Positions 1 through 64,000 of a stretch of 64,000 nucleotides of DNA are shown piece by piece. The notes below the pieces were generated by a model that was given only the letters and a program-made list of their open reading frames with translations, was not told the origin of the DNA and ran no database searches. The stretch covers positions 267,191 through 331,190 of the forward strand of contig OOHM01000001.1 in assembly GCA_900320405.1 (NCBI GenBank), given 5' to 3'. The position numbers and the translations under genes are program-made. Within the stretch, counting starts at the first letter, position 1, and every line of letters starts with the position of its first letter. The stretch is from an uncultured Pseudomonadota bacterium (GTDB lineage: Bacteria; Pseudomonadota; Alphaproteobacteria; Rs-D84).

Positions 1-1933
<1,933 letters not shown>

Positions 1934-1957
1934 TCATAAAAACCAAAAGGATTCAAT

Positions 1958-2278
1958 ATGGCGATGATTTATTGTCGTGAATGTGGCGCGCGCCATTCTG
2001 ACCGGGCAAAGGCTTGCCCGAAATGCGGGTATGTGGAATTTGATGCGGAAAAATCCGTAGCAATCTATTTGGTATTGGTTTGGTTGCTGGGGATATTTGG
2101 CGCACATAAATTTTATGCCGGCAAAACGAACCAGGGTATTGTTATGTTGTTAATGGGAACGGTTGGATGGTTGCTGATTGTGCCGGGTTTTGCGGTGTGT
2201 ATCTGGGCGTTGGTCGATTTTATTATCGCCCTGTGCAATATAAATAAACCCGAGAAGATTTTTGTAAATAAAAAATAG
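1958..2278 (+). CDS. TM2-domain membrane protein with N-terminal zinc ribbon
   Basis: A 106-residue protein. Residues 6-23 form a zinc ribbon (CRECG then CPKCG), followed by a TM2 domain: two hydrophobic helices (about 36-50 and 62-90) with the family's 'GxFGAHKFYAGK' motif between the start of helix one and the loop. TM2 proteins are small inner-membrane proteins of poorly known role. The start follows an AAAAGG ribosome-binding site. It is monocistronic, ending at a bidirectional terminator shared with fabI. Confidence 0.85.
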   Translation: MAMIYCRECGARHSDRAKACPKCGYVEFDAEKSVAIYLVLVWLLGIFGAHKFYAGKTNQGIVMLLMGTVGWLLIVPGFAVCIWALVDFIIALCNINKPEKIFVNKK

Positions 2279-2282
2279 ACAA

Positions 2283-2312
2283 TAAAAAAACCCGCATTTG
2301 CGGGTTTCTTTT
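2283..2312. terminator. Bidirectional rho-independent terminator between the TM2 gene and fabI
   Basis: AAACCCGCATTTGCGGGTTT is a near-perfect hairpin with A-run and T-run on either side, so it can end transcription from both convergent genes. Confidence 0.85.
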
Positions 2313-3124
2313 TATTTTTCGTCCATCGCCTTTAACAGAGTATCTTTCAATTCGTTTGGCATCATACCAGTTGTGGAATAACCGCAATCAACATGGTGCA
2401 CTTCGCCGGTCACGGCAGACGACAGGTCACTGAACAAATACATCGCGGCACCCGATACATCGTCCAATGTCATATTCCGGCGCAGCGGTGTTTGTTCCGC
2501 ATTCAGGCGCAACATTGTCTTGATTCCGCCAACACCACTGGATGCCAGTGTCAAAATCGGGCCGGCACTGATTGCGTTGATGCGAATTTTATCGCGACCC
2601 AAATCGGACGCCAAATAACGCACCGACGAATCCAACGCGGACTTTGCCACACCCATAACATTGTAATTCGGCACAGACTTTTCCCCACCAAAATAGGTCA
2701 GGGTGACAATAGAACCACCATCCGTCATCAATTTGGATGCGCGACGTGTCAAATCAACCAAAGAATAAACGGAAATATCCATTGTGTTCTTGAAATTTTC
2801 ACGCGTTGTATCGACATAGCGTCCCATCAATTCGTTTTTGTCGGAAAACGCAATCGCGTGCAGCATTCCGTCCAAATGCCCCCATTCGCGTTCAATATTC
2901 GCAAACAAAGAATCCATTTGTTCATCGTTTTGCACATTGCATTCTTGGACAAATTTTGCGCCAATTGATTCCGCCAATGGGCGAACACGTTTTTCCAACG
3001 CCGGCATAGCATACGGCATTGCAATTTCCGCCCCGTTTTCGTGTGCGCGTTTTGCGATGGCCCATGCCATAGACCAATCGTTCGCAACACCAGTAATTAA
3101 AATCTTTTTACCCTTTAATAACAT
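2312..3124 (-). CDS. fabI: Enoyl-[acyl-carrier-protein] reductase (NADH) FabI
   Basis: Catalyses the last, NADH-dependent reduction of each fatty acid elongation cycle. The 270-residue protein has the FabI nucleotide-binding start (KILITGVANDWSMAWAIAK), the catalytic Tyr-x6-Lys (YNVMGVAK) and the substrate-binding 'RINAISAGP' segment. I chose the ATG at 3124, which has an AAAGGA ribosome-binding site at proper spacing; a longer frame to 3181 has none. With accDA elsewhere in the window it belongs to fatty acid synthesis. Confidence 0.96.
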   Translation of the reverse strand: MLLKGKKILITGVANDWSMAWAIAKRAHENGAEIAMPYAMPALEKRVRPLAESIGAKFVQECNVQNDEQMDSLFANIEREWGHLDGMLHAIAFSDKNELMGRYVDTTRENFKNTMDISVYSLVDLTRRASKLMTDGGSIVTLTYFGGEKSVPNYNVMGVAKSALDSSVRYLASDLGRDKIRINAISAGPILTLASSGVGGIKTMLRLNAEQTPLRRNMTLDDVSGAAMYLFSDLSSAVTGEVHHVDCGYSTTGMMPNELKDTLLKAMDEK

Positions 3125-3205
3125 AATATTTTCCTTTTGGTTATGTGGGAAAATCATAGCACCAAAAACAATGAATGGCAATAAATAAAATTTTTATAAA
3201 ATTCT

Positions 3206-4537
3206 TTAATGATATCCGTCACAGAGATATCTGTTTATGTTTATCGTTACATTACCAATTTTATGCTTGGCCCCCGGTATTCCGTGCCAATCGTACCGTT
3301 TGCCCTGTTTTTTGAATTCGTCGCATTCGTTTGTTATTCTCTTATATTCATCGGTGTTTTCGTCGCCTTCGATGAAGTCAAATTGTTTTGCTGCGTTATC
3401 ATCCGTAATGGCATATCCCGAATATTGTTTACGAAAATTATCTTTCCACTGTGCAACCATACTATCTGTCTGATTTTGTGAATTGCCACCAGTTTCAACA
3501 ACTGTATTTTTTTCTTTGTTGTCCGTGTTGGGGACGGTCTCCTTGGTGGGGACAACGACCGACACTGCATCTTTGATATCCGATGTAGCAATCGTTGTTT
3601 CTTTTGATGTGTCGCGCGGTTTTTCACTTGGTTTCGATTCAACGTTTTCCGCTTTTGCCGGATTTTCTGTTGCTAAGACCTCTGTTTTTACGGGAACATT
3701 TGTTTCATTTGTTGGTTTGGTGTTGTCGGCGTCCTTTTTCCCCAACACATTACCGGCGCCCGCGGCGATTTCTGCGGCGTTCAGGTTTGTATCAGTATCT
3801 GTTTTACCGCGTTCGTTAATCAGGTGATTTCCAACAATACCACCAACAATACCTGTGCCGGCGACAATTGCACCAGTCTTTAATTGTTTTGATGTTTCCT
3901 CTTTTTGTTCGGTCCATGCGGCTGCATCCGTGCTTTCACTGTCCGTCAACGCACGATAAAGTGATGTTTCGCCGCCACCGGTTTTGCCGGCGTTCGCATA
4001 TTGATACAATCCCGTTTGTGCACGGTCATATAATGTTTCGCTTTCAATACCGGGGCGCAATCCCAACGCGGTTTTGGTTTGTTTTAATTCATCCGCCAAA
4101 GATTTGTATTCCGTATAGTATTCCAATAATTCATTTCCACCCGGCAGAGTTGTTTCTTCGTTGCCCAATTTGATATTTTGCCCACCACCATAATCGCATT
4201 TCATTGTTTCGATATATGCGCGCATTTCTTTTTCCGCCTCTGCATCCGATCGTTGTGCTGCAATTGCGGATGCGGCCGCCATTGTTCCCAGACCTGTCGT
4301 TGCGGTACTGGCCGCCGTAAGACCTCTGTTTGCCCAAGAATTTTCTTTATCGCGTGCCGTGGTCACTTCGGCGGTTTCTGTAGAGCTGGATGATGGTGCG
4401 GGTGTTTCGGGGGCGGATTCTGCCATCGCGCCGGCGGTGCAAAGCAGGGCGGGTATCAAACATATAAACTGAAAAATGCGCAAAATTCTCCCCTTGATAT
4501 CAAGCAAAATTGTACACAATTCGCAATTTCTACGCAA
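3206..4537 (-). CDS. Secreted or envelope protein of unknown function, low-complexity
   Basis: I do not recognise the family. The frame gives 443 residues. A hydrophobic stretch (about residues 18-38, ending ALLCTAGAMA) looks like a signal peptide with cleavage after AMA; the 17 residues before it are unusually long, so translation may start later at a non-ATG codon. The mature part begins with a Ser/Thr/Pro/Glu-rich segment, has a possible second membrane or glycine-rich segment (GAIVAGTGIVGGIVGNHL) near the middle, then a long Lys/Glu/Thr/Asn-rich linker and a more ordered C-terminus with two cysteines. It resembles the other low-complexity exported proteins of this chromosome in composition only. 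Confidence 0.6.
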   Translation of the reverse strand: MRRNCELCTILLDIKGRILRIFQFICLIPALLCTAGAMAESAPETPAPSSSSTETAEVTTARDKENSWANRGLTAASTATTGLGTMAAASAIAAQRSDAEAEKEMRAYIETMKCDYGGGQNIKLGNEETTLPGGNELLEYYTEYKSLADELKQTKTALGLRPGIESETLYDRAQTGLYQYANAGKTGGGETSLYRALTDSESTDAAAWTEQKEETSKQLKTGAIVAGTGIVGGIVGNHLINERGKTDTDTNLNAAEIAAGAGNVLGKKDADNTKPTNETNVPVKTEVLATENPAKAENVESKPSEKPRDTSKETTIATSDIKDAVSVVVPTKETVPNTDNKEKNTVVETGGNSQNQTDSMVAQWKDNFRKQYSGYAITDDNAAKQFDFIEGDENTDEYKRITNECDEFKKQGKRYDWHGIPGAKHKIGNVTININRYLCDGYH

Positions 4538-4574
4538 GTTAAAAATAGAGGCATGACCCTAAAAATAAATTTTC

Positions 4575-4650
4575 CGTCATCCCGGCGCAGGCCGGGACCT
4601 CTTTAGTATCGTCGTGACAGAAAGGATCCCGACTTTCGTCGGGATGACGA
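4575..4650. repeat. Palindromic intergenic repeat with 10-bp inverted ends
   Basis: The element begins CGTCATCCCG and ends CGGGATGACG, an exact inverted repeat. Each half also folds on itself (CCCGGC/GCCGGG and ATCCCGAC/GTCGGGAT). Elements of this 'GTCATCCCG' type are common between genes of alphaproteobacteria. It lies just 3' of alaS (which runs on the minus strand) and may act as its terminator. Confidence 0.7.
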
Positions 4651-4677
4651 CATTGTTTCGCTGGTATGATGGCACTG

Positions 4678-6753
4678 TTATGCCAATGCACCAACGGACA
4701 TTGTGATGCGGCGGATACCGCTGCTGATAGATTTTTCTTTGTTTATTTTCGCGCGGATAATTTCACCGGTATGGTTGATATGTGTTCCCCCGCACAGTTC
4801 GCATGACACATCACCCGCGGTTATCACGCGCACGGTGTCGCCATACTTTTCACCAAACAAAGCCATCGCACCACGTTTTTTTGCCGCATCTATTGGCATT
4901 TCTTCGTGCAAGACCGCCATATCGGCGTCAATCCATTGATTAACCAAGTTTTCAACAGCCGTCTTTTCTTCATCTGTCATTGCGCGCCCAAACGAGAAAT
5001 CAAACCGTACAGAATCCGGCGCAACACGCGAACCGCGTTGTTCCACATCTGTGTTCAAAACTCGGCGCAATGCAGATTGCAACAAATGTGTTGCGGTGTG
5101 CGCCCGTGCGGTCGCCGCACGGTTTTGCATATTTACAACGGTGCGGACCGCGTCCCCGACGGAAATTTTACCTGCAACCGTTCCACGATGCATAACCAAT
5201 CCACCCGAACGTGCGGCCTCGGTCACATTTAATACGACCGTATCACCAATTTTTATTTCGCCCATATCGCCAACCTGGCCACCTTGGGTGCCATAGAAAT
5301 TCGTTTTATCCAATGCGACTTCAACTTCGTCCCCGGCATCGGCCGAATCTATAAACTCTCCGTTGCGCAGAATCGCCAAAACCCGTGATTCCATATTTTC
5401 GTCGGGCGCATATTTTGTCGCGTCCGCCGTTTCCGGCAAATCGGTTCGTGATTCCCAGAATATTTTTGTGCCGCGTGTGTTTGCACGACTGCGTTCTTTT
5501 TGCGCGGCCATCTCACTTTCAAACCCGGCAACATCAACATCAATGTTTTTATCGCGCAGAATCATTTGCGTTAAATCCAACGGAAATCCATATGTATCAA
5601 ATAATTTGAACGCAACGGCACCCGGTAACACATTGCCATGAATTTTTGGCAGTTCCGATTCCAATAATTTCATACCGTTGTTCAACATATCGGCAAAAGA
5701 ATTTTCTTCGTTAGTAATAATTTCCATAACATGTGCCGCGTTTGCGCGCAGTTCCGGGTACGCCGTACCCATTTGTTCAACCAATGCCGGGTAAAGTTTC
5801 GACAACAATGCGCCGTTATGTCCCAGTATTTGCCCGTGTCGCATCGCACGCCGCAAAATACGACGAATTACATAACCGCGGTCACTGTTAGACGGTATAA
5901 CCCCATCCGCGATTGCAAAGCCCACCGAACGCAAATGGTCGGTGATAACCTTGAAACTGGTGATATTATCGGGTGTTTCGGCCACGCCCGTCACATCGGA
6001 CACCGCGCGTTTCAAATTCACAAACAAATCGGTGTCATAGTTATCTATTTTTCCCTGTAACATTGCGGCCCAACGTTCCAACCCCGCGCCCGTATCAACA
6101 TTTTTCTTGGGCAGTGGTGTCAGGTTCCCATTTGCATCGCGGTCATATTGCATAAACACATCGTTCCATATTTCGACATAACGACCACCGTCTTCATCCG
6201 GCGACCCTGGCAGTCCCCCTGGAACATCTTCGCCAAAATCATAGAAAATTTCACTGCACGGGCCACACGGACCGGTGTCCCCGGCCGACCACCAATTGTC
6301 TTTGCCCAAACGAATTGCCTCTTTGCCGGCAACTTTGCGCCAAATTTCTGCGACTTCGTCATCGGATTCGTGTGCGGTGACAACCAAACGCGCCGGGTCA
6401 ATTCCAATAACATTGGTCAACAAATCCCACGACATTTCAATCGCGCCTTCTTTGAAATAATCGCCAAAAGACCAATTTCCCAACATTTCAAAGAAAGTGT
6501 GATGACGGCCGTCAAAACCAACATCTTCCAAATCATTGTGTTTGCCGCCTGCGCGAATACATTTTTGAACGTCCGCCACGCGCGGGGCAGGTGGATTTTC
6601 CAATCCCAGAAATATATTCTTCCACGGTACCATACCCGCGACAGTAAAAAGCAGTGTTGGATCATTCGGTATCAACGATGCCGACGGAACAATTTTATGT
6701 CCGTGCGATTCAAAATAATTCAAAAACAGTTTGCGTATATCATCATATGTCAT
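4678..6753 (-). CDS. alaS: Alanyl-tRNA synthetase lacking the C-Ala domain
   Basis: Charges tRNA-Ala. The 691-residue protein contains the class II aminoacylation core (residues about 1-240, with FTVAGMVPWKNIF and GRHHTFFEMLGNWSFGDYF), the tRNA-recognition region and the editing domain with its zinc-ligand set: H552 and H556 (HTATH) and C654/H658 (CGGTH). It stops about 30 residues after the editing motif, whereas bacterial AlaRS is usually 860-880 residues with a C-terminal coiled coil and C-Ala (DHHA1-like) domain. Only 140 bp separate the stop from the next gene, so the domain is not present as a frameshifted tail. Confidence 0.95.
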   Translation of the reverse strand: MTYDDIRKLFLNYFESHGHKIVPSASLIPNDPTLLFTVAGMVPWKNIFLGLENPPAPRVADVQKCIRAGGKHNDLEDVGFDGRHHTFFEMLGNWSFGDYFKEGAIEMSWDLLTNVIGIDPARLVVTAHESDDEVAEIWRKVAGKEAIRLGKDNWWSAGDTGPCGPCSEIFYDFGEDVPGGLPGSPDEDGGRYVEIWNDVFMQYDRDANGNLTPLPKKNVDTGAGLERWAAMLQGKIDNYDTDLFVNLKRAVSDVTGVAETPDNITSFKVITDHLRSVGFAIADGVIPSNSDRGYVIRRILRRAMRHGQILGHNGALLSKLYPALVEQMGTAYPELRANAAHVMEIITNEENSFADMLNNGMKLLESELPKIHGNVLPGAVAFKLFDTYGFPLDLTQMILRDKNIDVDVAGFESEMAAQKERSRANTRGTKIFWESRTDLPETADATKYAPDENMESRVLAILRNGEFIDSADAGDEVEVALDKTNFYGTQGGQVGDMGEIKIGDTVVLNVTEAARSGGLVMHRGTVAGKISVGDAVRTVVNMQNRAATARAHTATHLLQSALRRVLNTDVEQRGSRVAPDSVRFDFSFGRAMTDEEKTAVENLVNQWIDADMAVLHEEMPIDAAKKRGAMALFGEKYGDTVRVITAGDVSCELCGGTHINHTGEIIRAKINKEKSISSGIRRITMSVGALA

Positions 6754-6794
6754 AATATGCCGTCCTTGTGTACATTTTGCCGGATTATAGAACT

Positions 6795-7604
6795 TTATTG
6801 ATTTTCTGCAACCATATTTTGCGTTGCGACCAATTCCACCAATCCCGTGAATTTTTTAATTGTTTCGGATATTGTCTTGTGCGCCGGCGCATTGGCCGGT
6901 ACCGTGCGACCATATTTTGTGGTTGCGCGTCCCATCCTGATTGCGACATAGTTTGTGCGATTCATATATATGGGCGCATATGTTGGATGTCGAACCTGCA
7001 CAAATGTATTTATTCCCGCCCACAAAAGTGTCGAAATTGGTACGCGATATTTGGTGGTTGCCAACAATTTTTCTGTATCGGGTATAATGGGTTGCATAAA
7101 TTCCGCAAATTCAAACAAAATTTTTGCACGAATCATTGTTCCGGTAATATCAAAGTGTGGTCCCGTTTTCCCAATTGGTGCACCATTTGTCCACCCACGC
7201 GATATTTTGAATATGTCGGTCAAAGATTCAGAAAGTGTTGTTGCATTTTGCACAATCGCGAATATGTCCGGACCAACATTTGGCACGGTACATTCAATCA
7301 ACACATCGTCATCGTCAACGAATACAATCCAATCGCACGGAATGTTTTTGTCACGAATATAATTAACCAATGCAATCCGTGACTTTAATTCCCCACGATT
7401 TTGTCCGGCGTTTATAATATGCAATTTCCCACGTGGATACATCCTGCGCACGGCACCGCGGGTCAAACATATTGCCGGATTATCATTATGTATTACCAAT
7501 GTAAACCTTTCCCGCATTCGCCCCAGTGGCGGCAACGACACGCGCAACGCATCTAAATCGAATGTAGTAATGGCGACCACAATATGCGGTTTACGTTCAA
7601 ACAT
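6795..7604 (-). CDS. Glycosyltransferase family 2-like protein (GT-A fold)
   Basis: A 269-residue cytoplasmic protein. It starts with a short beta strand (IVVAITTF), and has a conserved 'NRGELKSRIALVNYIRD' segment and an acidic DDDD cluster at residues 97-100 inside WIVFVDDDDVL, which fits the nucleotide-sugar and metal-binding motif of GT-A glycosyltransferases. No membrane segment is visible. Substrate is unknown. It lies 41 bp upstream of alaS on the same strand and may share its transcript. Confidence 0.7.
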   Translation of the reverse strand: MFERKPHIVVAITTFDLDALRVSLPPLGRMRERFTLVIHNDNPAICLTRGAVRRMYPRGKLHIINAGQNRGELKSRIALVNYIRDKNIPCDWIVFVDDDDVLIECTVPNVGPDIFAIVQNATTLSESLTDIFKISRGWTNGAPIGKTGPHFDITGTMIRAKILFEFAEFMQPIIPDTEKLLATTKYRVPISTLLWAGINTFVQVRHPTYAPIYMNRTNYVAIRMGRATTKYGRTVPANAPAHKTISETIKKFTGLVELVATQNMVAENQ

Positions 7605-7687
7605 AATTAAATTGTAAATAAAACTTACAAGAATTGCAATTAGTTAGTTTTTTATGATATAATAAAGATACTGGGTGGGATTAAGAT

Positions 7688-8167
7688 ATGAAAAAATCGA
7701 TGCTTTCTGCGATAGTTTTATTAACCATCATCGTGTTGATGGCGTCGTTTGACTTTTCTTTGGATGGTTCGCCACCGATTCAGTTGCCTGCGGATATAAG
7801 TGGGCGCGCGCTGTTTGTGTGTCCGGCGGCAAGTTCATTTTGGGATTCGATTGCGGCGGGGTTCTCGTTTTTTGCGCGGTATGTTTTAATGGTGTTCTTT
7901 TTTGCGACGATAATATTGGCGTTTATGTGGGGATGGGCATTGTACCAAAACCTGTTAAAGGATTCGTTTAACAAAGATGCTTTTTCAAAACCGTGGGCGT
8001 TTACCAAGTTGTTATTTTGGGCGGGTGTGATATTGGTGCTTATTTTCAACACACCGAATCGATATCGTTTGGTCACGGTGACCGGCCGCGCGGGCGATTA
8101 TGTTCTGTGTGAAAACACATCTGCCGGCGCAATTGTGGTGCGCAGTGACCTTGTTCACACAAAATGA
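7688..8167 (+). CDS. Membrane protein of unknown function
   Basis: A 159-residue protein with an N-terminal hydrophobic helix (about 6-22), and two further helices (about 58-86 and 104-120). The N-terminal segment could be a signal anchor. The segment between the first two helices contains one cysteine (FVCPAASSFWDS). I do not recognise a family. The start is preceded by GGTGGGATTAAGAT, a weak ribosome-binding site. Confidence 0.65.
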   Translation: MKKSMLSAIVLLTIIVLMASFDFSLDGSPPIQLPADISGRALFVCPAASSFWDSIAAGFSFFARYVLMVFFFATIILAFMWGWALYQNLLKDSFNKDAFSKPWAFTKLLFWAGVILVLIFNTPNRYRLVTVTGRAGDYVLCENTSAGAIVVRSDLVHTK

Positions 8168-8202
8168 AAAAATAAAAAAATTTTGATTGTTATAAATAAA
8201 TC

Positions 8203-8231
8203 TTGACATAAATGGCGGAATTCTCTACGAT
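8203..8231 (+). promoter_or_regulatory. Sigma-70 type promoter of the HU gene
   Basis: TTGACA (8203-8208), 17-bp spacer, TACGAT (8226-8231). It sits about 144 bp upstream of the HU start codon, leaving a long structured leader. Confidence 0.7.
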
Positions 8232-8247
8232 TCGTTTAGGCAACACA

Positions 8248-8328
8248 GGCAATGCCCACAGAAATGTTTTGATTCGGCACATTGTTTTGTTGAATCGGGC
8301 ATAAAATATGGTTTTTGTGGGCATTGCC
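8248..8328 (+). promoter_or_regulatory. Long hairpin in the HU mRNA leader
   Basis: GGCAATGCCCACA (8248-8260) is the exact inverse complement of TGTGGGCATTGCC (8316-8328), and pairing extends inward by four more pairs with one G-U. A smaller GGTG/CACC hairpin follows at about 8332-8345, just before the AAAGGAG ribosome-binding site. It could be a translational control element of HU or a processed small RNA; I do not recognise an RNA family. Confidence 0.6.
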
Positions 8329-8374
8329 ATGTGGTGCTGGGACACCTTAAATAAATTTATGAAAGGAGAAACAT

Positions 8375-8647
8375 ATGAACAAACAACAATTGATTGAAGC
8401 AATCGCAAACGAAGTAGATGTAACAAAGGCAACCGCTGCGGCGTGCTTGGATGCATTTATCAACACTGTCACCAAAGTTCTGAAAAAGAAAGGTGATGTT
8501 CGTTTGGTCGGTTTTGGTACATTCACAACCGCAAAGCGTAAAGCCACAACTGGCCGCAACCCGCAAACGGGTGCCGCCATCAAAATTCCGGCTTCTACTC
8601 AGCCGAAATTTAAACCTGGCAAGGCTTTGAAAGATGCTTTGAATTAA
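8375..8647 (+). CDS. hup: DNA-binding protein HU
   Basis: Histone-like nucleoid protein that binds and bends DNA without strong sequence preference. The 90-residue sequence is full length for the family, with the dimerisation helices at the N-terminus (MNKQQLIEAIA), the GFGTF turn and the beta-arm (GRNPQTGAAIKIPA). A good AAAGGAG site precedes the ATG. It is monocistronic, between a strong promoter with a folded leader and a strong terminator. Confidence 0.95.
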   Translation: MNKQQLIEAIANEVDVTKATAAACLDAFINTVTKVLKKKGDVRLVGFGTFTTAKRKATTGRNPQTGAAIKIPASTQPKFKPGKALKDALN

Positions 8648-8668
8648 ACTATGGTTTGATTTATGTTG

Positions 8669-8737
8669 AACACCGCCCGGGTCGGGTCCCGCAGAATTGA
8701 AAAATTTTGTGGGTGACATCCGGGCGGTGTTTTTTTG
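8669..8737 (+). terminator. Two-part terminator after the HU gene
   Basis: AACACCGCCCGG (8669-8680) pairs with CCGGGCGGTGTT (8720-8731), followed by a run of T. Inside lies a second hairpin, CCCGCAGAATT / AATTTTGTGGG, closed with two G-U pairs and a GAAA loop. Confidence 0.8.
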
Positions 8738-8749
8738 CGTAAAAATCCG

Positions 8750-8777
8750 TTGCGTTTAAGCATTTTTTTGATATGAT
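8750..8777 (+). promoter_or_regulatory. Promoter for the structured RNA at 8784
   Basis: TTGCGT (8750-8755), 16-bp spacer, TATGAT (8772-8777). Transcription would begin near 8784, where the folded region starts. Confidence 0.55.
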
Positions 8778-8783
8778 TAAATT

Positions 8784-8951
8784 GCCGGTGGGCGTTCCAT
8801 CGGTGGGGCGCGATAACCCCGCATCAAGTTGCCTGTATGGGCAAAAAACTCCAAGCCCGGGTTGGAGGGTGTGAATATATAGAATAAGCACGCAATACTT
8901 GATGTTGTTATCGACCTCCAACCACTTGAATTTATTTCTGGTGGTTTTTTC
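8784..8951 (+). ncRNA. Rod-shaped structured RNA, possibly 6S-like RNA or a leader RNA
   Basis: About 168 nt between a promoter and a T-run terminator (ACCAC...GTGGT then TTTTTT). Nested complementary blocks give a long rod: CGATAAC (8811-8817) with GTTATCG (8907-8913), CATCAAGT (8822-8829) with ACTTGATG (8897-8904), and GTGG with CCAC near the ends. TTGGAGG (8862-8868) can pair either with CTCCAA just upstream (8849-8854) or with CCTCCAA downstream (8915-8921). Length, own promoter and rod shape recall 6S RNA; the alternative pairing and the small gene 20 nt downstream would also fit an attenuating leader. I cannot match it to a family consensus. Confidence 0.5.
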
Positions 8952-8970
8952 TTGTACCAAGGGGTTAAAA

Positions 8971-9201
8971 ATGCCACAGAAAATGACACTGGCGTATATG
9001 ATAAATAAATTTTTGCAAACGCATCCGGATTATAAACCGACATTGGCGGATATAAATGAATGTATGTATTTTATATCGCGTAATTATATGCCACTGTTTT
9101 GGTCAACTGATGGCGAAATACCGCGTTTGCGTCGTGCCATTGATGCACGTGACCAAGAAATATCCAAATTAAAACGCGCAATTGCCGACAAAAAATCGTA
9201 A
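8971..9201 (+). CDS. Small protein of unknown function, helical
   Basis: A 76-residue protein that starts at an ATG preceded by AAGGGG at good spacing; the longer open frame upstream overlaps the structured RNA and is not used. The sequence is mostly helical and ends in a charged segment (RRAIDARDQEISKLKRAI) that may form a short coiled coil. No signal peptide or membrane helix. I do not recognise a family. Its expression may depend on readthrough of the terminator at the end of the RNA before it. Confidence 0.55.
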   Translation: MPQKMTLAYMINKFLQTHPDYKPTLADINECMYFISRNYMPLFWSTDGEIPRLRRAIDARDQEISKLKRAIADKKS

Positions 9202-9239
9202 TAAAAAAGGGCGCGATAAAATCACGCCCATACCAATCA

Positions 9240-10301
9240 TTAAAACAAATACTTAACTGTTGCACCACCAAACCATCCGGTGCGTCCGCCGTCGTGACGA
9301 CCGGCGTTAATACCAAAATTCAAATTATCTATATTTTTTTCAACCCGGATTCCATATTCGAAATAATCGTCGGTTTTAAGTTTCGAAATTTTGGAATATT
9401 CAACATATGTTTCACCACCATTTACAAAATTCATAACATACGCCCCGCGTGCCCCAATCGACCAACCATCATCAATGTTTGCAACCAAATCAACCGCCGG
9501 CGTCAATTCAAACACACCAAAGTTTTTATTGTTGATATTTTCACCATTTTTTAATTCATAATTTGGCGAATAAATCCACATATATCCACCACGAACATTT
9601 GGACGCAAAACGACATATTCAGCAATTGCAATATTGTATGCCGCATCTGCATTTATTGACACCCACACATTATTAAAATCGTCCGTGGTTGGCAAATCGC
9701 GAACATTGTTTATCATCAAACCAAAGTTTCCAACCACATTGATATCAAAATTATCAATGGATTGGTGTGCGAATATGCCAACAAATCCGCCATCTTGCCC
9801 AATGCGAACCGCGTCATTTTTGATGCGCCCGCCAACATAACCGCCAAAGAATTTCAAATCTAATGGTCGATCATACAGGGTTTCATAATTATTACCAAAT
9901 TCAATCATACCCAAATCCATTGCGGTATCCATATGTGGATATGATTTGAATTTTACATCTTCATCTATGTGTTGCCAATCCGCGCCAATATACGCATTTG
10001 ACGCATCGCCACCGTTGCGTCCAACCAAAGGTAAAATGCCCGTATCGTCGCCGTATTCACCATAGTAAATCATTTCACCATATTCATCTGGATTGCGCGG
10101 TTCTTTGCGTTCGTCACGCACGACATTCTTCGCACCGGTTTGCGCCGCCGGCAACACAATTGCGCGATTCACGATTGTGTGTTGTATCGCCATAATGTTA
10201 TGCGCGGCGATACTGTTTGTGCTATATCCCAAATCGACCGCGACCGCATTGCCCGCGACCAGTGTCGCAATTAAACCAAATGTAAAATATCCGGGTTTCA
10301 T
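9240..10301 (-). CDS. Outer-membrane beta-barrel protein
   Basis: A 353-residue protein with a clear signal peptide (about residues 1-21, cleaved after GNAVA). The mature part is rich in alternating aromatic/polar strands in its second half (for example FGVFELTPAVDLVANI, WSIGARGAYVMNFV, LNFGINAGR) and ends in KYLF, a C-terminal phenylalanine as recognised by the BAM machinery. The barrel probably occupies residues about 140-353, with an N-terminal extension. It looks like an autotransporter-barrel-like surface protein. RBS AGGAGG-like (minus strand) precedes the start. Confidence 0.75.
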   Translation of the reverse strand: MKPGYFTFGLIATLVAGNAVAVDLGYSTNSIAAHNIMAIQHTIVNRAIVLPAAQTGAKNVVRDERKEPRNPDEYGEMIYYGEYGDDTGILPLVGRNGGDASNAYIGADWQHIDEDVKFKSYPHMDTAMDLGMIEFGNNYETLYDRPLDLKFFGGYVGGRIKNDAVRIGQDGGFVGIFAHQSIDNFDINVVGNFGLMINNVRDLPTTDDFNNVWVSINADAAYNIAIAEYVVLRPNVRGGYMWIYSPNYELKNGENINNKNFGVFELTPAVDLVANIDDGWSIGARGAYVMNFVNGGETYVEYSKISKLKTDDYFEYGIRVEKNIDNLNFGINAGRHDGGRTGWFGGATVKYLF

Positions 10302-10401
10302 AGGTTTTTTCCTCCTGTTGATTTCTATATCGATGTCATCTTAGCACATAAAAATGTGGTTTGAAAAGTTTTTATTGTGAAAATTTTATTTTTTATCTAA
10401 A

Positions 10402-10983
10402 ATGTTTGGCATGAAAAAAGAATCTGCAATTAAATTGGATCGGCCAATTGTGATGGTTGGACTTATGGGTGCCGGCAAGACCAGTGTTGGTCGCGCATTG
10501 GCGCATCACCTGGCGGTGCCGTTTGTCGATTCGGACAAAGAAATCGAACGCGCCGCCGGTTGCAGTGTTGTTGATATATTCTCGCTTTATGGGGAACGGG
10601 AATTCAGACGTGTCGAACAACAGGTTGTGTCGCGTCTGTTGGATACGCCGCCTATGCCAAAGGTTATATCCACCGGCGAAGGCGCGTTCATAACGCCCGC
10701 GGTTCGGGACAAAGTCTTGGCCCAGGCGATAAGCATATGGTTAAAGGCGGATTTGGATTTGTTGGTAAAACGAACCCGTTTTCGTGATACACGCCCGCAA
10801 TTATTGCACACGGACAGTAAAAAAATCCTTGCCCAATTGATTGCAGAGCGGTATAACACATATGCATTGGCGGATATAACCGTTGAAACGTTTGACGAAA
10901 ATCTGCGTAAGACGTTGGCCAAGGTTGTTGAGGCATTGGAACAACATTTGAAACAAAAGGAACAAAAAAATGGCGATAAGTAA
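10402..10983 (+). CDS. aroK: Shikimate kinase
   Basis: Phosphorylates shikimate at the 3-OH with ATP, the fifth step of chorismate synthesis. The 193-residue protein has Walker A (GLMGAGKTSVGR, about residues 20-31), the shikimate-binding DSD motif (FVDSDKEIE) followed by the 'FRRVEQQV' segment, and the TGEGAF strand. The second ATG, three codons in, is an equally possible start. The 3' end overlaps mscL by 14 nt in another frame, implying co-translation. Confidence 0.92.
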   Translation: MFGMKKESAIKLDRPIVMVGLMGAGKTSVGRALAHHLAVPFVDSDKEIERAAGCSVVDIFSLYGEREFRRVEQQVVSRLLDTPPMPKVISTGEGAFITPAVRDKVLAQAISIWLKADLDLLVKRTRFRDTRPQLLHTDSKKILAQLIAERYNTYALADITVETFDENLRKTLAKVVEALEQHLKQKEQKNGDK

Positions 10984-11497
10984 TTTTTTCAAAGAATTTC
11001 GCAATTTTGCGGAACGCGGTAACGCAATCGATATGGCGATTGGTATCATCGTAGGTTCGGTGATGACCAGTGTCGTCAATTCATTAGTCAAAGATGTTAT
11101 TATGCCACCGATTGGATTGTTGATTGGTGGGGTCGATTTTTCCCAATGGTTCATTGTGTTATCGGGTGGCAACGGTGCACACTTTAATACAATTGCCGAA
11201 GCCCAATCGGCGGGTGCTACAACGATGAATTTGGGGTTGTTTATAAATACTTTGATAAGTTTCATTATCACGATGTTTGCGGCGTTTTTGATTGTTCGTA
11301 TGGTGAACAAGATGAAAAGCAAAAAGGCGGTTACGACCACAACATGTCCATACTGCAAACAGACGGTTGATATCACGGCAACAAAGTGTCCACATTGTTG
11401 TTCGGCATTGACACCGGGCGAAGTTAAACCCGCCGAAGAAAGCGATTTGAACAAAAGTCTGAAAAAATTGAAAAAGATTGTAAAAATCAAAAAATAA
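10970..11497 (+). CDS. mscL: Large-conductance mechanosensitive channel MscL with C-terminal zinc ribbon
   Basis: Homopentameric inner-membrane channel that opens under membrane tension to release solutes. Residues 1-45 carry the MscL signature (FFKEFRNFAERGNAIDMAIG and VVNSLVKDVIMPPIGLL), the second membrane helix is at about 90-112. A cytoplasmic extension follows with a four-cysteine zinc ribbon (C126, C129, C140, C143) and a Lys-rich tail. The protein is 175 residues, longer than the usual 130-145 because of the ribbon. It overlaps aroK and probably shares its promoter. Confidence 0.95.
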   Translation: MAISNFFKEFRNFAERGNAIDMAIGIIVGSVMTSVVNSLVKDVIMPPIGLLIGGVDFSQWFIVLSGGNGAHFNTIAEAQSAGATTMNLGLFINTLISFIITMFAAFLIVRMVNKMKSKKAVTTTTCPYCKQTVDITATKCPHCCSALTPGEVKPAEESDLNKSLKKLKKIVKIKK

Positions 11498-11512
11498 AAA
11501 TCGTTTCAATAT

Positions 11513-11720
11513 GAAACCGCCGCAATCCGCGGCGGTTTCCAAATTCGTGGGGTGGACCCGTCACACGAAACTTTGGTGAAGTGTGATGACCGGATTGCTT
11601 CGCCAATGTTGAAACATCCACCTTTGCAAAACGCTACGGTGGACCGGCATACTCCGTCTGCCTTGTTTCAACATTTCGAACCGGCTAACCTCGCCAGTTC
11701 GAACCCATAAGCACACATAG
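11513..11720 (+). other. Strongly folded intergenic region, candidate RNA
   Basis: Starts with GAAACCGCCGC/GCGGCGGTTTC (11513-11539), which may end mscL although no T-run follows. Downstream AATGTTGAAACA (11605-11616) and TGTTTCAACATT (11664-11675) are perfect complements and enclose two more hairpins, CCACC/GGTGG (11618-11642) and GGCA/TGCC (11646-11662), giving a three-way junction. A GTCACAC/GTGTGATGAC hairpin lies before it. No open frame of note, and no tRNA, tmRNA, SRP or RNase P core motif was found. Confidence 0.4.
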
Positions 11721-11763
11721 TGAATTAAAAAAAACATCCAGCTTGGGATGTTTTTTTAATTCA
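11721..11763. terminator. Bidirectional terminator at the 3' end of tRNA-His
   Basis: A nearly perfect palindrome: TGAATTAAAAAAAACATCC, a short loop, then GGGATG and a T-run ending AATTCA. It can end the tRNA-His transcript on the minus strand and any plus-strand RNA from the folded region before it. Confidence 0.8.
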
Positions 11764-11841
11764 TGGGGCGGATGACCGGATTCGAACCGGCGACATTCGG
11801 TACCACAAACCGACGCTCTAACCAGCTGAGCTACATCCGCC
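11764..11841 (-). tRNA. tRNA-His (GTG)
   Basis: Complete 78-nt cloverleaf on the minus strand with anticodon GTG in loop TTGTGGT, T-arm GGTTCGAATCC and encoded CCA. The acceptor is an eight-pair stem with G-1 opposite C73, the identity element of tRNA-His, encoded in the gene. Confidence 0.97.
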
Positions 11842-11950
11842 ATGTGCGACACGCAGTTTAACATGAAAATATCTGATTTTCAAGATTTTTCTTTAAATTC
11901 CGTAAAAAACATTTATAATTCAAGCGAACTGTTTGCAAAAGGACGAAACT

Positions 11951-12457
11951 ATGCAGGAAATTATAAAAATGTATGCCGCGTTGGAATCCAATTCTGTCAC
12001 AGTATCATATCCCGATGGCCAGATAGCGGCAAATGATAAAAATATTCTTTCCTATACGTACGATAACAATTTTATAACTGTTTACACATTTGGACCATAC
12101 AGACTTGCACATCACGATGTGTCGCGCAAAAACGAGTATTTCAATGGGTACAGTGAAGAATTGGTTTTTACAAAGACCGGAACTTCATTCTATTTGCCGG
12201 TTCAGATTGGCAAATTTACAAGGGATTTTCAAAAGGATTATATTGATTTATATCAGGCAATCAAAGCCAAATCCAATGGAAAAATATTTACAAATCCGTA
12301 TGTAGAACACACCAATGATGCAGTGTATTTTCTGCAAAAATACATAGTTGAAGCCACCGAAGAATTACTGGGCGTGCAAAATAAAGACAAGATGTTAAAA
12401 CAATTAGAAGATATACGGGCGTTGATATTAAAAAGTCAAAATGCGATCGCAAAATAA
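11951..12457 (+). CDS. Protein of unknown function
   Basis: A 168-residue soluble protein. I chose the ATG at 11951 because AAAGGA lies seven bases upstream; a TTG at 11933 in the same frame lies before that site. A TATAAT box (about 11914-11919) is close upstream. The first half is beta-rich with many aromatics (DNNFITVYTFGPYRLAHHD), the C-terminal half looks helical. No membrane segment, signal peptide or known motif. Confidence 0.6.
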   Translation: MQEIIKMYAALESNSVTVSYPDGQIAANDKNILSYTYDNNFITVYTFGPYRLAHHDVSRKNEYFNGYSEELVFTKTGTSFYLPVQIGKFTRDFQKDYIDLYQAIKAKSNGKIFTNPYVEHTNDAVYFLQKYIVEATEELLGVQNKDKMLKQLEDIRALILKSQNAIAK

Positions 12458-12460
12458 AAA

Positions 12461-12490
12461 TCGCCCCAATTGGGGTGGTTTCTTTTTCCT
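12461..12490 (+). terminator. Rho-independent terminator
   Basis: CCCCAATTGGGG hairpin followed by a T-rich stretch (GGTTTCTTTTT), between the unknown gene and recG. Confidence 0.65.
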
Positions 12491-12528
12491 TGCCTTGGTC
12501 ACCGCATTTTTAGTATTTTTTATATGTA

Positions 12529-14580
12529 ATGAAGAAAGAACTGTTCGATTTTCTGAATACAGACCTGCAATTTATTCGCGGGGTTGGGCCGGTTTTGGCG
12601 GCGCGGTTTAATGATTTGTTGGGCGGGCGACGGATTCTGGATTTTATGTTGCATATTCCCGTCTATGTCAAAGACCGCGGTATGGTTGATTCTATCGCGA
12701 ATGCGACACCCGGTGAAGTTGTCACGGTTATGGTTCAAATTAAATCCCAGAAAGCAGGGCGCACATTTGGCCACCGGCGCAGCCCTACGCGCATAACATG
12801 TGTTGACCGGGCGGGACAAACATTGGTGGTGCAATTCTTTAATGTTAATTACCTTGATTACTGGTTGAAAAAAATGCCGATTGGCGAATGGCGAATTATA
12901 AGTGGTAAATTGGAACCGGGGCGCACACCGACGATAAATCATCCGGACTTTATTGAAGAACCCGCGTGTGCCGACAAAATTCCGCGTGTTCAGGCGATTT
13001 ACCGTTCCGGCGAAGGCATAACACAAAAAACATTTATGAACATCCGGGACCAGGTTTTTGCCGCGTTGCCGGATAAATTGGCGGGTTCTGATGCGCAAAT
13101 TGTTGAATTTTTTGATGCGCTGCGTCGTGCACACTTTGCGGAAACAAACGACGATTTATTGCCAATGGCGGATGATATTGTTAAATTGGCGTACTTTGAA
13201 TTGTTGGCGCACCAAACCGCAATCGCGGTCAGTCGCCGCACGCGCCACGATGCGCGCCACCGCCGCGTTGTGCGCGCCAAGAAATATAATTTATTGGAAA
13301 AATTTTATGCATCGTTGCCGTTCGATTTGACGGGCGCACAAAAGTCCGCCATTGGGGATATTGCAAATGATATGTCGCGTGAATTCCCGATGATGCGCCT
13401 GGTCCAGGGTGATGTTGGTTGCGGTAAAACAATGGTCGCGGCGGCGGCAATGGTGTTAATGGCGGAATCGGGTGGGCAAACGGCATTGTTGGCACCAACC
13501 GACACATTGGCGGGGCAACATTATGCGAAATTAAAGCCAATATGTGATAAATTGGGTTTGGTGTGTGATATTTTGACCGGCCGTGATAAAGGTGTGTCGC
13601 GTCGTGAAAAATTGACATCACTGCGTTCGGGGCGCACGCGTTTGGTTGTCGGGACGCACGCATTGTTTTCTACGGATGTTGTTTATAAAGATTTGGGTTT
13701 GGTCATTGTGGACGAGCAACACCGTTTCGGCGTTTCTCAACGCGAGGCACTGCGTGATAAAGGCACCAATCCAGATGTGTTGGCATTGTCCGCCACACCG
13801 ATTCCGCGTACACTTTCTATGACAATTTATGGCGATATGGATATTTCAATTATAAATGAGAAGCCTGCGGGCCGTATCCCGATTAAGACCAGTAAATTAC
13901 CACTGGCGCGGGTTGATGCGTTGATTGAACGATTGCGCCCGCAAATTGTATCGGGGGCCAAGGTTTTTTGGGTGTGCCCATTGGTTGCGGAATCTGATGG
14001 AACGGACGCAACCGCCGCCGAAGAACGTTATAAAGAACTGACCAAAAACTTTACGTGTGTGGGATTGGTTCACGGGCAAATGTCGCGTGAAGAACGTGAT
14101 AAAATTATGGCGGAATTTGCGCGCCCCGGGGGCGACATAAAAATATTGGTTGCAACCACGGTTATCGAGGTTGGAATCGATGTTCCCGATGCAACGATAA
14201 TGGTAATTGAAAACGCAGACAGATTTGGTTTGGCGGCGTTGCATCAATTGCGTGGACGTGTGGGGCGCGGTTCGGCGCAATCATTTTGTATATTGCTTTA
14301 TGGCAATGCAGTATCGCCGGACGGTCTTAAACGTTTGGATGTATTGGTTGAAACAGATGATGGATTCGTCATCGCGGAACAGGATTTAATGATGCGTGGT
14401 GTTGGCGAATTGTTGGGAACACGGCAATCGGGTTGGATAAATTATCACTTTGTTGATTATCGTGCACATCGGGATTTATTCAAATTGGCAATGCGTGCGG
14501 CAACCGATATGGTTGTCGTGGAACCGTGGGTGCGTGATTTAATGTTTGTGTTTGATCGAACGGCAACATTGGGGGCATAA
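12529..14580 (+). CDS. recG: ATP-dependent DNA helicase RecG
   Basis: Branch-migration helicase that reverses stalled replication forks and processes Holliday-type junctions. The 683-residue protein is full length: N-terminal wedge (OB) domain with HxPVYVKDRG at about 40-50, helicase motif I (GDVGCGKT), motif II DEQHRFG (rather than DEAD), motif III LSATPIPRT, and the C-terminal motif VI (LHQLRGRVGRG). No clear ribosome-binding site but the start matches family starts. Its stop abuts the ATG of the M48 protease gene, so the two are likely one operon. Confidence 0.97.
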   Translation: MKKELFDFLNTDLQFIRGVGPVLAARFNDLLGGRRILDFMLHIPVYVKDRGMVDSIANATPGEVVTVMVQIKSQKAGRTFGHRRSPTRITCVDRAGQTLVVQFFNVNYLDYWLKKMPIGEWRIISGKLEPGRTPTINHPDFIEEPACADKIPRVQAIYRSGEGITQKTFMNIRDQVFAALPDKLAGSDAQIVEFFDALRRAHFAETNDDLLPMADDIVKLAYFELLAHQTAIAVSRRTRHDARHRRVVRAKKYNLLEKFYASLPFDLTGAQKSAIGDIANDMSREFPMMRLVQGDVGCGKTMVAAAAMVLMAESGGQTALLAPTDTLAGQHYAKLKPICDKLGLVCDILTGRDKGVSRREKLTSLRSGRTRLVVGTHALFSTDVVYKDLGLVIVDEQHRFGVSQREALRDKGTNPDVLALSATPIPRTLSMTIYGDMDISIINEKPAGRIPIKTSKLPLARVDALIERLRPQIVSGAKVFWVCPLVAESDGTDATAAEERYKELTKNFTCVGLVHGQMSREERDKIMAEFARPGGDIKILVATTVIEVGIDVPDATIMVIENADRFGLAALHQLRGRVGRGSAQSFCILLYGNAVSPDGLKRLDVLVETDDGFVIAEQDLMMRGVGELLGTRQSGWINYHFVDYRAHRDLFKLAMRAATDMVVVEPWVRDLMFVFDRTATLGA

Positions 14581-15882
14581 ATGCGGCGAGTAATTGTTGT
14601 ATTTTTATGTATGATTTTTTGTGCCACGGCAAATGCCGCGTCAATAATCCAAGACACCGAAATAGAATCTGTTATCACGGAAATTATCAAACCGGTCACA
14701 GATGTCGCGGGTGTCCCAAACGCAAAAATTCGTATTGTAAACGATGATAATTTTAATGCGTTTGTTATGGGTGGCACCGATATTTATATCTATACGGGGC
14801 TGCTAACGCGGATTCGTACGCCGAATGCATTGCGTGCGGTTATTGCGCACGAGCTTGGTCATACAATTGGCGGGCATATGGCGCAAATGTCTGCGCGTAT
14901 GGAAAGTGAAATGCGTCGTACCATGATGATTCAGGCATTGGGCATTGGTTTAATGTTGGCGGGCGGAAATCCGTCTTTGGGCGCGGGCGTTATGGCGGGC
15001 GCATCGGGTATTGCCCGGCAATCGATGTTGGCGTTTTCGCGTGACGAAGAACGTGTTGCGGACGATATGGGATTCGATTTAATGGTACGCGCGGGATATA
15101 ATCCAAACGGGTTTGTCGATGTGTTTGAACAAATGAATGATATGACATCGCACATTGAATCGCGGATAAACCCGAATGCGATAAATCACCCACTGACATC
15201 GGAACGATTAAAAAATGTGCGTGATAAATTGGCAAATTCGGATATTAAATCCAAAAAATTCAAATCTGATTCTGCCACAACAAATAAAAAATATGATATG
15301 GTGCGTGCCAAATTAGTCGGTTATTTAGATGACGCGACACGCATACATACATTGTACCCAAATGCCGATAAATCAGATGCGGCAATTTATGCCCGTGCGA
15401 TTGCGAATATGCGATGGGGAAATTTATCTGGGGCGGCGGTGGGCACGCGAACATTGGTGGCGCGCAATTCAAAAAATCCATATTTTTATGAATTGCTGGG
15501 TGATCTGGAATACCGTTATGGGCATTATGATGCCGCGGTTGATGCATATGAACATGCGTTGAAACTGCGACCCAATTCGCCACAAATTGAAACCGCATTG
15601 GCATTGGTTTTGGTTGAACGTGGCGGCGTGGGCGATGCGGATCGTGCGGCGGAACTGTGTCGGCGGATTATTTTGATTGACGCATCACCAATGGCGTATT
15701 GGGTGTTGGCGCGCACATTTGATGCAGATGATGGTCGCGCCGATTGGGCAATGGCGGAATTTTACCGTATGCAAAACAAACCGGACAAATCGCGCGAATA
15801 TGCGCGCCGCGCGGTGGGTCGCCTTAAACCCGGCACGCCCGAATATATAAAATCAAATGATATATTAAATTCGGCAAAATAG
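14581..15882 (+). CDS. Periplasmic M48-family metalloprotease with TPR tail (BepA-like)
   Basis: A 433-residue exported protease. Signal peptide at residues 1-19 (cleaved after TANA), zinc site HELGH at 90-94, and the third ligand likely in 'SRDEERVADDMG'. The second half (about 270-430) contains tetratricopeptide-like helices (YYELLGDLEYRYGHYDAAV-type repeat). BepA/YfgC proteins with this architecture assist outer-membrane protein assembly and degrade misfolded LptD/BamA substrates. It begins exactly at the end of recG. Confidence 0.87.
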   Translation: MRRVIVVFLCMIFCATANAASIIQDTEIESVITEIIKPVTDVAGVPNAKIRIVNDDNFNAFVMGGTDIYIYTGLLTRIRTPNALRAVIAHELGHTIGGHMAQMSARMESEMRRTMMIQALGIGLMLAGGNPSLGAGVMAGASGIARQSMLAFSRDEERVADDMGFDLMVRAGYNPNGFVDVFEQMNDMTSHIESRINPNAINHPLTSERLKNVRDKLANSDIKSKKFKSDSATTNKKYDMVRAKLVGYLDDATRIHTLYPNADKSDAAIYARAIANMRWGNLSGAAVGTRTLVARNSKNPYFYELLGDLEYRYGHYDAAVDAYEHALKLRPNSPQIETALALVLVERGGVGDADRAAELCRRIILIDASPMAYWVLARTFDADDGRADWAMAEFYRMQNKPDKSREYARRAVGRLKPGTPEYIKSNDILNSAK

Positions 15883-15891
15883 GGGGGCGTT

Positions 15892-16605
15892 TTATGCCAA
15901 AACCTGTTTTTGCAATTCAATCAGTTTTTGTGCGCCCGTTGCCGCCATATCCATCAATTGCCCCAGTTGAGATTTTTCAAACGGATGCTGTTCGCCGGTT
16001 GATTGAACTTCGATAAATCGACCAGATTCGGCAACGACGAAATTTGCGTCCAATTCGGCGATGCTGTCTTCGTCATAATCTAAATCTAATACCAATTCAC
16101 CGTTCCACAGGCCGGCAGAAACCGCGGCAATGTGTTCGCGGATAGGGTTTTCGTGTATGCGTCCCGATTCCAATAACCAACGTACGGCCAAGACAAGTGC
16201 AACAAATCCACCGGTAATGGATGCGCAACGTGTTCCACCGTCCGCCTGAATCACATCACAGTCGATTGTAATTGTGTGTCGGCCCAAAATTTCCATATCA
16301 ACGACACTGCGCAGGGCGCGTCCAATCATACGGGAAATTTCGGCACTGCGATGGTCGCGCATAATCGCATCGCGTGTTTTGCGAGTACCATTCGCGCGTG
16401 GCAACATAGAATATTCCGCCGTCACCCAACCGCCGGTTTTATTCTGCATACGTTTCCATGTCGGCTGATTCAAATCAACGCTGGCGGTGCACAGAACACT
16501 TGTTCCACCAATTTTGATAAGGCACGAACCTTCGGCCCATTTATTGACGCCGGTTTCCATTGAAACGGGTCGCATTTGATTTGGTTTTCGCAAAGACGGT
16601 CGCAT
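15892..16605 (-). CDS. rph: Ribonuclease PH
   Basis: Phosphorolytic 3'-to-5' exoribonuclease that trims tRNA 3' ends. The 237-residue protein has the family segments SCLIKIGGTSVLCTASV near the N-terminus, 'PRANGTRKTRDA' with the phosphate- and RNA-binding arginines, and the 'CDVIQADGGTRCASITGG' active-site strand with the expected acidic residues. Full length. It is convergent with the M48 gene and divergent from the secreted protein gene at 16839. Confidence 0.95.
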   Translation of the reverse strand: MRPSLRKPNQMRPVSMETGVNKWAEGSCLIKIGGTSVLCTASVDLNQPTWKRMQNKTGGWVTAEYSMLPRANGTRKTRDAIMRDHRSAEISRMIGRALRSVVDMEILGRHTITIDCDVIQADGGTRCASITGGFVALVLAVRWLLESGRIHENPIREHIAAVSAGLWNGELVLDLDYDEDSIAELDANFVVAESGRFIEVQSTGEQHPFEKSQLGQLMDMAATGAQKLIELQKQVLA

Positions 16606-16682
16606 ATAAACACACCTTTTTTATTTATGTTGGAAGTCCAGTATATATAAATATGCACCAATTGCAATTTTTTTATTTTATT

Positions 16683-16793
16683 GGGTGGTCGAAAAAAACG
16701 TACCTTTTTGTCCAGTACTTTTTTTAGAAAATGTGATTCAGTAAAATCAATGACTTACAAAATCACCAGGGTGGTCAAAATAAAGGTACCTTT
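16683..16793 (+). promoter_or_regulatory. Paired 25-bp direct repeats upstream of a secreted-protein gene (copy 1)
   Basis: Two repeats of the form GGGTGGTC-N9-GTACCTTT, at 16683-16707 and 16769-16793, 22 of 25 bases identical and 86 bp apart. The second lies just upstream of a TATAAT-like region (CATAATATAT), about 45 bp before the start codon at 16839. The same pair at the same 86-bp spacing, with strongly conserved sequence between, lies before the paralogous gene at 60356. They look like operators for a shared regulator or structured control DNA. Confidence 0.65.
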
Positions 16794-16838
16794 AATGCCA
16801 TAATATATTCATATAAAACAAGCACAAAAGGAAGGGAT

Positions 16839-17402
16839 ATGAGGATTCCAATTTTAACATTCGGTGCAATTGCATCAATTATCGCAATCAATTCAGTTTT
16901 CGCGGACACAATCGTTACATCGCGGCAATACGTTGATACCACGCGCCAGGCAACAATTCCGGCCGCGGGCACAAATGCATCTACACCGGGTACAACCGTT
17001 GTCACATACACAGGTACGGCGGGACAAATCGGTGAACGCGGAATTTTTAACCCGGCAACAGATTTTAATTTTCAAAACAATACGATTGCACCTGGGCACG
17101 AGGGGGATTTGTTAGATGCAGGTTCAATATTTCCAAATCTTGTTCAAATGGATGATATGGTACAACAAATTCAATTAAATATGCCCGATTTTGATGACCT
17201 GCCGACAAAAACCGTCACACACAGAACTTGTACCCGTTGGATTGATGGTCAGTCACATACCGATGCAAATTGTTTGTTGTGGAATTTGGTTGACGAAACC
17301 GTGTATGGCGCCCAGTGCAATGTGGATGCCGATTGTGCCGGATATATCGGAAATTGTAGTTGTGTAAATCATATGTGCGATTGCGTTATAATTTCTCAAT
17401 AA
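16839..17402 (+). CDS. Exported protein with YVD motif, paralogue of the gene at 60356
   Basis: A 187-residue protein with a signal peptide (cleaved after SVFA at about residue 22). Right after it comes VTSRQYVDTT, the motif shared with several exported proteins in this window. The middle contains RGIFNPATDFNFQNN and HTDANCLLWNLVDETVYGA, both nearly identical in the 60-kb paralogue. The C-terminus is cysteine-rich (eight cysteines in the last 50 residues), likely disulfide-bonded. A GGAAGG site precedes the ATG. No family recognised. Confidence 0.7.
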   Translation: MRIPILTFGAIASIIAINSVFADTIVTSRQYVDTTRQATIPAAGTNASTPGTTVVTYTGTAGQIGERGIFNPATDFNFQNNTIAPGHEGDLLDAGSIFPNLVQMDDMVQQIQLNMPDFDDLPTKTVTHRTCTRWIDGQSHTDANCLLWNLVDETVYGAQCNVDADCAGYIGNCSCVNHMCDCVIISQ

Positions 17403-17460
17403 CCACCAACACCCGTCGCGGCACGCCGCGCCGCGGTCGTGACGGACTAACCACTATCAC

Positions 17461-17489
17461 TTGCTTTTTATTTGCGGGGGTGGTACAAT
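17461..17489 (+). promoter_or_regulatory. Promoter of ihfB-accDA
   Basis: TTGCTT (17461-17466), 17-bp spacer, TACAAT (17484-17489). A GC-rich inverted repeat (CCGTC...GACGG, about 17413-17446) just upstream probably ends the preceding transcript. Confidence 0.6.
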
Positions 17490-17532
17490 TCACCCCGACA
17501 TAAACAAATTTTCAACCTAAGGGGTTATTGTT

Positions 17533-17811
17533 ATGAAACGTTCTGATATTATTCGCACTGTCAAGGTTCACTTCAGACGTATGCGTATGTGTGATGCGGC
17601 CGCGGTTGTTGATGTGGTTGTAGAATCTATGATTGATGCCGTGGCCAATGGCGACCGTATCGAAATTCGTGGTTTTGGAACATTTCAACCGCGTCCGCGC
17701 GCGACCAAGGTTGGTTATAATCCCGTGACCGGCAAACCGATGAATTTACCGGCAAACACGACCATTTTATTCAAACCCAGTCGTGAATTAACCAAAAAAA
17801 TGAATGGATAA
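17533..17811 (+). CDS. ihfB: Integration host factor beta-like subunit
   Basis: Small DNA-bending protein of the HU/IHF family, 92 residues. The start (MKRSDIIRTVK) and the turn 'GDRIEIRGFGTFQPRPR' resemble IHF-beta more than HU, and the beta-arm carries GYNPVTGKPMNLPA with the intercalating proline. It would pair with an IHF-alpha outside the window. Its stop is three bases before accDA, so both are in one operon. Confidence 0.85.
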   Translation: MKRSDIIRTVKVHFRRMRMCDAAAVVDVVVESMIDAVANGDRIEIRGFGTFQPRPRATKVGYNPVTGKPMNLPANTTILFKPSRELTKKMNG

Positions 17812-17814
17812 ATT

Positions 17815-19557
17815 ATGCTGTTTGGTAAACGTTCCGGAATTAAAAACAAAGATCGCCAAAGGTATGACCGCGTACGCAAACTGATGTGGATTAAATGCGA
17901 AGCGTGCGACAAATTGGTTTATTACAAAGATTACAAAGACAATCATTACATATGTCCGCGTTGTGGGCGTGCGTTCATTATGAACCCAAAACAACGGTTT
18001 GATTTACTGTTTGATGACCGCACATGGGAAAAGATACCATTGCCGACAATGCCGGATGACCCGTTAAATTTTGTGGATCGTATGCCATACGCAGAACGCC
18101 TGGCCGAGGCACGCGCGGATACCGGATACAATGATGCGGTGACGACGGCGGACGGCACGATTGGCGGAATTCCAACAACGATTTGCATTTTGAATGGCGA
18201 ATTTATGATGGGTTCTATGGGGCGCGTCGCCGGCGAAGCGATTGTGGCAAGTTGCGAACACGCAATCAAAACTCGTCATCCGTTGATTATGGTCGCGTGC
18301 AGTGGTGGCGCCCGTATGCAGGAAAATATACTGTCATTGATGCAAATGGCGCGCACAACGGTTGCCGTAAACAAACTGCATAATGCCGGAATTCCGTACA
18401 TTGTGTTATTGACCGACCCGACATATGGTGGCGTGACGGCATCTTTTGCAATGCTGGGCGATATTAATATTGCCGAGGCCGGCGCGCGTATTGGATTTGC
18501 CGGTCGTCGTGTTATTGAACAAAATATTCGTGAAAAATTGCCGTCCAATTTCCAAACGGCGGATTACCTTTATGAACACGGTATGGTCGATATGGTTGTT
18601 CCGCGCGCGGAATTAAAATCGCGTCTTGAAAAAATCTTGGCGGTTTTGATGCATAAACCGCACACGCCCCACGAAATAATCGTCACAACGCCAAACGCAT
18701 CTGACACATCCAAGAAGTCACGCGGAATGGGCGAAAACCCGGCATATGACAAGGTTTTATTGGCACGAAACGAAAATCGTCCGCACTTTTTGGATTACAT
18801 AAGTGGCATAGTGGATGATTGGACATACCTGGCCGGGGATCGGTTGTTTGGTGAAGACCCGGCAATGTGCGGCGGTTTGGGATATTGGAACGGTTTTCCG
18901 GCGGTCATTTTGGGGCAAGAAAAGGGCCGCACCATCGAAACACGCCAGGCTCATCGTTTTGGTATGCCGAATCCCGAAGGCTATCGCAAGGCACAAAGAT
19001 TGATGCGTCTGGCCGAGCGTTTTAATCTGCCGGTTATATCGTTGTTTGATACGGCGGGCGCGTTCGCGGGTGGCGCGGCCGAAGAGCGTGGTCAGTCCCA
19101 GGCGGTTGCGTCTTCAATACAAACCGGGCTTTCCATTAAAACGCCGTACATTGCCGTTAATGTAGGCGAGGGCGGATCCGGCGGTGCCATTGCGATTGGT
19201 ACGGGGGACCGCGTGTTGATGTTGGAAAATGCAATTTATTCGGTAATTGCGCCTGAATCCTGTGCCAGTATTTTGTGGAAAGATAACAAATATAAAGCAA
19301 CCGCGGCGGAGGCAATGAAATTGACTGCGGCGGATATGATGGATATGGGTGTAATTGATAAAATTATTGCGGAGCCGGCCGGGGGCGCACATACCGATTG
19401 GCAAACGACAATGCAGAATCTGGCCACGGCGGTTGGCGAACAGATAAAATTGTTGCAAAAAACGCCTGCGGAAAAATTCCCGGAATTGCGTGCGGAAAAG
19501 TTTCTTAAGATGACGCGCAAAATCGACGCAACATCCGCCAAAAAAACAAAAAAATAA
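17815..19557 (+). CDS. accDA: Fused acetyl-CoA carboxylase carboxyltransferase AccD-AccA
   Basis: Transfers the carboxyl group from carboxybiotin to acetyl-CoA to make malonyl-CoA. One 580-residue chain holds both subunits: the beta part (about 1-285) with its zinc ribbon (C28, C31, C47, C50) and crotonase-fold core (CSGGARMQE), then the alpha part (about 300-565) from the 'ARNENRPHFLDYI' segment through KGRTIETRQAHRFGMPNPEG and the FDTAGAFAGGAAEERGQ loop. The helical N-terminal extension of free AccA is shortened and replaced by a Ser/Lys linker. Biotin carboxylase and carrier protein genes are not in this window. Confidence 0.95.
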   Translation: MLFGKRSGIKNKDRQRYDRVRKLMWIKCEACDKLVYYKDYKDNHYICPRCGRAFIMNPKQRFDLLFDDRTWEKIPLPTMPDDPLNFVDRMPYAERLAEARADTGYNDAVTTADGTIGGIPTTICILNGEFMMGSMGRVAGEAIVASCEHAIKTRHPLIMVACSGGARMQENILSLMQMARTTVAVNKLHNAGIPYIVLLTDPTYGGVTASFAMLGDINIAEAGARIGFAGRRVIEQNIREKLPSNFQTADYLYEHGMVDMVVPRAELKSRLEKILAVLMHKPHTPHEIIVTTPNASDTSKKSRGMGENPAYDKVLLARNENRPHFLDYISGIVDDWTYLAGDRLFGEDPAMCGGLGYWNGFPAVILGQEKGRTIETRQAHRFGMPNPEGYRKAQRLMRLAERFNLPVISLFDTAGAFAGGAAEERGQSQAVASSIQTGLSIKTPYIAVNVGEGGSGGAIAIGTGDRVLMLENAIYSVIAPESCASILWKDNKYKATAAEAMKLTAADMMDMGVIDKIIAEPAGGAHTDWQTTMQNLATAVGEQIKLLQKTPAEKFPELRAEKFLKMTRKIDATSAKKTKK

Positions 19558-19580
19558 ACCGCCAAATGGCGGTTTGTTTT
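19556..19580. terminator. Bidirectional terminator after accDA
   Basis: AAACCGCCAAATGGCGGTTT followed by GTTTTA; it lies between convergent genes and overlaps the last codons of the gene on the minus strand. Confidence 0.7.
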
Positions 19581-20046
19581 ATGACCGTTGCGAATCTTTG
19601 ACCCATTGATATATAATGTTTGCGGTATGAAAATCCGGGAAAGGATTTTTCTTTTTTAATTTGTGCAATTTGAAATCGGTTTTTACTTGGTGCACCAAAT
19701 CTTCCAAAGAAACGCGTCTGCCGATTTGAATTGTTGGTGCGCCACATTGTGTTAAACCGCGAAAGTCATCGCATTGCTGGCGCACAATTTTCCCAACAGG
19801 TGTCACCTCGTAAATGGCGATTTTATCGGTCGGTTTGGTCAAAATTTCGTACCACAATAAAGTCTCGAATGCGGTTTCAGAAAAATGAATAACCGGTACA
19901 TCGGATTTTATGCAGACTTCTGTGTCAAATGGACGATTTGCGGTGAATTGTGCCCCAAACGGCAACGCCGAGACATCGGCGATATTATATTCCCCGGCAA
20001 AATGAGAATTATTTGTAATAATTTTATAATACTTTGACATTTGCAC
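19579..20046 (-). CDS. Protein of unknown function
   Basis: Up to 155 residues; the ATG at 20040 or 20046 can be used, both following a GGGGGTGTG site. Soluble, no signal peptide. The middle has a segment 'GKIVRQQCDDFRGLTQCGAP' with two cysteines. I do not recognise the family. It lies between accDA (convergent) and tRNA-Ser. Confidence 0.55.
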   Translation of the reverse strand: MQMSKYYKIITNNSHFAGEYNIADVSALPFGAQFTANRPFDTEVCIKSDVPVIHFSETAFETLLWYEILTKPTDKIAIYEVTPVGKIVRQQCDDFRGLTQCGAPTIQIGRRVSLEDLVHQVKTDFKLHKLKKKNPFPDFHTANIIYQWVKDSQRS

Positions 20047-20142
20047 ACCCCCACACCAGAAGTATAGTGCACATTTCCCAAAAATTCAACCAGGCAAAAT
20101 AAAAGCCCCCATCCGACGCAATCACGGCTTTGCAAATGTAAA

Positions 20143-20231
20143 TGGCGGAGCGTATAGGACTCGAACCTATGGACCGCTATAACACGGTCACGGATTAGCA
20201 ATCCGCTGCATTACCACTCTGCCAACGCTCC
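20143..20231 (-). tRNA. tRNA-Ser (GCT)
   Basis: 89-nt tRNA with acceptor GGAGCGT/ACGCTCC, anticodon GCT, a long variable arm (class II, as expected for serine), T-arm GGTTCGAGTCC, and encoded CCA. Confidence 0.97.
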
Positions 20232-20290
20232 GCAAGTCGTGCAAGGATTATAACAAACCAAAAACAAAAAAATCAAGATAAATTTGCGGT

Positions 20291-20524
20291 CTATAAAAAT
20301 TCTTTTTCTTGCACGTCCGTCGGTACATATTTTAACGCAATTTCAACCTTAGACCGAATATGTTTAATATAATCTTCCACTTCGTTCAGGTTTGTTTGCG
20401 CCAATTTCAAATCGCCATTTTTAATACAGTTTGATGCGATGCCAACAATATCAGAAATCTCGGTCAGTGTTTCATCAATACTGAATTGTTTTATCTTAAA
20501 ATCCCCAGATTTGACGTACTTCAT
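20291..20524 (-). CDS. Small helical protein of unknown function
   Basis: 77 residues, all predicted helix, acidic/lysine-rich, no cysteine cluster beyond one. The ATG has AAGGA at good spacing. It could be a small regulatory or coiled-coil protein; no family recognised. Confidence 0.5.
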   Translation of the reverse strand: MKYVKSGDFKIKQFSIDETLTEISDIVGIASNCIKNGDLKLAQTNLNEVEDYIKHIRSKVEIALKYVPTDVQEKEFL

Positions 20525-20725
20525 TGCTTGTCCTTTTTTATAACATCAATGATTTTATCACAACTATAAAAACACAATCAACATAATAATATGTGGGCAT
20601 ATTTTATTATTTTTTTTTTAATTCTTTGCTTAAAAGCACTTGTATTAATTTTTTGAATTTGCTATATTGCCATCGTGATAAGGGGAATCATCTATAAATC
20701 ATTGTATTTCTGCGGGTATTAGGAT

Positions 20726-23700
20726 ATGAAAAAAATTGTTGGGGCACTTTTTTTCGCGATTTATGCGTTGGCCATAACGTTTACAGGCTCGGCATTTGCG
20801 GACTCAAATTGTACCGGATGGGAATACTATGATTCCGATTCGGGAACATGTGTTTCATGTGCAGATTCCGGTTTTTCTATTACCACGACCGATTTAAGTG
20901 CAAACACGAATTTTTGGTTCACCATGTCCCCCAAGGGCAGTTTTGCCGTTGATTGGGGTGACGGCACCGTTGACAACATAGACCGTAATAATACAACCGC
21001 GACGGATTACACGCATACATATGCAACCGGTGGTGTCAAAACGATTAAGTTTTGTGGCCGTGCAACAGAATATAATACCGCCACAGGTGACAATGTTGTT
21101 GCGGCAATATCGTTTTATAAAACCGATTCAAATAATACATCCAAATGGATTGCATCCGTATCCGGGTCAATGGGGTCGGTGTTTCCAACCGTGTCCAATA
21201 CCCCGGCGGGCCAACCCCGTTTCCGCAGCACGTTCCAAGGTGCCGGCAACCTAACAACGATATCGGCGAATTTATTCAGTGGTGTGTCGGGTTCTGCGGA
21301 AGGTATGTTCCGTTCAACATTTGATAAATGCACTAAATTAGAGGCAATACCATACGGATTGTTTTCCGGTATAACGGGTGGTGACTCAAATATGTTTCGT
21401 TCGACGTTTTACCAATGCAAGGGGATAACATCACTGCCGGATGATTTGTTTGCCGGAATCACGGTTGCCGACACGGATGAATTTAGGTTCACTTTTTACC
21501 AGGCAACAGGTTTAAAGGGCAAATATATTCCATCAACTGCATTTACGGGCTTGGTGAATGCGGGGCATCCATCGCCGGCCACCGGCAATATGTGGTATCA
21601 AACATTTGATGGAACCGGCTTGATAAGAACAGCGTGTCCGGCAAAAACACACCAATTCATTACTGGGTACGAAGGAACAACAGCAAGCACCACATGGAAC
21701 GGGTATATATCTTGTGAACCGAATAACCCGTGCACCGGGACAAACTATTGGGATTCAACGAACGAAGTTTGTGTCCCATGTCCAACCGGATATACATATG
21801 ATACCAGTGACGCCAAGGAATCAATCAACCAATGCAAAATTCAATGTGCGGCGGGAACATATATTGCAAATGCGGAGGATGCGACATGTACAAATGCCGG
21901 CGTGGGATATTATGCGGCGGGCGGTGTGGTAAATTATGGTTCAACCAGTTCGCACACCCGATGCCCAGATAATATGCCAACGGTAAACAATACCACCACT
22001 GCGTCAAGTGTTGGACAATGTGTTGTGTATTGTCGTGGTGCGAATTACCGCGGTTCAAACAATTCGTGTATAGAATGTCCGGCAGGATATGATTATGATA
22101 AAGATGACGGCAAAACGGCGATTACCGATTGTAAAATTCATTGCGATGGCGGGACATATTTGCCGACGGCAAACGCATCGTCTTGTGAAGATGTCGGCGA
22201 CGGTTATTGGGCGGCGGCGGCAACGGTTGTATATGGTTCAACCACACCGCGTACACAATGTCCGAACGGTCAAATGACGGGAACCACCAACGCATCCAGT
22301 GCATCGCAATGTATTGAATCATTGTGTACCGGTGCGACATATCGTGATTCTTTGACGGGTGAGTGTGTATCGTGTCCGCCGGGATATGATGCGCATACGG
22401 TATCTGGGAAAACGGCGCCCACCGATTGCCAGATTCATTGTGTTGCGGGAACATACCTGGTAAATGCGAATGATACAGTATGCGCCAATGTTGGTGACGG
22501 TTATTGGGCGGCGGCCAGTGATATAAATTATGGGTCTGCGGGAACATCGGCGCGGCATCAATGTCCCAATGGGGAACCAACGGGAACCCAAACCGCAACC
22601 AGCGAGTTGCAATGCCAAACATCGTGCGTGGGTGCCCGTTATTATAATTCCACCACGGGGCAATGCGCGGATTGTCCAACGGGATACACCGATAACACAA
22701 CAAACGGCAAGAATTCCATCACCCAGTGTCAGCATTATTGTCAGGCGGGTGCATATGCCGAAACATTTACCCGGATTTCGTATTTGGAAAGTGATGGGAC
22801 ACAACAATTTATTGATACCGGATATGAAATCACGGGAACCCATGTGAACGGTGTTGCGGTTGTGGCAACAACCGTCACCAACCCCACCAAGAATAACTAT
22901 GGTAATTTCTTTGGAAATTTATATGGACCGGGCGGTTTTAGTGCCAACCACAAAGATGGAAATTTTGGATTATGGATACAATCCAAGACAAAGGGTGAAA
23001 AAGGTACATATAACACAGCTTTTACGGTGGGCCAACAATATACTTTAACCTATGATGTCACCACTGACAGTACCAAGGGATATGCACGACTTAAGGTTGA
23101 TGGCAACAATGCGACCCCATATCCTAAATCGCTTGATGGTGTAAATATAAATGCAGAAGGAAATAGGTTCAAATTGTTCACAAATGGTGGTGCGGCCGTG
23201 GTGGATGGCACGGTTCTGGGCGAAAGGTGGGGTGATAAATTATTTGGCGGACGTATATATTCATTAACACTTTACGAAAATGATGTATTGGTGTTGGATT
23301 TGGTGCCTGTTCGTCGTGGGTCGGATGGTGCGTTGGGGATGTTTAATCGAGTCAACAATGAATTCTATGGTAATTCGGGCCTTGGGAATTTTACCGCGGG
23401 TTCCGATATTGGCGAGATATTTATTGAATGCACCCCCGTTGGTAATGGGTATTATGTTGGGGAAAATTATACGAATTTTGGTGACACAGGGGCGCGCAAT
23501 AAATGTCCAAATAATTCACCAACCATGGAAAACGGTGAAATTATACATAATGCCAGCAGCATTTATCAATGCGACGGTGTCGAACCGTGTCATAATGCAG
23601 AATATCCAAACCCCAGTACGGGTGTATGTACCCAATGTCCAACGGGATACGATTATAACACACAAAGCAACAAAGAATCTATTAATGAATGCCAAACACA

Positions 23701-24415
23701 TTGTTATGCCGGAACATATTTGGCGGCGGCATATGATGCGACATGTTCAAATGTTGGTGACGGGTACTATGCGGGCGAAGAAACCATAAATTGGGGTGAT
23801 ATTGGTACGCGCACCCGTTGCCCCAACGGCGGAATGACGAACACCGATACCGCGGAAAGTGTGGCGGAATGTCAAGAAGTTATAAATAACTGTACCGGTG
23901 CGACATATATGAATTTTGGTATATGTGAACCGTGTCCATCGGGATATACCGCCAATACGACCGACGGCAAAAGTTCGGCAACCGATTGCCAACTGATTTG
24001 TCCCGAAGGTTCATACCTGGCCACGGCACGGGCAACAACCTGTACCGATGCGGGCGTGGGATATTGGGCAACGGGTGGCGCGGTAAATTATGATTCAACC
24101 AGTATTCGCACCCAATGCACGGGGGGATTAACCACCGTTGGATATGGCCACGGTGCGGACGAATTGGCGGATTGCGGCCGTAAATTACATCTGGGTGATT
24201 TTATACTGTATACGAAAACAACGAAACCAACCATTCCTGCAATTAATGTTCAGGTTGAAAACGATGCCGCAACACATTATGTCGGGGTAAGCAGTACAAA
24301 CCACGCATTAACCCCCGTTCATGTTACCCAGGGAAATACACAATATACCGCGTATGACGACAGTATTTTATACGGCGAACGTGATTTAGAAACCAATACG
24401 CGTATCACACAATAA
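20726..24415 (+). CDS. Very large secreted cysteine-rich repeat protein with BspA-like and lectin-like domains
   Basis: 1229 residues with a signal peptide (cleaved near SAFA, residue 25). Order of parts: a cysteine pair; a beta domain with a WGDGT segment; about 130 residues of BspA/DUF285-like repeats ('MFRSTFxxCxxLxxIPxxLFSGI'); then tandem units of about 75-80 residues, each beginning 'CTGATYxDS', with 'CPxGYxYxTxxxKxSxxxC', 'CxAGTYLxxAxDATCxxVGxGYxAxxxxxxYGST' and 'RCPNG'; a lectin/LamG-like insertion (about residues 690-905, beginning YLESDGTQQFIDTGY); more repeats; and a C-terminal domain of about 80 residues (RKLHLGDFILYTKTTKPT...) shared with the next gene. Probably a surface adhesin with many disulfides. 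Confidence 0.85.
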   Translation: MKKIVGALFFAIYALAITFTGSAFADSNCTGWEYYDSDSGTCVSCADSGFSITTTDLSANTNFWFTMSPKGSFAVDWGDGTVDNIDRNNTTATDYTHTYATGGVKTIKFCGRATEYNTATGDNVVAAISFYKTDSNNTSKWIASVSGSMGSVFPTVSNTPAGQPRFRSTFQGAGNLTTISANLFSGVSGSAEGMFRSTFDKCTKLEAIPYGLFSGITGGDSNMFRSTFYQCKGITSLPDDLFAGITVADTDEFRFTFYQATGLKGKYIPSTAFTGLVNAGHPSPATGNMWYQTFDGTGLIRTACPAKTHQFITGYEGTTASTTWNGYISCEPNNPCTGTNYWDSTNEVCVPCPTGYTYDTSDAKESINQCKIQCAAGTYIANAEDATCTNAGVGYYAAGGVVNYGSTSSHTRCPDNMPTVNNTTTASSVGQCVVYCRGANYRGSNNSCIECPAGYDYDKDDGKTAITDCKIHCDGGTYLPTANASSCEDVGDGYWAAAATVVYGSTTPRTQCPNGQMTGTTNASSASQCIESLCTGATYRDSLTGECVSCPPGYDAHTVSGKTAPTDCQIHCVAGTYLVNANDTVCANVGDGYWAAASDINYGSAGTSARHQCPNGEPTGTQTATSELQCQTSCVGARYYNSTTGQCADCPTGYTDNTTNGKNSITQCQHYCQAGAYAETFTRISYLESDGTQQFIDTGYEITGTHVNGVAVVATTVTNPTKNNYGNFFGNLYGPGGFSANHKDGNFGLWIQSKTKGEKGTYNTAFTVGQQYTLTYDVTTDSTKGYARLKVDGNNATPYPKSLDGVNINAEGNRFKLFTNGGAAVVDGTVLGERWGDKLFGGRIYSLTLYENDVLVLDLVPVRRGSDGALGMFNRVNNEFYGNSGLGNFTAGSDIGEIFIECTPVGNGYYVGENYTNFGDTGARNKCPNNSPTMENGEIIHNASSIYQCDGVEPCHNAEYPNPSTGVCTQCPTGYDYNTQSNKESINECQTHCYAGTYLAAAYDATCSNVGDGYYAGEETINWGDIGTRTRCPNGGMTNTDTAESVAECQEVINNCTGATYMNFGICEPCPSGYTANTTDGKSSATDCQLICPEGSYLATARATTCTDAGVGYWATGGAVNYDSTSIRTQCTGGLTTVGYGHGADELADCGRKLHLGDFILYTKTTKPTIPAINVQVENDAATHYVGVSSTNHALTPVHVTQGNTQYTAYDDSILYGERDLETNTRITQ

Positions 24416-24512
24416 TAATAAAAGGGGGCTTTACATGATTGGTTGTTTTTTCAATTGGATAAAAGATTGTTATTTCCTAGAATAAATTTTGCTTGGGGAT
24501 AAATTAAGCGGA

Positions 24513-27248
24513 ATGGAAAACATAAATAAAAAATGGATTGTTTTTGATGCACGAAATATTCGCATGGTTGCGTTGCGGCTGTGTTGTGCTGTTGCATCTG
24601 TTTTTATGGTGTTTTCCGTGGCGAACGCGTGTACAGGTGCCACATTTTATGATTCTATGATAGATGCGTGTGTACCATGTCCGGCATATTACGATTACAA
24701 TACCACAGATGGCAAAACAGATGTTTCCCAATGTCAAATTCTCTGTCCCGCTGGAAAATTTGTCGAAGTGCCCGGTGTTTACGGATATACTCAATTGGAA
24801 TATCTGGAAAGCGATGGTACACAATACATCGATACAGGTTTTGTCCATAATTCCACCAATATTCGTGGTGAAATGCGTGTCGGGTCAAGCAGCGATTTAA
24901 ACAAGAACGTTAATATCATTGGAAACCAAACTGCCAGTGGCGGGTATTCCGTTGGTTGGGATCAGGCATTTAAAATATGGGTTGTATCCAGTAACAACCG
25001 TGTACAAGGTCCAAGAAAGGCAATGTCCGCGGGTGCTGTATATGATATTACTTATACACTTACCGGCAATTCACGAACTATAGCATACGAAGGTGAATCT
25101 GAGACCTTGGAACATGCGGGCGGTATTGTAACGGATAAACATATTCATTTGTTTGATAATGGTATGCAACAAACAGTTCAGTTTTTTAAGGGGCGCATCT
25201 ATCATATTAAATTATACGAAGATAACGTATTAGTGCATGAATTTGTGCCGGTACAACGTACAGGTGGCGCGGTTGGAATGTATGATACGGTCACGCATAC
25301 CTTTTTCGAAAATAGCGCTTTGAGTGGTCCTAACGTCAGTGCAGCAGATCCATGTGTAGAGGTGGGAGTTGGACATTATGCCGTACAAGAACCTGTAAAC
25401 TTTGGAAGCACAGGTACCAGGAATGCATGCCCCGCAGGGACCGCTTCTAATAATCCGACCGCGTCCGGTCTGGCTGCGTGTGTGGCATGCCAGGGCGCAA
25501 CATACAACGGTACAACCGGTGCGACCACGTGCATTCCATGCCCGACAGGATATAATTACAATACAACCGCCGGTAAAACAAGTATAGGACAATGCCAAAT
25601 AAGCTGCGGTCCTGGTACGTATGTACCGCCATCACTGGGGAGTGCCTATACCGAACTAGAATACATTCAGACAAGTGGGACTCAATGGATAGATACCAAT
25701 GCGCAAGTGGCACAACTGGTCAATCCTATTGCTTCAATGACAATGGAGTATGTCACGGTTGAAAACGGAAAACAAAGTGGCGCCCAGAAAGCTAATATAC
25801 AGTTTAAATGGGGAATTTCAAATGGTGGACAGTTCCTGTGTCAGGCCGCTGGGAATAATACCGAGGTGACGTTTGGTGCCGCCGATACGAACAAGCACAC
25901 ATTTACCCTGAATGTCCAAAATGGAACATGTACAATGGACGGTATAAGTAAAAATCTAACGATTGGCGATTTGTCGAAAATAACCGAGGATATTGCACTT
26001 GGTAATCTCGCTGGTGCTAATAATCGATTGGGTAAAATTAGAATATACGATTTTGAACTTAGTAGTAATAATACTGTTATTAGACATATGGTTCCGGCGC
26101 GGCGTACTGCTGATGGGGTGCTTGGGATGCTTGATACAATAAATAATGAATTCTATACTAACTCTGGGTCCGGCAAATTTGTTGCGGGTGGCGATGTAAA
26201 TGTTCCACAGTGTATAGATGTTGGCCTTGGGTATTGGTCGGCGGGTGGCGTTGCCGATTACGGTGGTACTTCGTCACGTACCCCGTGCGAGAGTGGAAAA
26301 ACAACCATGGTAACAAATGCCACCAGTGCGTCACAGTGTGTTGCCACGGTATCTGTACACAATGTGACATATTCCTGTGGCGATGGCACGGGAACACCGC
26401 CTGCGGCCACAACCGCCATGGATGCATCGCAGTTTACACCGGCGGCGAATTCATGTAGTCGCGCAAATTATATATTCACCGGTTGGGGGGTGTCAGGAAC
26501 AAATGATGTCAAAGATGCCGAAGTACCATTTATTTGGGATTATAATGAAGATAAGACATTAACCGCGCAATGGGAAACATGCCCGGCATGCAATGCCACC
26601 AACGCCAGTTGTGTGTATACAGGTATAACAAACAATGTATGTACATATACCACCGTATGTGACACTGGGTATGGCAATATCCAGAACGATGGCGCATATA
26701 ATCCGATTTGTTCGTTATTGGCATGCACTGGTGCAACATATATGAATAATAACGTATGTACCGCTTGTCCAACGGGGTATGATTATGATACCGATAACGG
26801 TAAAACGGCAATAACCCAATGCAAAATAAACTGTGCTGGTGGGGCGTATGTTGCGACGGCAAATGATGCGACATGCACCGATGCCGGTGTTGGTTATTGG
26901 GCAACGGGTGGTGCGGTAAATTACGGTTCAACCAGTACACGCACCCAATGCACGGGGGGATTAACCACCGTTGGATATGGCCACGGCGCAGACGAATTGG
27001 CGGATTGCGGTCGTAAATTACACCTGGGTGATTTTATATTGTACACCAAGACGACTAAACCGACCACGCCGGCAATAAATATTCAACCCGAAAATGATTC
27101 CGCGACATATTATGTCGGGGTCAGTCCCACAGACCATACATTAACACCCATTCATGTGACCCGGGGTGACACACAATACACCGCGTTTGACGACAGTATT
27201 TTGCACGGTGAGCGCGATATTGACACCAACGCGCGTATTACCCAATAA
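24513..27248 (+). CDS. Large secreted cysteine-rich repeat protein, paralogue of the gene before it
   Basis: About 911 residues from the ATG at 24513; an in-frame TTG at 24489 is possible. An N-terminal basic stretch precedes a signal peptide (about residues 17-38, ending SVANA). It carries 'CTGATFYDS'-type cysteine units, two lectin/LamG-like insertions (YLESDGTQYIDTGF and YIQTSGTQWIDTN), an InlB B-repeat/Flg_new-like beta unit (YIFTGWGVSGTND ... LTAQWE), and the same C-terminal domain (GRKLHLGDFILYTKTTKPT). The C-terminal 120 codons are nearly identical in DNA to the preceding gene, suggesting recent duplication or gene conversion. Confidence 0.83.
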   Translation: MENINKKWIVFDARNIRMVALRLCCAVASVFMVFSVANACTGATFYDSMIDACVPCPAYYDYNTTDGKTDVSQCQILCPAGKFVEVPGVYGYTQLEYLESDGTQYIDTGFVHNSTNIRGEMRVGSSSDLNKNVNIIGNQTASGGYSVGWDQAFKIWVVSSNNRVQGPRKAMSAGAVYDITYTLTGNSRTIAYEGESETLEHAGGIVTDKHIHLFDNGMQQTVQFFKGRIYHIKLYEDNVLVHEFVPVQRTGGAVGMYDTVTHTFFENSALSGPNVSAADPCVEVGVGHYAVQEPVNFGSTGTRNACPAGTASNNPTASGLAACVACQGATYNGTTGATTCIPCPTGYNYNTTAGKTSIGQCQISCGPGTYVPPSLGSAYTELEYIQTSGTQWIDTNAQVAQLVNPIASMTMEYVTVENGKQSGAQKANIQFKWGISNGGQFLCQAAGNNTEVTFGAADTNKHTFTLNVQNGTCTMDGISKNLTIGDLSKITEDIALGNLAGANNRLGKIRIYDFELSSNNTVIRHMVPARRTADGVLGMLDTINNEFYTNSGSGKFVAGGDVNVPQCIDVGLGYWSAGGVADYGGTSSRTPCESGKTTMVTNATSASQCVATVSVHNVTYSCGDGTGTPPAATTAMDASQFTPAANSCSRANYIFTGWGVSGTNDVKDAEVPFIWDYNEDKTLTAQWETCPACNATNASCVYTGITNNVCTYTTVCDTGYGNIQNDGAYNPICSLLACTGATYMNNNVCTACPTGYDYDTDNGKTAITQCKINCAGGAYVATANDATCTDAGVGYWATGGAVNYGSTSTRTQCTGGLTTVGYGHGADELADCGRKLHLGDFILYTKTTKPTTPAINIQPENDSATYYVGVSPTDHTLTPIHVTRGDTQYTAFDDSILHGERDIDTNARITQ

Positions 27249-27261
27249 ATAAAAAATAATC

Positions 27262-27426
27262 CGTCATCCCGTTGAAAGTTATGCTATTATATTGGCTAAT
27301 ATATTGTCATGGCGGGCTTGGTCCGCCATAGGGGCTTTTGAAACCTGTGATGAATATTGCGAAATTATTCTGAATTATTCGTCACAACTGTTTATCCCTA
27401 TTGCGGAATAAATCCGCAATGACAAA
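27262..27426. repeat. Degenerate palindromic intergenic repeats
   Basis: Contains CGTCATCCCG (start of the element also seen at 4575), ATGGCGG/CCGCCAT (27308-27328) and ATTGCGG/CCGCAAT (about 27400-27420). They lie between two convergent genes and may terminate transcription. Confidence 0.5.
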
Positions 27427-27458
27427 TAGAAGAACGGCGAAATAAAAAGGAAATTAAA

Positions 27459-27758
27459 TTATTCCAACCAAATGGTTGCGCGTGTCGCACTGGTTGTGGC
27501 ACCAACCGGAATGGTGACTTCACTTTTTGATACTGTCACGGTTCCATTGCTTGCGGTAACGGCCGTCACCATTGGCCCCGACCCAGAATCAACGACATTT
27601 GTTGATGTCAATTTATCCTGTTTTGCCGCATCTATGGAATCATACGCCCCTTCGACATAGGATGCCACGGCAACAACCTTGGTTTTATCCAACTCACCCT
27701 CGGCAAAGGCGGGGGAAACAATGGCAAACGCAATAAAAATATAAAATAACTCTCTCAT
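27459..27758 (-). CDS. Small exported protein with YVE motif
   Basis: 99 residues from the ATG at 27758 (or 110 from 27791). I prefer 27758 because the predicted transcription start lies almost on the upstream ATG, and GGAAAG precedes this one. Signal peptide ends at SPAFA. The mature N-terminus has VASYVEGAYDSIDAAKQDK, matching the motif of the neighbouring exported proteins. The rest is a short beta-rich, Val/Thr-rich tail. Function unknown. Confidence 0.6.
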   Translation of the reverse strand: MRELFYIFIAFAIVSPAFAEGELDKTKVVAVASYVEGAYDSIDAAKQDKLTSTNVVDSGSGPMVTAVTASNGTVTVSKSEVTIPVGATTSATRATIWLE

Positions 27759-27796
27759 CTTTCCAAATAAAAGGCCTGGAAATTTTATCATACATT

Positions 27797-27825
27797 ATTA
27801 TACACAATATTGATAAAATTGTCCA
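27797..27825 (-). promoter_or_regulatory. Promoter of the small exported protein gene
   Basis: Read on the minus strand: TGGACA (27825-27820), 17-bp spacer, TATAAT (27802-27797). The start would fall within a few bases of the ATG at 27791. Confidence 0.65.
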
Positions 27826-27848
27826 GACCAAAAATTAAGATTTTATTA

Positions 27849-28784
27849 TTAAATACCCGGGGTGTATGCCACCGTGCCAGCAGAAATCTTGTTAGCGACC
27901 CCCGCCACATTACCTGTGACCCCAGTAACAACCGTGTCTTGACTCAAAGTCACAGACACAGGATTAGCTGCTGGTGTTGTGGCACCCCAAGTATCTACAA
28001 CTTGAATACTGCCTGTAAGGGTACCCGTTGTCGCCTGAATCTGAGAAAAGTCAATTGTTGCACCATTGACCGCTGCTGCCGCTGTTGCCGCCGCCCCTGT
28101 TTTTGTTGCGTAATCACCGGACAAACCGTTAATCGCTTGTGCAACGGCTTTTTCCGTTACTAATTTTGTATCGGATGCATTTGTGAATGCGGCGATACCA
28201 GCCCCGTCATTTGCTGTAGAATCGACGACAGTCCCGGCTTTAAAATTATCAGTTTCCAAATTGCTAATTGTATTATCGTCCGCATCAATTGTTTTGTTTG
28301 TAACTGTTTGTGTGTCATTAAGTGTAACCATTCCGTTTGTTGCGGTTGTAATCGCTTCACGAACCGCTTGTTCGGTCGGCAGGGCGGTATCTGCGCCGGT
28401 TGCACCAACTTCGGTAACAATCACACCAGTAGCAAAATTATCAGTTTCTAAATTAGTAATTGAATTACCCGTTCCATTTGCATCAATGGATTTATTCGTC
28501 AATGTTGCTGTGCTACTGGCGGTCAATGCATTCCCTGCTGTGTCTGCAATTGTGTTAATTGCTTTCATTGCTGCGTTATATGCGCCCTTGACGTAACCGG
28601 CGGTTGCGACATTTCCATCAACAGACTCATTCGCCTCTGCCAATGCCCATTTGGGTTGTGCGTCTGTTGTAAGTCCGCTGGCGGCATCACTGTGCGTGGG
28701 GTCGCCGGCAACCGGTGTCGCGTTCGCAGCCATTGGTAAAATTGCCAATGCCGCGATTACTGATATATTTAGAATGTTTTTCAT
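27849..28784 (-). CDS. Exported Ala/Thr-rich protein, fibre-like
   Basis: 311 residues, signal peptide cleaved after ANA (about residue 22). The mature part is rich in Thr, Ala, Asn and Asp and short on aromatics, with internal repeats of 'SIDANGTGNSITNLETDNFATG' type (compare TIDADDNTISNLETDNFKAG) and VATAGYVKGAYNAA near its start. This composition resembles phage tail-fibre or trimeric-adhesin stalks. AAGGAGAAAGAG precedes the ATG. Function unknown, probably surface exposed. Confidence 0.68.
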   Translation of the reverse strand: MKNILNISVIAALAILPMAANATPVAGDPTHSDAASGLTTDAQPKWALAEANESVDGNVATAGYVKGAYNAAMKAINTIADTAGNALTASSTATLTNKSIDANGTGNSITNLETDNFATGVIVTEVGATGADTALPTEQAVREAITTATNGMVTLNDTQTVTNKTIDADDNTISNLETDNFKAGTVVDSTANDGAGIAAFTNASDTKLVTEKAVAQAINGLSGDYATKTGAAATAAAAVNGATIDFSQIQATTGTLTGSIQVVDTWGATTPAANPVSVTLSQDTVVTGVTGNVAGVANKISAGTVAYTPGI

Positions 28785-28880
28785 TCTCTTTCTCCTTCGT
28801 TTGCTTGTTGTTTGTTCCTGGTTGCATTACATCATAAAAATGGTTTCATTAAACCGATATAATGCATTTTTTTAATCTTT

Positions 28881-29492
28881 TTATGGATTTAATAATGATT
28901 CAAAATCACCATCATTCCACGTGCTTTCTATTTCCATCGCCTGCCAAGTGCCGTTGCCGGTACCGTCGGTTTTGAAAACATATGTCGTATTGTTTTGAAC
29001 ATTTTCTATGTTCAATTCAATTCTAGATGGGTCCGATGATGTCGCACCCGGTGTGACCTTGATACCGTCGCCCGGGGTATAAACAATACTGGAAGATTCC
29101 AAATCGTTCACTTTTTTGATTAAACCGTTATTTGCATCACCAACGGCCGTTTGCAAATCGGCAACATCTTTGACCAACCCATCGGTTGAATCGCCAACCG
29201 TATCTTGTAAACCTTCAACGGCGCCAACCAATCCGGTACCCGGATTTTCACCGGTTCCCGCGGTTCCAACGGTGTTCGCCAAATCGCCAACATCAATCAG
29301 GCCGCCGTTTCCGTCACTTAACGCATTTTGTAAATTGGTGATATCACCCTTGGCCGCATCATATACATATTTCAACCCGGCATCAACATAACCCTTGGTT
29401 GTTAATGCGGTATTGTTCGCATCTTCTGCGTATGCGCCAATTGAAACCATCGATATCGATGCCGCCAAACCATATAAAAATTTCTTCCTCAT
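28881..29492 (-). CDS. Exported protein with YVD motif and coiled repeats
   Basis: 203 residues with a signal peptide (cleaved after GAYA). TTKGYVDAGLKYVYDAAKG follows. The central part has repeated 'GLIDVGDLANTVG / GLVGAVEGLQDTVG / GLVKDVADLQTAVG' units of about 22 residues, likely a trimeric coiled coil or beta-prism stalk. The C-terminus is a short beta domain. GAGGAG site before the ATG. Looks like a fibrous surface protein of the same class as the two neighbours. Confidence 0.68.
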   Translation of the reverse strand: MRKKFLYGLAASISMVSIGAYAEDANNTALTTKGYVDAGLKYVYDAAKGDITNLQNALSDGNGGLIDVGDLANTVGTAGTGENPGTGLVGAVEGLQDTVGDSTDGLVKDVADLQTAVGDANNGLIKKVNDLESSSIVYTPGDGIKVTPGATSSDPSRIELNIENVQNNTTYVFKTDGTGNGTWQAMEIESTWNDGDFESLLNP

Positions 29493-29547
29493 ATACTGAC
29501 TCCTCTTTTATTTATTTTGCTTGCTTTTCAATTATATCTTATTTTGC

Positions 29548-30273
29548 CTATGGTTGTCCACCCTGATTTTCTTCCGTGTGCAGAAAACCGGGGTCAAAAT
29601 CGTTCACAACCTCTGGCCGAATCTGATTTACAATTTGATTGACATATTCTTTGGTATAATAATTTTGTTCAAGATAGTTTTGGGTTTCGTCCGCGGTCCA
29701 GTAATCGTCGGACAGCCCCGCACCGTCAATCATTTCGTGCAAATTATCTATTTCTTGATTTATTTCGTCCAGTGTCGTTGGCAAATTCGCCAAATCGTCG
29801 GACACACTAATCGTTTTGCCGTCGATGATAATCCCGTCGCCCGCATCCAATGCTTCTTGTTTGTTGGACATTGCTTCTTCCAAATTGACAATGCGCTGTG
29901 TCAAATCGGCGACCGCACTGCCGCCACCCGACGGTGTTGTTGAACTGGACGAAAGTTTCGAACTTAGCCCCGTCGCAAGATTCTTGTGCAAACCCGATCT
30001 GCGCGCAGAATCAATATACCCGGACGCCTTGGGCGTTGTGCTTACGACCTTGGGGCTGCTGGATATTGTTGTTGTGGGCTTAATCGTCGAACCCGATGTG
30101 CGCAACGCAGGTGCGCGCTGAATCTGTATGTCTTTGCTATCACGACTGTAAAAATTGCTGTTTGTGGGGTCGCCAAGTTTTTTTACAACGGGCACAGCCC
30201 TGGACGGACTTGTTAAAATTCCCTCTGTGGCCAATATAACCGCCAAAATCACGCTTTTTGGATGCAACTGCAA
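29548..30273 (-). CDS. Exported coiled-coil protein with non-ATG start
   Basis: Up to 241 residues. No ATG serves the start: GAGGAGAGGG is followed by TTG (30273), a second TTG two codons on, and a GTG further in. The N-terminus is hydrophobic (SVILAVILATEGIL), then a Ser/Thr/Lys-rich stretch, a coiled coil (VADLTQRIVNLEEAMSNKQ) and a C-terminal helical part with many Tyr/Asn (DYWTADETQNYLEQNYYTKEYV). The 'TKEYVNQIVNQI' near the end is a loose match to the YVD motif. Probable envelope protein, family not known. Confidence 0.55.
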   Translation of the reverse strand: MQLHPKSVILAVILATEGILTSPSRAVPVVKKLGDPTNSNFYSRDSKDIQIQRAPALRTSGSTIKPTTTISSSPKVVSTTPKASGYIDSARRSGLHKNLATGLSSKLSSSSTTPSGGGSAVADLTQRIVNLEEAMSNKQEALDAGDGIIIDGKTISVSDDLANLPTTLDEINQEIDNLHEMIDGAGLSDDYWTADETQNYLEQNYYTKEYVNQIVNQIRPEVVNDFDPGFLHTEENQGGQP

Positions 30274-30414
30274 CCCTCTCCTCGGGGCATATTATATCAC
30301 AAAAACATATAAAAACAAACAGTCTGTTAAATATAATTTTAATTTTTATGCTTGACTTTTTATTTTTTGTGTTTTTTTGCCCGTGGTAATTCAATAGACG
30401 GTGTTTATTTATTG

Positions 30415-30443
30415 TTGAAATGATTTTTGTACATCGTTATAAT
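30415..30443 (+). promoter_or_regulatory. Promoter of the OmpA-like barrel gene
   Basis: TTGAAA (30415-30420), 17-bp spacer, TATAAT (30438-30443), 30 bp before the start codon at 30473. Confidence 0.7.
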
Positions 30444-30472
30444 TGTTCCTGTGTTAGAAAAGGGGGAATCAT

Positions 30473-31150
30473 ATGAAAAAAATTATTTTGTTAACAAGTA
30501 TTGTTTGTATTACCAATGCCGCGAATGCGTACACCGAATACTATGTCTCGGCCAAGGCAGATTTGGGCGACGCAACCATATATGTGGACGGTGATACGAA
30601 AATGGGGGATTTTTTGGCCGAAGTTTCTGGGCCTGGGTATAAATACGATGCGTCCGGATTTTTGTGGGGAATATCGCCCGCCGTTGGTCTTGATTGGTCC
30701 CCGAACAGTATGTATGTCGCACAAAATCCGTATGCGTGGTTCCACCTTCGGTTGGAAGGCGAATTTGGATATAATAATTATCGCGAAGACGGAAAATTAA
30801 GATATGATTACCGGGTCACCGATAAAATCGACACGAAATTTGATCATTTCTTTATGATGGCCAATGGTTATGCAGATTTCAGAATTCACAAGATTATCCC
30901 CTATGTCGGGTTGGGTATCGGGTACGGTTTCGGCCGAGAAGAAATCACGGTGGAAAACGATATACACGGCGAATCCAGTGATTCTGCCAGTGATAATGGG
31001 TTCCTTTATGGTTTGTATGCGGGCGTCGGATATAAATTCTCTGATATAACGACCTTTGATTTTGGTTATCGTCGAATTTATGCGCCGGCGGAAGATGATG
31101 GTATGTATGTGTTCAGTGGTGTAAGATTGGGCGCCCGATTCCGTATATAA
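30473..31150 (+). CDS. Outer-membrane beta-barrel protein (OmpA-like/OMP_b-brl)
   Basis: 225 residues, signal peptide (cleaved after NANA at residue 19). The mature part has eight likely strands with alternating aromatic and polar residues (FHLRLEGEFGYNNY, FFMMANGYADFRI, IPYVGLGIGYGFG, GLYAGVGYKF, TTFDFGYRRIY, FSGVRLGARFRI), the pattern of an eight-stranded barrel. It ends in RFRI rather than a terminal Phe. Comparable to small OmpA/Omp25-like barrels of alphaproteobacteria. AAAGGGG site before the ATG. Confidence 0.8.
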   Translation: MKKIILLTSIVCITNAANAYTEYYVSAKADLGDATIYVDGDTKMGDFLAEVSGPGYKYDASGFLWGISPAVGLDWSPNSMYVAQNPYAWFHLRLEGEFGYNNYREDGKLRYDYRVTDKIDTKFDHFFMMANGYADFRIHKIIPYVGLGIGYGFGREEITVENDIHGESSDSASDNGFLYGLYAGVGYKFSDITTFDFGYRRIYAPAEDDGMYVFSGVRLGARFRI

Positions 31151-31163
31151 TTCAACATACATT

Positions 31164-31192
31164 AAAAGGTGCCAAACGGCACCTTTTTTTAT
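31164..31192. terminator. Bidirectional terminator between the barrel gene and metK
   Basis: AAAGGTGCC, AAAC loop, GGCACCTTTTTTT: a strong hairpin with A- and T-runs between convergent genes. Confidence 0.85.
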
Positions 31193-32199
31193 TTCTGTAT
31201 TCCCGAAATACCCTTGCTACACAGTTTGGTATAAATCGGTTTATCCAAACCGTATGCTTTTATTAGGCTGCTTGGTTTTTGATTGCACCACAGGTCATGA
31301 TAGGAAACAATGCCGTTCTTAATCGTTTTTATCAGACCACTGGGCAGTTGGCTACGGCCTATGCACGAAGACAGGTAAACAAAGCATTCGTCATTGTCGG
31401 CCAAGTTTTCGCAAGCTAAGATACGGGCGTAGACATTAAGGGTCAAATCTGCCTTGCTGGGGTCCTTGGTCCATGGGCTGCCACCACCAATCGGGCAGGC
31501 AGTAGAATAAAAGTCACAGGCCAATTTACGTCCTGTAATGCCACAGTCTGCGATGGAACCATGATATGTATAACGTCCGGTACCGTTTATGATAATGTGC
31601 GCTGGCTTTTCGCCTAGGACAGAAATCACAAAGTCCGTTAAATCTTCATCGTGCAGCATTGGGATTGCCACAATAGCGGTTTCGATCTTATCGTCGTTCA
31701 ATGTGATCTGTGTTTTTATGTCCAGACCAAGATTGTCAGATTGACGGGCTTTATCGTACAGGGCTTTGTTCAGCTTCCGGGCTAGGAATAATTCCCTATT
31801 TATCTTGCCTTCGCCTTGGCAGGCATAGCCAACAAAGACCCCTTGGTCACCCCAACCATCAGCAACCACGCCACGATTGATATCTGCGGATTGTACGCCA
31901 ATTAGATTGGTAACCTTTATTTGCGCTGGGTTAATGGCCAAGTCGCCCCATATCGATGCGTACCGTTCATCATACCCGATTTTGGCAAGGGCGGCCTTAA
32001 CATAGGCGGTCAAATCACCGAGTGGGGCAGATGTGGTAACTTCGCCACCAAGGACGACATTGTTGTCTTTTATCAAGACTTCAACGGCATATTTGACCTG
32101 TGGATCTTGCTCGATTAACCGATCCAAAATGTAACTGGAAATGTAATCGGCTACTTTATCTGGGTGTCCCAAAGACACCGCTTCTGCTGTTCTTTGCAT
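31189..32199 (-). CDS. metK: S-adenosylmethionine synthetase, short divergent form
   Basis: Makes SAM from methionine and ATP. The 336-residue protein has GHPDK (residues 11-15) in the methionine/ATP loop, QSADI (usually QSPDI), GDQG (117-120, the family's GAGDQG), and 'CPIGGGSPWTKDPSKAD' corresponding to the usual GGGAFSGKDPSKVD. It is about 50 residues shorter than typical MetK and only loosely similar. The start has AAAGGAG at proper spacing, but that site lies in a hairpin. The leader carries a SAM-II/V-like aptamer, which supports the enzyme assignment. Confidence 0.9.
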   Translation of the reverse strand: MQRTAEAVSLGHPDKVADYISSYILDRLIEQDPQVKYAVEVLIKDNNVVLGGEVTTSAPLGDLTAYVKAALAKIGYDERYASIWGDLAINPAQIKVTNLIGVQSADINRGVVADGWGDQGVFVGYACQGEGKINRELFLARKLNKALYDKARQSDNLGLDIKTQITLNDDKIETAIVAIPMLHDEDLTDFVISVLGEKPAHIIINGTGRYTYHGSIADCGITGRKLACDFYSTACPIGGGSPWTKDPSKADLTLNVYARILACENLADNDECFVYLSSCIGRSQLPSGLIKTIKNGIVSYHDLWCNQKPSSLIKAYGLDKPIYTKLCSKGISGIQK

Positions 32200-32311
32200 A
32201 ATTCACTCCTTTGGTTTTTGCAATAAGAACCAAAGGTGGATTCATGTAGCTACCAACACATGTGCAAAAGCACTGTGCAAAATGCGGCATAAAGTATAGG
32301 AAAATTTGCAT
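32156..32311 (-). CDS. Leader ORF between the SAM aptamer and metK
   Basis: 51 codons, starting at an ATG with AAGGAG eight bases upstream and stopping 44 nt inside metK in another frame. The ribosome-binding site is part of the aptamer's pseudoknot. It has five cysteines and no known domain. Translation of it would unwind the hairpin on the metK ribosome-binding site, so it may be a coupling ORF rather than a functional protein. Confidence 0.45.
   Translation of the reverse strand: MQIFLYFMPHFAQCFCTCVGSYMNPPLVLIAKTKGVNYAKNSRSGVFGTPR
32208..32242 (-). promoter_or_regulatory. Hairpin sequestering the metK ribosome-binding site, with anti-aptamer sequence
   Basis: In the RNA CCUUUGGUU (32236-32228) pairs with AACCAAAGG (32216-32208), hiding AAAGGAG of metK. 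The overlapping AAUCCACCUU (32242-32233) is the exact complement of AAGGUGGAUU in the 5' strand of the aptamer (32369-32360). The two pairings compete for the CCUU stretch. Confidence 0.65.
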
Positions 32312-32318
32312 ATAACAA

Positions 32319-32370
32319 CTCCTTGTTTAGTCCATTTAGAGGTAGGACAAGTCAGGTTAAATCCACCTTG
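32319..32370 (-). promoter_or_regulatory. SAM-II/SAM-V class riboswitch aptamer
   Basis: From 32369 down the RNA reads AAGGUG, then GAUUUAACC (the loop shared with SAM-II RNAs), UGACUUGUCC, UACCU, CUAAAU, GGACUAAACAAGGAG. AGGUG pairs with UACCU (P1); CUUG and UCC of the loop pair with CAAG and GGA downstream, forming the H-type pseudoknot; CUAAA-type spacers flank it as in the class. The 3' strand of the pseudoknot overlaps AAGGAG, the ribosome-binding site of the leader ORF. Identification is from memory of the consensus, not from a covariance search. Confidence 0.82.
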
Positions 32371-32379
32371 ATTAAGAAT

Positions 32380-32408
32380 AGTATAACAAACCCTGATAAA
32401 AAAATCAA
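32380..32408 (-). promoter_or_regulatory. metK promoter
   Basis: On the minus strand: TTGATT (32408-32403), 17-bp spacer, TATACT (32385-32380). Transcription would start near 32373, directly before the aptamer. Confidence 0.7.
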
Positions 32409-32518
32409 TACATAATGGGCCGTTTGAGACAGAAGTGGTATGCAAATATGTACAAATTTGGTTGGTTCTGGTTGTATGTAATGTAGTTTGGGGCAATTTT
32501 GTAATAAAAACAGACATT

Positions 32519-32541
32519 AAAAAAACCGCAGAAATCTGCGG
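32519..32541 (-). terminator. Displaced tRNA-Asn terminator at the left island end
   Basis: Minus strand: CCGCAGATTTCTGCGG then a run of T. It directly follows the 16-bp att repeat and is probably the original terminator of the tRNA-Asn gene, separated from it by the island. Confidence 0.65.
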
Positions 32542-32553
32542 AAATCTTGGCTC
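32538..32553. other. Left attachment-site repeat
   Basis: GCGGAAATCTTGGCTC, identical to 50180-50195 which runs into the 3' end of tRNA-Asn. It marks the distal end of the integrated element. Confidence 0.8.
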
Positions 32554-32803
32554 AGATGTATAAGCATAGGTCGAACGCGCGATATCTTAGATTTGCTTAG
32601 TTTGGGTAAAAGTATTGAAAAGATTTTGCAGCGTTATCCGGTGTAGATATGTCAAACCAGCAGAATTCAGGCAAAAATGTCAAAATGACCCACTTGCCAC
32701 TCTATCTGCTCAACTGACACACGGATTAACAGCAGGTCCCAAAAATTCAGAAAAACTTTTTATGAACATCGTGTGTGACGCGGAAATCGTGGAGTTGCGG
32801 ATT

Positions 32804-32882
32804 GTGTAGCCGTGTATCCACCGTGTAGCAAATTTTTATTGTGTAGCCAATGTGTAGGAAAAAAATTGTGTCGTCGTGTAGC
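32804..32882 (+). repeat. GTGTAGC direct repeats near the left island end
   Basis: GTGTAGC or one-base variants begin at 32804, 32812 (GTGTATC), 32823, 32841, 32852 (GTGTAGG) and 32876. Two more copies, 11 bp apart, lie near the right end. No gene is visible between the metK leader and 32942; this stretch otherwise holds only the att repeat and terminator. Confidence 0.65.
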
Positions 32883-32941
32883 TAGATGTATCCAAAGCAA
32901 ACAAAAAAGCACCCCCTAAAAATTGGTGTACGGAATTTTTT

Positions 32942-33367
32942 TTATAAATGCACAATTTCAATATCTGGTAATTGTGCTGTAATATATTCGGCGGCTAATC
33001 TGCGATGACATTGTATTGCAGATTTTTCTGTACACAACAAACATATCCTATCAAGTTTTGATATATCGCACTTTTGCAACGGATTGCGTTTTTGCAATAA
33101 TTCGCGATACATTTTTTCGTATTCTGCCCATGTAATTTTTTTATCTTTATACGCCACTAAAATATCAGAAGTTGGCGCAAATTCTGGATGATATTCATAG
33201 CGATTGCTCAAAACTTTTGCTAAATTATCACCGTTATAATATGGGACATAGGTGCTGGTCCGCCATTGGCGGATATCCCAAACACAACTTATGCGCGCCG
33301 CATTCAACACATCCAGAAATGCTTCTGGGGTTTTACCACTGAAACCAATCGTGAATATCTTTGTCAT
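32942..33367 (-). CDS. DUF488 family protein
   Basis: 141 residues from the ATG at 33367, two bases after the stop of the upstream gene (TGATATG). It has the DUF488 hallmarks: TIGFSGKTPEAFLDVL at the start, WDIRQWR, and a C-terminal 'CLLCTEKSAIQCHRR' with the paired cysteines. The molecular role of the family is not established; such genes often lie in defence islands, paired with the protein encoded upstream. Confidence 0.8.
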   Translation of the reverse strand: MTKIFTIGFSGKTPEAFLDVLNAARISCVWDIRQWRTSTYVPYYNGDNLAKVLSNRYEYHPEFAPTSDILVAYKDKKITWAEYEKMYRELLQKRNPLQKCDISKLDRICLLCTEKSAIQCHRRLAAEYITAQLPDIEIVHL

Positions 33368-33368
33368 A

Positions 33369-34019
33369 TCAGTATAAAAATAGCCCATTAAGCATTAAAT
33401 AGCAATGATTTTCCTGAATCAAAAATTTACGCGCCAAACCAATTCTGCAATGTGCATATTGTGATTCAGCAACCATGTTATTCAACACAACAACATCTTT
33501 AGTTTTATCAAAAATGTCCCGTAAATATTTGCAACTGACTTTCATATCATATTTTTGTTTAGAAAAGTCGGTTATGCTGGCACGCAATTTGCCATCTTCT
33601 GTGAAAAATTCAATATCGCGTGCAGAGATTACAATTGCCCCTAATGACGGACATTTTGTATTTTGCAACACATAAGATTTTTCTTTTACATGATGATTAA
33701 ATATAGATTGAATATCTTTCGAAACTGTATCCTTTAAACAATCGGCTAATTCTTTGCCTGGTTCAAAAAATTTTATAATTTCTATGGAATTATAATTTAT
33801 GTTTACATCTTCGGTTCTATGTGGGTAATCGCGCGGTTCGTCAAAAGGTTCGTTTTCAACCATTATTTGACAATAAGTTTTTGGAATTTGATTTTCGTCC
33901 CAGTATCCACCATCAATCATTAGACGCTTCATGCGTTTTTCATATGTGTCAAAACCGGCAATACAAAATTTCTCTTTCATACATGTTATGTCTGAAACAA
34001 TAATATTTGATTTTTTCAT
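33369..34019 (-). CDS. Partner of DUF488 protein (probable dual-OB domain protein)
   Basis: 216 residues from the ATG at 34019, which follows AAAGGAG; the longer frame to 34064 is not needed. Soluble and beta-rich, beginning with a strand-rich 'IIVSDITCMKEKFCIAG' and containing 'CPSLGAIVISARDIEFFTEDGKLRASITD', compatible with small OB-like barrels. I recall annotations of dual-OB proteins next to DUF488 genes, but the assignment here is tentative. Strict overlap/spacing with DUF488 says they act together. Confidence 0.55.
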   Translation of the reverse strand: MKKSNIIVSDITCMKEKFCIAGFDTYEKRMKRLMIDGGYWDENQIPKTYCQIMVENEPFDEPRDYPHRTEDVNINYNSIEIIKFFEPGKELADCLKDTVSKDIQSIFNHHVKEKSYVLQNTKCPSLGAIVISARDIEFFTEDGKLRASITDFSKQKYDMKVSCKYLRDIFDKTKDVVVLNNMVAESQYAHCRIGLARKFLIQENHCYLMLNGLFLY

Positions 34020-34045
34020 TTTATCTCCTTTGTTAAACGAAAAAA

Positions 34046-34087
34046 GCCCGCATAAAGCGGGCAATAAAAAACGGCACCAAATGTGCC
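34046..34087. terminator. Tandem terminator hairpins
   Basis: GCCCGCataaaGCGGGC (34046-34062) with flanking A/T runs, then GGCAC/GTGCC (34073-34087). They separate the DUF488 pair's upstream side from the integrase region. Confidence 0.55.
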
Positions 34088-34267
34088 TTTGAAGTTAAGA
34101 GTATTATACCACAAAACAACAAAAAAATCAATATAATATGGATAAGCAACAGTAGTTTTTAATAAAAAAATATATGCTTTTTCTATCAAAATTACATCTG
34201 GTAAAAACGGTCGTTTTTTGACCGAGTGACGCCGATGAACAAAAAATCATATAATTTAATATTGTTG

Positions 34268-34325
34268 TATTTATTATTGCTTTTGATTGTTTTTGATAGT
34301 TTTGACTAGTTTTTGATTGCTTTTA
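34268..34325 (+). repeat. Phased T-tract repeats upstream of the excisionase gene
   Basis: Five consecutive units of 10-11 bp: CTTTTGATTG, TTTTTGATAG, TTTTGACTAG, TTTTTGATTG, CTTTTAGATC. T-tracts at helical spacing would bend DNA; the units may also be binding sites of Xis or a regulator. The rest of 34088-34487 has only a CGGTC/GACCG palindrome (about 34207-34222) and AT-rich DNA. Confidence 0.5.
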
Positions 34326-34487
34326 GATCGTCAAAAAAGTGCAATTTTCTGCGGTTTTTAGAAGATTTTTGTTTTTTAATGTGCTATAAATTATATGTAC
34401 GGATATTAAAAAATGTTGCGATATTTGACGATATCTTGAGACATTTTTAAACCGGACAAAAACCATCAAAACCCAAAGGAGAAAAAC

Positions 34488-34742
34488 ATGGGACAAGAGT
34501 TCAAAAAAAATTGGGGGATGGAGAGAGATACAAGTTGTTATTTTATAAACGAAAACGGAGAAAAAGATAAACTTATGACGCCAAGACAGTTGGCTCAATA
34601 TCTTGAATCATCCATTTCGGCATTAAGTCAATATCGTGCGCTGGGTACTGGACCGGAATACTTTAAAATCGGCAAAATGGTGCGATATCGCAAATCCGAT
34701 GTGAATCAATGGTTGGAACAACAAAGAATCGGCAAAAAATAG
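34488..34742 (+). CDS. AlpA-like excisionase / helix-turn-helix protein
   Basis: 84 residues with a MerR/AlpA-type winged helix-turn-helix: 'LMTPRQLAQYLESSISALSQ' and 'GPEYFKIGKMVRYRKSDVNQWL'. Such proteins bind att DNA to favour excision, or activate the integrase gene. AAAGGAG site seven bases before the ATG. It lies directly upstream of the integrase gene, in the same direction. Confidence 0.8.
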   Translation: MGQEFKKNWGMERDTSCYFINENGEKDKLMTPRQLAQYLESSISALSQYRALGTGPEYFKIGKMVRYRKSDVNQWLEQQRIGKK

Positions 34743-34807
34743 TTGTTTTTACTTGCTATTTTATTTGTGTGTTGCACTGTGTAGTCGCAACCAAAGGAGT
34801 TACACAT

Positions 34808-36004
34808 ATGGAAAAGCAATGGAAATGCTATACGAAGCCGTTTCGCGATACTTGGATACATTTGTTGCGTTCTGATGTAAATTTACAGGTAAGCGATGGA
34901 ACAATCCCCGGATTGTTTCTGCGGTATTCCGCATCAACGCGCGCAATCAGATTTTTCTTGGGATGTAAAATCGATAACAAGAAATGCAATCTTTATATCG
35001 GGCGATATAACGATTATTCAATCAAAGACATTCGTGAAATGGCATGGAATTTGCGGCGTCAAATTGCCAATGGGCAAGACCCGCGTCGCGAAAAAACAGA
35101 ACAACAGGAAGATCTTGGTGAAAAATTCGAAGATCTGTTTCCCCAATACATGGAAAAATATGCCAAGGTTTACAAGAAACCAAGAACGCAAGATTCCAAT
35201 TGGGGCGAATATCGATTATACCTGGGGCCCATGTTTGATAAATTATACATGCGCCAGATAGAAGAAAAACATGTAATGGACGCCTATGCCAAATGGGTGA
35301 AAAAGATATCGTTTTCAACCGCAAATAAAGCATTGTCGTTATTTTCAAATTTCTGGGACTGGTGCGAAATGTATAAATACGTGGATCGTAATACCAATCC
35401 ATGCAAATATGTTCGCAAAGGTGCAAACAAGGTATATAAACCACAGATACTTGATCAAGAAGGATATCGTGCATTATCGCATGCGCTGGATGTCGGGCCA
35501 AAAGCGTCCAGAATGCATCCGCGATTATTCAATGCGCTGCGGGTGTTAATGCTGACCGGATGTCGCGCATCAGAAATAACGGGACTAGAAGTAGATGAAG
35601 TTGTTCTTATGCACAAAGTGATACACTTGAAAGACAGTAAGACCGGTGCAAGGGATGTGAAGTTATGCGATGCGGTTATACCATATTTGCAGGCTGCGCT
35701 GGATGAAGCCAAGGCATTGGGAAGCAAATATGTATTCCCTGGCGTTGGTAATACCCGTCGCCCGATAAATAACATCCGCAAACCGTTTGAATGGGCATTA
35801 GAATACGCAAAACTTCCGCACATGCGAATACACGATCTGCGGCATTCTTTCATCAGTATGGGGGCGAATATAGGCGAAAATATGGCGGCTATGAAAGAAG
35901 CGGCCGGGCATTCCCGTATAACCACCACCGAAGGGTACACGCACATCATGGATAGTAGCACTTATCGCGCAATCAATAACGTTGCGAACGCAATATGCGG
36001 ATAG
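34808..36004 (+). CDS. int: Tyrosine recombinase (integrase)
   Basis: 398 residues from the ATG at 34808, which follows AAAGGAG; an upstream frame to 34709 overlaps the excisionase gene. N-terminal arm-binding DUF4102-like part, SAM-like core-binding domain (about 100-200), and catalytic domain with R253 (CRASEITG), H342/R345 (HDLRH), H368 (GHSRITTT) and Y377 (EGYTH). Presumably integrates the island at tRNA-Asn. Confidence 0.93.
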   Translation: MEKQWKCYTKPFRDTWIHLLRSDVNLQVSDGTIPGLFLRYSASTRAIRFFLGCKIDNKKCNLYIGRYNDYSIKDIREMAWNLRRQIANGQDPRREKTEQQEDLGEKFEDLFPQYMEKYAKVYKKPRTQDSNWGEYRLYLGPMFDKLYMRQIEEKHVMDAYAKWVKKISFSTANKALSLFSNFWDWCEMYKYVDRNTNPCKYVRKGANKVYKPQILDQEGYRALSHALDVGPKASRMHPRLFNALRVLMLTGCRASEITGLEVDEVVLMHKVIHLKDSKTGARDVKLCDAVIPYLQAALDEAKALGSKYVFPGVGNTRRPINNIRKPFEWALEYAKLPHMRIHDLRHSFISMGANIGENMAAMKEAAGHSRITTTEGYTHIMDSSTYRAINNVANAICG

Positions 36005-36422
36005 TATTTTGAAAACATATTTTTGATATTTTGCGATGGTTTAATCGCATCGACAGCACTTTTTTATTCTTAAAAAAACACCTGAAATCAATATTGAAAT
36101 CAGAACAAATTTCACACCAGAAATCACGATAGAAATCATCAGTAGAAGAAGAGAAAGAAGAAATATATATAAATAAAAATAAAATTAAAAGGAAGAGAAA
36201 GAAGAAATGCAAAAAAAATTGTTGAAAACTTGTTGAGAAATTACGTACAAGTATCGAAATGTCAATAATGTTTTTAAAAGTGTTTATAAATATTTCAATC
36301 AATAGGGGTGTATCATGAAATATCAAGATGTTTTTCTTGGCAAATGTCATGATCGTGGATGTTCCTCAGCCTTAAGCCACAATTGAAAAAAATGGCGGAA
36401 ATACGCGGTAAAAAATAAAATA

Positions 36423-36581
36423 GGTTCTGTGACAGATGTTTTTTATCGAGGGTAACGGCGAGCGCACCACCTCGCTACACACAGAACTAAAAAAACGGTC
36501 CGCAGTCCGCACCCTGCAGAAAAAAGAATCGTATTTTCAATATGTTAAGTGCGGACCTAGGGTGCGGACCTGGTGCGGACA
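36423..36581. repeat. Inverted and direct repeats, possible origin or control site
   Basis: GTTCTGTG/CACAGAAC encloses GCGAG/CTCGC. Then GGTCCGC (36497-36503) and GTCCGCAC (36505-36512) are inverse to three direct copies of GTGCGGAC at 36549, 36562 and 36573. Part of a 1-kb stretch (36005-37012) in which I see no convincing gene. Confidence 0.5.
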
Positions 36582-36654
36582 CATTTTGGTATTTTTTTAT
36601 TTTTGGGGGAATTTCAGAAGTAATTTGCTTGAAAAGTGGTCGTATGTGCCAATT

Positions 36655-36760
36655 TATATCAATTTGTATCAAAGCGCATTTAAATGGTTCAATAGATGTT
36701 TAAATACAAAAATTTCTCATTTTTTGGGTTAAATGTATCATGGTGTATCATCATGTATCA
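36655..36760 (+). repeat. TGTATCA repeats with 10-bp phasing
   Basis: TGTATCA at 36734, 36744 and 36754, exactly 10 bp apart; another at 36665 with TATATCA at 36655, again 10 bp apart; and one at 36309. The phasing suggests binding on one face of the helix. Confidence 0.5.
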
Positions 36761-36959
36761 ACGCTAAAATCCGCAGAAAATAAAGACTTTACAAATGAAA
36801 ATTTTTCATGCATGGTGGTCATGTAAAGGAGTAAAAGCACACTGCCAAACAATGCTGATTGGGACACAGATCGGCGAACAACAAAAATGGTGAAAAATTA
36901 TGAAAAATGATCAAAAATTATCATTTTTTACAAATAAACGTGATTTTTTCACATTTATC

Positions 36960-36988
36960 TTGACTTTTTGGTCAAAATTTGATATTTT
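36960..36988 (+). promoter_or_regulatory. Promoter with overlapping palindrome, upstream of the AAA15 ATPase
   Basis: TTGACT (36960-36965), 17-bp spacer, TATTTT (36983-36988). TTGACtttttgGTCAA (36960-36975) is palindromic and covers the -35 box, as an operator would. Confidence 0.5.
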
Positions 36989-37012
36989 TGATCATAAAGA
37001 AGAGGTGTTCAA

Positions 37013-38284
37013 ATGTTAATAAACTTTTCTGTTTCAAATTTTGCATCATTCAAAAACAAGGTGACATTGTCCATGGAAAAGACCGCTATTCAACAGCATC
37101 CGGAACATATCTTGAATAAACGGGTGGTGTCTGGGGTGGCTTTGTATGGGGCAAATGCATCTGGAAAAACAAACCTGCTACGGGCAATAGGTTTTGTGCC
37201 GATGTTTGCATATCCGAACAGCATTTTGCAGTTGAATGCCTTGAATTCCTTTATGCAACAATCCGATGTGCCGACAGAGTTTGAAATTGAATTTGAATCA
37301 AACGGGGTAAATTATATTTATAAAATATCCTTTGATTCCAAGGAAATATTAAGCGAAGAAATCTCGTTCGCAGAAAAGACCAAACGAAATTTGATCTTTA
37401 AGAGAACGGGGCTTAATGCTGAATATGGAAAAAAATTTCAAACCGAATGGTATAAAAACAGAACATGCCCAAAAGATGTTACATTGATGTCCAAAATACT
37501 TAGCGATGGAATAATCGATAACAAGATATCCGGCTATCAGCATTTTGTGAACATTGATGAATTCTTAAGGGGGATTGCATTTTTTGATCCTAAAACAGAG
37601 GTGCCTGCGGGGTACATATACAACGGATTTAAAGAACCACAATTCAAAAAGTTTTTAAAGGGGTTGTTGCGTCAGGCCGATACAGGAATAACCGATGTTG
37701 ATTTGACGGAATTGCCACCGGCAACGCCTGAACAAATCGCAAAGGATCCAGACTTGTCAAGGTTATTGCCTGGGCATGCCTTGATACGCCAATATGGAGA
37801 TGATTATTATGTGTTTACAGCAGAGCGAGGAATTATAAGAGTGCAAAGATTAACCACTATGCACGGGGATGTTTCTTTCACGCTATCAAAGGAATCTGCG
37901 GGGACAATAAAGTTGTTCAAACTTGGATTCTTGTTGTATTCATACAAAAACATGCCAGGAAGCAAATTATTGTTGTTGGACGAATTTGATGGATTGTTCC
38001 ATCCGTTCTTGACGAAAGTGTTGCTTAAAAGTTTGTTAAACAACCATATGGGGGGGCAATTCATAGCCGCTTTACACAACACAATGTTGTTAAGTCATGA
38101 CGTCTGGCGTGTTGATGAAATTTGGTTCACAGAAAAAGACGAAGACGGGGCAAGTGATTTATATCCTTTGACTGATATCAATCCGCGGTTTGATAAAGAT
38201 CTTGAAAAAGATTATATCAACGGGCGATATGGTGCGGTCCCGTTTTTGGGGGATGAAAAGGCATGGGAAGAAATAGTGAAGTAA
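37013..38284 (+). CDS. AAA15-family ATPase (RloA-like)
   Basis: 423-residue ABC/SMC-like ATPase of the AAA15 (COG1106) type. Walker A GANASGKT at 46-53, a signature-like 'LSKESAGTIKL', and Walker B LLLLDEFD at about 318-325. Starts with the typical 'NFSVSNFASFKNKVTLSM'. These ATPases form two-gene defence modules with a small nuclease or toxin partner. Here the next gene overlaps it by 22 nt. Related pairs next to type I systems were named rlo (R-linked ORF) in Campylobacter. Confidence 0.85.
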   Translation: MLINFSVSNFASFKNKVTLSMEKTAIQQHPEHILNKRVVSGVALYGANASGKTNLLRAIGFVPMFAYPNSILQLNALNSFMQQSDVPTEFEIEFESNGVNYIYKISFDSKEILSEEISFAEKTKRNLIFKRTGLNAEYGKKFQTEWYKNRTCPKDVTLMSKILSDGIIDNKISGYQHFVNIDEFLRGIAFFDPKTEVPAGYIYNGFKEPQFKKFLKGLLRQADTGITDVDLTELPPATPEQIAKDPDLSRLLPGHALIRQYGDDYYVFTAERGIIRVQRLTTMHGDVSFTLSKESAGTIKLFKLGFLLYSYKNMPGSKLLLLDEFDGLFHPFLTKVLLKSLLNNHMGGQFIAALHNTMLLSHDVWRVDEIWFTEKDEDGASDLYPLTDINPRFDKDLEKDYINGRYGAVPFLGDEKAWEEIVK

Positions 38285-38877
38285 CTTTTCGTCGCAGAAT
38301 TCCTAAAAAGGTGATTTATCTGGCGTGTGAAGGCGGCACCACCGGAACCGAAGGGGCATATATCAAACAATTATGTGCCGCATATAATTGTACTTTAATT
38401 CCAATGTACAAAGGATCCGCCGATCCATTAACCTTGGCCGTTGTAGCAATACGCTTTGTCGGTGATGGGCCAGAGTTGCCAGAAAAATCTGAAGTTTGGA
38501 TAGTGTTTGATAATGATGACCCGAAAAAAGTAAAAGCCGCATTTGAACAAATTGACGCATACAATGCCAAACGCGAACCCAATGCCCCAAAGATATGGAT
38601 CGCATTTAATGCACCATCCATAGAAACTTGGGGACTATTGTGTTGCGGGCAAAAGGTTGCCGAAGATCCCAAGGTGAACCAAAGCAAATTAAGCAATTGT
38701 ATGCCCAAATATCATCACACCAAAAATCCCCGTTTTGATTTTGATATGATGGAATCGGGTTGTAATGCTGCTTTGCAGAAGGCAAAAGATTGGCAAAAAT
38801 CGGCAGGCGATTCACCAGAATACACTTGCCACTTTTTCGCCGGCATCTACAAATTGGTTGAACACATAAAGGGATGA
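38263..38877 (+). CDS. RloB-like protein (Toprim-like effector candidate)
   Basis: 204 residues. Begins with 'PKKVIYLACEGGTTGTEGAYI', the RloB start with its conserved glutamate, then 'VWIVFDNDDPKK' with an acidic DND pair, and 'IAFNAPSIETWGLLC' matching the S-N-P-C-F-E-x-W-like strand of RloB proteins. The acidic residues suggest a Toprim-type metal site. Overlaps the ATPase gene, so one operon. In PARIS the ATPase AriA works with a Toprim nuclease AriB; this pair is of comparable design, but RloB is a different family. Confidence 0.75.
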   Translation: MGRNSEVTFRRRIPKKVIYLACEGGTTGTEGAYIKQLCAAYNCTLIPMYKGSADPLTLAVVAIRFVGDGPELPEKSEVWIVFDNDDPKKVKAAFEQIDAYNAKREPNAPKIWIAFNAPSIETWGLLCCGQKVAEDPKVNQSKLSNCMPKYHHTKNPRFDFDMMESGCNAALQKAKDWQKSAGDSPEYTCHFFAGIYKLVEHIKG

Positions 38878-38881
38878 TGGT

Positions 38882-39244
38882 ATGGACGATTTTGAGTTTG
38901 TTTTTGATTTACTAAACAAAACGGGTGCTATTGGCAATTGTTCTGTGGATCTGGAAATAGCAAAACGGAACTACAATGCATTGAAAGGCAACGATGATCT
39001 GCGTGTGCAAATACAACTTAATATCAGTTTGCAAAGATATCATAACGAAATTGACGAATTGCATAAAATGCTAGGCATCAATCCGGCATCGCCAAACGAA
39101 CCAGTAAGCCACAATCCAAGAAACGAATTGCGATACATAACAGACAGAATCCCTGCCTACATGGCTTTGCGCGAATTAAAAGGTGAAGTTAGGGAAAAAG
39201 CAATAAAACATTTATTAACCAAATATCCAATATACAAAAAATAG
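38882..39244 (+). CDS. Small protein of unknown function in the ATPase operon
   Basis: 120 residues, mainly helical, no signal or membrane segment, no family recognised. It starts four bases after the RloB-like gene, so it is probably the third gene of that operon. 'DLLNKTGAIGNCSVDLEIAKR' near the N-terminus is amphipathic. About 105 bp of AT-rich DNA separate it from hsdM. Confidence 0.6.
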   Translation: MDDFEFVFDLLNKTGAIGNCSVDLEIAKRNYNALKGNDDLRVQIQLNISLQRYHNEIDELHKMLGINPASPNEPVSHNPRNELRYITDRIPAYMALRELKGEVREKAIKHLLTKYPIYKK

Positions 39245-39349
39245 AGCTGTGTTATACTGATAGTGAATAAAATAAAGCCAAAAACAACGATTTTTATGTG
39301 GAAAAAATCATAATAAATCTGCTAAGGTTGTAAAAAAAGGAAGATTATT

Positions 39350-41062
39350 ATGAGCTTACAACACAACGTAAACGAAAAAGCTAACCTAATTTGGGCGATT
39401 GCAGATAAATTGACGGGGCCATTTAAACCACATGAATATGGCGAGGTTATATTGCCACTTATGGTGATACGCCGGTTTGATTCTATCTTACAAGATACCA
39501 AAGCGGCTGTTTTAGATGCTAACAAAAATATACCGGACGGACCGATGAAGCATGCCATGCTTTGCAATGCGTCGGGCCACAAGTTTTACAATGTCAGTGA
39601 ATTTACTTTCCCAAAATTGTTAGATGCGCCAGATCATATCGCCAGCAATTTCAATGCGTATCTGGCGGGGTTTTCAGAAAACGTGCGTGATATTATCGAA
39701 AATTTTAAATTTCAGGCAATAATAGACCGTTTGGTAGAAAACGATTTGCTGTTCATAATCATAGAAGAGTTTTGCTCGCCAAAGGGCGATTTGCATCCAT
39801 CTAAAATCAGCAATCTGGAAATGGGTTACATTTTTGAAGAAGTTATACGTCGCTTTTCCGAAGCCCACAACGAAGATGCCGGACAACACTATACACCACG
39901 TGAAGTTATCGAATTGATGGTAAATATATTGTTCGAAAATGATGCAGAAATTTTAACTGGTAATGTGGCAAAAACATTGTATGACCCCACGGTTGGTACT
40001 GGTGGAATGCTTTCTGTGGCCCAAGAATATTTGCACAAAATGAATCCAGATGCTTCATTGGTATGCTATGGTCAAGAAATCAATCCAGAAACCTATGCCA
40101 TTTGCAAAGGCGACATGTTGATTAAAGGTAATGATGCAGATAACATAAAACGCGGGAATACTTTATCAGATGATAAATTTTCAAGTGATAAGTTTGACTA
40201 CATTCTTTCCAATCCACCATTTGGTCGTGAATGGAAAAATGAAAAGAAGGCCGTAGAAGACGAAAACAGACTAGGGTATGCTGGGCGTTTTGGTGCAGGT
40301 TTGCCACCGGTCAGCGATAGCCAAATGTTGTTTTTACAGATTTGTGCATCAAAATTACGTCCCGAGGGCGGCCGCGCATGTGTCGTTCAAAACGGATCGC
40401 CATTATTCAGCGGTGACGCAGAAAGCGGACCGTCAGAGATAAGAAGATATTTATTAGAACACGATATGGTAGAGGCGATTATTGCACTGCCAAATGATTT
40501 GTTTTATAACACTGGAATAGCGACGTATGTTTGGGTGTTGTCAAATCGCAAGGTGTCATATCGTCAGCATAAAGTGCAGTTGATAGATGCAACACAAAAG
40601 TTCGAAAAACGTCGCAAGGCCCTGGGAAATAAACGTAATGACATTCCACAGTCGGCCATAGACGAAATTACACGTATATATGGCGAATTCAAAGAATCGG
40701 AAATCAGTAAAATTTTCCATACTGATGAATTTGGCTATCGTAAAATTACCGTTGAACGTCCAATGTTGGATGAAAAGGGTAATGTGGTTCTGAAAAAGGG
40801 AAAGCCGGTTGCGGATCCAAAATTACGTGATACAGAAAACGTACCGATGACCGAAGATATAAATGAATATTTTAAACGTGAGGTATTACCATTTGCACCT
40901 GATGCCTGGATAGATGAATCTAAGACCAAGATTGGATATGAAATACCATTTACACGTTATTTCTATAAATACACACCACCACGCAAATCAGACGATATTT
41001 TGGCCGAAATAATGACGTTGCAATCTGACCTTGATACATTATTGAAAGGGGTTGGAAAATGA
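39350..41062 (+). CDS. hsdM: Type I restriction-modification DNA methyltransferase subunit HsdM
   Basis: N6-adenine methyltransferase subunit. 570 residues: N-terminal HsdM_N helical domain (about 1-150), SAM-binding motif I DPTVGTGGM (from residue 212), catalytic motif IV NPPFG (from 288). 'AGQHYTPREVIELM' marks the join between the domains. Longer than the usual 500-520 residues by a C-terminal part of about 50 residues. Starts the operon hsdM-TM-hsdS-TM-TM-hsdR; the next gene overlaps it by four bases. Confidence 0.95.
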   Translation: MSLQHNVNEKANLIWAIADKLTGPFKPHEYGEVILPLMVIRRFDSILQDTKAAVLDANKNIPDGPMKHAMLCNASGHKFYNVSEFTFPKLLDAPDHIASNFNAYLAGFSENVRDIIENFKFQAIIDRLVENDLLFIIIEEFCSPKGDLHPSKISNLEMGYIFEEVIRRFSEAHNEDAGQHYTPREVIELMVNILFENDAEILTGNVAKTLYDPTVGTGGMLSVAQEYLHKMNPDASLVCYGQEINPETYAICKGDMLIKGNDADNIKRGNTLSDDKFSSDKFDYILSNPPFGREWKNEKKAVEDENRLGYAGRFGAGLPPVSDSQMLFLQICASKLRPEGGRACVVQNGSPLFSGDAESGPSEIRRYLLEHDMVEAIIALPNDLFYNTGIATYVWVLSNRKVSYRQHKVQLIDATQKFEKRRKALGNKRNDIPQSAIDEITRIYGEFKESEISKIFHTDEFGYRKITVERPMLDEKGNVVLKKGKPVADPKLRDTENVPMTEDINEYFKREVLPFAPDAWIDESKTKIGYEIPFTRYFYKYTPPRKSDDILAEIMTLQSDLDTLLKGVGK

Positions 41063-41700
41063 TTTTATGTGGTGTAGAGATTCCAAATTTAGATTTGGTG
41101 AACATAGCTGCTGCAGGATTGGCGGCGTTTACTGGTGCTGTTGCTGCGTTTGTTGTAGCGCAGATAAAAGAGAATAGAAAACAAAAGGCGACAGAGCGAT
41201 CAAAATTGGTACAATGTTTTTATGATTTACATTTTGCTTTGCGAAATGTGTCTCATTTTCATAACGAGATAACAAAAATACATAAAAACGAACCTTGTAA
41301 TAATACAACAGAAAGTGCTCGTCAGATTCTGAATTTTCAATTTGATACTCAAAGTGTTGATTTTATTTGTAGCAAATGTCCATTGTTATATGAAATCATA
41401 TCTCAAATTGATATGGATTGGAGTGTTTTGAATTCTGTAGCGGCATCCAAAAATTATGATGCAATAAGTGAACATGTGATGGTTATTTGTATGAAATTGA
41501 TGGCTACAATAGAAAATATAGATGACTATCTGGTAAAATATTATAAACAAAAATCGATGATTGTTGGTAACGTACAAAAGAACTTGGATGCAGTTTTAGA
41601 TGTGTTACCGAATTTAAAACAGTGGAAGCTTACCGGAGATAAAAAATTGGAAGCTGATCCAGCTGTAGTTGCTTATAAAGAATGGCGGATTAAAGTATAG
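41059..41700 (+). CDS. Membrane-anchored protein inside the hsd operon (1 of 3)
   Basis: 213 residues. One N-terminal membrane helix (about 12-36, IAAAGLAAFTGAVAAFVVAQI) followed by a basic segment (KENRKQKATERSK) and a helical cytoplasmic domain. The start overlaps hsdM (ATGA), the end lies 11 bp before hsdS. Not a known subunit of type I enzymes. Its layout (one helix, basic segment, helical domain) matches the two proteins encoded downstream of hsdS. Confidence 0.7.
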   Translation: MILCGVEIPNLDLVNIAAAGLAAFTGAVAAFVVAQIKENRKQKATERSKLVQCFYDLHFALRNVSHFHNEITKIHKNEPCNNTTESARQILNFQFDTQSVDFICSKCPLLYEIISQIDMDWSVLNSVAASKNYDAISEHVMVICMKLMATIENIDDYLVKYYKQKSMIVGNVQKNLDAVLDVLPNLKQWKLTGDKKLEADPAVVAYKEWRIKV

Positions 41701-41711
41701 AGGATAAAGAT

Positions 41712-42992
41712 ATGTTGGCAAACAAAGAATATAAAGATTCTGGGGTTTCATGGTTGGGGAATATACCAGCGCTGTGGAACATAGTGAAAACAAAACGCCA
41801 TTTCCAAAACGAAAAACGGGTTGCCGGCAAATATGCTAATCAATATGAACGTCTAGCTCTGACTATGAATGGTGTTATAAAAAGAGATAAAGAAGACGCT
41901 GAGGGATTGCAACCAGAAAGCTTTGAGGGATATCAAGTTCTTGAACAAAACCAATTGGTATTCAAGTTGATTGATTTGGAAAATGTTAAAACAAGCCGTG
42001 TGGGTTTGTCGCCATATACGGGGATCGTATCTCCAGCATATATTATTTTGCATAATGACCAACAAGATAATCGTTTTTATTATTACTATTACATGAACAT
42101 GTATTATCAAGAAATATTCAATTACCTTGGTGGAGAAGGTGTAAGAAGTGCATTAAATGCAAAAGATTTATTAGAAACGCCAATTCCGGATATTTCATTA
42201 AAACAACAAAAAGTGATAGCAGATTATTTGGATAAAGAATGTGCAAAAATTGATAGCTTGGTTGAAAAACAACGCAGCATAATTGAAAAGCTGAAAGAAT
42301 ATAAAAAATCTGTTATCACCGAGGCCGTCACACGTGGGCTAGATCCAGCCGCACCAATGAAGGACAGCGGTATAGAATGGATAGGAAAAATTCCTGCACA
42401 TTGGGAAATAAGACGAATAAAAACACTTGGCGAGTACAGAAACGGTCTTACATATAACCCAGAAAATATGGTCGGCGAAGAAGGGACTTTAGTGCTTAGA
42501 TCGTCAAATGTGCAAAATGGTAAACTTGTTTTTGAAGATAATATTTTTGTGAATAGTGAAATACCGGATCAATTGTTTGTTCGTAAAGGCGATATAATAA
42601 TTTGCTCAAGGAACGGTAGTAGAGAATTGGTTGGGAAAAACGCTGTTGTAAAAGAGGATTTACATGCTTCTTTTGGTGCGTTTATGATGGTTTTTAGATC
42701 CAGGTATCCGGAATATATGAGTTATATTTTGAATTCTGCAATATTTAATTATTATTTAAGCAGTTTTTTTACTTCAACAATAAATCAACTAACCGGTAGC
42801 AATTTTGGAAACATGAGAATTGTTTTTTGCCCGGACAAAAAAGAACAAGATGAAATAATAGAATATCTTGATCATAAGTGTGAAGCAATTGATGAGGTAA
42901 TCGAAAAACGTGAAAAGCTAATAGGTTTGCTTATTGAATACAAGAAATCACTGATATACGAATGTGTGACAGGTAAAAAAGGGGTTGCATAA
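41712..42992 (+). CDS. hsdS: Type I restriction-modification specificity subunit HsdS
   Basis: 426 residues with two target-recognition domains, each introduced by a conserved start ('DSGVSWLGNIPALW' at about 7 and 'DSGIEWIGKIPAHW' at about 217) and each followed by a long conserved helix ('LKQQKVIADYLDKECAKID', 'KKEQDEIIEYLDHKCEAID'). It defines the bipartite recognition site and holds two HsdM. The stop codon overlaps the ATG of the next gene. Confidence 0.93.
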   Translation: MLANKEYKDSGVSWLGNIPALWNIVKTKRHFQNEKRVAGKYANQYERLALTMNGVIKRDKEDAEGLQPESFEGYQVLEQNQLVFKLIDLENVKTSRVGLSPYTGIVSPAYIILHNDQQDNRFYYYYYMNMYYQEIFNYLGGEGVRSALNAKDLLETPIPDISLKQQKVIADYLDKECAKIDSLVEKQRSIIEKLKEYKKSVITEAVTRGLDPAAPMKDSGIEWIGKIPAHWEIRRIKTLGEYRNGLTYNPENMVGEEGTLVLRSSNVQNGKLVFEDNIFVNSEIPDQLFVRKGDIIICSRNGSRELVGKNAVVKEDLHASFGAFMMVFRSRYPEYMSYILNSAIFNYYLSSFFTSTINQLTGSNFGNMRIVFCPDKKEQDEIIEYLDHKCEAIDEVIEKREKLIGLLIEYKKSLIYECVTGKKGVA

Positions 42993-43441
42993 TGGTGTGG
43001 TGGCAATGGTTAATTTCGTTGTTGTGTGGTTTGGCTGGTGCTGCGCTGGGTGGTTATATATCGTATAAAACAATGTTGGCACAACAGGATAAGCAACGAG
43101 AATTTGAAACTGATACCTATAATAGAAACAAGCGTAATGAAACATACCTAGCAATAATAAAATTTTTTCAACGGTTGTTAGATGTAGATTTTGATCGTAT
43201 GTTACGCAGTTATGACGAAGATATAATAAATGAATATGAACAAACAAAAGCGATGGTTTATATGTATGCTTCGCAAGAAATAAAAGATATATTTCCAATA
43301 TTCAAACAATGTTTTGATACAGATCATTTTACAAGCACCTACACCAAAGAAGAATTACAAGATACATTCAATCTAATACAGGTACAGATATTCATTGAAC
43401 TTGAAAGCACTAAAAAACAAAAAGGTGTACAGAATGTCTGA
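42992..43441 (+). CDS. Membrane-anchored protein inside the hsd operon (2 of 3)
   Basis: 149 residues: N-terminal helix 'LISLLCGLAGAALGGYISYKT' (about 7-27), then a charged linker and a helical domain with 'KAMVYMYASQEIKDIF'. The next protein has the corresponding 'APMLIYASRKIYKEYY', so the two are related. Start overlaps hsdS (TAATG) and end overlaps the next gene (ATGTCTGA), meaning tight translational coupling. No family name known to me. Confidence 0.7.
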   Translation: MVWWQWLISLLCGLAGAALGGYISYKTMLAQQDKQREFETDTYNRNKRNETYLAIIKFFQRLLDVDFDRMLRSYDEDIINEYEQTKAMVYMYASQEIKDIFPIFKQCFDTDHFTSTYTKEELQDTFNLIQVQIFIELESTKKQKGVQNV

Positions 43442-43865
43442 AACGATAATTGCTTCTTTAGTTGGTGCTGGTGGTGTGTTTGTTGGTGCGCTTATGACAT
43501 TGATTGGACTTGGAATCCAATCTTGGTTACAATCACGACGTGAAGAAAAACAACATATCAAGCGAAAAAGAGAAGAGTTGTATATAAAAGTTTGCTATGT
43601 TTTAATGGAACATGAAAAAACAGGTCGCTATAAGGAAATAAACAAACACTGTAAAGACGTCTTTAATGAATTGCAGGCACCAATGTTGATTTATGCATCA
43701 AGGAAAATTTACAAAGAATATTATAAATTAGATTCTGAAATCTGGCAAACTTATGCTAAAATACATACTAAGAAGCAAGCTGAACAAATTTCAAATGAAA
43801 TAGCAGATAAAATAGAAGCGTTTGCAGAGAAAATGCGCAAAGAACTAGGAATAAAAGGAGCATAG
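43434..43865 (+). CDS. Membrane-anchored protein inside the hsd operon (3 of 3)
   Basis: 143 residues from the ATG at 43434 (AAAGGTG upstream). One N-terminal membrane helix (about 4-26, with GAGGVFVGALMTLIGLG), a basic segment 'SRREEKQHIKRKREE', and a helical domain containing the YAS motif. Ends three bases before hsdR. The role is unknown; possible jobs are membrane tethering of the R-M complex, an effector, or an immunity factor. Confidence 0.7.
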   Translation: MSETIIASLVGAGGVFVGALMTLIGLGIQSWLQSRREEKQHIKRKREELYIKVCYVLMEHEKTGRYKEINKHCKDVFNELQAPMLIYASRKIYKEYYKLDSEIWQTYAKIHTKKQAEQISNEIADKIEAFAEKMRKELGIKGA

Positions 43866-43867
43866 TA

Positions 43868-46867
43868 ATGGCTGGCGATAACTTGAAAGAAATAAATTTA
43901 GAAGAGGCAATAGAAGCATCTTTGATTACCGAAGGCGGTTATGATAAGGGCGATCCAAAGGCTTTTAATCCAAATAATGCGCTGGATGAACAGACGCTTA
44001 TTCAATTTATTAAAAACACCCAGCCCAAAGAATGGAAACGTTATGTAACGGTATATCCAACAAACCCGGAACAATGTTTCATAGATCGTTTTTGCAAAAT
44101 TGTGCGTGAGCAGAACTTGTTGTGGGTGTTGCGCCATGGAATGAAAGATCGTGGAATATCTTTTAAGTTATGCTATTTCAAGCCGACAAATAATTTAAAT
44201 CCAGAATTGATTGAATTATATAACAAAAATATTTTGCATTGCACACGCCAGGTGCATCATTCTGTCGCACGACCGAATGACAGTGTGGATATGTTATTAT
44301 TCTTGAACGGTATTCCTGTTGTGTCTATGGAATTGAAAAACCAATTCACCGGTCAAGATGTTGGTAATGCGATAGATCAGTACAAATTTGATCGTTCAGG
44401 CAAAGATCCGGCATTTGAATTTAAACGTCGCGTGTTGGTGCATTTCGCGGTTGATTTATATAATGTATTTATGACAACCCGCCTGAATGGCGCTAAAACG
44501 AGATTTTTGCCATTCAACCAGGGATCAAACGGTGCCGGCAATGTCGGTGGCAAGGGTAATCCGGCAAATCCAAATGGTTTTACAACAGACTATTTGTGGA
44601 AACGCATTTTGTGTCGTGATCGCCTGATGGAAATTATCCAGAAATATATGTGTCTGGAAGTGGATAAAGAAGATAAAACGAAAGAAACTATGATATTCCC
44701 GCGTTATCATCAATGGGATGTTGTTACAAAATTGATCGCAGATGTATTGAAAAATGGAGCTGGACACAATTATTTGATTCAACATAGTGCCGGATCAGGT
44801 AAATCAAATTCTATTGCCTGGTTGGCCCATCGTTTATCCAGTTTGTCTGATGACAGTTCAAATAATATATTCAATTCGGTGATTGTCTTGACTGATCGGC
44901 GTGTTTTAGATGGACAATTACAGGATACTATATATCAATTTGATCACGTAGAAGGACTCGTTGAACGCGTAAAGCAGGGCTCAGGACAACTGAGAGATGC
45001 CATCAATAATGGTAAAAAGATTATTATATCAACTTTGCAAAAGTTCCCGCATATTTACAAGGAACTGAACAAGATGGATAAGAAATTCGCAATTATTATT
45101 GACGAAGCACATTCATCTCAATCTGGTAAAGCCGCATCAACAGTTATTGCAGGATTGGGTGATACAGAAAAGGCTTTGGCAGAGCAGGCGGCAATAGAAT
45201 CAGATGCAGAAGATAAACGCAAAGACGACATGGATGAATTGACCGAAGTATTAGCAACCCAAGGTAATCATGAGAATTTATCTTTCTTTGCATTTACAGC
45301 AACGCCAAAGGCAAAAACATTGAACAGATTTGGAACAAAACAAGCAGATGGAAAATATGTGCCTTTCCATGTATACTCAATGCGTCAGGCCATAGAAGAA
45401 GGTTTTATATTAGATGTTTTACAGAATTATACCACTTATAAAACCTACTATAATCTGGTAAAACGTGCCGCGGATGATCCGGAATTAGAAACATCAAAAG
45501 GCGCCAAGGCAATAACAAGATTCCAGACACTGCATCCACATAACATTGCCCAAAAAACCCAGATTATGATAGAACATTTTCGCGATGTTACTATGAATAA
45601 AATCGGTGGACGGGCCAAGGCTATGGTTGTGTCTTCATCCAGATTGCAGGCGTTGTTGTATTTTCAAGCATTTAAAAAGTACATCAAAGAACATGGCTAT
45701 AAAGATGTTGATGTTTTGATCGCTTTTTCTGGCGATTTGACGGCAGATGGTCAAACGTATAATGAAACCAGTTTGAATATAGCCAAAGACGGTAAAACAC
45801 ATATCAAAGAAGATCAGTTGCCAAAATATTTCAAACGTGATTTCAATGTATTGATTGTTGCAGATAAATATCAAACGGGTTTTGATGAACCATTATTGCA
45901 CACAATGTTTGTTGATAAAAAGTTGAACGACGTGAAAGCTGTTCAAACATTGTCACGTTTGAACCGTACAACAACAGGAAAAACAGATACTTTCGTTTTA
46001 GATTTTGTTAATGAAGCGGAAGATATACAAAAATCGTTTCAACAATATTATCAAGAAACCATTTTGACTAGCGAAGTGGATCCAAATGAATTGTACAAAT
46101 TACAATCTGCGCTGGATGATATGCATGTTTATACACCACAAGAAATAGAAAATTTTGCATCTATCTATTTTTCTGGTCATGAGACCAAAAACGATCTTGG
46201 AAAGCTGTCTAGCATATTGAAACCGGCACAGGATAGATATGTGGCACTAAAACAAGAAGGCAAGGATAAATTCAAAAGTGTTTTAAACAATTTTATCCGA
46301 TTGTATGGTTTTGTTGTGCAAATTGTCCGGTTGTTTGATCGTGATTTGGAAAAGTTCTATGTGTTTGCCAAATTCTTGATAAAAGTGCTTAGAAACGAAA
46401 AGGGCGATATACTGAAGTTGGATGATAAATTGTTGATGGAATATTATAAATTAGAAAAGACGTATGAAGGTCAGATAAAACTGGATACAAAAGATGGTGA
46501 AGCGAATCCGCCAAAGGGAGGAACAGGAACCAGTAAAAAAGACAAGGCCCCTTTATCGGTTATAATAGAAAAATTCAATGCACGTTTTGGAACAGCGTTT
46601 ACGGGTGTCGATAAAGTGCTTGAGTTGGTTATGAATGAAATAGAAAGCGATCCGCAATTGGCAGAAGCAGCACAAACCAAAAATCGCACTTTGTTCAATG
46701 GATTGATGCCGGATAAATTTGATCAAGCAATGATAGGCAGATATACACAAAATGACAAGTTCTTCAAAGAGATATTCGCCGATGAAGACAAGATGAATTT
46801 CTTGAAGGCTTTGTTGTTTGAAGAAGCATATCGTGCAATGAGCAAAAAGAAAAAAAGTAACAAATAA
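43868..46867 (+). CDS. hsdR: Type I restriction endonuclease subunit HsdR
   Basis: ATP-driven DNA translocase and nuclease. 999 residues: N-terminal PD-(D/E)xK nuclease ('NDSVDMLLFLNGIPVVSMELKNQ'), motor domain 1 with Walker A SAGSGKSN (about 307) and DEAH (from 412), 'FFAFTATPKAKT' (motif III), motor 2 with 'DKYQTGFDEPLL' and 'QTLSRLNRT' (motif VI), and a C-terminal helical part that binds the methyltransferase. Complete, with no visible defect. Confidence 0.95.
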   Translation: MAGDNLKEINLEEAIEASLITEGGYDKGDPKAFNPNNALDEQTLIQFIKNTQPKEWKRYVTVYPTNPEQCFIDRFCKIVREQNLLWVLRHGMKDRGISFKLCYFKPTNNLNPELIELYNKNILHCTRQVHHSVARPNDSVDMLLFLNGIPVVSMELKNQFTGQDVGNAIDQYKFDRSGKDPAFEFKRRVLVHFAVDLYNVFMTTRLNGAKTRFLPFNQGSNGAGNVGGKGNPANPNGFTTDYLWKRILCRDRLMEIIQKYMCLEVDKEDKTKETMIFPRYHQWDVVTKLIADVLKNGAGHNYLIQHSAGSGKSNSIAWLAHRLSSLSDDSSNNIFNSVIVLTDRRVLDGQLQDTIYQFDHVEGLVERVKQGSGQLRDAINNGKKIIISTLQKFPHIYKELNKMDKKFAIIIDEAHSSQSGKAASTVIAGLGDTEKALAEQAAIESDAEDKRKDDMDELTEVLATQGNHENLSFFAFTATPKAKTLNRFGTKQADGKYVPFHVYSMRQAIEEGFILDVLQNYTTYKTYYNLVKRAADDPELETSKGAKAITRFQTLHPHNIAQKTQIMIEHFRDVTMNKIGGRAKAMVVSSSRLQALLYFQAFKKYIKEHGYKDVDVLIAFSGDLTADGQTYNETSLNIAKDGKTHIKEDQLPKYFKRDFNVLIVADKYQTGFDEPLLHTMFVDKKLNDVKAVQTLSRLNRTTTGKTDTFVLDFVNEAEDIQKSFQQYYQETILTSEVDPNELYKLQSALDDMHVYTPQEIENFASIYFSGHETKNDLGKLSSILKPAQDRYVALKQEGKDKFKSVLNNFIRLYGFVVQIVRLFDRDLEKFYVFAKFLIKVLRNEKGDILKLDDKLLMEYYKLEKTYEGQIKLDTKDGEANPPKGGTGTSKKDKAPLSVIIEKFNARFGTAFTGVDKVLELVMNEIESDPQLAEAAQTKNRTLFNGLMPDKFDQAMIGRYTQNDKFFKEIFADEDKMNFLKALLFEEAYRAMSKKKKSNK

Positions 46868-46900
46868 AAAAACGAAAATGGTTTAAGAATGGTTTTGTGA

Positions 46901-46929
46901 TTGAATTTTGATTGAAATTATGATATAAT
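46901..46929 (+). promoter_or_regulatory. Promoter of the HATPase/STAS/PIN cassette
   Basis: TTGAAT (46901-46906), 17-bp spacer, TATAAT (46924-46929). The start falls about five bases before the ATG at 46941, so the mRNA would be nearly leaderless. Confidence 0.65.
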
Positions 46930-46940
46930 AGGCAAGAAGT

Positions 46941-47771
46941 ATGAGGGTTATTTTACAAGGAAACATAGATACAGATTTTAATTCAATCAACAAATTGATG
47001 TTTGTTGATAATGCTCTTTCTGATGCTGTCGTTCTAGAAGAGTGTGTAATAGATATGCAGAACGTCACATGGTTTAATGCTGCTTTATGTTCTTTCTTTA
47101 AGGCTTTCTTGAGACGAAGGATGCTTGAGAATAATATATCTATAAGGTTTTTGTTCAATGATGCCAGTTATTCAAATGTGGCAGTAAGGGATATTCTCTT
47201 TAGGAATGGCTTTTTTAATGGTGAGGTTTCTGATGTTTTTAATACAATTTTTCCAGTAAGAACATTTAGAACTTCTGATTCAGAAATGGAAAGCTTTTTA
47301 AGGAATATGAAAATTGATTTTCAGGATAAAGAGAAGTTTCCCTTTTCTGAAGTTGCATCCAGGGGGATTCTAAAGAGTCTTGGCGAGATATTTTCAAATG
47401 CAGAAAGACATGCAGAAAGTGATTGGATATATACTTCTGGACAGTATTTCCCTAATAAGGAACCAGGACAGGTGACTTTTTGTATCACTGATGTCGGAAT
47501 AGGAATAGTAGATCAAGTAAAAACAAGATCAGGACATGTGTTTGCGTCAAATGAAGCAATAGAATGGGCTTTTGTAGAAGGAAACACAACAAAGGAAAAT
47601 TCTGGTGGCTTAGGGTTGTTTTCTTTGAAAAACATAATAAGAGATAATAAAGGAGAACTGATAGTCGTTTCTAATGATGCGTATTATGATGTTTTAAGGA
47701 AAAAAATGTTTAAACTCTCATTTGACTTTAAAGGAACTTTATTTATAATAACAATGAACCAAAATGGATGA
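46941..47771 (+). CDS. HATPase (GHKL) protein with STAS-like N-terminal domain
   Basis: 276 residues. Residues about 1-105 form alternating strands and helices with 'CVIDMQNVTWFNAALCSFF', a STAS-like fold. The C-terminal part is a histidine-kinase-like ATPase: N box E149 and N153 (SLGEIFSNAERHAE), G1 box DVGIG (184-188), G2 box GGLGL (222-226). No phospho-acceptor histidine domain or membrane segment, so not a classical sensor kinase; closer to anti-sigma-factor-type kinases. Four bases before the DUF4325 gene; one operon. Confidence 0.8.
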   Translation: MRVILQGNIDTDFNSINKLMFVDNALSDAVVLEECVIDMQNVTWFNAALCSFFKAFLRRRMLENNISIRFLFNDASYSNVAVRDILFRNGFFNGEVSDVFNTIFPVRTFRTSDSEMESFLRNMKIDFQDKEKFPFSEVASRGILKSLGEIFSNAERHAESDWIYTSGQYFPNKEPGQVTFCITDVGIGIVDQVKTRSGHVFASNEAIEWAFVEGNTTKENSGGLGLFSLKNIIRDNKGELIVVSNDAYYDVLRKKMFKLSFDFKGTLFIITMNQNG

Positions 47772-47774
47772 TAT

Positions 47775-48080
47775 ATGGACAAAACGCAAAAAATTTTAGT
47801 TAGAGAAATAATAGATTCTGAATTTGCTGTATCTTTGGATCGGGCAGATATTTTATTTAATTTCTTGAAAGAAATTTTGGCTAAAGGCGAAAAAATCGAA
47901 CTGTCTTTTGATGGAATAGAAGTGTTGTTAACAATTTTTGCAAACGAATCCATTGGTAAGTTGTATGAAGATTTTGATGCTTCAGTGATAGAAAATATTA
48001 CTATAGTGGATATAGATGCTAGCTCTATGGATACAATTACTAGAGTTAAGAAAAAATCAGCAGAACTTTACAAGAAATAG
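47775..48080 (+). CDS. STAS-like DUF4325 protein
   Basis: 101 residues resembling the DUF4325 (STAS-like) family: an N-terminal 'ILVREIIDSEFAVSLDRADILF', strand 'KIELSFDGIEVLLTIFANESIGKLY' and a short C-terminal helix. A STAS-like protein beside a GHKL ATPase suggests a partner-switching pair, in which the ATPase binds or phosphorylates the STAS domain. Three bases before the PIN gene. Confidence 0.75.
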   Translation: MDKTQKILVREIIDSEFAVSLDRADILFNFLKEILAKGEKIELSFDGIEVLLTIFANESIGKLYEDFDASVIENITIVDIDASSMDTITRVKKKSAELYKK

Positions 48081-48083
48081 TCA

Positions 48084-48641
48084 ATGAGCGTTTATAACAT
48101 AGCTAACTTGCCAGATACTGCCGATCATTTTGTGTTTGACACTAATGTTTTATTGTTTTTACATGGGTTTAATTCTGAAAATAGAGATAAACGTTATGTT
48201 AGGGCGATGCGCGATTATTCAGTAATTGCTAATAATATTATAGCAGATGGCGGCCACGTTTATATTGATTTGATTGCTTTAAGTGAATTTGTTAATAAAT
48301 ACATAAAGCAAGCTTTGGCTGATAAATTGGGCGAAGAATATAGAGATTTCAAATTTGATAAAAAAGAACATAGAGAAAAACCAGAATATTTTGAGGTTAT
48401 TGCGGATTTGCAACAAGTAATAAACCAAATAATGACAAGTTATGATGTTGAGATTGTTTCAGATGGTTATGATGGGTTCGATATAGATAAACTTTCAGAA
48501 ATTCTTCCAATTATGGAACTAAATGATCATTTAATTAGCCTGGTGGCAAAGAAATATGGGGCTTATTTAGTGACACATGACAGAGATATAGTTGACGGTT
48601 GCCGAGATGTAAATGTGGTGACGGCATTGCCGATGCGTTGA
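48084..48641 (+). CDS. PIN-domain nuclease
   Basis: 185 residues. All four acidic residues of a PIN active site are seen: D19 (FDTNVLLFL), E68 (ALSEFV), D148 (ELNDHLISLVAKKY) and D166 (VTHDRDIV). PIN domains are metal-dependent RNases, typically toxins or effectors. No antitoxin of VapB/AbrB type is nearby, so the two proteins encoded upstream are the likely control unit. Confidence 0.83.
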   Translation: MSVYNIANLPDTADHFVFDTNVLLFLHGFNSENRDKRYVRAMRDYSVIANNIIADGGHVYIDLIALSEFVNKYIKQALADKLGEEYRDFKFDKKEHREKPEYFEVIADLQQVINQIMTSYDVEIVSDGYDGFDIDKLSEILPIMELNDHLISLVAKKYGAYLVTHDRDIVDGCRDVNVVTALPMR

Positions 48642-48713
48642 ATTTTATTGCTGTATAGTTGTTTTTGCTTTTTTATTTGAGCGACTTTATATTTCAAACA
48701 TATACATGAAAAA

Positions 48714-48742
48714 TTGTATTATAGTCAAATTTATGCTATAAT
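48714..48742 (+). promoter_or_regulatory. Promoter of the GIY-YIG gene
   Basis: TTGTAT (48714-48719), 17-bp spacer, TATAAT (48737-48742), with AGGAG before the ATG at 48770. Confidence 0.65.
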
Positions 48743-48769
48743 TCTCATGATAACATAGGAGTTTTTATT

Positions 48770-49435
48770 ATGGCGCGTGGGATTATATATATTTTAACCA
48801 ATGATGCGATGCCTGGTTACATCAAAATTGGGCGCACAGATAAAACGGTTGAACAACGCATGAAGCAACTTGATAAAACTGGCGTGCCATTGCCATTTAG
48901 ATGCCATTTTGCTGTCAGGGTTGATAATTACGAAGAAAATGAGGCATATGCACACAGAATCTTTGCCGGTAGCCGCGTAAGATCAAATCGTGAATTCTTT
49001 AGAGTTGCACCGGAAGATGCGGTTGCTTTGTTAGAAGTACTTGCCAAAGGGTTCAAAGGCGAAGAGATAAAAACAGACAATACCATGTTTGGTGAAGATG
49101 GTGTGGTGAAAGATGAAGATATCCAAACAACATCCGATAAGAAAGGTAAAAAACAATACGATTTTGCTGCGGTTGGTATCAAGCCTGGGGCGACATTGGA
49201 ATTTGCGCGTACATTGAAAAATGGCACGGTTTTGAAATGCACAGTGAACGATTCCACGCATAAAAAGAAGGTATCGTTCAACGGTACGGATTATTCCTTG
49301 TCTGAATTGGCCAGAAAGATCATGAAAGAACATTTTGCCACCAATTGGAAACAATATCGTGGACCGGATTTCTTTAAATACAAAGGCGAAATTTTGACCG
49401 AACGCAAGAACCGCATGTTGGGCGAAAGCGAATAA
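48770..49435 (+). CDS. GIY-YIG (T5orf172-like) nuclease with DUF4357-like C-terminus
   Basis: 221 residues. The N-terminal domain has the spaced GIY...YIK motif ('GIIYILTNDAMPGYIKIGRT') and 'RVRSNREFFRV' with the conserved arginine/glutamate, typical of T5orf172/MUG113 GIY-YIG proteins. The C-terminal 80 residues ('GIKPGATLEFAR ... YSLSELARKIMKEHF') match the DUF4357 pattern. Found widely in R-M and defence islands; whether it cuts DNA is not shown. Confidence 0.82.
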   Translation: MARGIIYILTNDAMPGYIKIGRTDKTVEQRMKQLDKTGVPLPFRCHFAVRVDNYEENEAYAHRIFAGSRVRSNREFFRVAPEDAVALLEVLAKGFKGEEIKTDNTMFGEDGVVKDEDIQTTSDKKGKKQYDFAAVGIKPGATLEFARTLKNGTVLKCTVNDSTHKKKVSFNGTDYSLSELARKIMKEHFATNWKQYRGPDFFKYKGEILTERKNRMLGESE

Positions 49436-49440
49436 TCGGT

Positions 49441-49902
49441 TTAATTGGCTATTTTTTGCGATGGAATCAGAACAATGACTTTGATGTCTGTATGATCATT
49501 CATCCATTGTATCGATCGTTGTTGGGCTATATTGGGCCGAACAGGGGTTATAAAGAAGATACGCTTAGCATCATTTTGGATGGCTGTGGCCAACATTTGA
49601 CCGATATCCGCATCGGTTATTGCGCTGGGTAATGTAACCAGAAGGGCCTTGGCACCGGATCTGTTGCCAGATATTGTTGCAATTTCGAATTTGCGCTGGT
49701 CGGATTTATGGCTTGCGGCCATTTGAACGCATTTGTACATCAACCGGCGGAGTAACCACGCCTGGCGATTGGTTAATGCGCCATCTTGCGTGCGGCGTAC
49801 AGCCGATTCCAATTCGCGCAAAGAACGACATGCGGCAAAATACAGCATCACAAAATCTGTGCGATGGTTAGGCGCAATATCATCAAAATGTTTGTATTTC
49901 AT
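49441..49902 (-). CDS. Protein of unknown function at the right end of the island
   Basis: 153 residues. The first half is helical (RSLRELESAVRRTQDGALT), the second half alternates strands and helices (ALLVTLPSAIT, RIFFITPVRP, IKVIVLIPSQ), a Rossmann- or nuclease-like pattern without a clear catalytic motif. Codon use is closer to the chromosome than to the R-M genes. Its 3' end almost meets that of the GIY-YIG gene. Confidence 0.6.
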   Translation of the reverse strand: MKYKHFDDIAPNHRTDFVMLYFAACRSLRELESAVRRTQDGALTNRQAWLLRRLMYKCVQMAASHKSDQRKFEIATISGNRSGAKALLVTLPSAITDADIGQMLATAIQNDAKRIFFITPVRPNIAQQRSIQWMNDHTDIKVIVLIPSQKIAN

Positions 49903-50065
49903 AGACGATCCTTTTTAATGTCGTCGTAGTAAGCCGTAAATTTTCCCATTTGTCCAGTGAAAAGTGCAAAAAAATGTTAGATTTCCGGTGTGTTGCGGCT
50001 TTGTAATATGAAATCATATAGATATCAAAATAGATATCAAGATTGATCTTAATAGTGCGGATTCT

Positions 50066-50083
50066 GTGTAGCTATTGTGTAGC
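50066..50083 (+). repeat. GTGTAGC repeats near the right island end
   Basis: GTGTAGC at 50066 and 50077, 11 bp apart, as two of the intervals in the left cluster. They lie about 100 bp inside the right att repeat. A pair of AGATATCAA direct repeats (about 50020-50045) is nearby. The stretch 49903-50150 has no gene. Confidence 0.6.
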
Positions 50084-50150
50084 CAGAAGGTTGTTTCATG
50101 ATGATTTTTGATGTACCGTGGTGTGTGAAACATAGAAGTGTTAAGTAAAG

Positions 50151-50182
50151 AAAAATGCCGCAAACCTGCGGGGTTTACGGCG
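50151..50182 (-). terminator. Terminator of tRNA-Asn, island side
   Basis: Minus strand: AAACC, CCGCA loop, GGTTT extended by CCG/CGG, then CATTTTTC. It would replace the terminator displaced to 32.5 kb. Confidence 0.6.
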
Positions 50183-50195
50183 GAAATCTTGGCTC
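50180..50195. other. Right attachment-site repeat in tRNA-Asn
   Basis: GCGGAAATCTTGGCTC, same as 32538-32553. Its last six bases are the 3' end of the tRNA gene (CCA plus GCTC complement). Confidence 0.8.
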
Positions 50196-50265
50196 GGGCA
50201 GCTGGACTCGAACCAGCGACATACGGATTAACAGTCCGTTGTTCTACCGACTGAACTATGCCCGA
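50190..50265 (-). tRNA. tRNA-Asn (GTT)
   Basis: 76-nt cloverleaf: acceptor TCGGGCA/TGCCCGA, anticodon GTT in loop CTGTTAA, T-arm GGTTCGAGTCC, discriminator G, encoded CCA. Intact; it is the integration target of the island. Confidence 0.97.
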
Positions 50266-50482
50266 ATAACGCGACTTATAATATACTGAAAGTCCGCACA
50301 AGTCAAGGACTTTCTAAACATTTTGTAAAGAATTTTCACATACCGCAAGAATCCGCCTTTCAAGGCAAATTCGGCCTCGGTATAGACAGGGTGTAGACTA
50401 GCAAAGATCAGGTAAAAAATACGAACTGTTTTAGCAAAAATACGTAGCATAATAGTTGTTAATACATAAATTGTGTGCCATG

Positions 50483-51430
50483 CTATAAACAACGCAATAG
50501 GTTTTTCAAAAATATTTCGGTATCTATACCATTAAGCGATGTCATAAATGCGAATTCGATATTCAAACGAGGTATAAAACCAATGATTGTATTTGTGCCG
50601 ACTGTTTTACCACAATGGTATATAATTTTATAATTCTTGTGCTTTAATATTTGTAAACCGAATCCATATTTGGTATTTGTGCCATTAGGTAATATATTCG
50701 GCACAGACATCTTGTGCACCAAAGGATTATGTTGAATAAAACAAAGATATTTTTCTAAGTCATGTATAGAAGAATAAAGTCCACCATCACCCTGGGTGGC
50801 GGTATCAGGTCCTTGGTCGCAAACGATTATTCGATTGTTCCCTGTTATTTTATGCCCATATGCACGATTTTTTATTACAGAAACGCCTTCGGTGTACATA
50901 ATAGAATTGTGCATGCCAGCGGGTGATAATATTGCATTACGGACGAAAACTGGTAATTTCTTCCCAGATATTTTCTCAATGATTTGTCCCAGGATAATGT
51001 ATCCGCCATTACTGTACATGTATTTTGTGCCGGGTTTAAAATATCCATGGTTTAGTGTTTTTAAATATTCAAATACTTGTTGGTCGGTTATTTGTTTACG
51101 ACCAATTTTAGGTCTGTCTTCATAATTAACGATTCCGGATGTATGGGTTAATAAATGACGAATGGTGATATTTTTCATATATTCCGGTAAATCATCAAAA
51201 ATTTGTGATAAGGTTGTATTTATATTGACTGCACCAGATTCAATAAGTGTCAAAACAGAAAATGCAACAAATTGTTTTGTTACAGATGCCATGCGAAAAT
51301 TCGTGTAAGAATTAGTATCTTTGCCACCGTATTTTTCAATACATACTTGCTTAGTTTTAAGATACAAGGCATATTGTTGTCGTGAATCAATCACAGTATT
51401 GTGCAACAATCTATGCAACGATATTTTCAT
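50483..51430 (-). CDS. Serine hydrolase of the beta-lactamase/class C (PBP4*-like) family
   Basis: 315 residues from the ATG at 51430 (alternative 51439). Catalytic motifs: SVTK (S-x-x-K), YSN (Y-x-N) and HCGKT (the H/K-x-G motif). No signal peptide, unlike periplasmic beta-lactamases, so it is probably a cytoplasmic peptidase/esterase. Codon use is AT-rich compared with the downstream chromosome, which suggests separate acquisition. The gene lies 217 bp outside the right att site. Confidence 0.8.
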   Translation of the reverse strand: MKISLHRLLHNTVIDSRQQYALYLKTKQVCIEKYGGKDTNSYTNFRMASVTKQFVAFSVLTLIESGAVNINTTLSQIFDDLPEYMKNITIRHLLTHTSGIVNYEDRPKIGRKQITDQQVFEYLKTLNHGYFKPGTKYMYSNGGYIILGQIIEKISGKKLPVFVRNAILSPAGMHNSIMYTEGVSVIKNRAYGHKITGNNRIIVCDQGPDTATQGDGGLYSSIHDLEKYLCFIQHNPLVHKMSVPNILPNGTNTKYGFGLQILKHKNYKIIYHCGKTVGTNTIIGFIPRLNIEFAFMTSLNGIDTEIFLKNLLRCL

Positions 51431-51485
51431 ATTTAACATCCCACACTACGAAAATTGTACCATAAATAACATGTTATTACAACGG

Positions 51486-51674
51486 GTAATGTTACACCTG
51501 GCCTTTAGGGTGGAAATTTTAGGGGTATGCGCCAGAGTTAATATTGATTTCTTTACCACAGAACGCGGACACAACCACCATTGCGTGAATTGGGGCGCGA
51601 TCGGGCGCAACAGTTCTTATGTCGTTATCGGTCTGGAAAAATACAAAAAATGTCGATTGATTTATGATTTGTAA
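51486..51674 (+). pseudogene. Possible 3' remnant of a decayed gene
   Basis: An open frame to a TAA at 51674 without a credible start. Its last 45 residues (for example RGHNHHCVNWGAIGRNSSYV) use chromosome-like codons and look like protein, but the frame upstream overlaps the serine hydrolase gene on the other strand. I do not recognise the source. Confidence 0.3.
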
Positions 51675-51718
51675 ATAATTATAATTTGACTGTATCACGG
51701 CAGAAAAGGAGACACAAT

Positions 51719-52744
51719 ATGAAATGGGCAATTTTATTTGTAATTATCGTAGTTTTGTTGGGTTTGTTGGGATATTTATTTATTCCGTGTAACAGATGGG
51801 ACAATGTGTTTCCAAAAAATCCAGATGTTGTCACGCAAAAGGTACATTTTCATAATCGATACGGTATAGAATTGGTTGGTGACTTATATATGCCGAAAAA
51901 CAAGACAGGTGAAAAGATGCCTGCAATTGCGATATCTGGTCCTTTTGGGGCGGTCAAAGAACAATCGTCCGGCCTGTACGCCCAAGAAATGGCATCGCGT
52001 GGGTTTATAACATTGGCGTTTGACCCATCTTTTACCGGGGAAAGTGGCGGTAATGTTCGTTATGTCGCGTCTCCGGATATAAACACCGAAGACTTTTCTG
52101 CGGCGGTGGATTACTTGGCAAATCGTGATGATGTTGATGCCGATAAAATTGGTATAATTGGTATATGTGGTTGGGGTGGTATGGCAATCAACGCGGCCGC
52201 AATGGATACCAGAATCAAGGCCACAGTCGCATCAACTATGTATGATATGACGCGTATTTCTGCCAAGGGTTATTATGACGCTGATGATAATGCCGATGCC
52301 AGATATGCCAACAAGGTTGCAATGAATAATCAAAGAACAATTGATTACAAAAACGGCAAATATGAATTGGCCGGTGGTGTGGTTGACCCGGTGCCGGATG
52401 ATGCACCGCAATTTGTCAAAGATTATTATGCATACTATAAAACACCCCGCGGTTATCATAAACGTTCACTGAATTCAAATGGTGGTTGGAATAAAACCAG
52501 TTCTTTGTCTTTTATCAATATGCCGATTTTGCAATACGCCGATGAAATTCGCAGTCCTGTGTTGGTGGTTCATGGTGAAAAGGCGCACAGTCGGTATTTC
52601 AGCGAGGGCGCATACGCCAAGTTAAAGGGCGATAACAAAGAACTAATGATTATTCCGGGTGCAAACCATATTGATTTATATGACAATATGGAAAAAATAC
52701 CGTTTGATAAAATTGAACAATTTTTCAAAACGCATTTGAAATAA
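51719..52744 (+). CDS. Alpha/beta hydrolase with cysteine at the nucleophile elbow
   Basis: 341 residues from the ATG at 51719 (AAAAGGAG upstream). An N-terminal hydrophobic anchor (residues about 3-22) places it in the periplasm or inner membrane. The fold is that of dienelactone hydrolase-like enzymes: nucleophile elbow GICGWGG (Cys instead of Ser), and the C-terminal 'VLVVHGEKAHSRYF' and 'PGANHIDLY' with the aspartate/histidine positions. First gene of a five-gene operon; the last base of its stop is the first base of the next start. Confidence 0.82.
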   Translation: MKWAILFVIIVVLLGLLGYLFIPCNRWDNVFPKNPDVVTQKVHFHNRYGIELVGDLYMPKNKTGEKMPAIAISGPFGAVKEQSSGLYAQEMASRGFITLAFDPSFTGESGGNVRYVASPDINTEDFSAAVDYLANRDDVDADKIGIIGICGWGGMAINAAAMDTRIKATVASTMYDMTRISAKGYYDADDNADARYANKVAMNNQRTIDYKNGKYELAGGVVDPVPDDAPQFVKDYYAYYKTPRGYHKRSLNSNGGWNKTSSLSFINMPILQYADEIRSPVLVVHGEKAHSRYFSEGAYAKLKGDNKELMIIPGANHIDLYDNMEKIPFDKIEQFFKTHLK

Positions 52745-53088
52745 TGAAACAAAAGGTTATAAACTTTATAAATAAAAATTATAATGTCGCCCCAGAATAT
52801 TTGTGGCGACGTTATCCAACATATTGTGTGTTTCGACATCGGGACAATAATAAATGGTTCGCTTTGGTTGCCAATGTCCCGCGCAGCGTTTTGAAAATAT
52901 CGGGCGATGGGGATATTGATATTATAAATGTCAAAACAGATGATGCAGAATTTTTTCGCGGCGTCAATGGGGTTTTGCCTGCATATCATATGAACAAAAA
53001 TCATTGGGTTACAATATTATTAGACGGCACATTACCAATAAAAAACATTCAAAAACTGATTGAAATATCATACAAATTGACAATGTGA
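52744..53088 (+). CDS. MmcQ/YjbR family protein
   Basis: 114 residues. It has the family pattern: 'YLWRRYPTYCVFRH', 'KWFALVANVPR', a central loop, and 'PAYHMNKNHWVTILLDG' corresponding to the conserved C-terminal half with 'MNKxHW'. YjbR-type proteins have a CyaY-like fold and an unclear role; a DNA-binding function has been proposed. Its ATG overlaps the preceding stop (TAATG). Confidence 0.85.
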   Translation: MKQKVINFINKNYNVAPEYLWRRYPTYCVFRHRDNNKWFALVANVPRSVLKISGDGDIDIINVKTDDAEFFRGVNGVLPAYHMNKNHWVTILLDGTLPIKNIQKLIEISYKLTM

Positions 53089-53161
53089 TTTTCTTGGGGT
53101 TTTTGTTGAATGTCGATTATTCGAATATTACTGTTTTGTCGTTTAAAAAGGAGAAAGGCAG

Positions 53162-53677
53162 ATGAAATCTATTGTTTTATATTTTTCGCGCATTGGACAA
53201 AATTATTCCGGTGGTTCCATTGTTAATTTAACCATTGGAAATACCGCGGTTGTGGCCGAATATATTCGTGATATTGTGGGGGCCGATTTGTTTGAAATTG
53301 ACCCCGTAAATGATTATCCGGTTGATTATTATGAATGTACTGATGTGGCCAAGGACGAATTGCGTGCAAATGCGCGACCGGCCGTTCGTAAAATGCCGGG
53401 CGATTTATTAGAATATGACACGGTGTTTGTTGGTGGGCCGATTTGGTGGGGAACGTACCCAATGCCGATGTTCACGGTTTTGGAAAAAATAGATTGGTCT
53501 GGTAAAACGGTTATGCCTTTTTCTACACATGAGGGTTCTGGTCTGGGTAATGTTGAACGCGATATGAAAAAATTGTGTGTTGGTGCGGATGTAAAGCCTG
53601 GATTGGCAATTTACGGTTCAAATGCGGGCAACGCAAAATTGGATGTTGAAAATTGGATAAAAAATAATCTAAAATAA
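53162..53677 (+). CDS. Flavodoxin (cytoplasmic)
   Basis: 171 residues of the flavodoxin_4 type: 'SIVLYFSRIGQNYSGG' (phosphate-binding loop), 'YDTVFVGGPIWWGTYPMPMFT' (the loop over the isoalloxazine) and 'MPFSTHEGSGLGN'. It binds FMN and probably reduces a quinone or another protein. GGAGAAAG site before the ATG. It has no signal peptide, while the next gene has one. Confidence 0.9.
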   Translation: MKSIVLYFSRIGQNYSGGSIVNLTIGNTAVVAEYIRDIVGADLFEIDPVNDYPVDYYECTDVAKDELRANARPAVRKMPGDLLEYDTVFVGGPIWWGTYPMPMFTVLEKIDWSGKTVMPFSTHEGSGLGNVERDMKKLCVGADVKPGLAIYGSNAGNAKLDVENWIKNNLK

Positions 53678-53699
53678 AACAAACACAATGGAGGGGTTT

Positions 53700-54242
53700 A
53701 TGAAAAAATTATTTATGACAATTGCAATTTGTATGGCGGGTGTGAGTGCCGCAAGTGCAAAAAATTTAACTGTGTATTTTTCGGTTTCTGGGAATACGGA
53801 AAGATTGGCAAATGCGATTTATGAAAATGCCGGGGGCGATATCGTTCGTATTGAACCGGTTGTTGCATACCCTGTTGATGATTATCATAACAAAAGTTTC
53901 ACCGAATTGGCACAAACCGAAAAAAGTGAACAGGCCCGTCCAGAAATCAAAGATATTGATTTGAATCTGGATGAATACGATACAATATTTATTGGGTATC
54001 CAATATGGTGGGGCTCGATGCCGATGGCGGTGTATACTTTTTTTGATAAATATGATTTATCGAACAAAACAATCGCGCCGTTCAATACCCACGAAGGGTC
54101 GGGTGCCGGCGATACGCATGGCGAAATTGCGCGTTTGGAACCAAATGCCAAAATTGCGGCGGGATTGTCTGTATATGGCACCAATACATCAGATGATCAA
54201 ACAGAAACAATCAAATCGTGGTTAGAAAAGATAGAAGATTAA
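53700..54242 (+). CDS. Exported flavodoxin-like protein
   Basis: 180 residues from the ATG at 53700 (GGAGGGG upstream). The N-terminus is a signal peptide (MKKLFMTIAICMAGVSAASA, cleaved after ASA). The rest is a flavodoxin: 'NLTVYFSVSGNTERLA', 'YDTIFIGYPIWWGSMPMA', 'APFNTHEGSGAGD'. An FMN-protein outside the cytoplasm is uncommon; export of such a fold by Sec before cofactor binding would be required. Next to a second exported protein with a DUF362 domain. Confidence 0.85.
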   Translation: MKKLFMTIAICMAGVSAASAKNLTVYFSVSGNTERLANAIYENAGGDIVRIEPVVAYPVDDYHNKSFTELAQTEKSEQARPEIKDIDLNLDEYDTIFIGYPIWWGSMPMAVYTFFDKYDLSNKTIAPFNTHEGSGAGDTHGEIARLEPNAKIAAGLSVYGTNTSDDQTETIKSWLEKIED

Positions 54243-54263
54243 AAACATACATACGGGGGAAAA

Positions 54264-55214
54264 ATGAAAAAAACAATAATTGCTACACTGGGATGCGCCG
54301 CGGCGATTGCCACGGGTGCCGGAATACATTATGCAACCGCATCAAATGATGTGCCGGTTGTATATTTTACGCGGGACATATCGCCAGAGGGCCTTGTGCG
54401 TGCATATAACGCGTTAAATTGGACACCAAAGGGCAAGGTTGGTATTAAAATGAGTACAGGTGAATCTGCAAAAACAAATTACCTGCGCCCAGAATTGATA
54501 AAAGAATTGGTGACCAAATTGGACGGCACAATCGTTGAATGTAATACTGCGTACGGCGGCAATCGCAGTGACAGTGAATCACATTGGGCGGCAATTCGTG
54601 AACGCGGATTTCTGGATGTTGCGCCCGTTGATATTATGGACGAAGAAGGTTCAATGACATTGCCGGTGAAAGATGGGAATATATTGCAAGAAAACTATGT
54701 TGGAACGCATTTTGCCAATTATCCGTCTTATATTGTTCTGTCACATTTCAAGGGGCATCAAATGGCCGGTTTTGGTGGCGCATTGAAAAACATTTCAATC
54801 GGTTTTGCGTCGTCTATGGGTAAAAAATGGATTCACAGTGGCGGTACATCCAAAGAATCTATGTGGGGCGGGGAACAAAACGCGTTCCTAGAGGCAATGG
54901 CGGATGCAGATAAAGCGGTCACAGATTATGTTGGACATGACAATATGGTCTATATCAATGTGTTAAACAGAATCAGTATAGATTGCGATTGTAATGCGAA
55001 CCCTGCGGAACCGGATATTCACGACATTGGAATCTTGGTATCACGTGACCCGGTGGCAATTGACCAGGCAGGTATTGATATGGTGTCTGTTGCAGACGGG
55101 AATCAAAAACTGATGGAACGTATTGCGCAACAAAACGGTCTGCATATATTAGAAGCCGCCGAAAAAATCGGTGTTGGGTCGCGAAAGTATAAATTAGTGG
55201 ATCTTGATGAGTAG
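54264..55214 (+). CDS. Exported DUF362 protein
   Basis: 316 residues, a likely signal peptide (residues about 1-27). The DUF362 body is recognisable from 'KVGIKMSTGESAKTNYLRPELIKEL', 'SYIVLSHFKGHQMAGFGGALKNISIGFAS', and 'CDCNANPAEPDIHDIGILVSRDPVAIDQAG' with two cysteines. Members often carry a 4Fe-4S ferredoxin part that is missing here. As last gene of the operon it may be a redox partner of the exported flavodoxin. Confidence 0.85.
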   Translation: MKKTIIATLGCAAAIATGAGIHYATASNDVPVVYFTRDISPEGLVRAYNALNWTPKGKVGIKMSTGESAKTNYLRPELIKELVTKLDGTIVECNTAYGGNRSDSESHWAAIRERGFLDVAPVDIMDEEGSMTLPVKDGNILQENYVGTHFANYPSYIVLSHFKGHQMAGFGGALKNISIGFASSMGKKWIHSGGTSKESMWGGEQNAFLEAMADADKAVTDYVGHDNMVYINVLNRISIDCDCNANPAEPDIHDIGILVSRDPVAIDQAGIDMVSVADGNQKLMERIAQQNGLHILEAAEKIGVGSRKYKLVDLDE

Positions 55215-55223
55215 TTTTTGGTT

Positions 55224-55252
55224 AAAAATCCGCCGTCCGGCGGATTTTTTAA
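55224..55252. terminator. Bidirectional terminator
   Basis: AAAAATCCGCCgtccGGCGGATTTTTT between the DUF362 gene and ogt. Confidence 0.85.
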
Positions 55253-55743
55253 TCGATACGCACCCCTTCGTGGCGCAATAATGCAATTTTATTTTTGATT
55301 CCACCGTTGTATCCGGTAATTTCACCGTGTGCCCCAATAACACGATGACACGGAATAATGATACATATTGGGTTCCAACCGATTGCACCACCAACCGCCC
55401 GTGCAGAAACCCGTGAAACCCCGATTTTGCGTGAAACCTTATTTGCAATTTCCTTGTATGATATTGTTGTGCCAAATGGAATTTGTTTTATTGCATCGAT
55501 GGTCGCGCGTCTGAATGGTGTTATACCGTTCAATTTGTGCTTTGGTATCCAATTCGGGATGTCGCCACCAAAATACATATCCAACCATTGGCGCGTTTCA
55601 TCCGCTATTGGTGTGTCAAATTGTTCCGGTGTGTCCGTGGGTGCATTTTCTGTGAAGCGCAACCCGACAAGGCAATCACCATCAATACCAACCATTATGT
55701 TGGAAAATCCGGCCGGTGTTTGGTAAATAAAATTTTGAATCAT
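55249..55743 (-). CDS. ogt: Methylated-DNA--protein-cysteine methyltransferase
   Basis: Removes alkyl groups from O6-alkylguanine and O4-alkylthymine in a one-shot reaction. 164 residues from the ATG at 55743; the longer frame overlaps the SDR gene. Active-site PCHRV with flanking IIIPCHRVIGA, the helix-turn-helix-like 'GTTISYKEIANKVSR', and the 'ARAVGGAIGWNPI' segment with the arginine finger. It lies 16 bp after the SDR gene on the same strand. Confidence 0.93.
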   Translation of the reverse strand: MIQNFIYQTPAGFSNIMVGIDGDCLVGLRFTENAPTDTPEQFDTPIADETRQWLDMYFGGDIPNWIPKHKLNGITPFRRATIDAIKQIPFGTTISYKEIANKVSRKIGVSRVSARAVGGAIGWNPICIIIPCHRVIGAHGEITGYNGGIKNKIALLRHEGVRID

Positions 55744-55759
55744 ATTATACAGGCGTTGG

Positions 55760-56551
55760 TTAATGCGGGCGTTTGTTGAACAGGTATGTGAATCGTGCGC
55801 CGACATACCGTCCAATGAAACGTGACATAAATGCGACAATTTTCCACTTTGGTCGCCACAGCGCAATTTTGCGACTGCGTTCACTTGCGCGCAATGCGTG
55901 TGCAACAACACGGCATGGGTCGCATCCGTGTAAAACCTCTGTGCGTTTGCCGTTGCTGGCCACATTTGCAAAATTTGTGCTGACACTGCCGGGGCACATG
56001 GCGCATACAGAAATTCCGCGTTCTTTTAACTCGGCCGCCAATGCGATACTAAACGACAATACATATGATTTTGTCGCGGCGTATACTGCAAAGTTTCCCA
56101 ACGGCAAAAATGCCGCCAAAGACGCCACATTTATAATGCGCCCACCGCGTTGCATATGCGGCAATGCGAACCCGCAAATGCCGGTCAGGGCGGTGCAGTT
56201 CAAATCGACCATCATCATTTCGCGTTTGGGGTCTGTTTCAACAAAGGGGCCATATGTGCCGAACCCTGCATTATTTATAAGTAAATCGATTACAAATTTA
56301 CCTTTTTTATGTTCCGTGTCCAAAATGTCTTTGATATGCCCCGCGCCGTCCGCACCGCACAAATCCGTTGCGAAAGTACGCACGGTAATATTTTTGCCCG
56401 AAAGTGTTTTGGCAAATTCGGATAACTTATCTGCCTCGCGTGCGATAAGCCACATTTCACGATTTTCGATTGATTTTTGGGCATAAATCTGGCGGGCGAA
56501 CTCTGCGCCCATACCCGAACTGGCCCCTGTAATAATGATAATTCTTTTCAT
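55760..56551 (-). CDS. Short-chain dehydrogenase/reductase (SDR)
   Basis: 263 residues from the ATG at 56551. NAD(P)-binding TGASSGMG (about residues 8-15), NNAG (LLINNAGFG), and the catalytic Ser and Tyr-x3-Lys (YAATKSYVLSF). C-terminal residues 'WKIVAFMSRFIGRYVGARF' are hydrophobic/basic and may touch the membrane. Substrate is unknown. Upstream of ogt on the same strand and divergent from rpsA. Confidence 0.88.
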   Translation of the reverse strand: MKRIIIITGASSGMGAEFARQIYAQKSIENREMWLIAREADKLSEFAKTLSGKNITVRTFATDLCGADGAGHIKDILDTEHKKGKFVIDLLINNAGFGTYGPFVETDPKREMMMVDLNCTALTGICGFALPHMQRGGRIINVASLAAFLPLGNFAVYAATKSYVLSFSIALAAELKERGISVCAMCPGSVSTNFANVASNGKRTEVLHGCDPCRVVAHALRASERSRKIALWRPKWKIVAFMSRFIGRYVGARFTYLFNKRPH

Positions 56552-56619
56552 GAGCCTAAGTGTATTACAAAAAGGCTTGATTTTCAACAAAAAAGTCTAT
56601 ATAATGCGTGCTGATTTCG

Positions 56620-56690
56620 TGGGCGGGCGCGGAATCGGTCCGATTAACCCCGCAAGACCTCGCGGTTTTCTGCAAAAAAGTATGGCTGCG
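56620..56690 (+). promoter_or_regulatory. Folded rpsA mRNA leader
   Basis: GCGGG...CCCGC encloses the small palindrome AATCGGTCCGATT; next comes CCGC-aagacctc-GCGG followed by TTTTC. They look like alternative structures that may mediate autoregulation of S1. The frame from a GTG at 56608 reads through it but is unlikely to be translated. Confidence 0.45.
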
Positions 56691-56715
56691 ATGGCAAACT
56701 TTGTATGAATTTATA

Positions 56716-58404
56716 ATGAAAGATTTATCCAAAGATTTATTTAACCCAATTGCCGGCGAAGATTTCGTCAAAATGTTTGATGAAAACTATGGCAAACAAG
56801 AAACACTGCAAGGCTATGCGACCAAAGGCACCGTGAAAGATATTCGTGGTGATTTCGCAATGGTTGATGTTGGCCTTAAATCCGAAGGTCGCGTTCCGTT
56901 AAAGGAATTCGGTGCATCTGTCCCATCGGTTGGTGACATTATCGATGTTTTCGTTGAAAGATACGAATCCCGCGAAGGTACCGCGGTTCTGTCCTATGCC
57001 AAGGCACGCGCCGAAAAGGCATGGAAAGAATTGGAAAAGACCGTTGCCGAAGGCATCGATCCAGAAGGTACGATTATCGATGTTGTTCGTGGTGGTTATA
57101 CCGTCGATATCAATGGCGTATTTGCGTTTATGCCATCGTCCCAGGTTGACCATAAACCGGTTCGCGATGCGAAATCGCTGATTGGGTTGAAAGACAAATT
57201 CCGCGTTTTGAAAATGGATGCATTGCGCACAAACGCAATTGTTTCCCGTCGCGCGATTCAATCTGATACAATCGCCGCCGCCCAGAAAGAAGCGTTAAAG
57301 AACATCGAACTGGGTGCGGTTTTGGAAGGCACGGTTAAAAACATCACCGATTATGGTGTGTTTATTGACCTGGGCGGAATTGATGGTTTGTTGCACGTGA
57401 CAGATTTGTCTTGGAAACGCGTTAACCATCCACGCGAATTGGTTCATGTTGGTGAAAAGATCAAGGTCAAAGTTATTCAATTCGACCCGGAAACACATCG
57501 TATATCCCTGGGGGCAAAACAATTGGAAGAAGACCCGTGGGAAACCGCGTCACGCGCGTTCAATGTTGGCGACACAGTTTCGGGCAAGGTTTCATCCGTC
57601 ACCGATTATGGCGCATTTGTGGATTTGGGCAATAATATCGAAGGTTTGGTCCATATGTCTGAATTGTCTTGGACAAACAAAAATATTCACCCGTCCAAGG
57701 TTCTGCAAAACGGTCAAGAAATCAACGTTGTTGTCTTGGATATTGACCAAGAAAAACGTCGTATTTCGTTGGGTTATAAACAATTGCAACCAAATCCGTG
57801 GAAGCAATTTGCCGAAACCCACAATGTTGGCGATATTATCACCGGGCCGATTAAGAACACAACTGAATTCGGTTTGTTCGTGGCATTGACACCGGAATTG
57901 GATGGTATGGTTCACATTTCTGATTTGTCTTGGAACCGTTTGGACGAAGAAGAATTAAAGAAATTCGTCCGTGGCCAAGAAGTGACTGCGAAAATCTTGG
58001 ACATCAATCCGGAAAAAGAACGTGTCACATTGGGTATCAAACAATTGACGGCGGGTGCGGACAATAACGCGGCATCTATCAAGAAGGGCGCGGTTGTTTC
58101 CGGTACGGTTTCCGAAGTGACACCGGATGAATTGATTTTGGCGTTGCCGAACGAAATCCGCGGAACAATCCGTCGTACAGACCTGTCGCGTGAAAAATCC
58201 GAACAGGATACATCCAAGTTCAAAGTTGGCGACACGGTCGAGGCATCTGTTGTTTCCGTCGAAGGCAACAATGTAAAATTGTCCATCCGTGCACTTCAGG
58301 TCACATTGGAAAAACAGGCGGTCAAAGAATACGCCAACGAAGCCGACAGTGGTTCTGTGTTGGGCGATATCTTGGGCGCCGCCATTGAAAACAGCAAGAA
58401 ATAA
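56716..58404 (+). CDS. rpsA: 30S ribosomal protein S1
   Basis: 562 residues from the ATG at 56716, the start that matches the family (KDLFNPIAGEDFVKMFDENY). Six S1 (OB) domains are seen in order, with characteristic 'VKNITDYGVFIDLGGIDGLLHVTDLSWKR' at about 210 and repeated 'GAFVDLGNNIEGLVHMSELSW'-type strands. S1 recruits structured mRNA to the 30S subunit. Length is normal for alphaproteobacteria. It precedes a strong terminator. Confidence 0.96.
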   Translation: MKDLSKDLFNPIAGEDFVKMFDENYGKQETLQGYATKGTVKDIRGDFAMVDVGLKSEGRVPLKEFGASVPSVGDIIDVFVERYESREGTAVLSYAKARAEKAWKELEKTVAEGIDPEGTIIDVVRGGYTVDINGVFAFMPSSQVDHKPVRDAKSLIGLKDKFRVLKMDALRTNAIVSRRAIQSDTIAAAQKEALKNIELGAVLEGTVKNITDYGVFIDLGGIDGLLHVTDLSWKRVNHPRELVHVGEKIKVKVIQFDPETHRISLGAKQLEEDPWETASRAFNVGDTVSGKVSSVTDYGAFVDLGNNIEGLVHMSELSWTNKNIHPSKVLQNGQEINVVVLDIDQEKRRISLGYKQLQPNPWKQFAETHNVGDIITGPIKNTTEFGLFVALTPELDGMVHISDLSWNRLDEEELKKFVRGQEVTAKILDINPEKERVTLGIKQLTAGADNNAASIKKGAVVSGTVSEVTPDELILALPNEIRGTIRRTDLSREKSEQDTSKFKVGDTVEASVVSVEGNNVKLSIRALQVTLEKQAVKEYANEADSGSVLGDILGAAIENSKK

Positions 58405-58423
58405 TTTCCCGCTGTTTTCAAAA

Positions 58424-58457
58424 CAAAAAAATCCCCGTTGTCGCGGGGATTTTTTTG
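58424..58457 (+). terminator. rpsA terminator
   Basis: ATCCCC-gttgtcgc-GGGGAT flanked by A7 and T7, a strong hairpin right after rpsA. Confidence 0.85.
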
Positions 58458-58493
58458 TGTTATAATTACCGCCGACAAATAAAAGGAATTGTG

Positions 58494-59048
58494 ATGAAGT
58501 CGAAAATGATTCTTATGATGGGTGGCCAAGGCGTAGGCAAGGGCACACATGCGCGCCGCCTTGTTGCACGCGACGGGTACGGTTATGTTGAAACGGGCGC
58601 AATTTTGCGCGGTTTGCCACCGGAATCCATTGTTGCGCAAATAATGGCGCGTGGTGAATTGGTTCCCGATGCAGATTTATTCGAATTGGTTGCAAATGCG
58701 ATTGATGGTGTTGGCGATATAATTTTAGATGGTTTTCCGCGCACATTACCCCAGGCCCAGTGGTTGGTTAAAAACTATGCGGAAAAATTTGATATTCGCG
58801 TTATCTATATGGATGTACCCGAAAGCATAATGCTGGCGCGTATTGAAAAGCGCATTCGTGAAGGTGGCGGCCGCGCAGACGATGCCGATGCCAATGTTGT
58901 CCGTCGCAGACTTGACAGTTTTTGGCGTATAACCATGCCGGCGATTGATTGGCTGCGCACCGCACCGGGCGTAAAATTCGCGGATGTGGATGTGACAGAT
59001 GACAATCCGGATGTAAATTTTGAACGAATTTCACGGGCATTAAACTAA
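58494..59048 (+). CDS. adk: Adenylate kinase-like nucleotide kinase
   Basis: Interconverts ATP + AMP and 2 ADP. 184 residues from the ATG at 58494 (AAAAGGA upstream). P-loop MGGQGVGKGTHA (about 9-20), 'VETGAILRG' in place of the usual SxGDMLR, 'IILDGFPRTLPQAQ', and 'RIREGGGRADDADANVVRRRL', a short LID. The shift from TGDxLR to TGAILR is unusual. It may be a divergent or second adenylate kinase. Confidence 0.85.
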   Translation: MKSKMILMMGGQGVGKGTHARRLVARDGYGYVETGAILRGLPPESIVAQIMARGELVPDADLFELVANAIDGVGDIILDGFPRTLPQAQWLVKNYAEKFDIRVIYMDVPESIMLARIEKRIREGGGRADDADANVVRRRLDSFWRITMPAIDWLRTAPGVKFADVDVTDDNPDVNFERISRALN

Positions 59049-59929
59049 ACAATACGGCGACGCACGAATATAAACAATGCATATCCCACCAACAATGCCA
59101 TAATTATGGCAAATATGACTACGCCCGTGTCTGCGTGTTCTGCAAATGGCAACGCGACATTCATACCGTAATATCCCACGACCAGTGTCGGCAACATTAA
59201 AATAATGTTCCACATGGTGAGTCTGTTAATGTAAGTGTTGGAATCAATGTTAATAACGCTTTCAAATGTTTCCTTGATGGATTTCAGCATTTTTGTATAA
59301 CTGGTCACGACCTCGATACCCTGGGATAATTCGATGCGTGAATCTTCAATCAGTTCTTCACATTCATCGGTTTTCGCAAATCCGCGTACCTTTTCCAATT
59401 TATCCAGCACCGACAGGTTTCCCTTTAACCCCGTCATATACAGCGTATAACTGTTTTCCACGTCCAACAACGCCAACAATTCGCGTTTTCTTATCTGTTG
59501 TTGCAGGTTTTTCTTGGATGCAACCACGCGTTTGTTCAATTCTTTCAAACACCGCAGGTAAGATTCCGCGATATAATAAATAATGTTCAAAATGAATTCT
59601 TCACGCGAAGTTTTTTCGTCTTTTTTTATTTTATCCAACAAATCGCACCGTTTACGGCAAACGGTAATAACCCGATTTGTCGAATAAATTATGGACAGCG
59701 GTTCTGTGTGCCATTGGGTATCGGTTTCGCGATTGACGATGGGAAATCGAACAATTATAACCTTGTAATCATCTTCAACTTCGAACCGTGGCTGTTCGTC
59801 GGGGTCCAAAATATCGGATATAGTATCTTCATCAATTTTGTATTCGTCTTGTAATTTTTGAAAATCTTCGTGGTCGGGGTTTCCAACATTTATCCAAGAA
59901 AAAGTTTTTAATTTTTCTGTATCAAACAT
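59045..59929 (-). CDS. corA: CorA-type magnesium transporter
   Basis: 294 residues from the ATG at 59929 (GGGGGTG upstream). The C-terminus has two membrane helices with the GMN signature in the loop region (YYGMNVALPF), preceded by the long helix of the funnel. The N-terminal domain starts 'FSWINVGNPDHEDFQKL' and has acidic clusters typical of CorA metal-sensing domains. It ends convergently with the adenylate kinase gene (4-bp overlap). Confidence 0.93.
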   Translation of the reverse strand: MFDTEKLKTFSWINVGNPDHEDFQKLQDEYKIDEDTISDILDPDEQPRFEVEDDYKVIIVRFPIVNRETDTQWHTEPLSIIYSTNRVITVCRKRCDLLDKIKKDEKTSREEFILNIIYYIAESYLRCLKELNKRVVASKKNLQQQIRKRELLALLDVENSYTLYMTGLKGNLSVLDKLEKVRGFAKTDECEELIEDSRIELSQGIEVVTSYTKMLKSIKETFESVINIDSNTYINRLTMWNIILMLPTLVVGYYGMNVALPFAEHADTGVVIFAIIMALLVGYALFIFVRRRIV

Positions 59930-60035
59930 TTGCACCCCCTTTGATTAAATCATTGGGGTATTCTAACGCGCGATGGGCAAAAAATCAAATTAAAAAGATT
60001 CACAAAATCGTATAAAATACAAAAAAGGAATAAAA

Positions 60036-60164
60036 ATGGCGCGCACCCCATCGGCATATACGATATCAAATTACCTGTTAAAGGCGGCGGTTATCATATT
60101 GGTTATTATATTTATACTTTGGGCGGTGCGTTCCATGGGGCCACTGATATCATTGGCGTTTTAA
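60036..60164 (+). CDS. 42-residue single-pass membrane peptide
   Basis: A short gene with AAAAAGGA before its ATG: MARTPSAYTISNYLLKAA, then a hydrophobic helix (VIILVIIFILWAV) and a short tail. The basic N-terminus and helix fit a small inner-membrane protein. It lies between corA and the second paired-repeat control region. Function unknown. Confidence 0.55.
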   Translation: MARTPSAYTISNYLLKAAVIILVIIFILWAVRSMGPLISLAF

Positions 60165-60197
60165 TAAAATACGCGCAAATCTTACAGGGTTTTTATT

Positions 60198-60308
60198 GGG
60201 TGGTCGAAATAATCGTACCTTTTTGTCCAGTACTTTTTTTGGAAAATGCGATTCAGTAAAATCAATGACTTACAAAATCAAAGGGGTGGTCAAAATAAAG
60301 GTACCTTT
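60198..60308 (+). promoter_or_regulatory. Paired 25-bp direct repeats upstream of a secreted-protein gene (copy 2)
   Basis: GGGTGGTC-N9-GTACCTTT at 60198-60222 and 60284-60308, again 86 bp apart, before the ATG at 60356. Most bases between and after the repeats, up to the start codon, match the region at 16683, so the two genes carry the same control cassette. Confidence 0.65.
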
Positions 60309-60355
60309 AATGCCATAATATATGTGTATAAAACAAGCAAGAAAAGGAAGGGAAT

Positions 60356-60892
60356 ATGAGGATTTCAATTCTTACCATTGGTGCATTTGCATCAATATTA
60401 ACAATTAATTCAGTTTTGGCGGATACAACATCAACCGTTACATCGCGGGGATATGTTGATGCGGCGGTCGCAACCAAACAAAATAAAATCGATGCAACCG
60501 GCGCAAACTTTACAAACGGCAGTGTTGTTGAAACAACTGGAACCGATGGTGTTGTCACACAACGCGGTATTTTTAACCCAGAAACAGATTTTGATTTTCA
60601 AAATAATATGATTACAGCCGGACACGAAGGTGATTTGGTGACAGCGGATATTTATTCGGTTGTTGGTGAGATTTATAACAATATGCCGCAAACGGTTACA
60701 ACAAACAGGGTTTGTACTGAATGGGTTGCGAATGCGGCGCATACAGATGCAAATTGTTTGTTATGGAATTTGGTGGATCAAACCGTTTATGGAGCTTGTA
60801 CTGCTGACAGTGATTGCCCTAGGTCACTCAACAATTGTAGCGTTTTCAGTTGCTTAAATTCAAGATGCGTCCTTATACCACAAGGTTGTTAA
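60356..60892 (+). CDS. Exported protein with YVD motif, paralogue of the gene at 16839
   Basis: 178 residues. Signal peptide (cleaved after SVLA), then VTSRGYVDAAVATKQNKID, 'RGIFNPETDFDFQNN', 'AHTDANCLLWNLVDQTVYGA' and a cysteine-rich tail. The similarity to the 16839 product is highest at the signal peptide, motif and these two blocks, while the linkers differ. Function unknown, probably periplasmic or surface. Confidence 0.7.
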   Translation: MRISILTIGAFASILTINSVLADTTSTVTSRGYVDAAVATKQNKIDATGANFTNGSVVETTGTDGVVTQRGIFNPETDFDFQNNMITAGHEGDLVTADIYSVVGEIYNNMPQTVTTNRVCTEWVANAAHTDANCLLWNLVDQTVYGACTADSDCPRSLNNCSVFSCLNSRCVLIPQGC

Positions 60893-60972
60893 CAAACCTA
60901 AGCGCCCATATTTTCCATATGGAACACCAACCTGCGAAAAGCGGGGGGGGGTGAAAAGTGATTTTTTTAGGG

Positions 60973-61440
60973 TTAATTCTTCATCAATCGCGCGCGGTCT
61001 TTTTCCCATTCGCGGCGTTTGATGGTTTCGCGTTTGTCGGTGCGATTTTTACCATACCCGATTCCCAACAATACCTTTAATTTGCCACGATTGTTAAAGT
61101 ATAACTTTAACGGAAAAATTGTTGCACCTTTCTCGTTTAACTTACCAATTAAACGATTTATTTGCGCGCGGTGTAATAACAATTGGCGCGGGCGCCGTTC
61201 GTCAAAATTTATATATCGTGCCGCGGTTGGAAGTCTTTGAATTTCTATCCCGGCCAAGAACAAATTGCCGCCTCTGTTTTGTACGAAACCGTCCACAATT
61301 GTGACCAATCCATAACGAACAGATTTAATTTCGGCACCCGTTAGTGATATGCCGGCCTCGATAGTATCTTCCACAGTATAATTGAACCGCGCCTTGCGGT
61401 TTTCGGAAACGGCCCCAAATTTAATCATACTGCGTGTCAT
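60973..61440 (-). CDS. smpB: SsrA-binding protein SmpB
   Basis: 155 residues. Binds tmRNA and brings it to stalled ribosomes. Typical features: 'NRKARFNYTVEDTIEAGISLTGAEIKSVR' at the start, 'NLFLAGIEIQRL', 'PLKLYFNNRGKLKVLLGIGYGKN', and a basic C-terminal tail 'KRETIKRREWEKDRARLMK'. No tmRNA gene was found in this window. The stop of tatD lies only two bases upstream of its frame start. Confidence 0.95.
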   Translation of the reverse strand: MTRSMIKFGAVSENRKARFNYTVEDTIEAGISLTGAEIKSVRYGLVTIVDGFVQNRGGNLFLAGIEIQRLPTAARYINFDERRPRQLLLHRAQINRLIGKLNEKGATIFPLKLYFNNRGKLKVLLGIGYGKNRTDKRETIKRREWEKDRARLMKN

Positions 61441-61441
61441 A

Positions 61442-62206
61442 TTAAATCTTTATCTTTGGATACAGTTTTTTTGTGTTCTCTACCACTATATCACAGAATT
61501 TATCAAATGGTATATTTTTTATTTCTGCGACACATCGCGCGGTTTCGGTCACAAACGCGGGTTCGCAAACGCGCCCCCGATATGGCACCGGCGCACAGTA
61601 TGGACTGTCTGTTTCAACAACAATGCGATTGACGGGAATTTTAGAAAATGTTTCCCGGATTTCCGCCGCATTTTTGAATGTTATAATGCCACTGGCGGAA
61701 AAAAAGAACCCGCGATCCAACATTTTTTTTGCCAGATTCCAACCGGATGTAAAGCAATGCATAACGCCGCCAATTTCCGGAAAATTGGCCATTACCGCGG
61801 CCGTGTCTTCTTCGGCGTCGCGCGTATGAATTGCCACCGGTAATTTATGTCTGCGCGCCATTTCCAACTGTGCCTGGAACAATTCAATTTGCGCATTTCG
61901 TGTGTCATCCGCCATTTCGTGATAATCCATTCCTATTTCACCAACACCCAACACACGCGGATGGTTTAATATTTCATCGGTAATATAATCCGCCACGCGC
62001 ACACCGGCGTGTTCGGGGTGAATACCAATTGTCGCAAAAACATTATTATACTTTTCTGCCAATTTTATTGCAGATGGTACATCGATGGGGTCGGCGGTTG
62101 GGCAAATAATATAATCGACCCCCGCATTTTTTGCGCGCGCAATAACGGCATCGACCCCCGCCACATCAATTTCATATGTCAAATGACAGTGAGAATCTAT
62201 AAGCAT
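61442..62206 (-). CDS. tatD: TatD-family metal-dependent hydrolase
   Basis: 254 residues. A TIM-barrel DNase/hydrolase with the N-terminal metal motif HCH (DSHCHL), 'GVGEIGMDYH' with the catalytic glutamate, 'AIHTRDAEED' and 'ETDSPY' near the C-terminus. Implicated in DNA repair and 3'-5' exonuclease activity. Overlaps holB by 10 nt; the order holB-tatD is common in bacteria. Confidence 0.93.
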   Translation of the reverse strand: MLIDSHCHLTYEIDVAGVDAVIARAKNAGVDYIICPTADPIDVPSAIKLAEKYNNVFATIGIHPEHAGVRVADYITDEILNHPRVLGVGEIGMDYHEMADDTRNAQIELFQAQLEMARRHKLPVAIHTRDAEEDTAAVMANFPEIGGVMHCFTSGWNLAKKMLDRGFFFSASGIITFKNAAEIRETFSKIPVNRIVVETDSPYCAPVPYRGRVCEPAFVTETARCVAEIKNIPFDKFCDIVVENTKKLYPKIKI

Positions 62207-63096
62207 TTTTTAATCTCTTGAATAATCTTAAATATGGCAATTTCCGGTTCCAAATTGACGCGATTGATATCGGCAATTGCGTGCGTCGCGGTCGGGTACA
62301 ATTCCGCCAAACCAAAGTGCGCAATCGCGTCCAACAATATGCCATACAGTTCGGGATATGGTGCAATCTGTCGTGCAATTGACATCGCATCTGTGGCGGT
62401 GGAGTTTTTCTTTTGTACCATTGCGACCAATTGTGCATAGATTTCATCGCCGCCCGATTGTTTTATTCCGGCAATGCGTCCAAACGACCCGTTGGCCAAT
62501 CGCAGTGTATCATCATCTACAACATCATTCGGCATAAACCGCGCGCACAGACGCCGCAAATCGTCCATTGATAAAGGCCGCATTTTTTCAACGCGCGCAC
62601 GCGAACGCACGGTTGGTAAAACCGCGGATAATTGATGCGTCACCAATAAAAACAGGGTCTTGGCCGGCGGTTCTTCTAACAATTTCAAAATTGCGTTTTC
62701 CGCCGCCACCGTCAATTCATCGACCGAGTCAATTAACACCACACGCCATTCGCCCGACATAGACGACATCTGCATTTTTTCAATCGTGGCACGCACAGTA
62801 TAGACCGAAATAGATTTTCCATCGGTTTTCAATTTGCCGTCTTTGTCGATATTGCGATCCATATCAATAATAAAGAAATCGCCGACATTGCCATAAACCA
62901 TTTTTGCGATTTTGTACGCCAATGTGGCCTTGCCAATTCCGCGTGGCCCGGTCAGCATCCAAACCGGATGAATCGGGTGCACATCCCGCGCATTCCACGC
63001 AGACAAAAATGCATTTAATGTCGCATCGTGCCCAACAACATTATCGTTATCCATCGGGTGTGGAAATTCGTAAAGGTTCGTCTTTTTCCGCACCAT
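62197..63096 (-). CDS. holB: DNA polymerase III delta-prime subunit
   Basis: 299 residues. Clamp-loader subunit with a Walker A-like loop (GPRGIGKAT, residues 50-58) and 'LIDSVDELTVAAENAILKLLEEPPAKTLFLLVTH' (sensor region), followed by 'LPTVRSRA'. The C-terminal half is helical. Overlaps tatD and lies one base away from the carboxypeptidase gene; all four genes (dac-holB-tatD-smpB) run in one direction with almost no gaps. Confidence 0.9.
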   Translation of the reverse strand: MVRKKTNLYEFPHPMDNDNVVGHDATLNAFLSAWNARDVHPIHPVWMLTGPRGIGKATLAYKIAKMVYGNVGDFFIIDMDRNIDKDGKLKTDGKSISVYTVRATIEKMQMSSMSGEWRVVLIDSVDELTVAAENAILKLLEEPPAKTLFLLVTHQLSAVLPTVRSRARVEKMRPLSMDDLRRLCARFMPNDVVDDDTLRLANGSFGRIAGIKQSGGDEIYAQLVAMVQKKNSTATDAMSIARQIAPYPELYGILLDAIAHFGLAELYPTATHAIADINRVNLEPEIAIFKIIQEIKKCL

Positions 63097-63097
63097 T

Positions 63098-64000
63098 TTA
63101 CTGTCCTGTTATCATAACCATAATATTTTTCCACACGCGCCCAAAGAATTGAATTTTGGAAACTTTGTTTTTGGCAACCAAATCAGCGCGCGCAATCACG
63201 CGGCCGTTTTGTTCGGCGATAATTTCGCCAATTTTATCGCCAATATGCACCGGTGCGGGAACCGGGTCGTCATATCGTGCCAACACACGCACGCCACGCA
63301 AACCGGCGTCTTTGCCGGTTGTCACGGCAAATGTTTTATCAACGGTTGCGGTGACGGTGTCCGCCCGGCCGTACCACACAGGAACGGTTGTCACATCGTC
63401 GCCCGGCCGATAGAACACGCGTGTCGTGGTTGTCGTAAAACCGTGGGTCAATAACTTCTTCATTTCTGCGGCCAATGCGTCGTGACCCTTGCCGTTAAAT
63501 CCATTTATAACGCCAATTAAACGGCGACCACCGGATGTGGCACTGGCCACCATACCATAACCGCCATTGTCCGTATGTCCGGTCTTTAATCCGTCCGCCC
63601 CCGGCATAATGAACAGCAATTTATTATAGTTCACCGTATGCGTGCGTCCCCAATCACGACACCAATCGGTTTTATAGTCATTAAATTCGAACCGCTTGGT
63701 TGCGAACATAGGGTATAAATCTGGATAGTCCGCAATTAAATGATACGCCAGTGTCGCCAATTCCCGACTGGTCATCATATTGTTTGGGTTGGGCAAACCG
63801 GACGCGTTTCCAAATGTAGATTCGGGCATACCGATTTCGCGTGCCTTTTTCTGCATCATTTCGGTGAACTTAACTTCGTTTCCGGCCAAAGCCTCGGCAA
63901 CAACAACGGACGCATCACCGCCAGACAACACTATAAGCCCCAAAATTGCATCGCGCACAGTAATTTCTTGACCCGCAACCAGGCAAATTTTACTTGCCGG
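63098..64000 (-). CDS. Serine-type D-Ala-D-Ala carboxypeptidase (N-terminus beyond window)
   Basis: About 301 residues visible. The family's second motif region reads 'LIVLSGGDASVVVAEAL', where SGN is usual; the third motif is KTG (GLKTGHT). 'LPNPNNMMTSRELATLAYHL' is a DacA/DacC hallmark. The C-terminal part (from about 'VFYRPGDDVTTVPVW') is the PBP5_C beta domain and ends in a membrane-anchoring amphipathic helix (FFGRVWKNIMVMI). The serine S-x-x-K motif lies outside the window. Confidence 0.9.
   Translation of the reverse strand, partial: PASKICLVAGQEITVRDAILGLIVLSGGDASVVVAEALAGNEVKFTEMMQKKAREIGMPESTFGNASGLPNPNNMMTSRELATLAYHLIADYPDLYPMFATKRFEFNDYKTDWCRDWGRTHTVNYNKLLFIMPGADGLKTGHTDNGGYGMVASATSGGRRLIGVINGFNGKGHDALAAEMKKLLTHGFTTTTTRVFYRPGDDVTTVPVWYGRADTVTATVDKTFAVTTGKDAGLRGVRVLARYDDPVPAPVHIGDKIGEIIAEQNGRVIARADLVAKNKVSKIQFFGRVWKNIMVMITGQ

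Follow-up and report, generated by a model that had tools for sequence, protein, structure and literature searches.

A probable VapKSC-type toxin-antitoxin cassette with a short-armed antitoxin in a defence island of an uncultured alphaproteobacterium

Genes of the cassette

The 64,000-nucleotide stretch of DNA that was analysed (the window) carries three adjacent open reading frames of the plus strand, designated vapK, vapS and vapC (Table 1). They are separated by gaps of 3 bp (vapK/vapS) and 3 bp (vapS/vapC), in agreement with the tight spacing recorded in the initial annotation of this locus, and vapK starts 73 bp behind the end of hsdR. A promoter-like site, TTGAAT-17-TATAAT, ends 11 bp upstream of the vapK ATG, and a nearly leaderless vapK mRNA is plausible from this arrangement. 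The initial annotation had proposed both the promoter and the nearly leaderless mRNA: the position of the site fits, and in the relative L065 the sequence TACAAT, which resembles a -10 box, lies 10 bp upstream of the vapK ATG, but a sequence scan found promoter-like sites in the region at chance density (12 observed versus 11.1 expected). All three window genes lie in one reading frame with single stops between them; a possible meaning of this common frame was considered and dropped, since frame-sharing is absent in the relatives. No PADLOC model matched the vapK-vapS-vapC trio.

Table 1. Positions in the window of the cassette genes, selected residues and sites, and neighbouring genes
Feature	Position	Strand	Basis
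Tyrosine integrase of the island	34709..36004	+	Also in sister genome G658
hsdR, type I R-M	43868..46867	+	Directly upstream of vapK
Promoter-like site TTGAAT-17-TATAAT, extended -10	46901..46929	+	Position fits; similar -10 box in L065
vapK, GHKL kinase with putative STAS half, 276 aa	46941..47771	+	ORF, Pfam, motifs, structure model
VapK W44, conserved aromatic	47070..47072	+	Family alignment, 36/39
VapK N box (EIFSN...H), N153 and H157 invariant	47385..47411	+	Family alignment
vapS, STAS antitoxin (DUF4325), 101 aa, without C-terminal arm	47775..48080	+	Pfam, alignment to 9Z7O
VapS T53, equivalent of phosphoserine S48 of Escherichia VapS	47931..47933	+	Alignment to 9Z7O chain A
vapC, PIN ribonuclease toxin, 185 aa	48084..48641	+	Pfam, family profile, structure model
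VapC D19, aligned with the catalytic D28 of the Escherichia toxin	48138..48140	+	Profile alignment to 9Z7O chain C
GIY-YIG/T5orf172 protein, PADLOC candidate PDC-S57	48770..49435	+	Pfam, PADLOC

VapK matched the HATPase_c family of Pfam at E 1.1e-4, under the gathering cut-off of that family, and its ATP-site motifs are complete (N153/H157, D184-x-G186-x-G188, G222-G225), with N153, H157, D184, G186, G223 and G225 invariant across the family alignment. The closest fold of the GHKL domain is SpoIIAB, which residues 100-276 of the predicted model (pLDDT 89.0) match over 134 residues (Z 16.2, rmsd 2.2). In the N-terminal half the predicted succession of strands and helices would suit a STAS domain, and the VapK profile gave a weak match to the anti-sigma antagonist TM1442 (E 0.25). 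Neither the open reading frame nor the model contains a helix-turn-helix (HTH) domain, and nothing ahead of the STAS-like half is long enough for one. The kinase is about 31% identical to typical family members, and in the alignment its C-terminus is about 14 residues shorter than in most of them. The conserved W44 is a candidate counterpart of the aromatic residue of the single-stranded DNA site, W68 in CapK and F54 in Escherichia VapK. In order to place F54, the Escherichia VapK gene was sought: the L045 DNA had no match in E. coli genomes, and a search of 248 genomes of the order of G268 gave two matches, G268 itself and G506.

VapS was assigned to DUF4325 (Pfam E 9.9e-11) and carries nothing C-terminal of the STAS domain, including no winged HTH (wHTH). 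Its best match in the PDB was the VapS of 9Z7O (E 0.0027), and the family profile matched the same Escherichia protein at E 2.2e-26, far above all other chains. At the phosphosite, 39 sequences of the family have Ser and 7 have Thr, so that all 46 carry one or the other. VapC was recognised as a PIN protein (Pfam E 3.6e-6), and its predicted model (pLDDT 91.4) matches VapBC toxins. It is about 25% identical to typical family members, across which D19, E68, D148, T164 and D166 are invariant. The window VapC alone gave only chance matches in a PDB search, the VapC of 9Z7O being reached only by the family profile (E 7.1e-27, nothing else close). The ATPase with complete N, G1 and G2 boxes, the separate DUF4325 protein and the PIN protein with four acidic residues (D19, E68, D148, D166), all listed by the initial annotation, are thus present as described.

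Neighbourhood and distribution

The cassette follows a type I restriction-modification (R-M) operon, also noted earlier, whose other subunits HsdM and HsdS are encoded at 39350 and 41712. Further upstream, the gene pair at 37013/38263 was scored by PADLOC as AbiL-like, while the GIY-YIG gene is located downstream of vapC. The placement of the locus in a tRNA island has partial support only: the integrase gene at 34709 and a tRNA-Asn gene at 50190 speak for it, but no att-like direct repeats flanking the island were found. Three small proteins (41059-41700, 42992-43441 and 43434-43865), each with one predicted transmembrane segment, are encoded in the R-M operon between hsdM/hsdS and hsdR, and relatives of two of the three are encoded in the G701 island.

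The same island is found in a sister genome, G658. Its integrase is 97% identical and its GIY-YIG gene 99%, it has an AbiL-like pair, and its R-M system has diverged to about 40%. Where the window has vapKSC, flanked by hsdR and the GIY-YIG gene, G658 carries a two-gene cassette (L123:2870-4851), one gene encoding a coiled-coil membrane protein of 414 aa and the other a Hypoth_Ymh protein. In G701 the trio comes after a pair of genes resembling, by eye and with no family scan, a methyltransferase and a restriction gene. Both neighbourhoods are in keeping with a slot for defence genes in which cassettes are exchanged.

Relatives were collected by a scan of genome contigs with the kinase alignment, using only the pattern [GFD]EIF[SAM]N[ASC]x[RLG]H. 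This kinase-only scan gave 45 loci, with titles that include Alphaproteobacteria, Nitrospira, Poribacteria, Caldilineaceae and Candidatus Fimimorpha. The initial annotation had suggested looking for the trio elsewhere, and it is indeed conserved: the STAS gene comes directly after the kinase gene in 45/45 loci and a PIN gene after the STAS gene in 44/45, so that the K-S-C order recurs in 44/45 loci from many phyla, while in the remaining locus the contig ends 409 bases behind the kinase. Since the query contained neither VapS nor VapC, this co-occurrence is independent evidence, and a trio that recurs in 44/45 loci picked on a kinase motif alone is not a chance arrangement. In the relatives vapS and vapC usually overlap. 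One of the loci, L064, is filed under Gastranaerophilales and is nearly identical to L065; it may be a misbinned contig.

In a phylum sample of 398 genomes DUF4325 was found in 29, four of which hold K-S-PIN loci (the window included), and a VapS match was obtained in 3/156 genomes of the window's genus. Searches of plasmids (tblastn) with the window VapS and VapC gave no match.

Assignment to VapKSC and alternative explanations

The initial annotation considered that no system of this composition had been described. Such a composition is in fact described as VapKSC (Chambers et al., EMBO J, 9 June 2026, PMC13373217), in which a CapK-like kinase of STAS-GHKL architecture is combined with a STAS antitoxin and with a PIN toxin that resembles VapC. 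The window cassette shares with it the gene order K-S-C, a GHKL kinase without HTH (its N-terminal half being putatively STAS-like), a STAS protein with a Ser/Thr phosphosite, a VapC-like PIN protein with the catalytic Asp, and other defence genes nearby; among the 289 instances of the published survey, 36% are within 10 kb of another defence gene (PMC13373217). It differs in having Thr instead of Ser at the phosphosite, in the missing C-terminal residues of VapK and, above all, in lacking the C-terminal arm of VapS. Ordinary in outline, the cassette is with high probability a toxin-antitoxin system of the VapKSC type, in a variant whose antitoxin has a short arm. The remark that a classical antitoxin is missing does not hold in the sense that an antitoxin is present, namely the STAS protein VapS. 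The proposal of a partner-switch pair acting on an RNase effector in defence is supported by the homology to VapKSC and by the defence-island context.

The arm is essential in the Escherichia system, where the VapS2-VapC2 complex was solved (PDB 9Z7O), VapC is toxic and VapS neutralises it, and where neutralisation is lost by the S48E substitution of VapS or by deletion of residues 94-116 (PMC13373217). This C-terminal region, which reaches the VapC active site, is lacking in the window VapS: its last residue corresponds to residue 97 of the Escherichia protein, which leaves it without the arm 98-116 (about 19 residues), and it is for this reason a short-armed variant and not a standard VapKSC member. 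Since vapC follows vapS directly, no alternative arm is encoded between them. A longer VapC loop compensating for the absent arm was considered and rejected, since in the alignment, judged by eye, the loop length varies among long-armed relatives too.

A short VapS, with 48 residues past the phosphosite compared with 62-71 in most relatives, and a VapK that ends about 14 residues early could also be truncations, the unit being a decaying and non-working VapKSC. However, L064/L065 (about 70% identical, 49 residues past the phosphosite), G701, a third genus member with a complete K-S-C unit (L133; VapS 37% identical, 102 aa), and the Bacillota relative L107 of Candidatus Fimimorpha (51 residues) retain the short form, and the catalytic residues are all intact. 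Selection should also act against a VapC left without a functional antitoxin, making decay quite improbable. L091, with 55 residues past the phosphosite, belongs to a unit in which the PIN frame also looks disrupted; all remaining VapS relatives have at least 62 residues there.

Two other explanations were considered. The cassette might hold a transcriptional regulator pair of the CapKS kind, the kinase phosphorylating a STAS repressor that binds DNA and so governs the adjacent R-M genes or those further downstream; CapK-CapS have a related kinase and STAS phosphoswitch and R-M neighbours, and CapKS pairs are often found downstream of R-M operons (PMC13373217), as is the window trio. In CapK an HTH stands at the N-terminus and in CapS a wHTH at the C-terminus (PMC13373217), whereas the window VapK begins directly at its STAS-like half and the 101-aa VapS ends with its STAS domain; moreover, the third gene in the VapKSC branch always encodes a PIN nuclease, and the proposed output is a toxin rather than transcription. 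This explanation is very unlikely. A classical partner switch on a sigma factor, with the PIN gene as a bystander, would account for a GHKL serine kinase closest in fold to SpoIIAB (Z 16.2) and paired with a STAS partner, as in SpoIIAB-SpoIIAA and RsbW-RsbV. Unlike these pairs, the window kinase has a putative STAS-like N-terminal half of its own, the unit contains neither a sigma factor nor a PP2C phosphatase gene, and the effector is an RNase; in addition, the PIN gene is co-conserved in 44/45 loci, with genes overlapping or near-touching, and the family profiles of both VapS and VapC match the solved VapS-VapC complex. A sigma-factor switch is therefore extremely unlikely. From VapBC, with which it shares a PIN toxin of the VapC fold, the cassette differs in that its antitoxin is a STAS protein (DUF4325), no VapB-type DNA-binding antitoxin being found beside vapC, and in the proposed release by phosphorylation rather than by antitoxin turnover.

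Proposed mechanism and related cassettes

Under the VapKSC assignment, the cassette would act as a self-shutdown switch, in which the kinase is probably the sensor of DNA damage or of an attacking phage and sets the RNA-cutting toxin free from the antitoxin. By analogy with Escherichia, VapS would bind VapC and hold the PIN RNase inactive; single-stranded DNA arising from phage infection or DNA damage would activate VapK, which would phosphorylate VapS on T53 and so break the VapS-VapC complex. The freed VapC would then cut RNA, and the resulting growth stop would protect the population. The S48E/S48A data of the Escherichia study concern exactly the phosphosite aligned with T53, and the Escherichia system gave about 2-log protection against phage Bas42, while the single-stranded DNA trigger of Escherichia VapK itself is without biochemical demonstration (PMC13373217).

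The inhibition step cannot be transferred in its published form to the window cassette, because its VapS lacks most of the region (94-116) whose deletion abolished antitoxin activity in Escherichia; with the arm absent, VapS must inhibit here through the STAS face or through some other contact. We tentatively propose, with a confidence just short of even, that the short-armed VapKSC subtype silences VapC by the STAS domain alone, T53 phosphorylation being sufficient for release, and that, more widely, the kinase and the DUF4325 protein form a portable phospho-switch with exchangeable third genes (a PIN RNase or a single-transmembrane protein). With this cassette the range of VapKSC reaches uncultured Alphaproteobacteria with small genomes (0.9 Mb). 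A conserved lineage lacks the arm that the only studied VapKSC member requires, which makes the inhibition mechanism directly testable.

A sister three-gene cassette, recurring in chromosomes (L037, L040, L043, L053, L056, L058, L061 and L145-L151) and plasmids (L152-L155), encodes a STAS-GHKL kinase with a basic N-terminus, a DUF4325 protein with a conserved Ser in a GSSFLEEAFGG-type (SSFLEEAFGG-type) motif, and a third protein of 140-215 aa, in which a single transmembrane segment is usually predicted close to the N-terminus. The third protein had no significant match in Pfam, the members tested had no match in PADLOC, and the words 'transmembrane' and 'membrane protein' are absent from the text of PMC13373217. 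The sister cassette is possibly an undescribed phospho-switched membrane effector system; together with vapKSC it suggests that a single damage-sensing phospho-switch serves effectors of several kinds.

A scan of viral contigs with the kinase profile gave no relatives. Complete vapKSC units in the K-S-C order are present in three phage records: Streptococcus phage Javan172 (L114:3058-4850), where the unit adjoins the integrase gene and vapC was left unannotated, the phage contig MT837343 and an IMG/VR contig (L113:1420-3192 and L124:3126-4895). Another phage contig of 62.5 kb (IMGVR_UViG_3300027834_000006), in which no VapK or VapC match was found, encodes a lone VapS-like protein of 194 aa with Pro at the phosphosite (L125:3779-4363). 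Judging from its sequence, this single case is a candidate non-phosphorylatable decoy antitoxin that might serve as a countermeasure.
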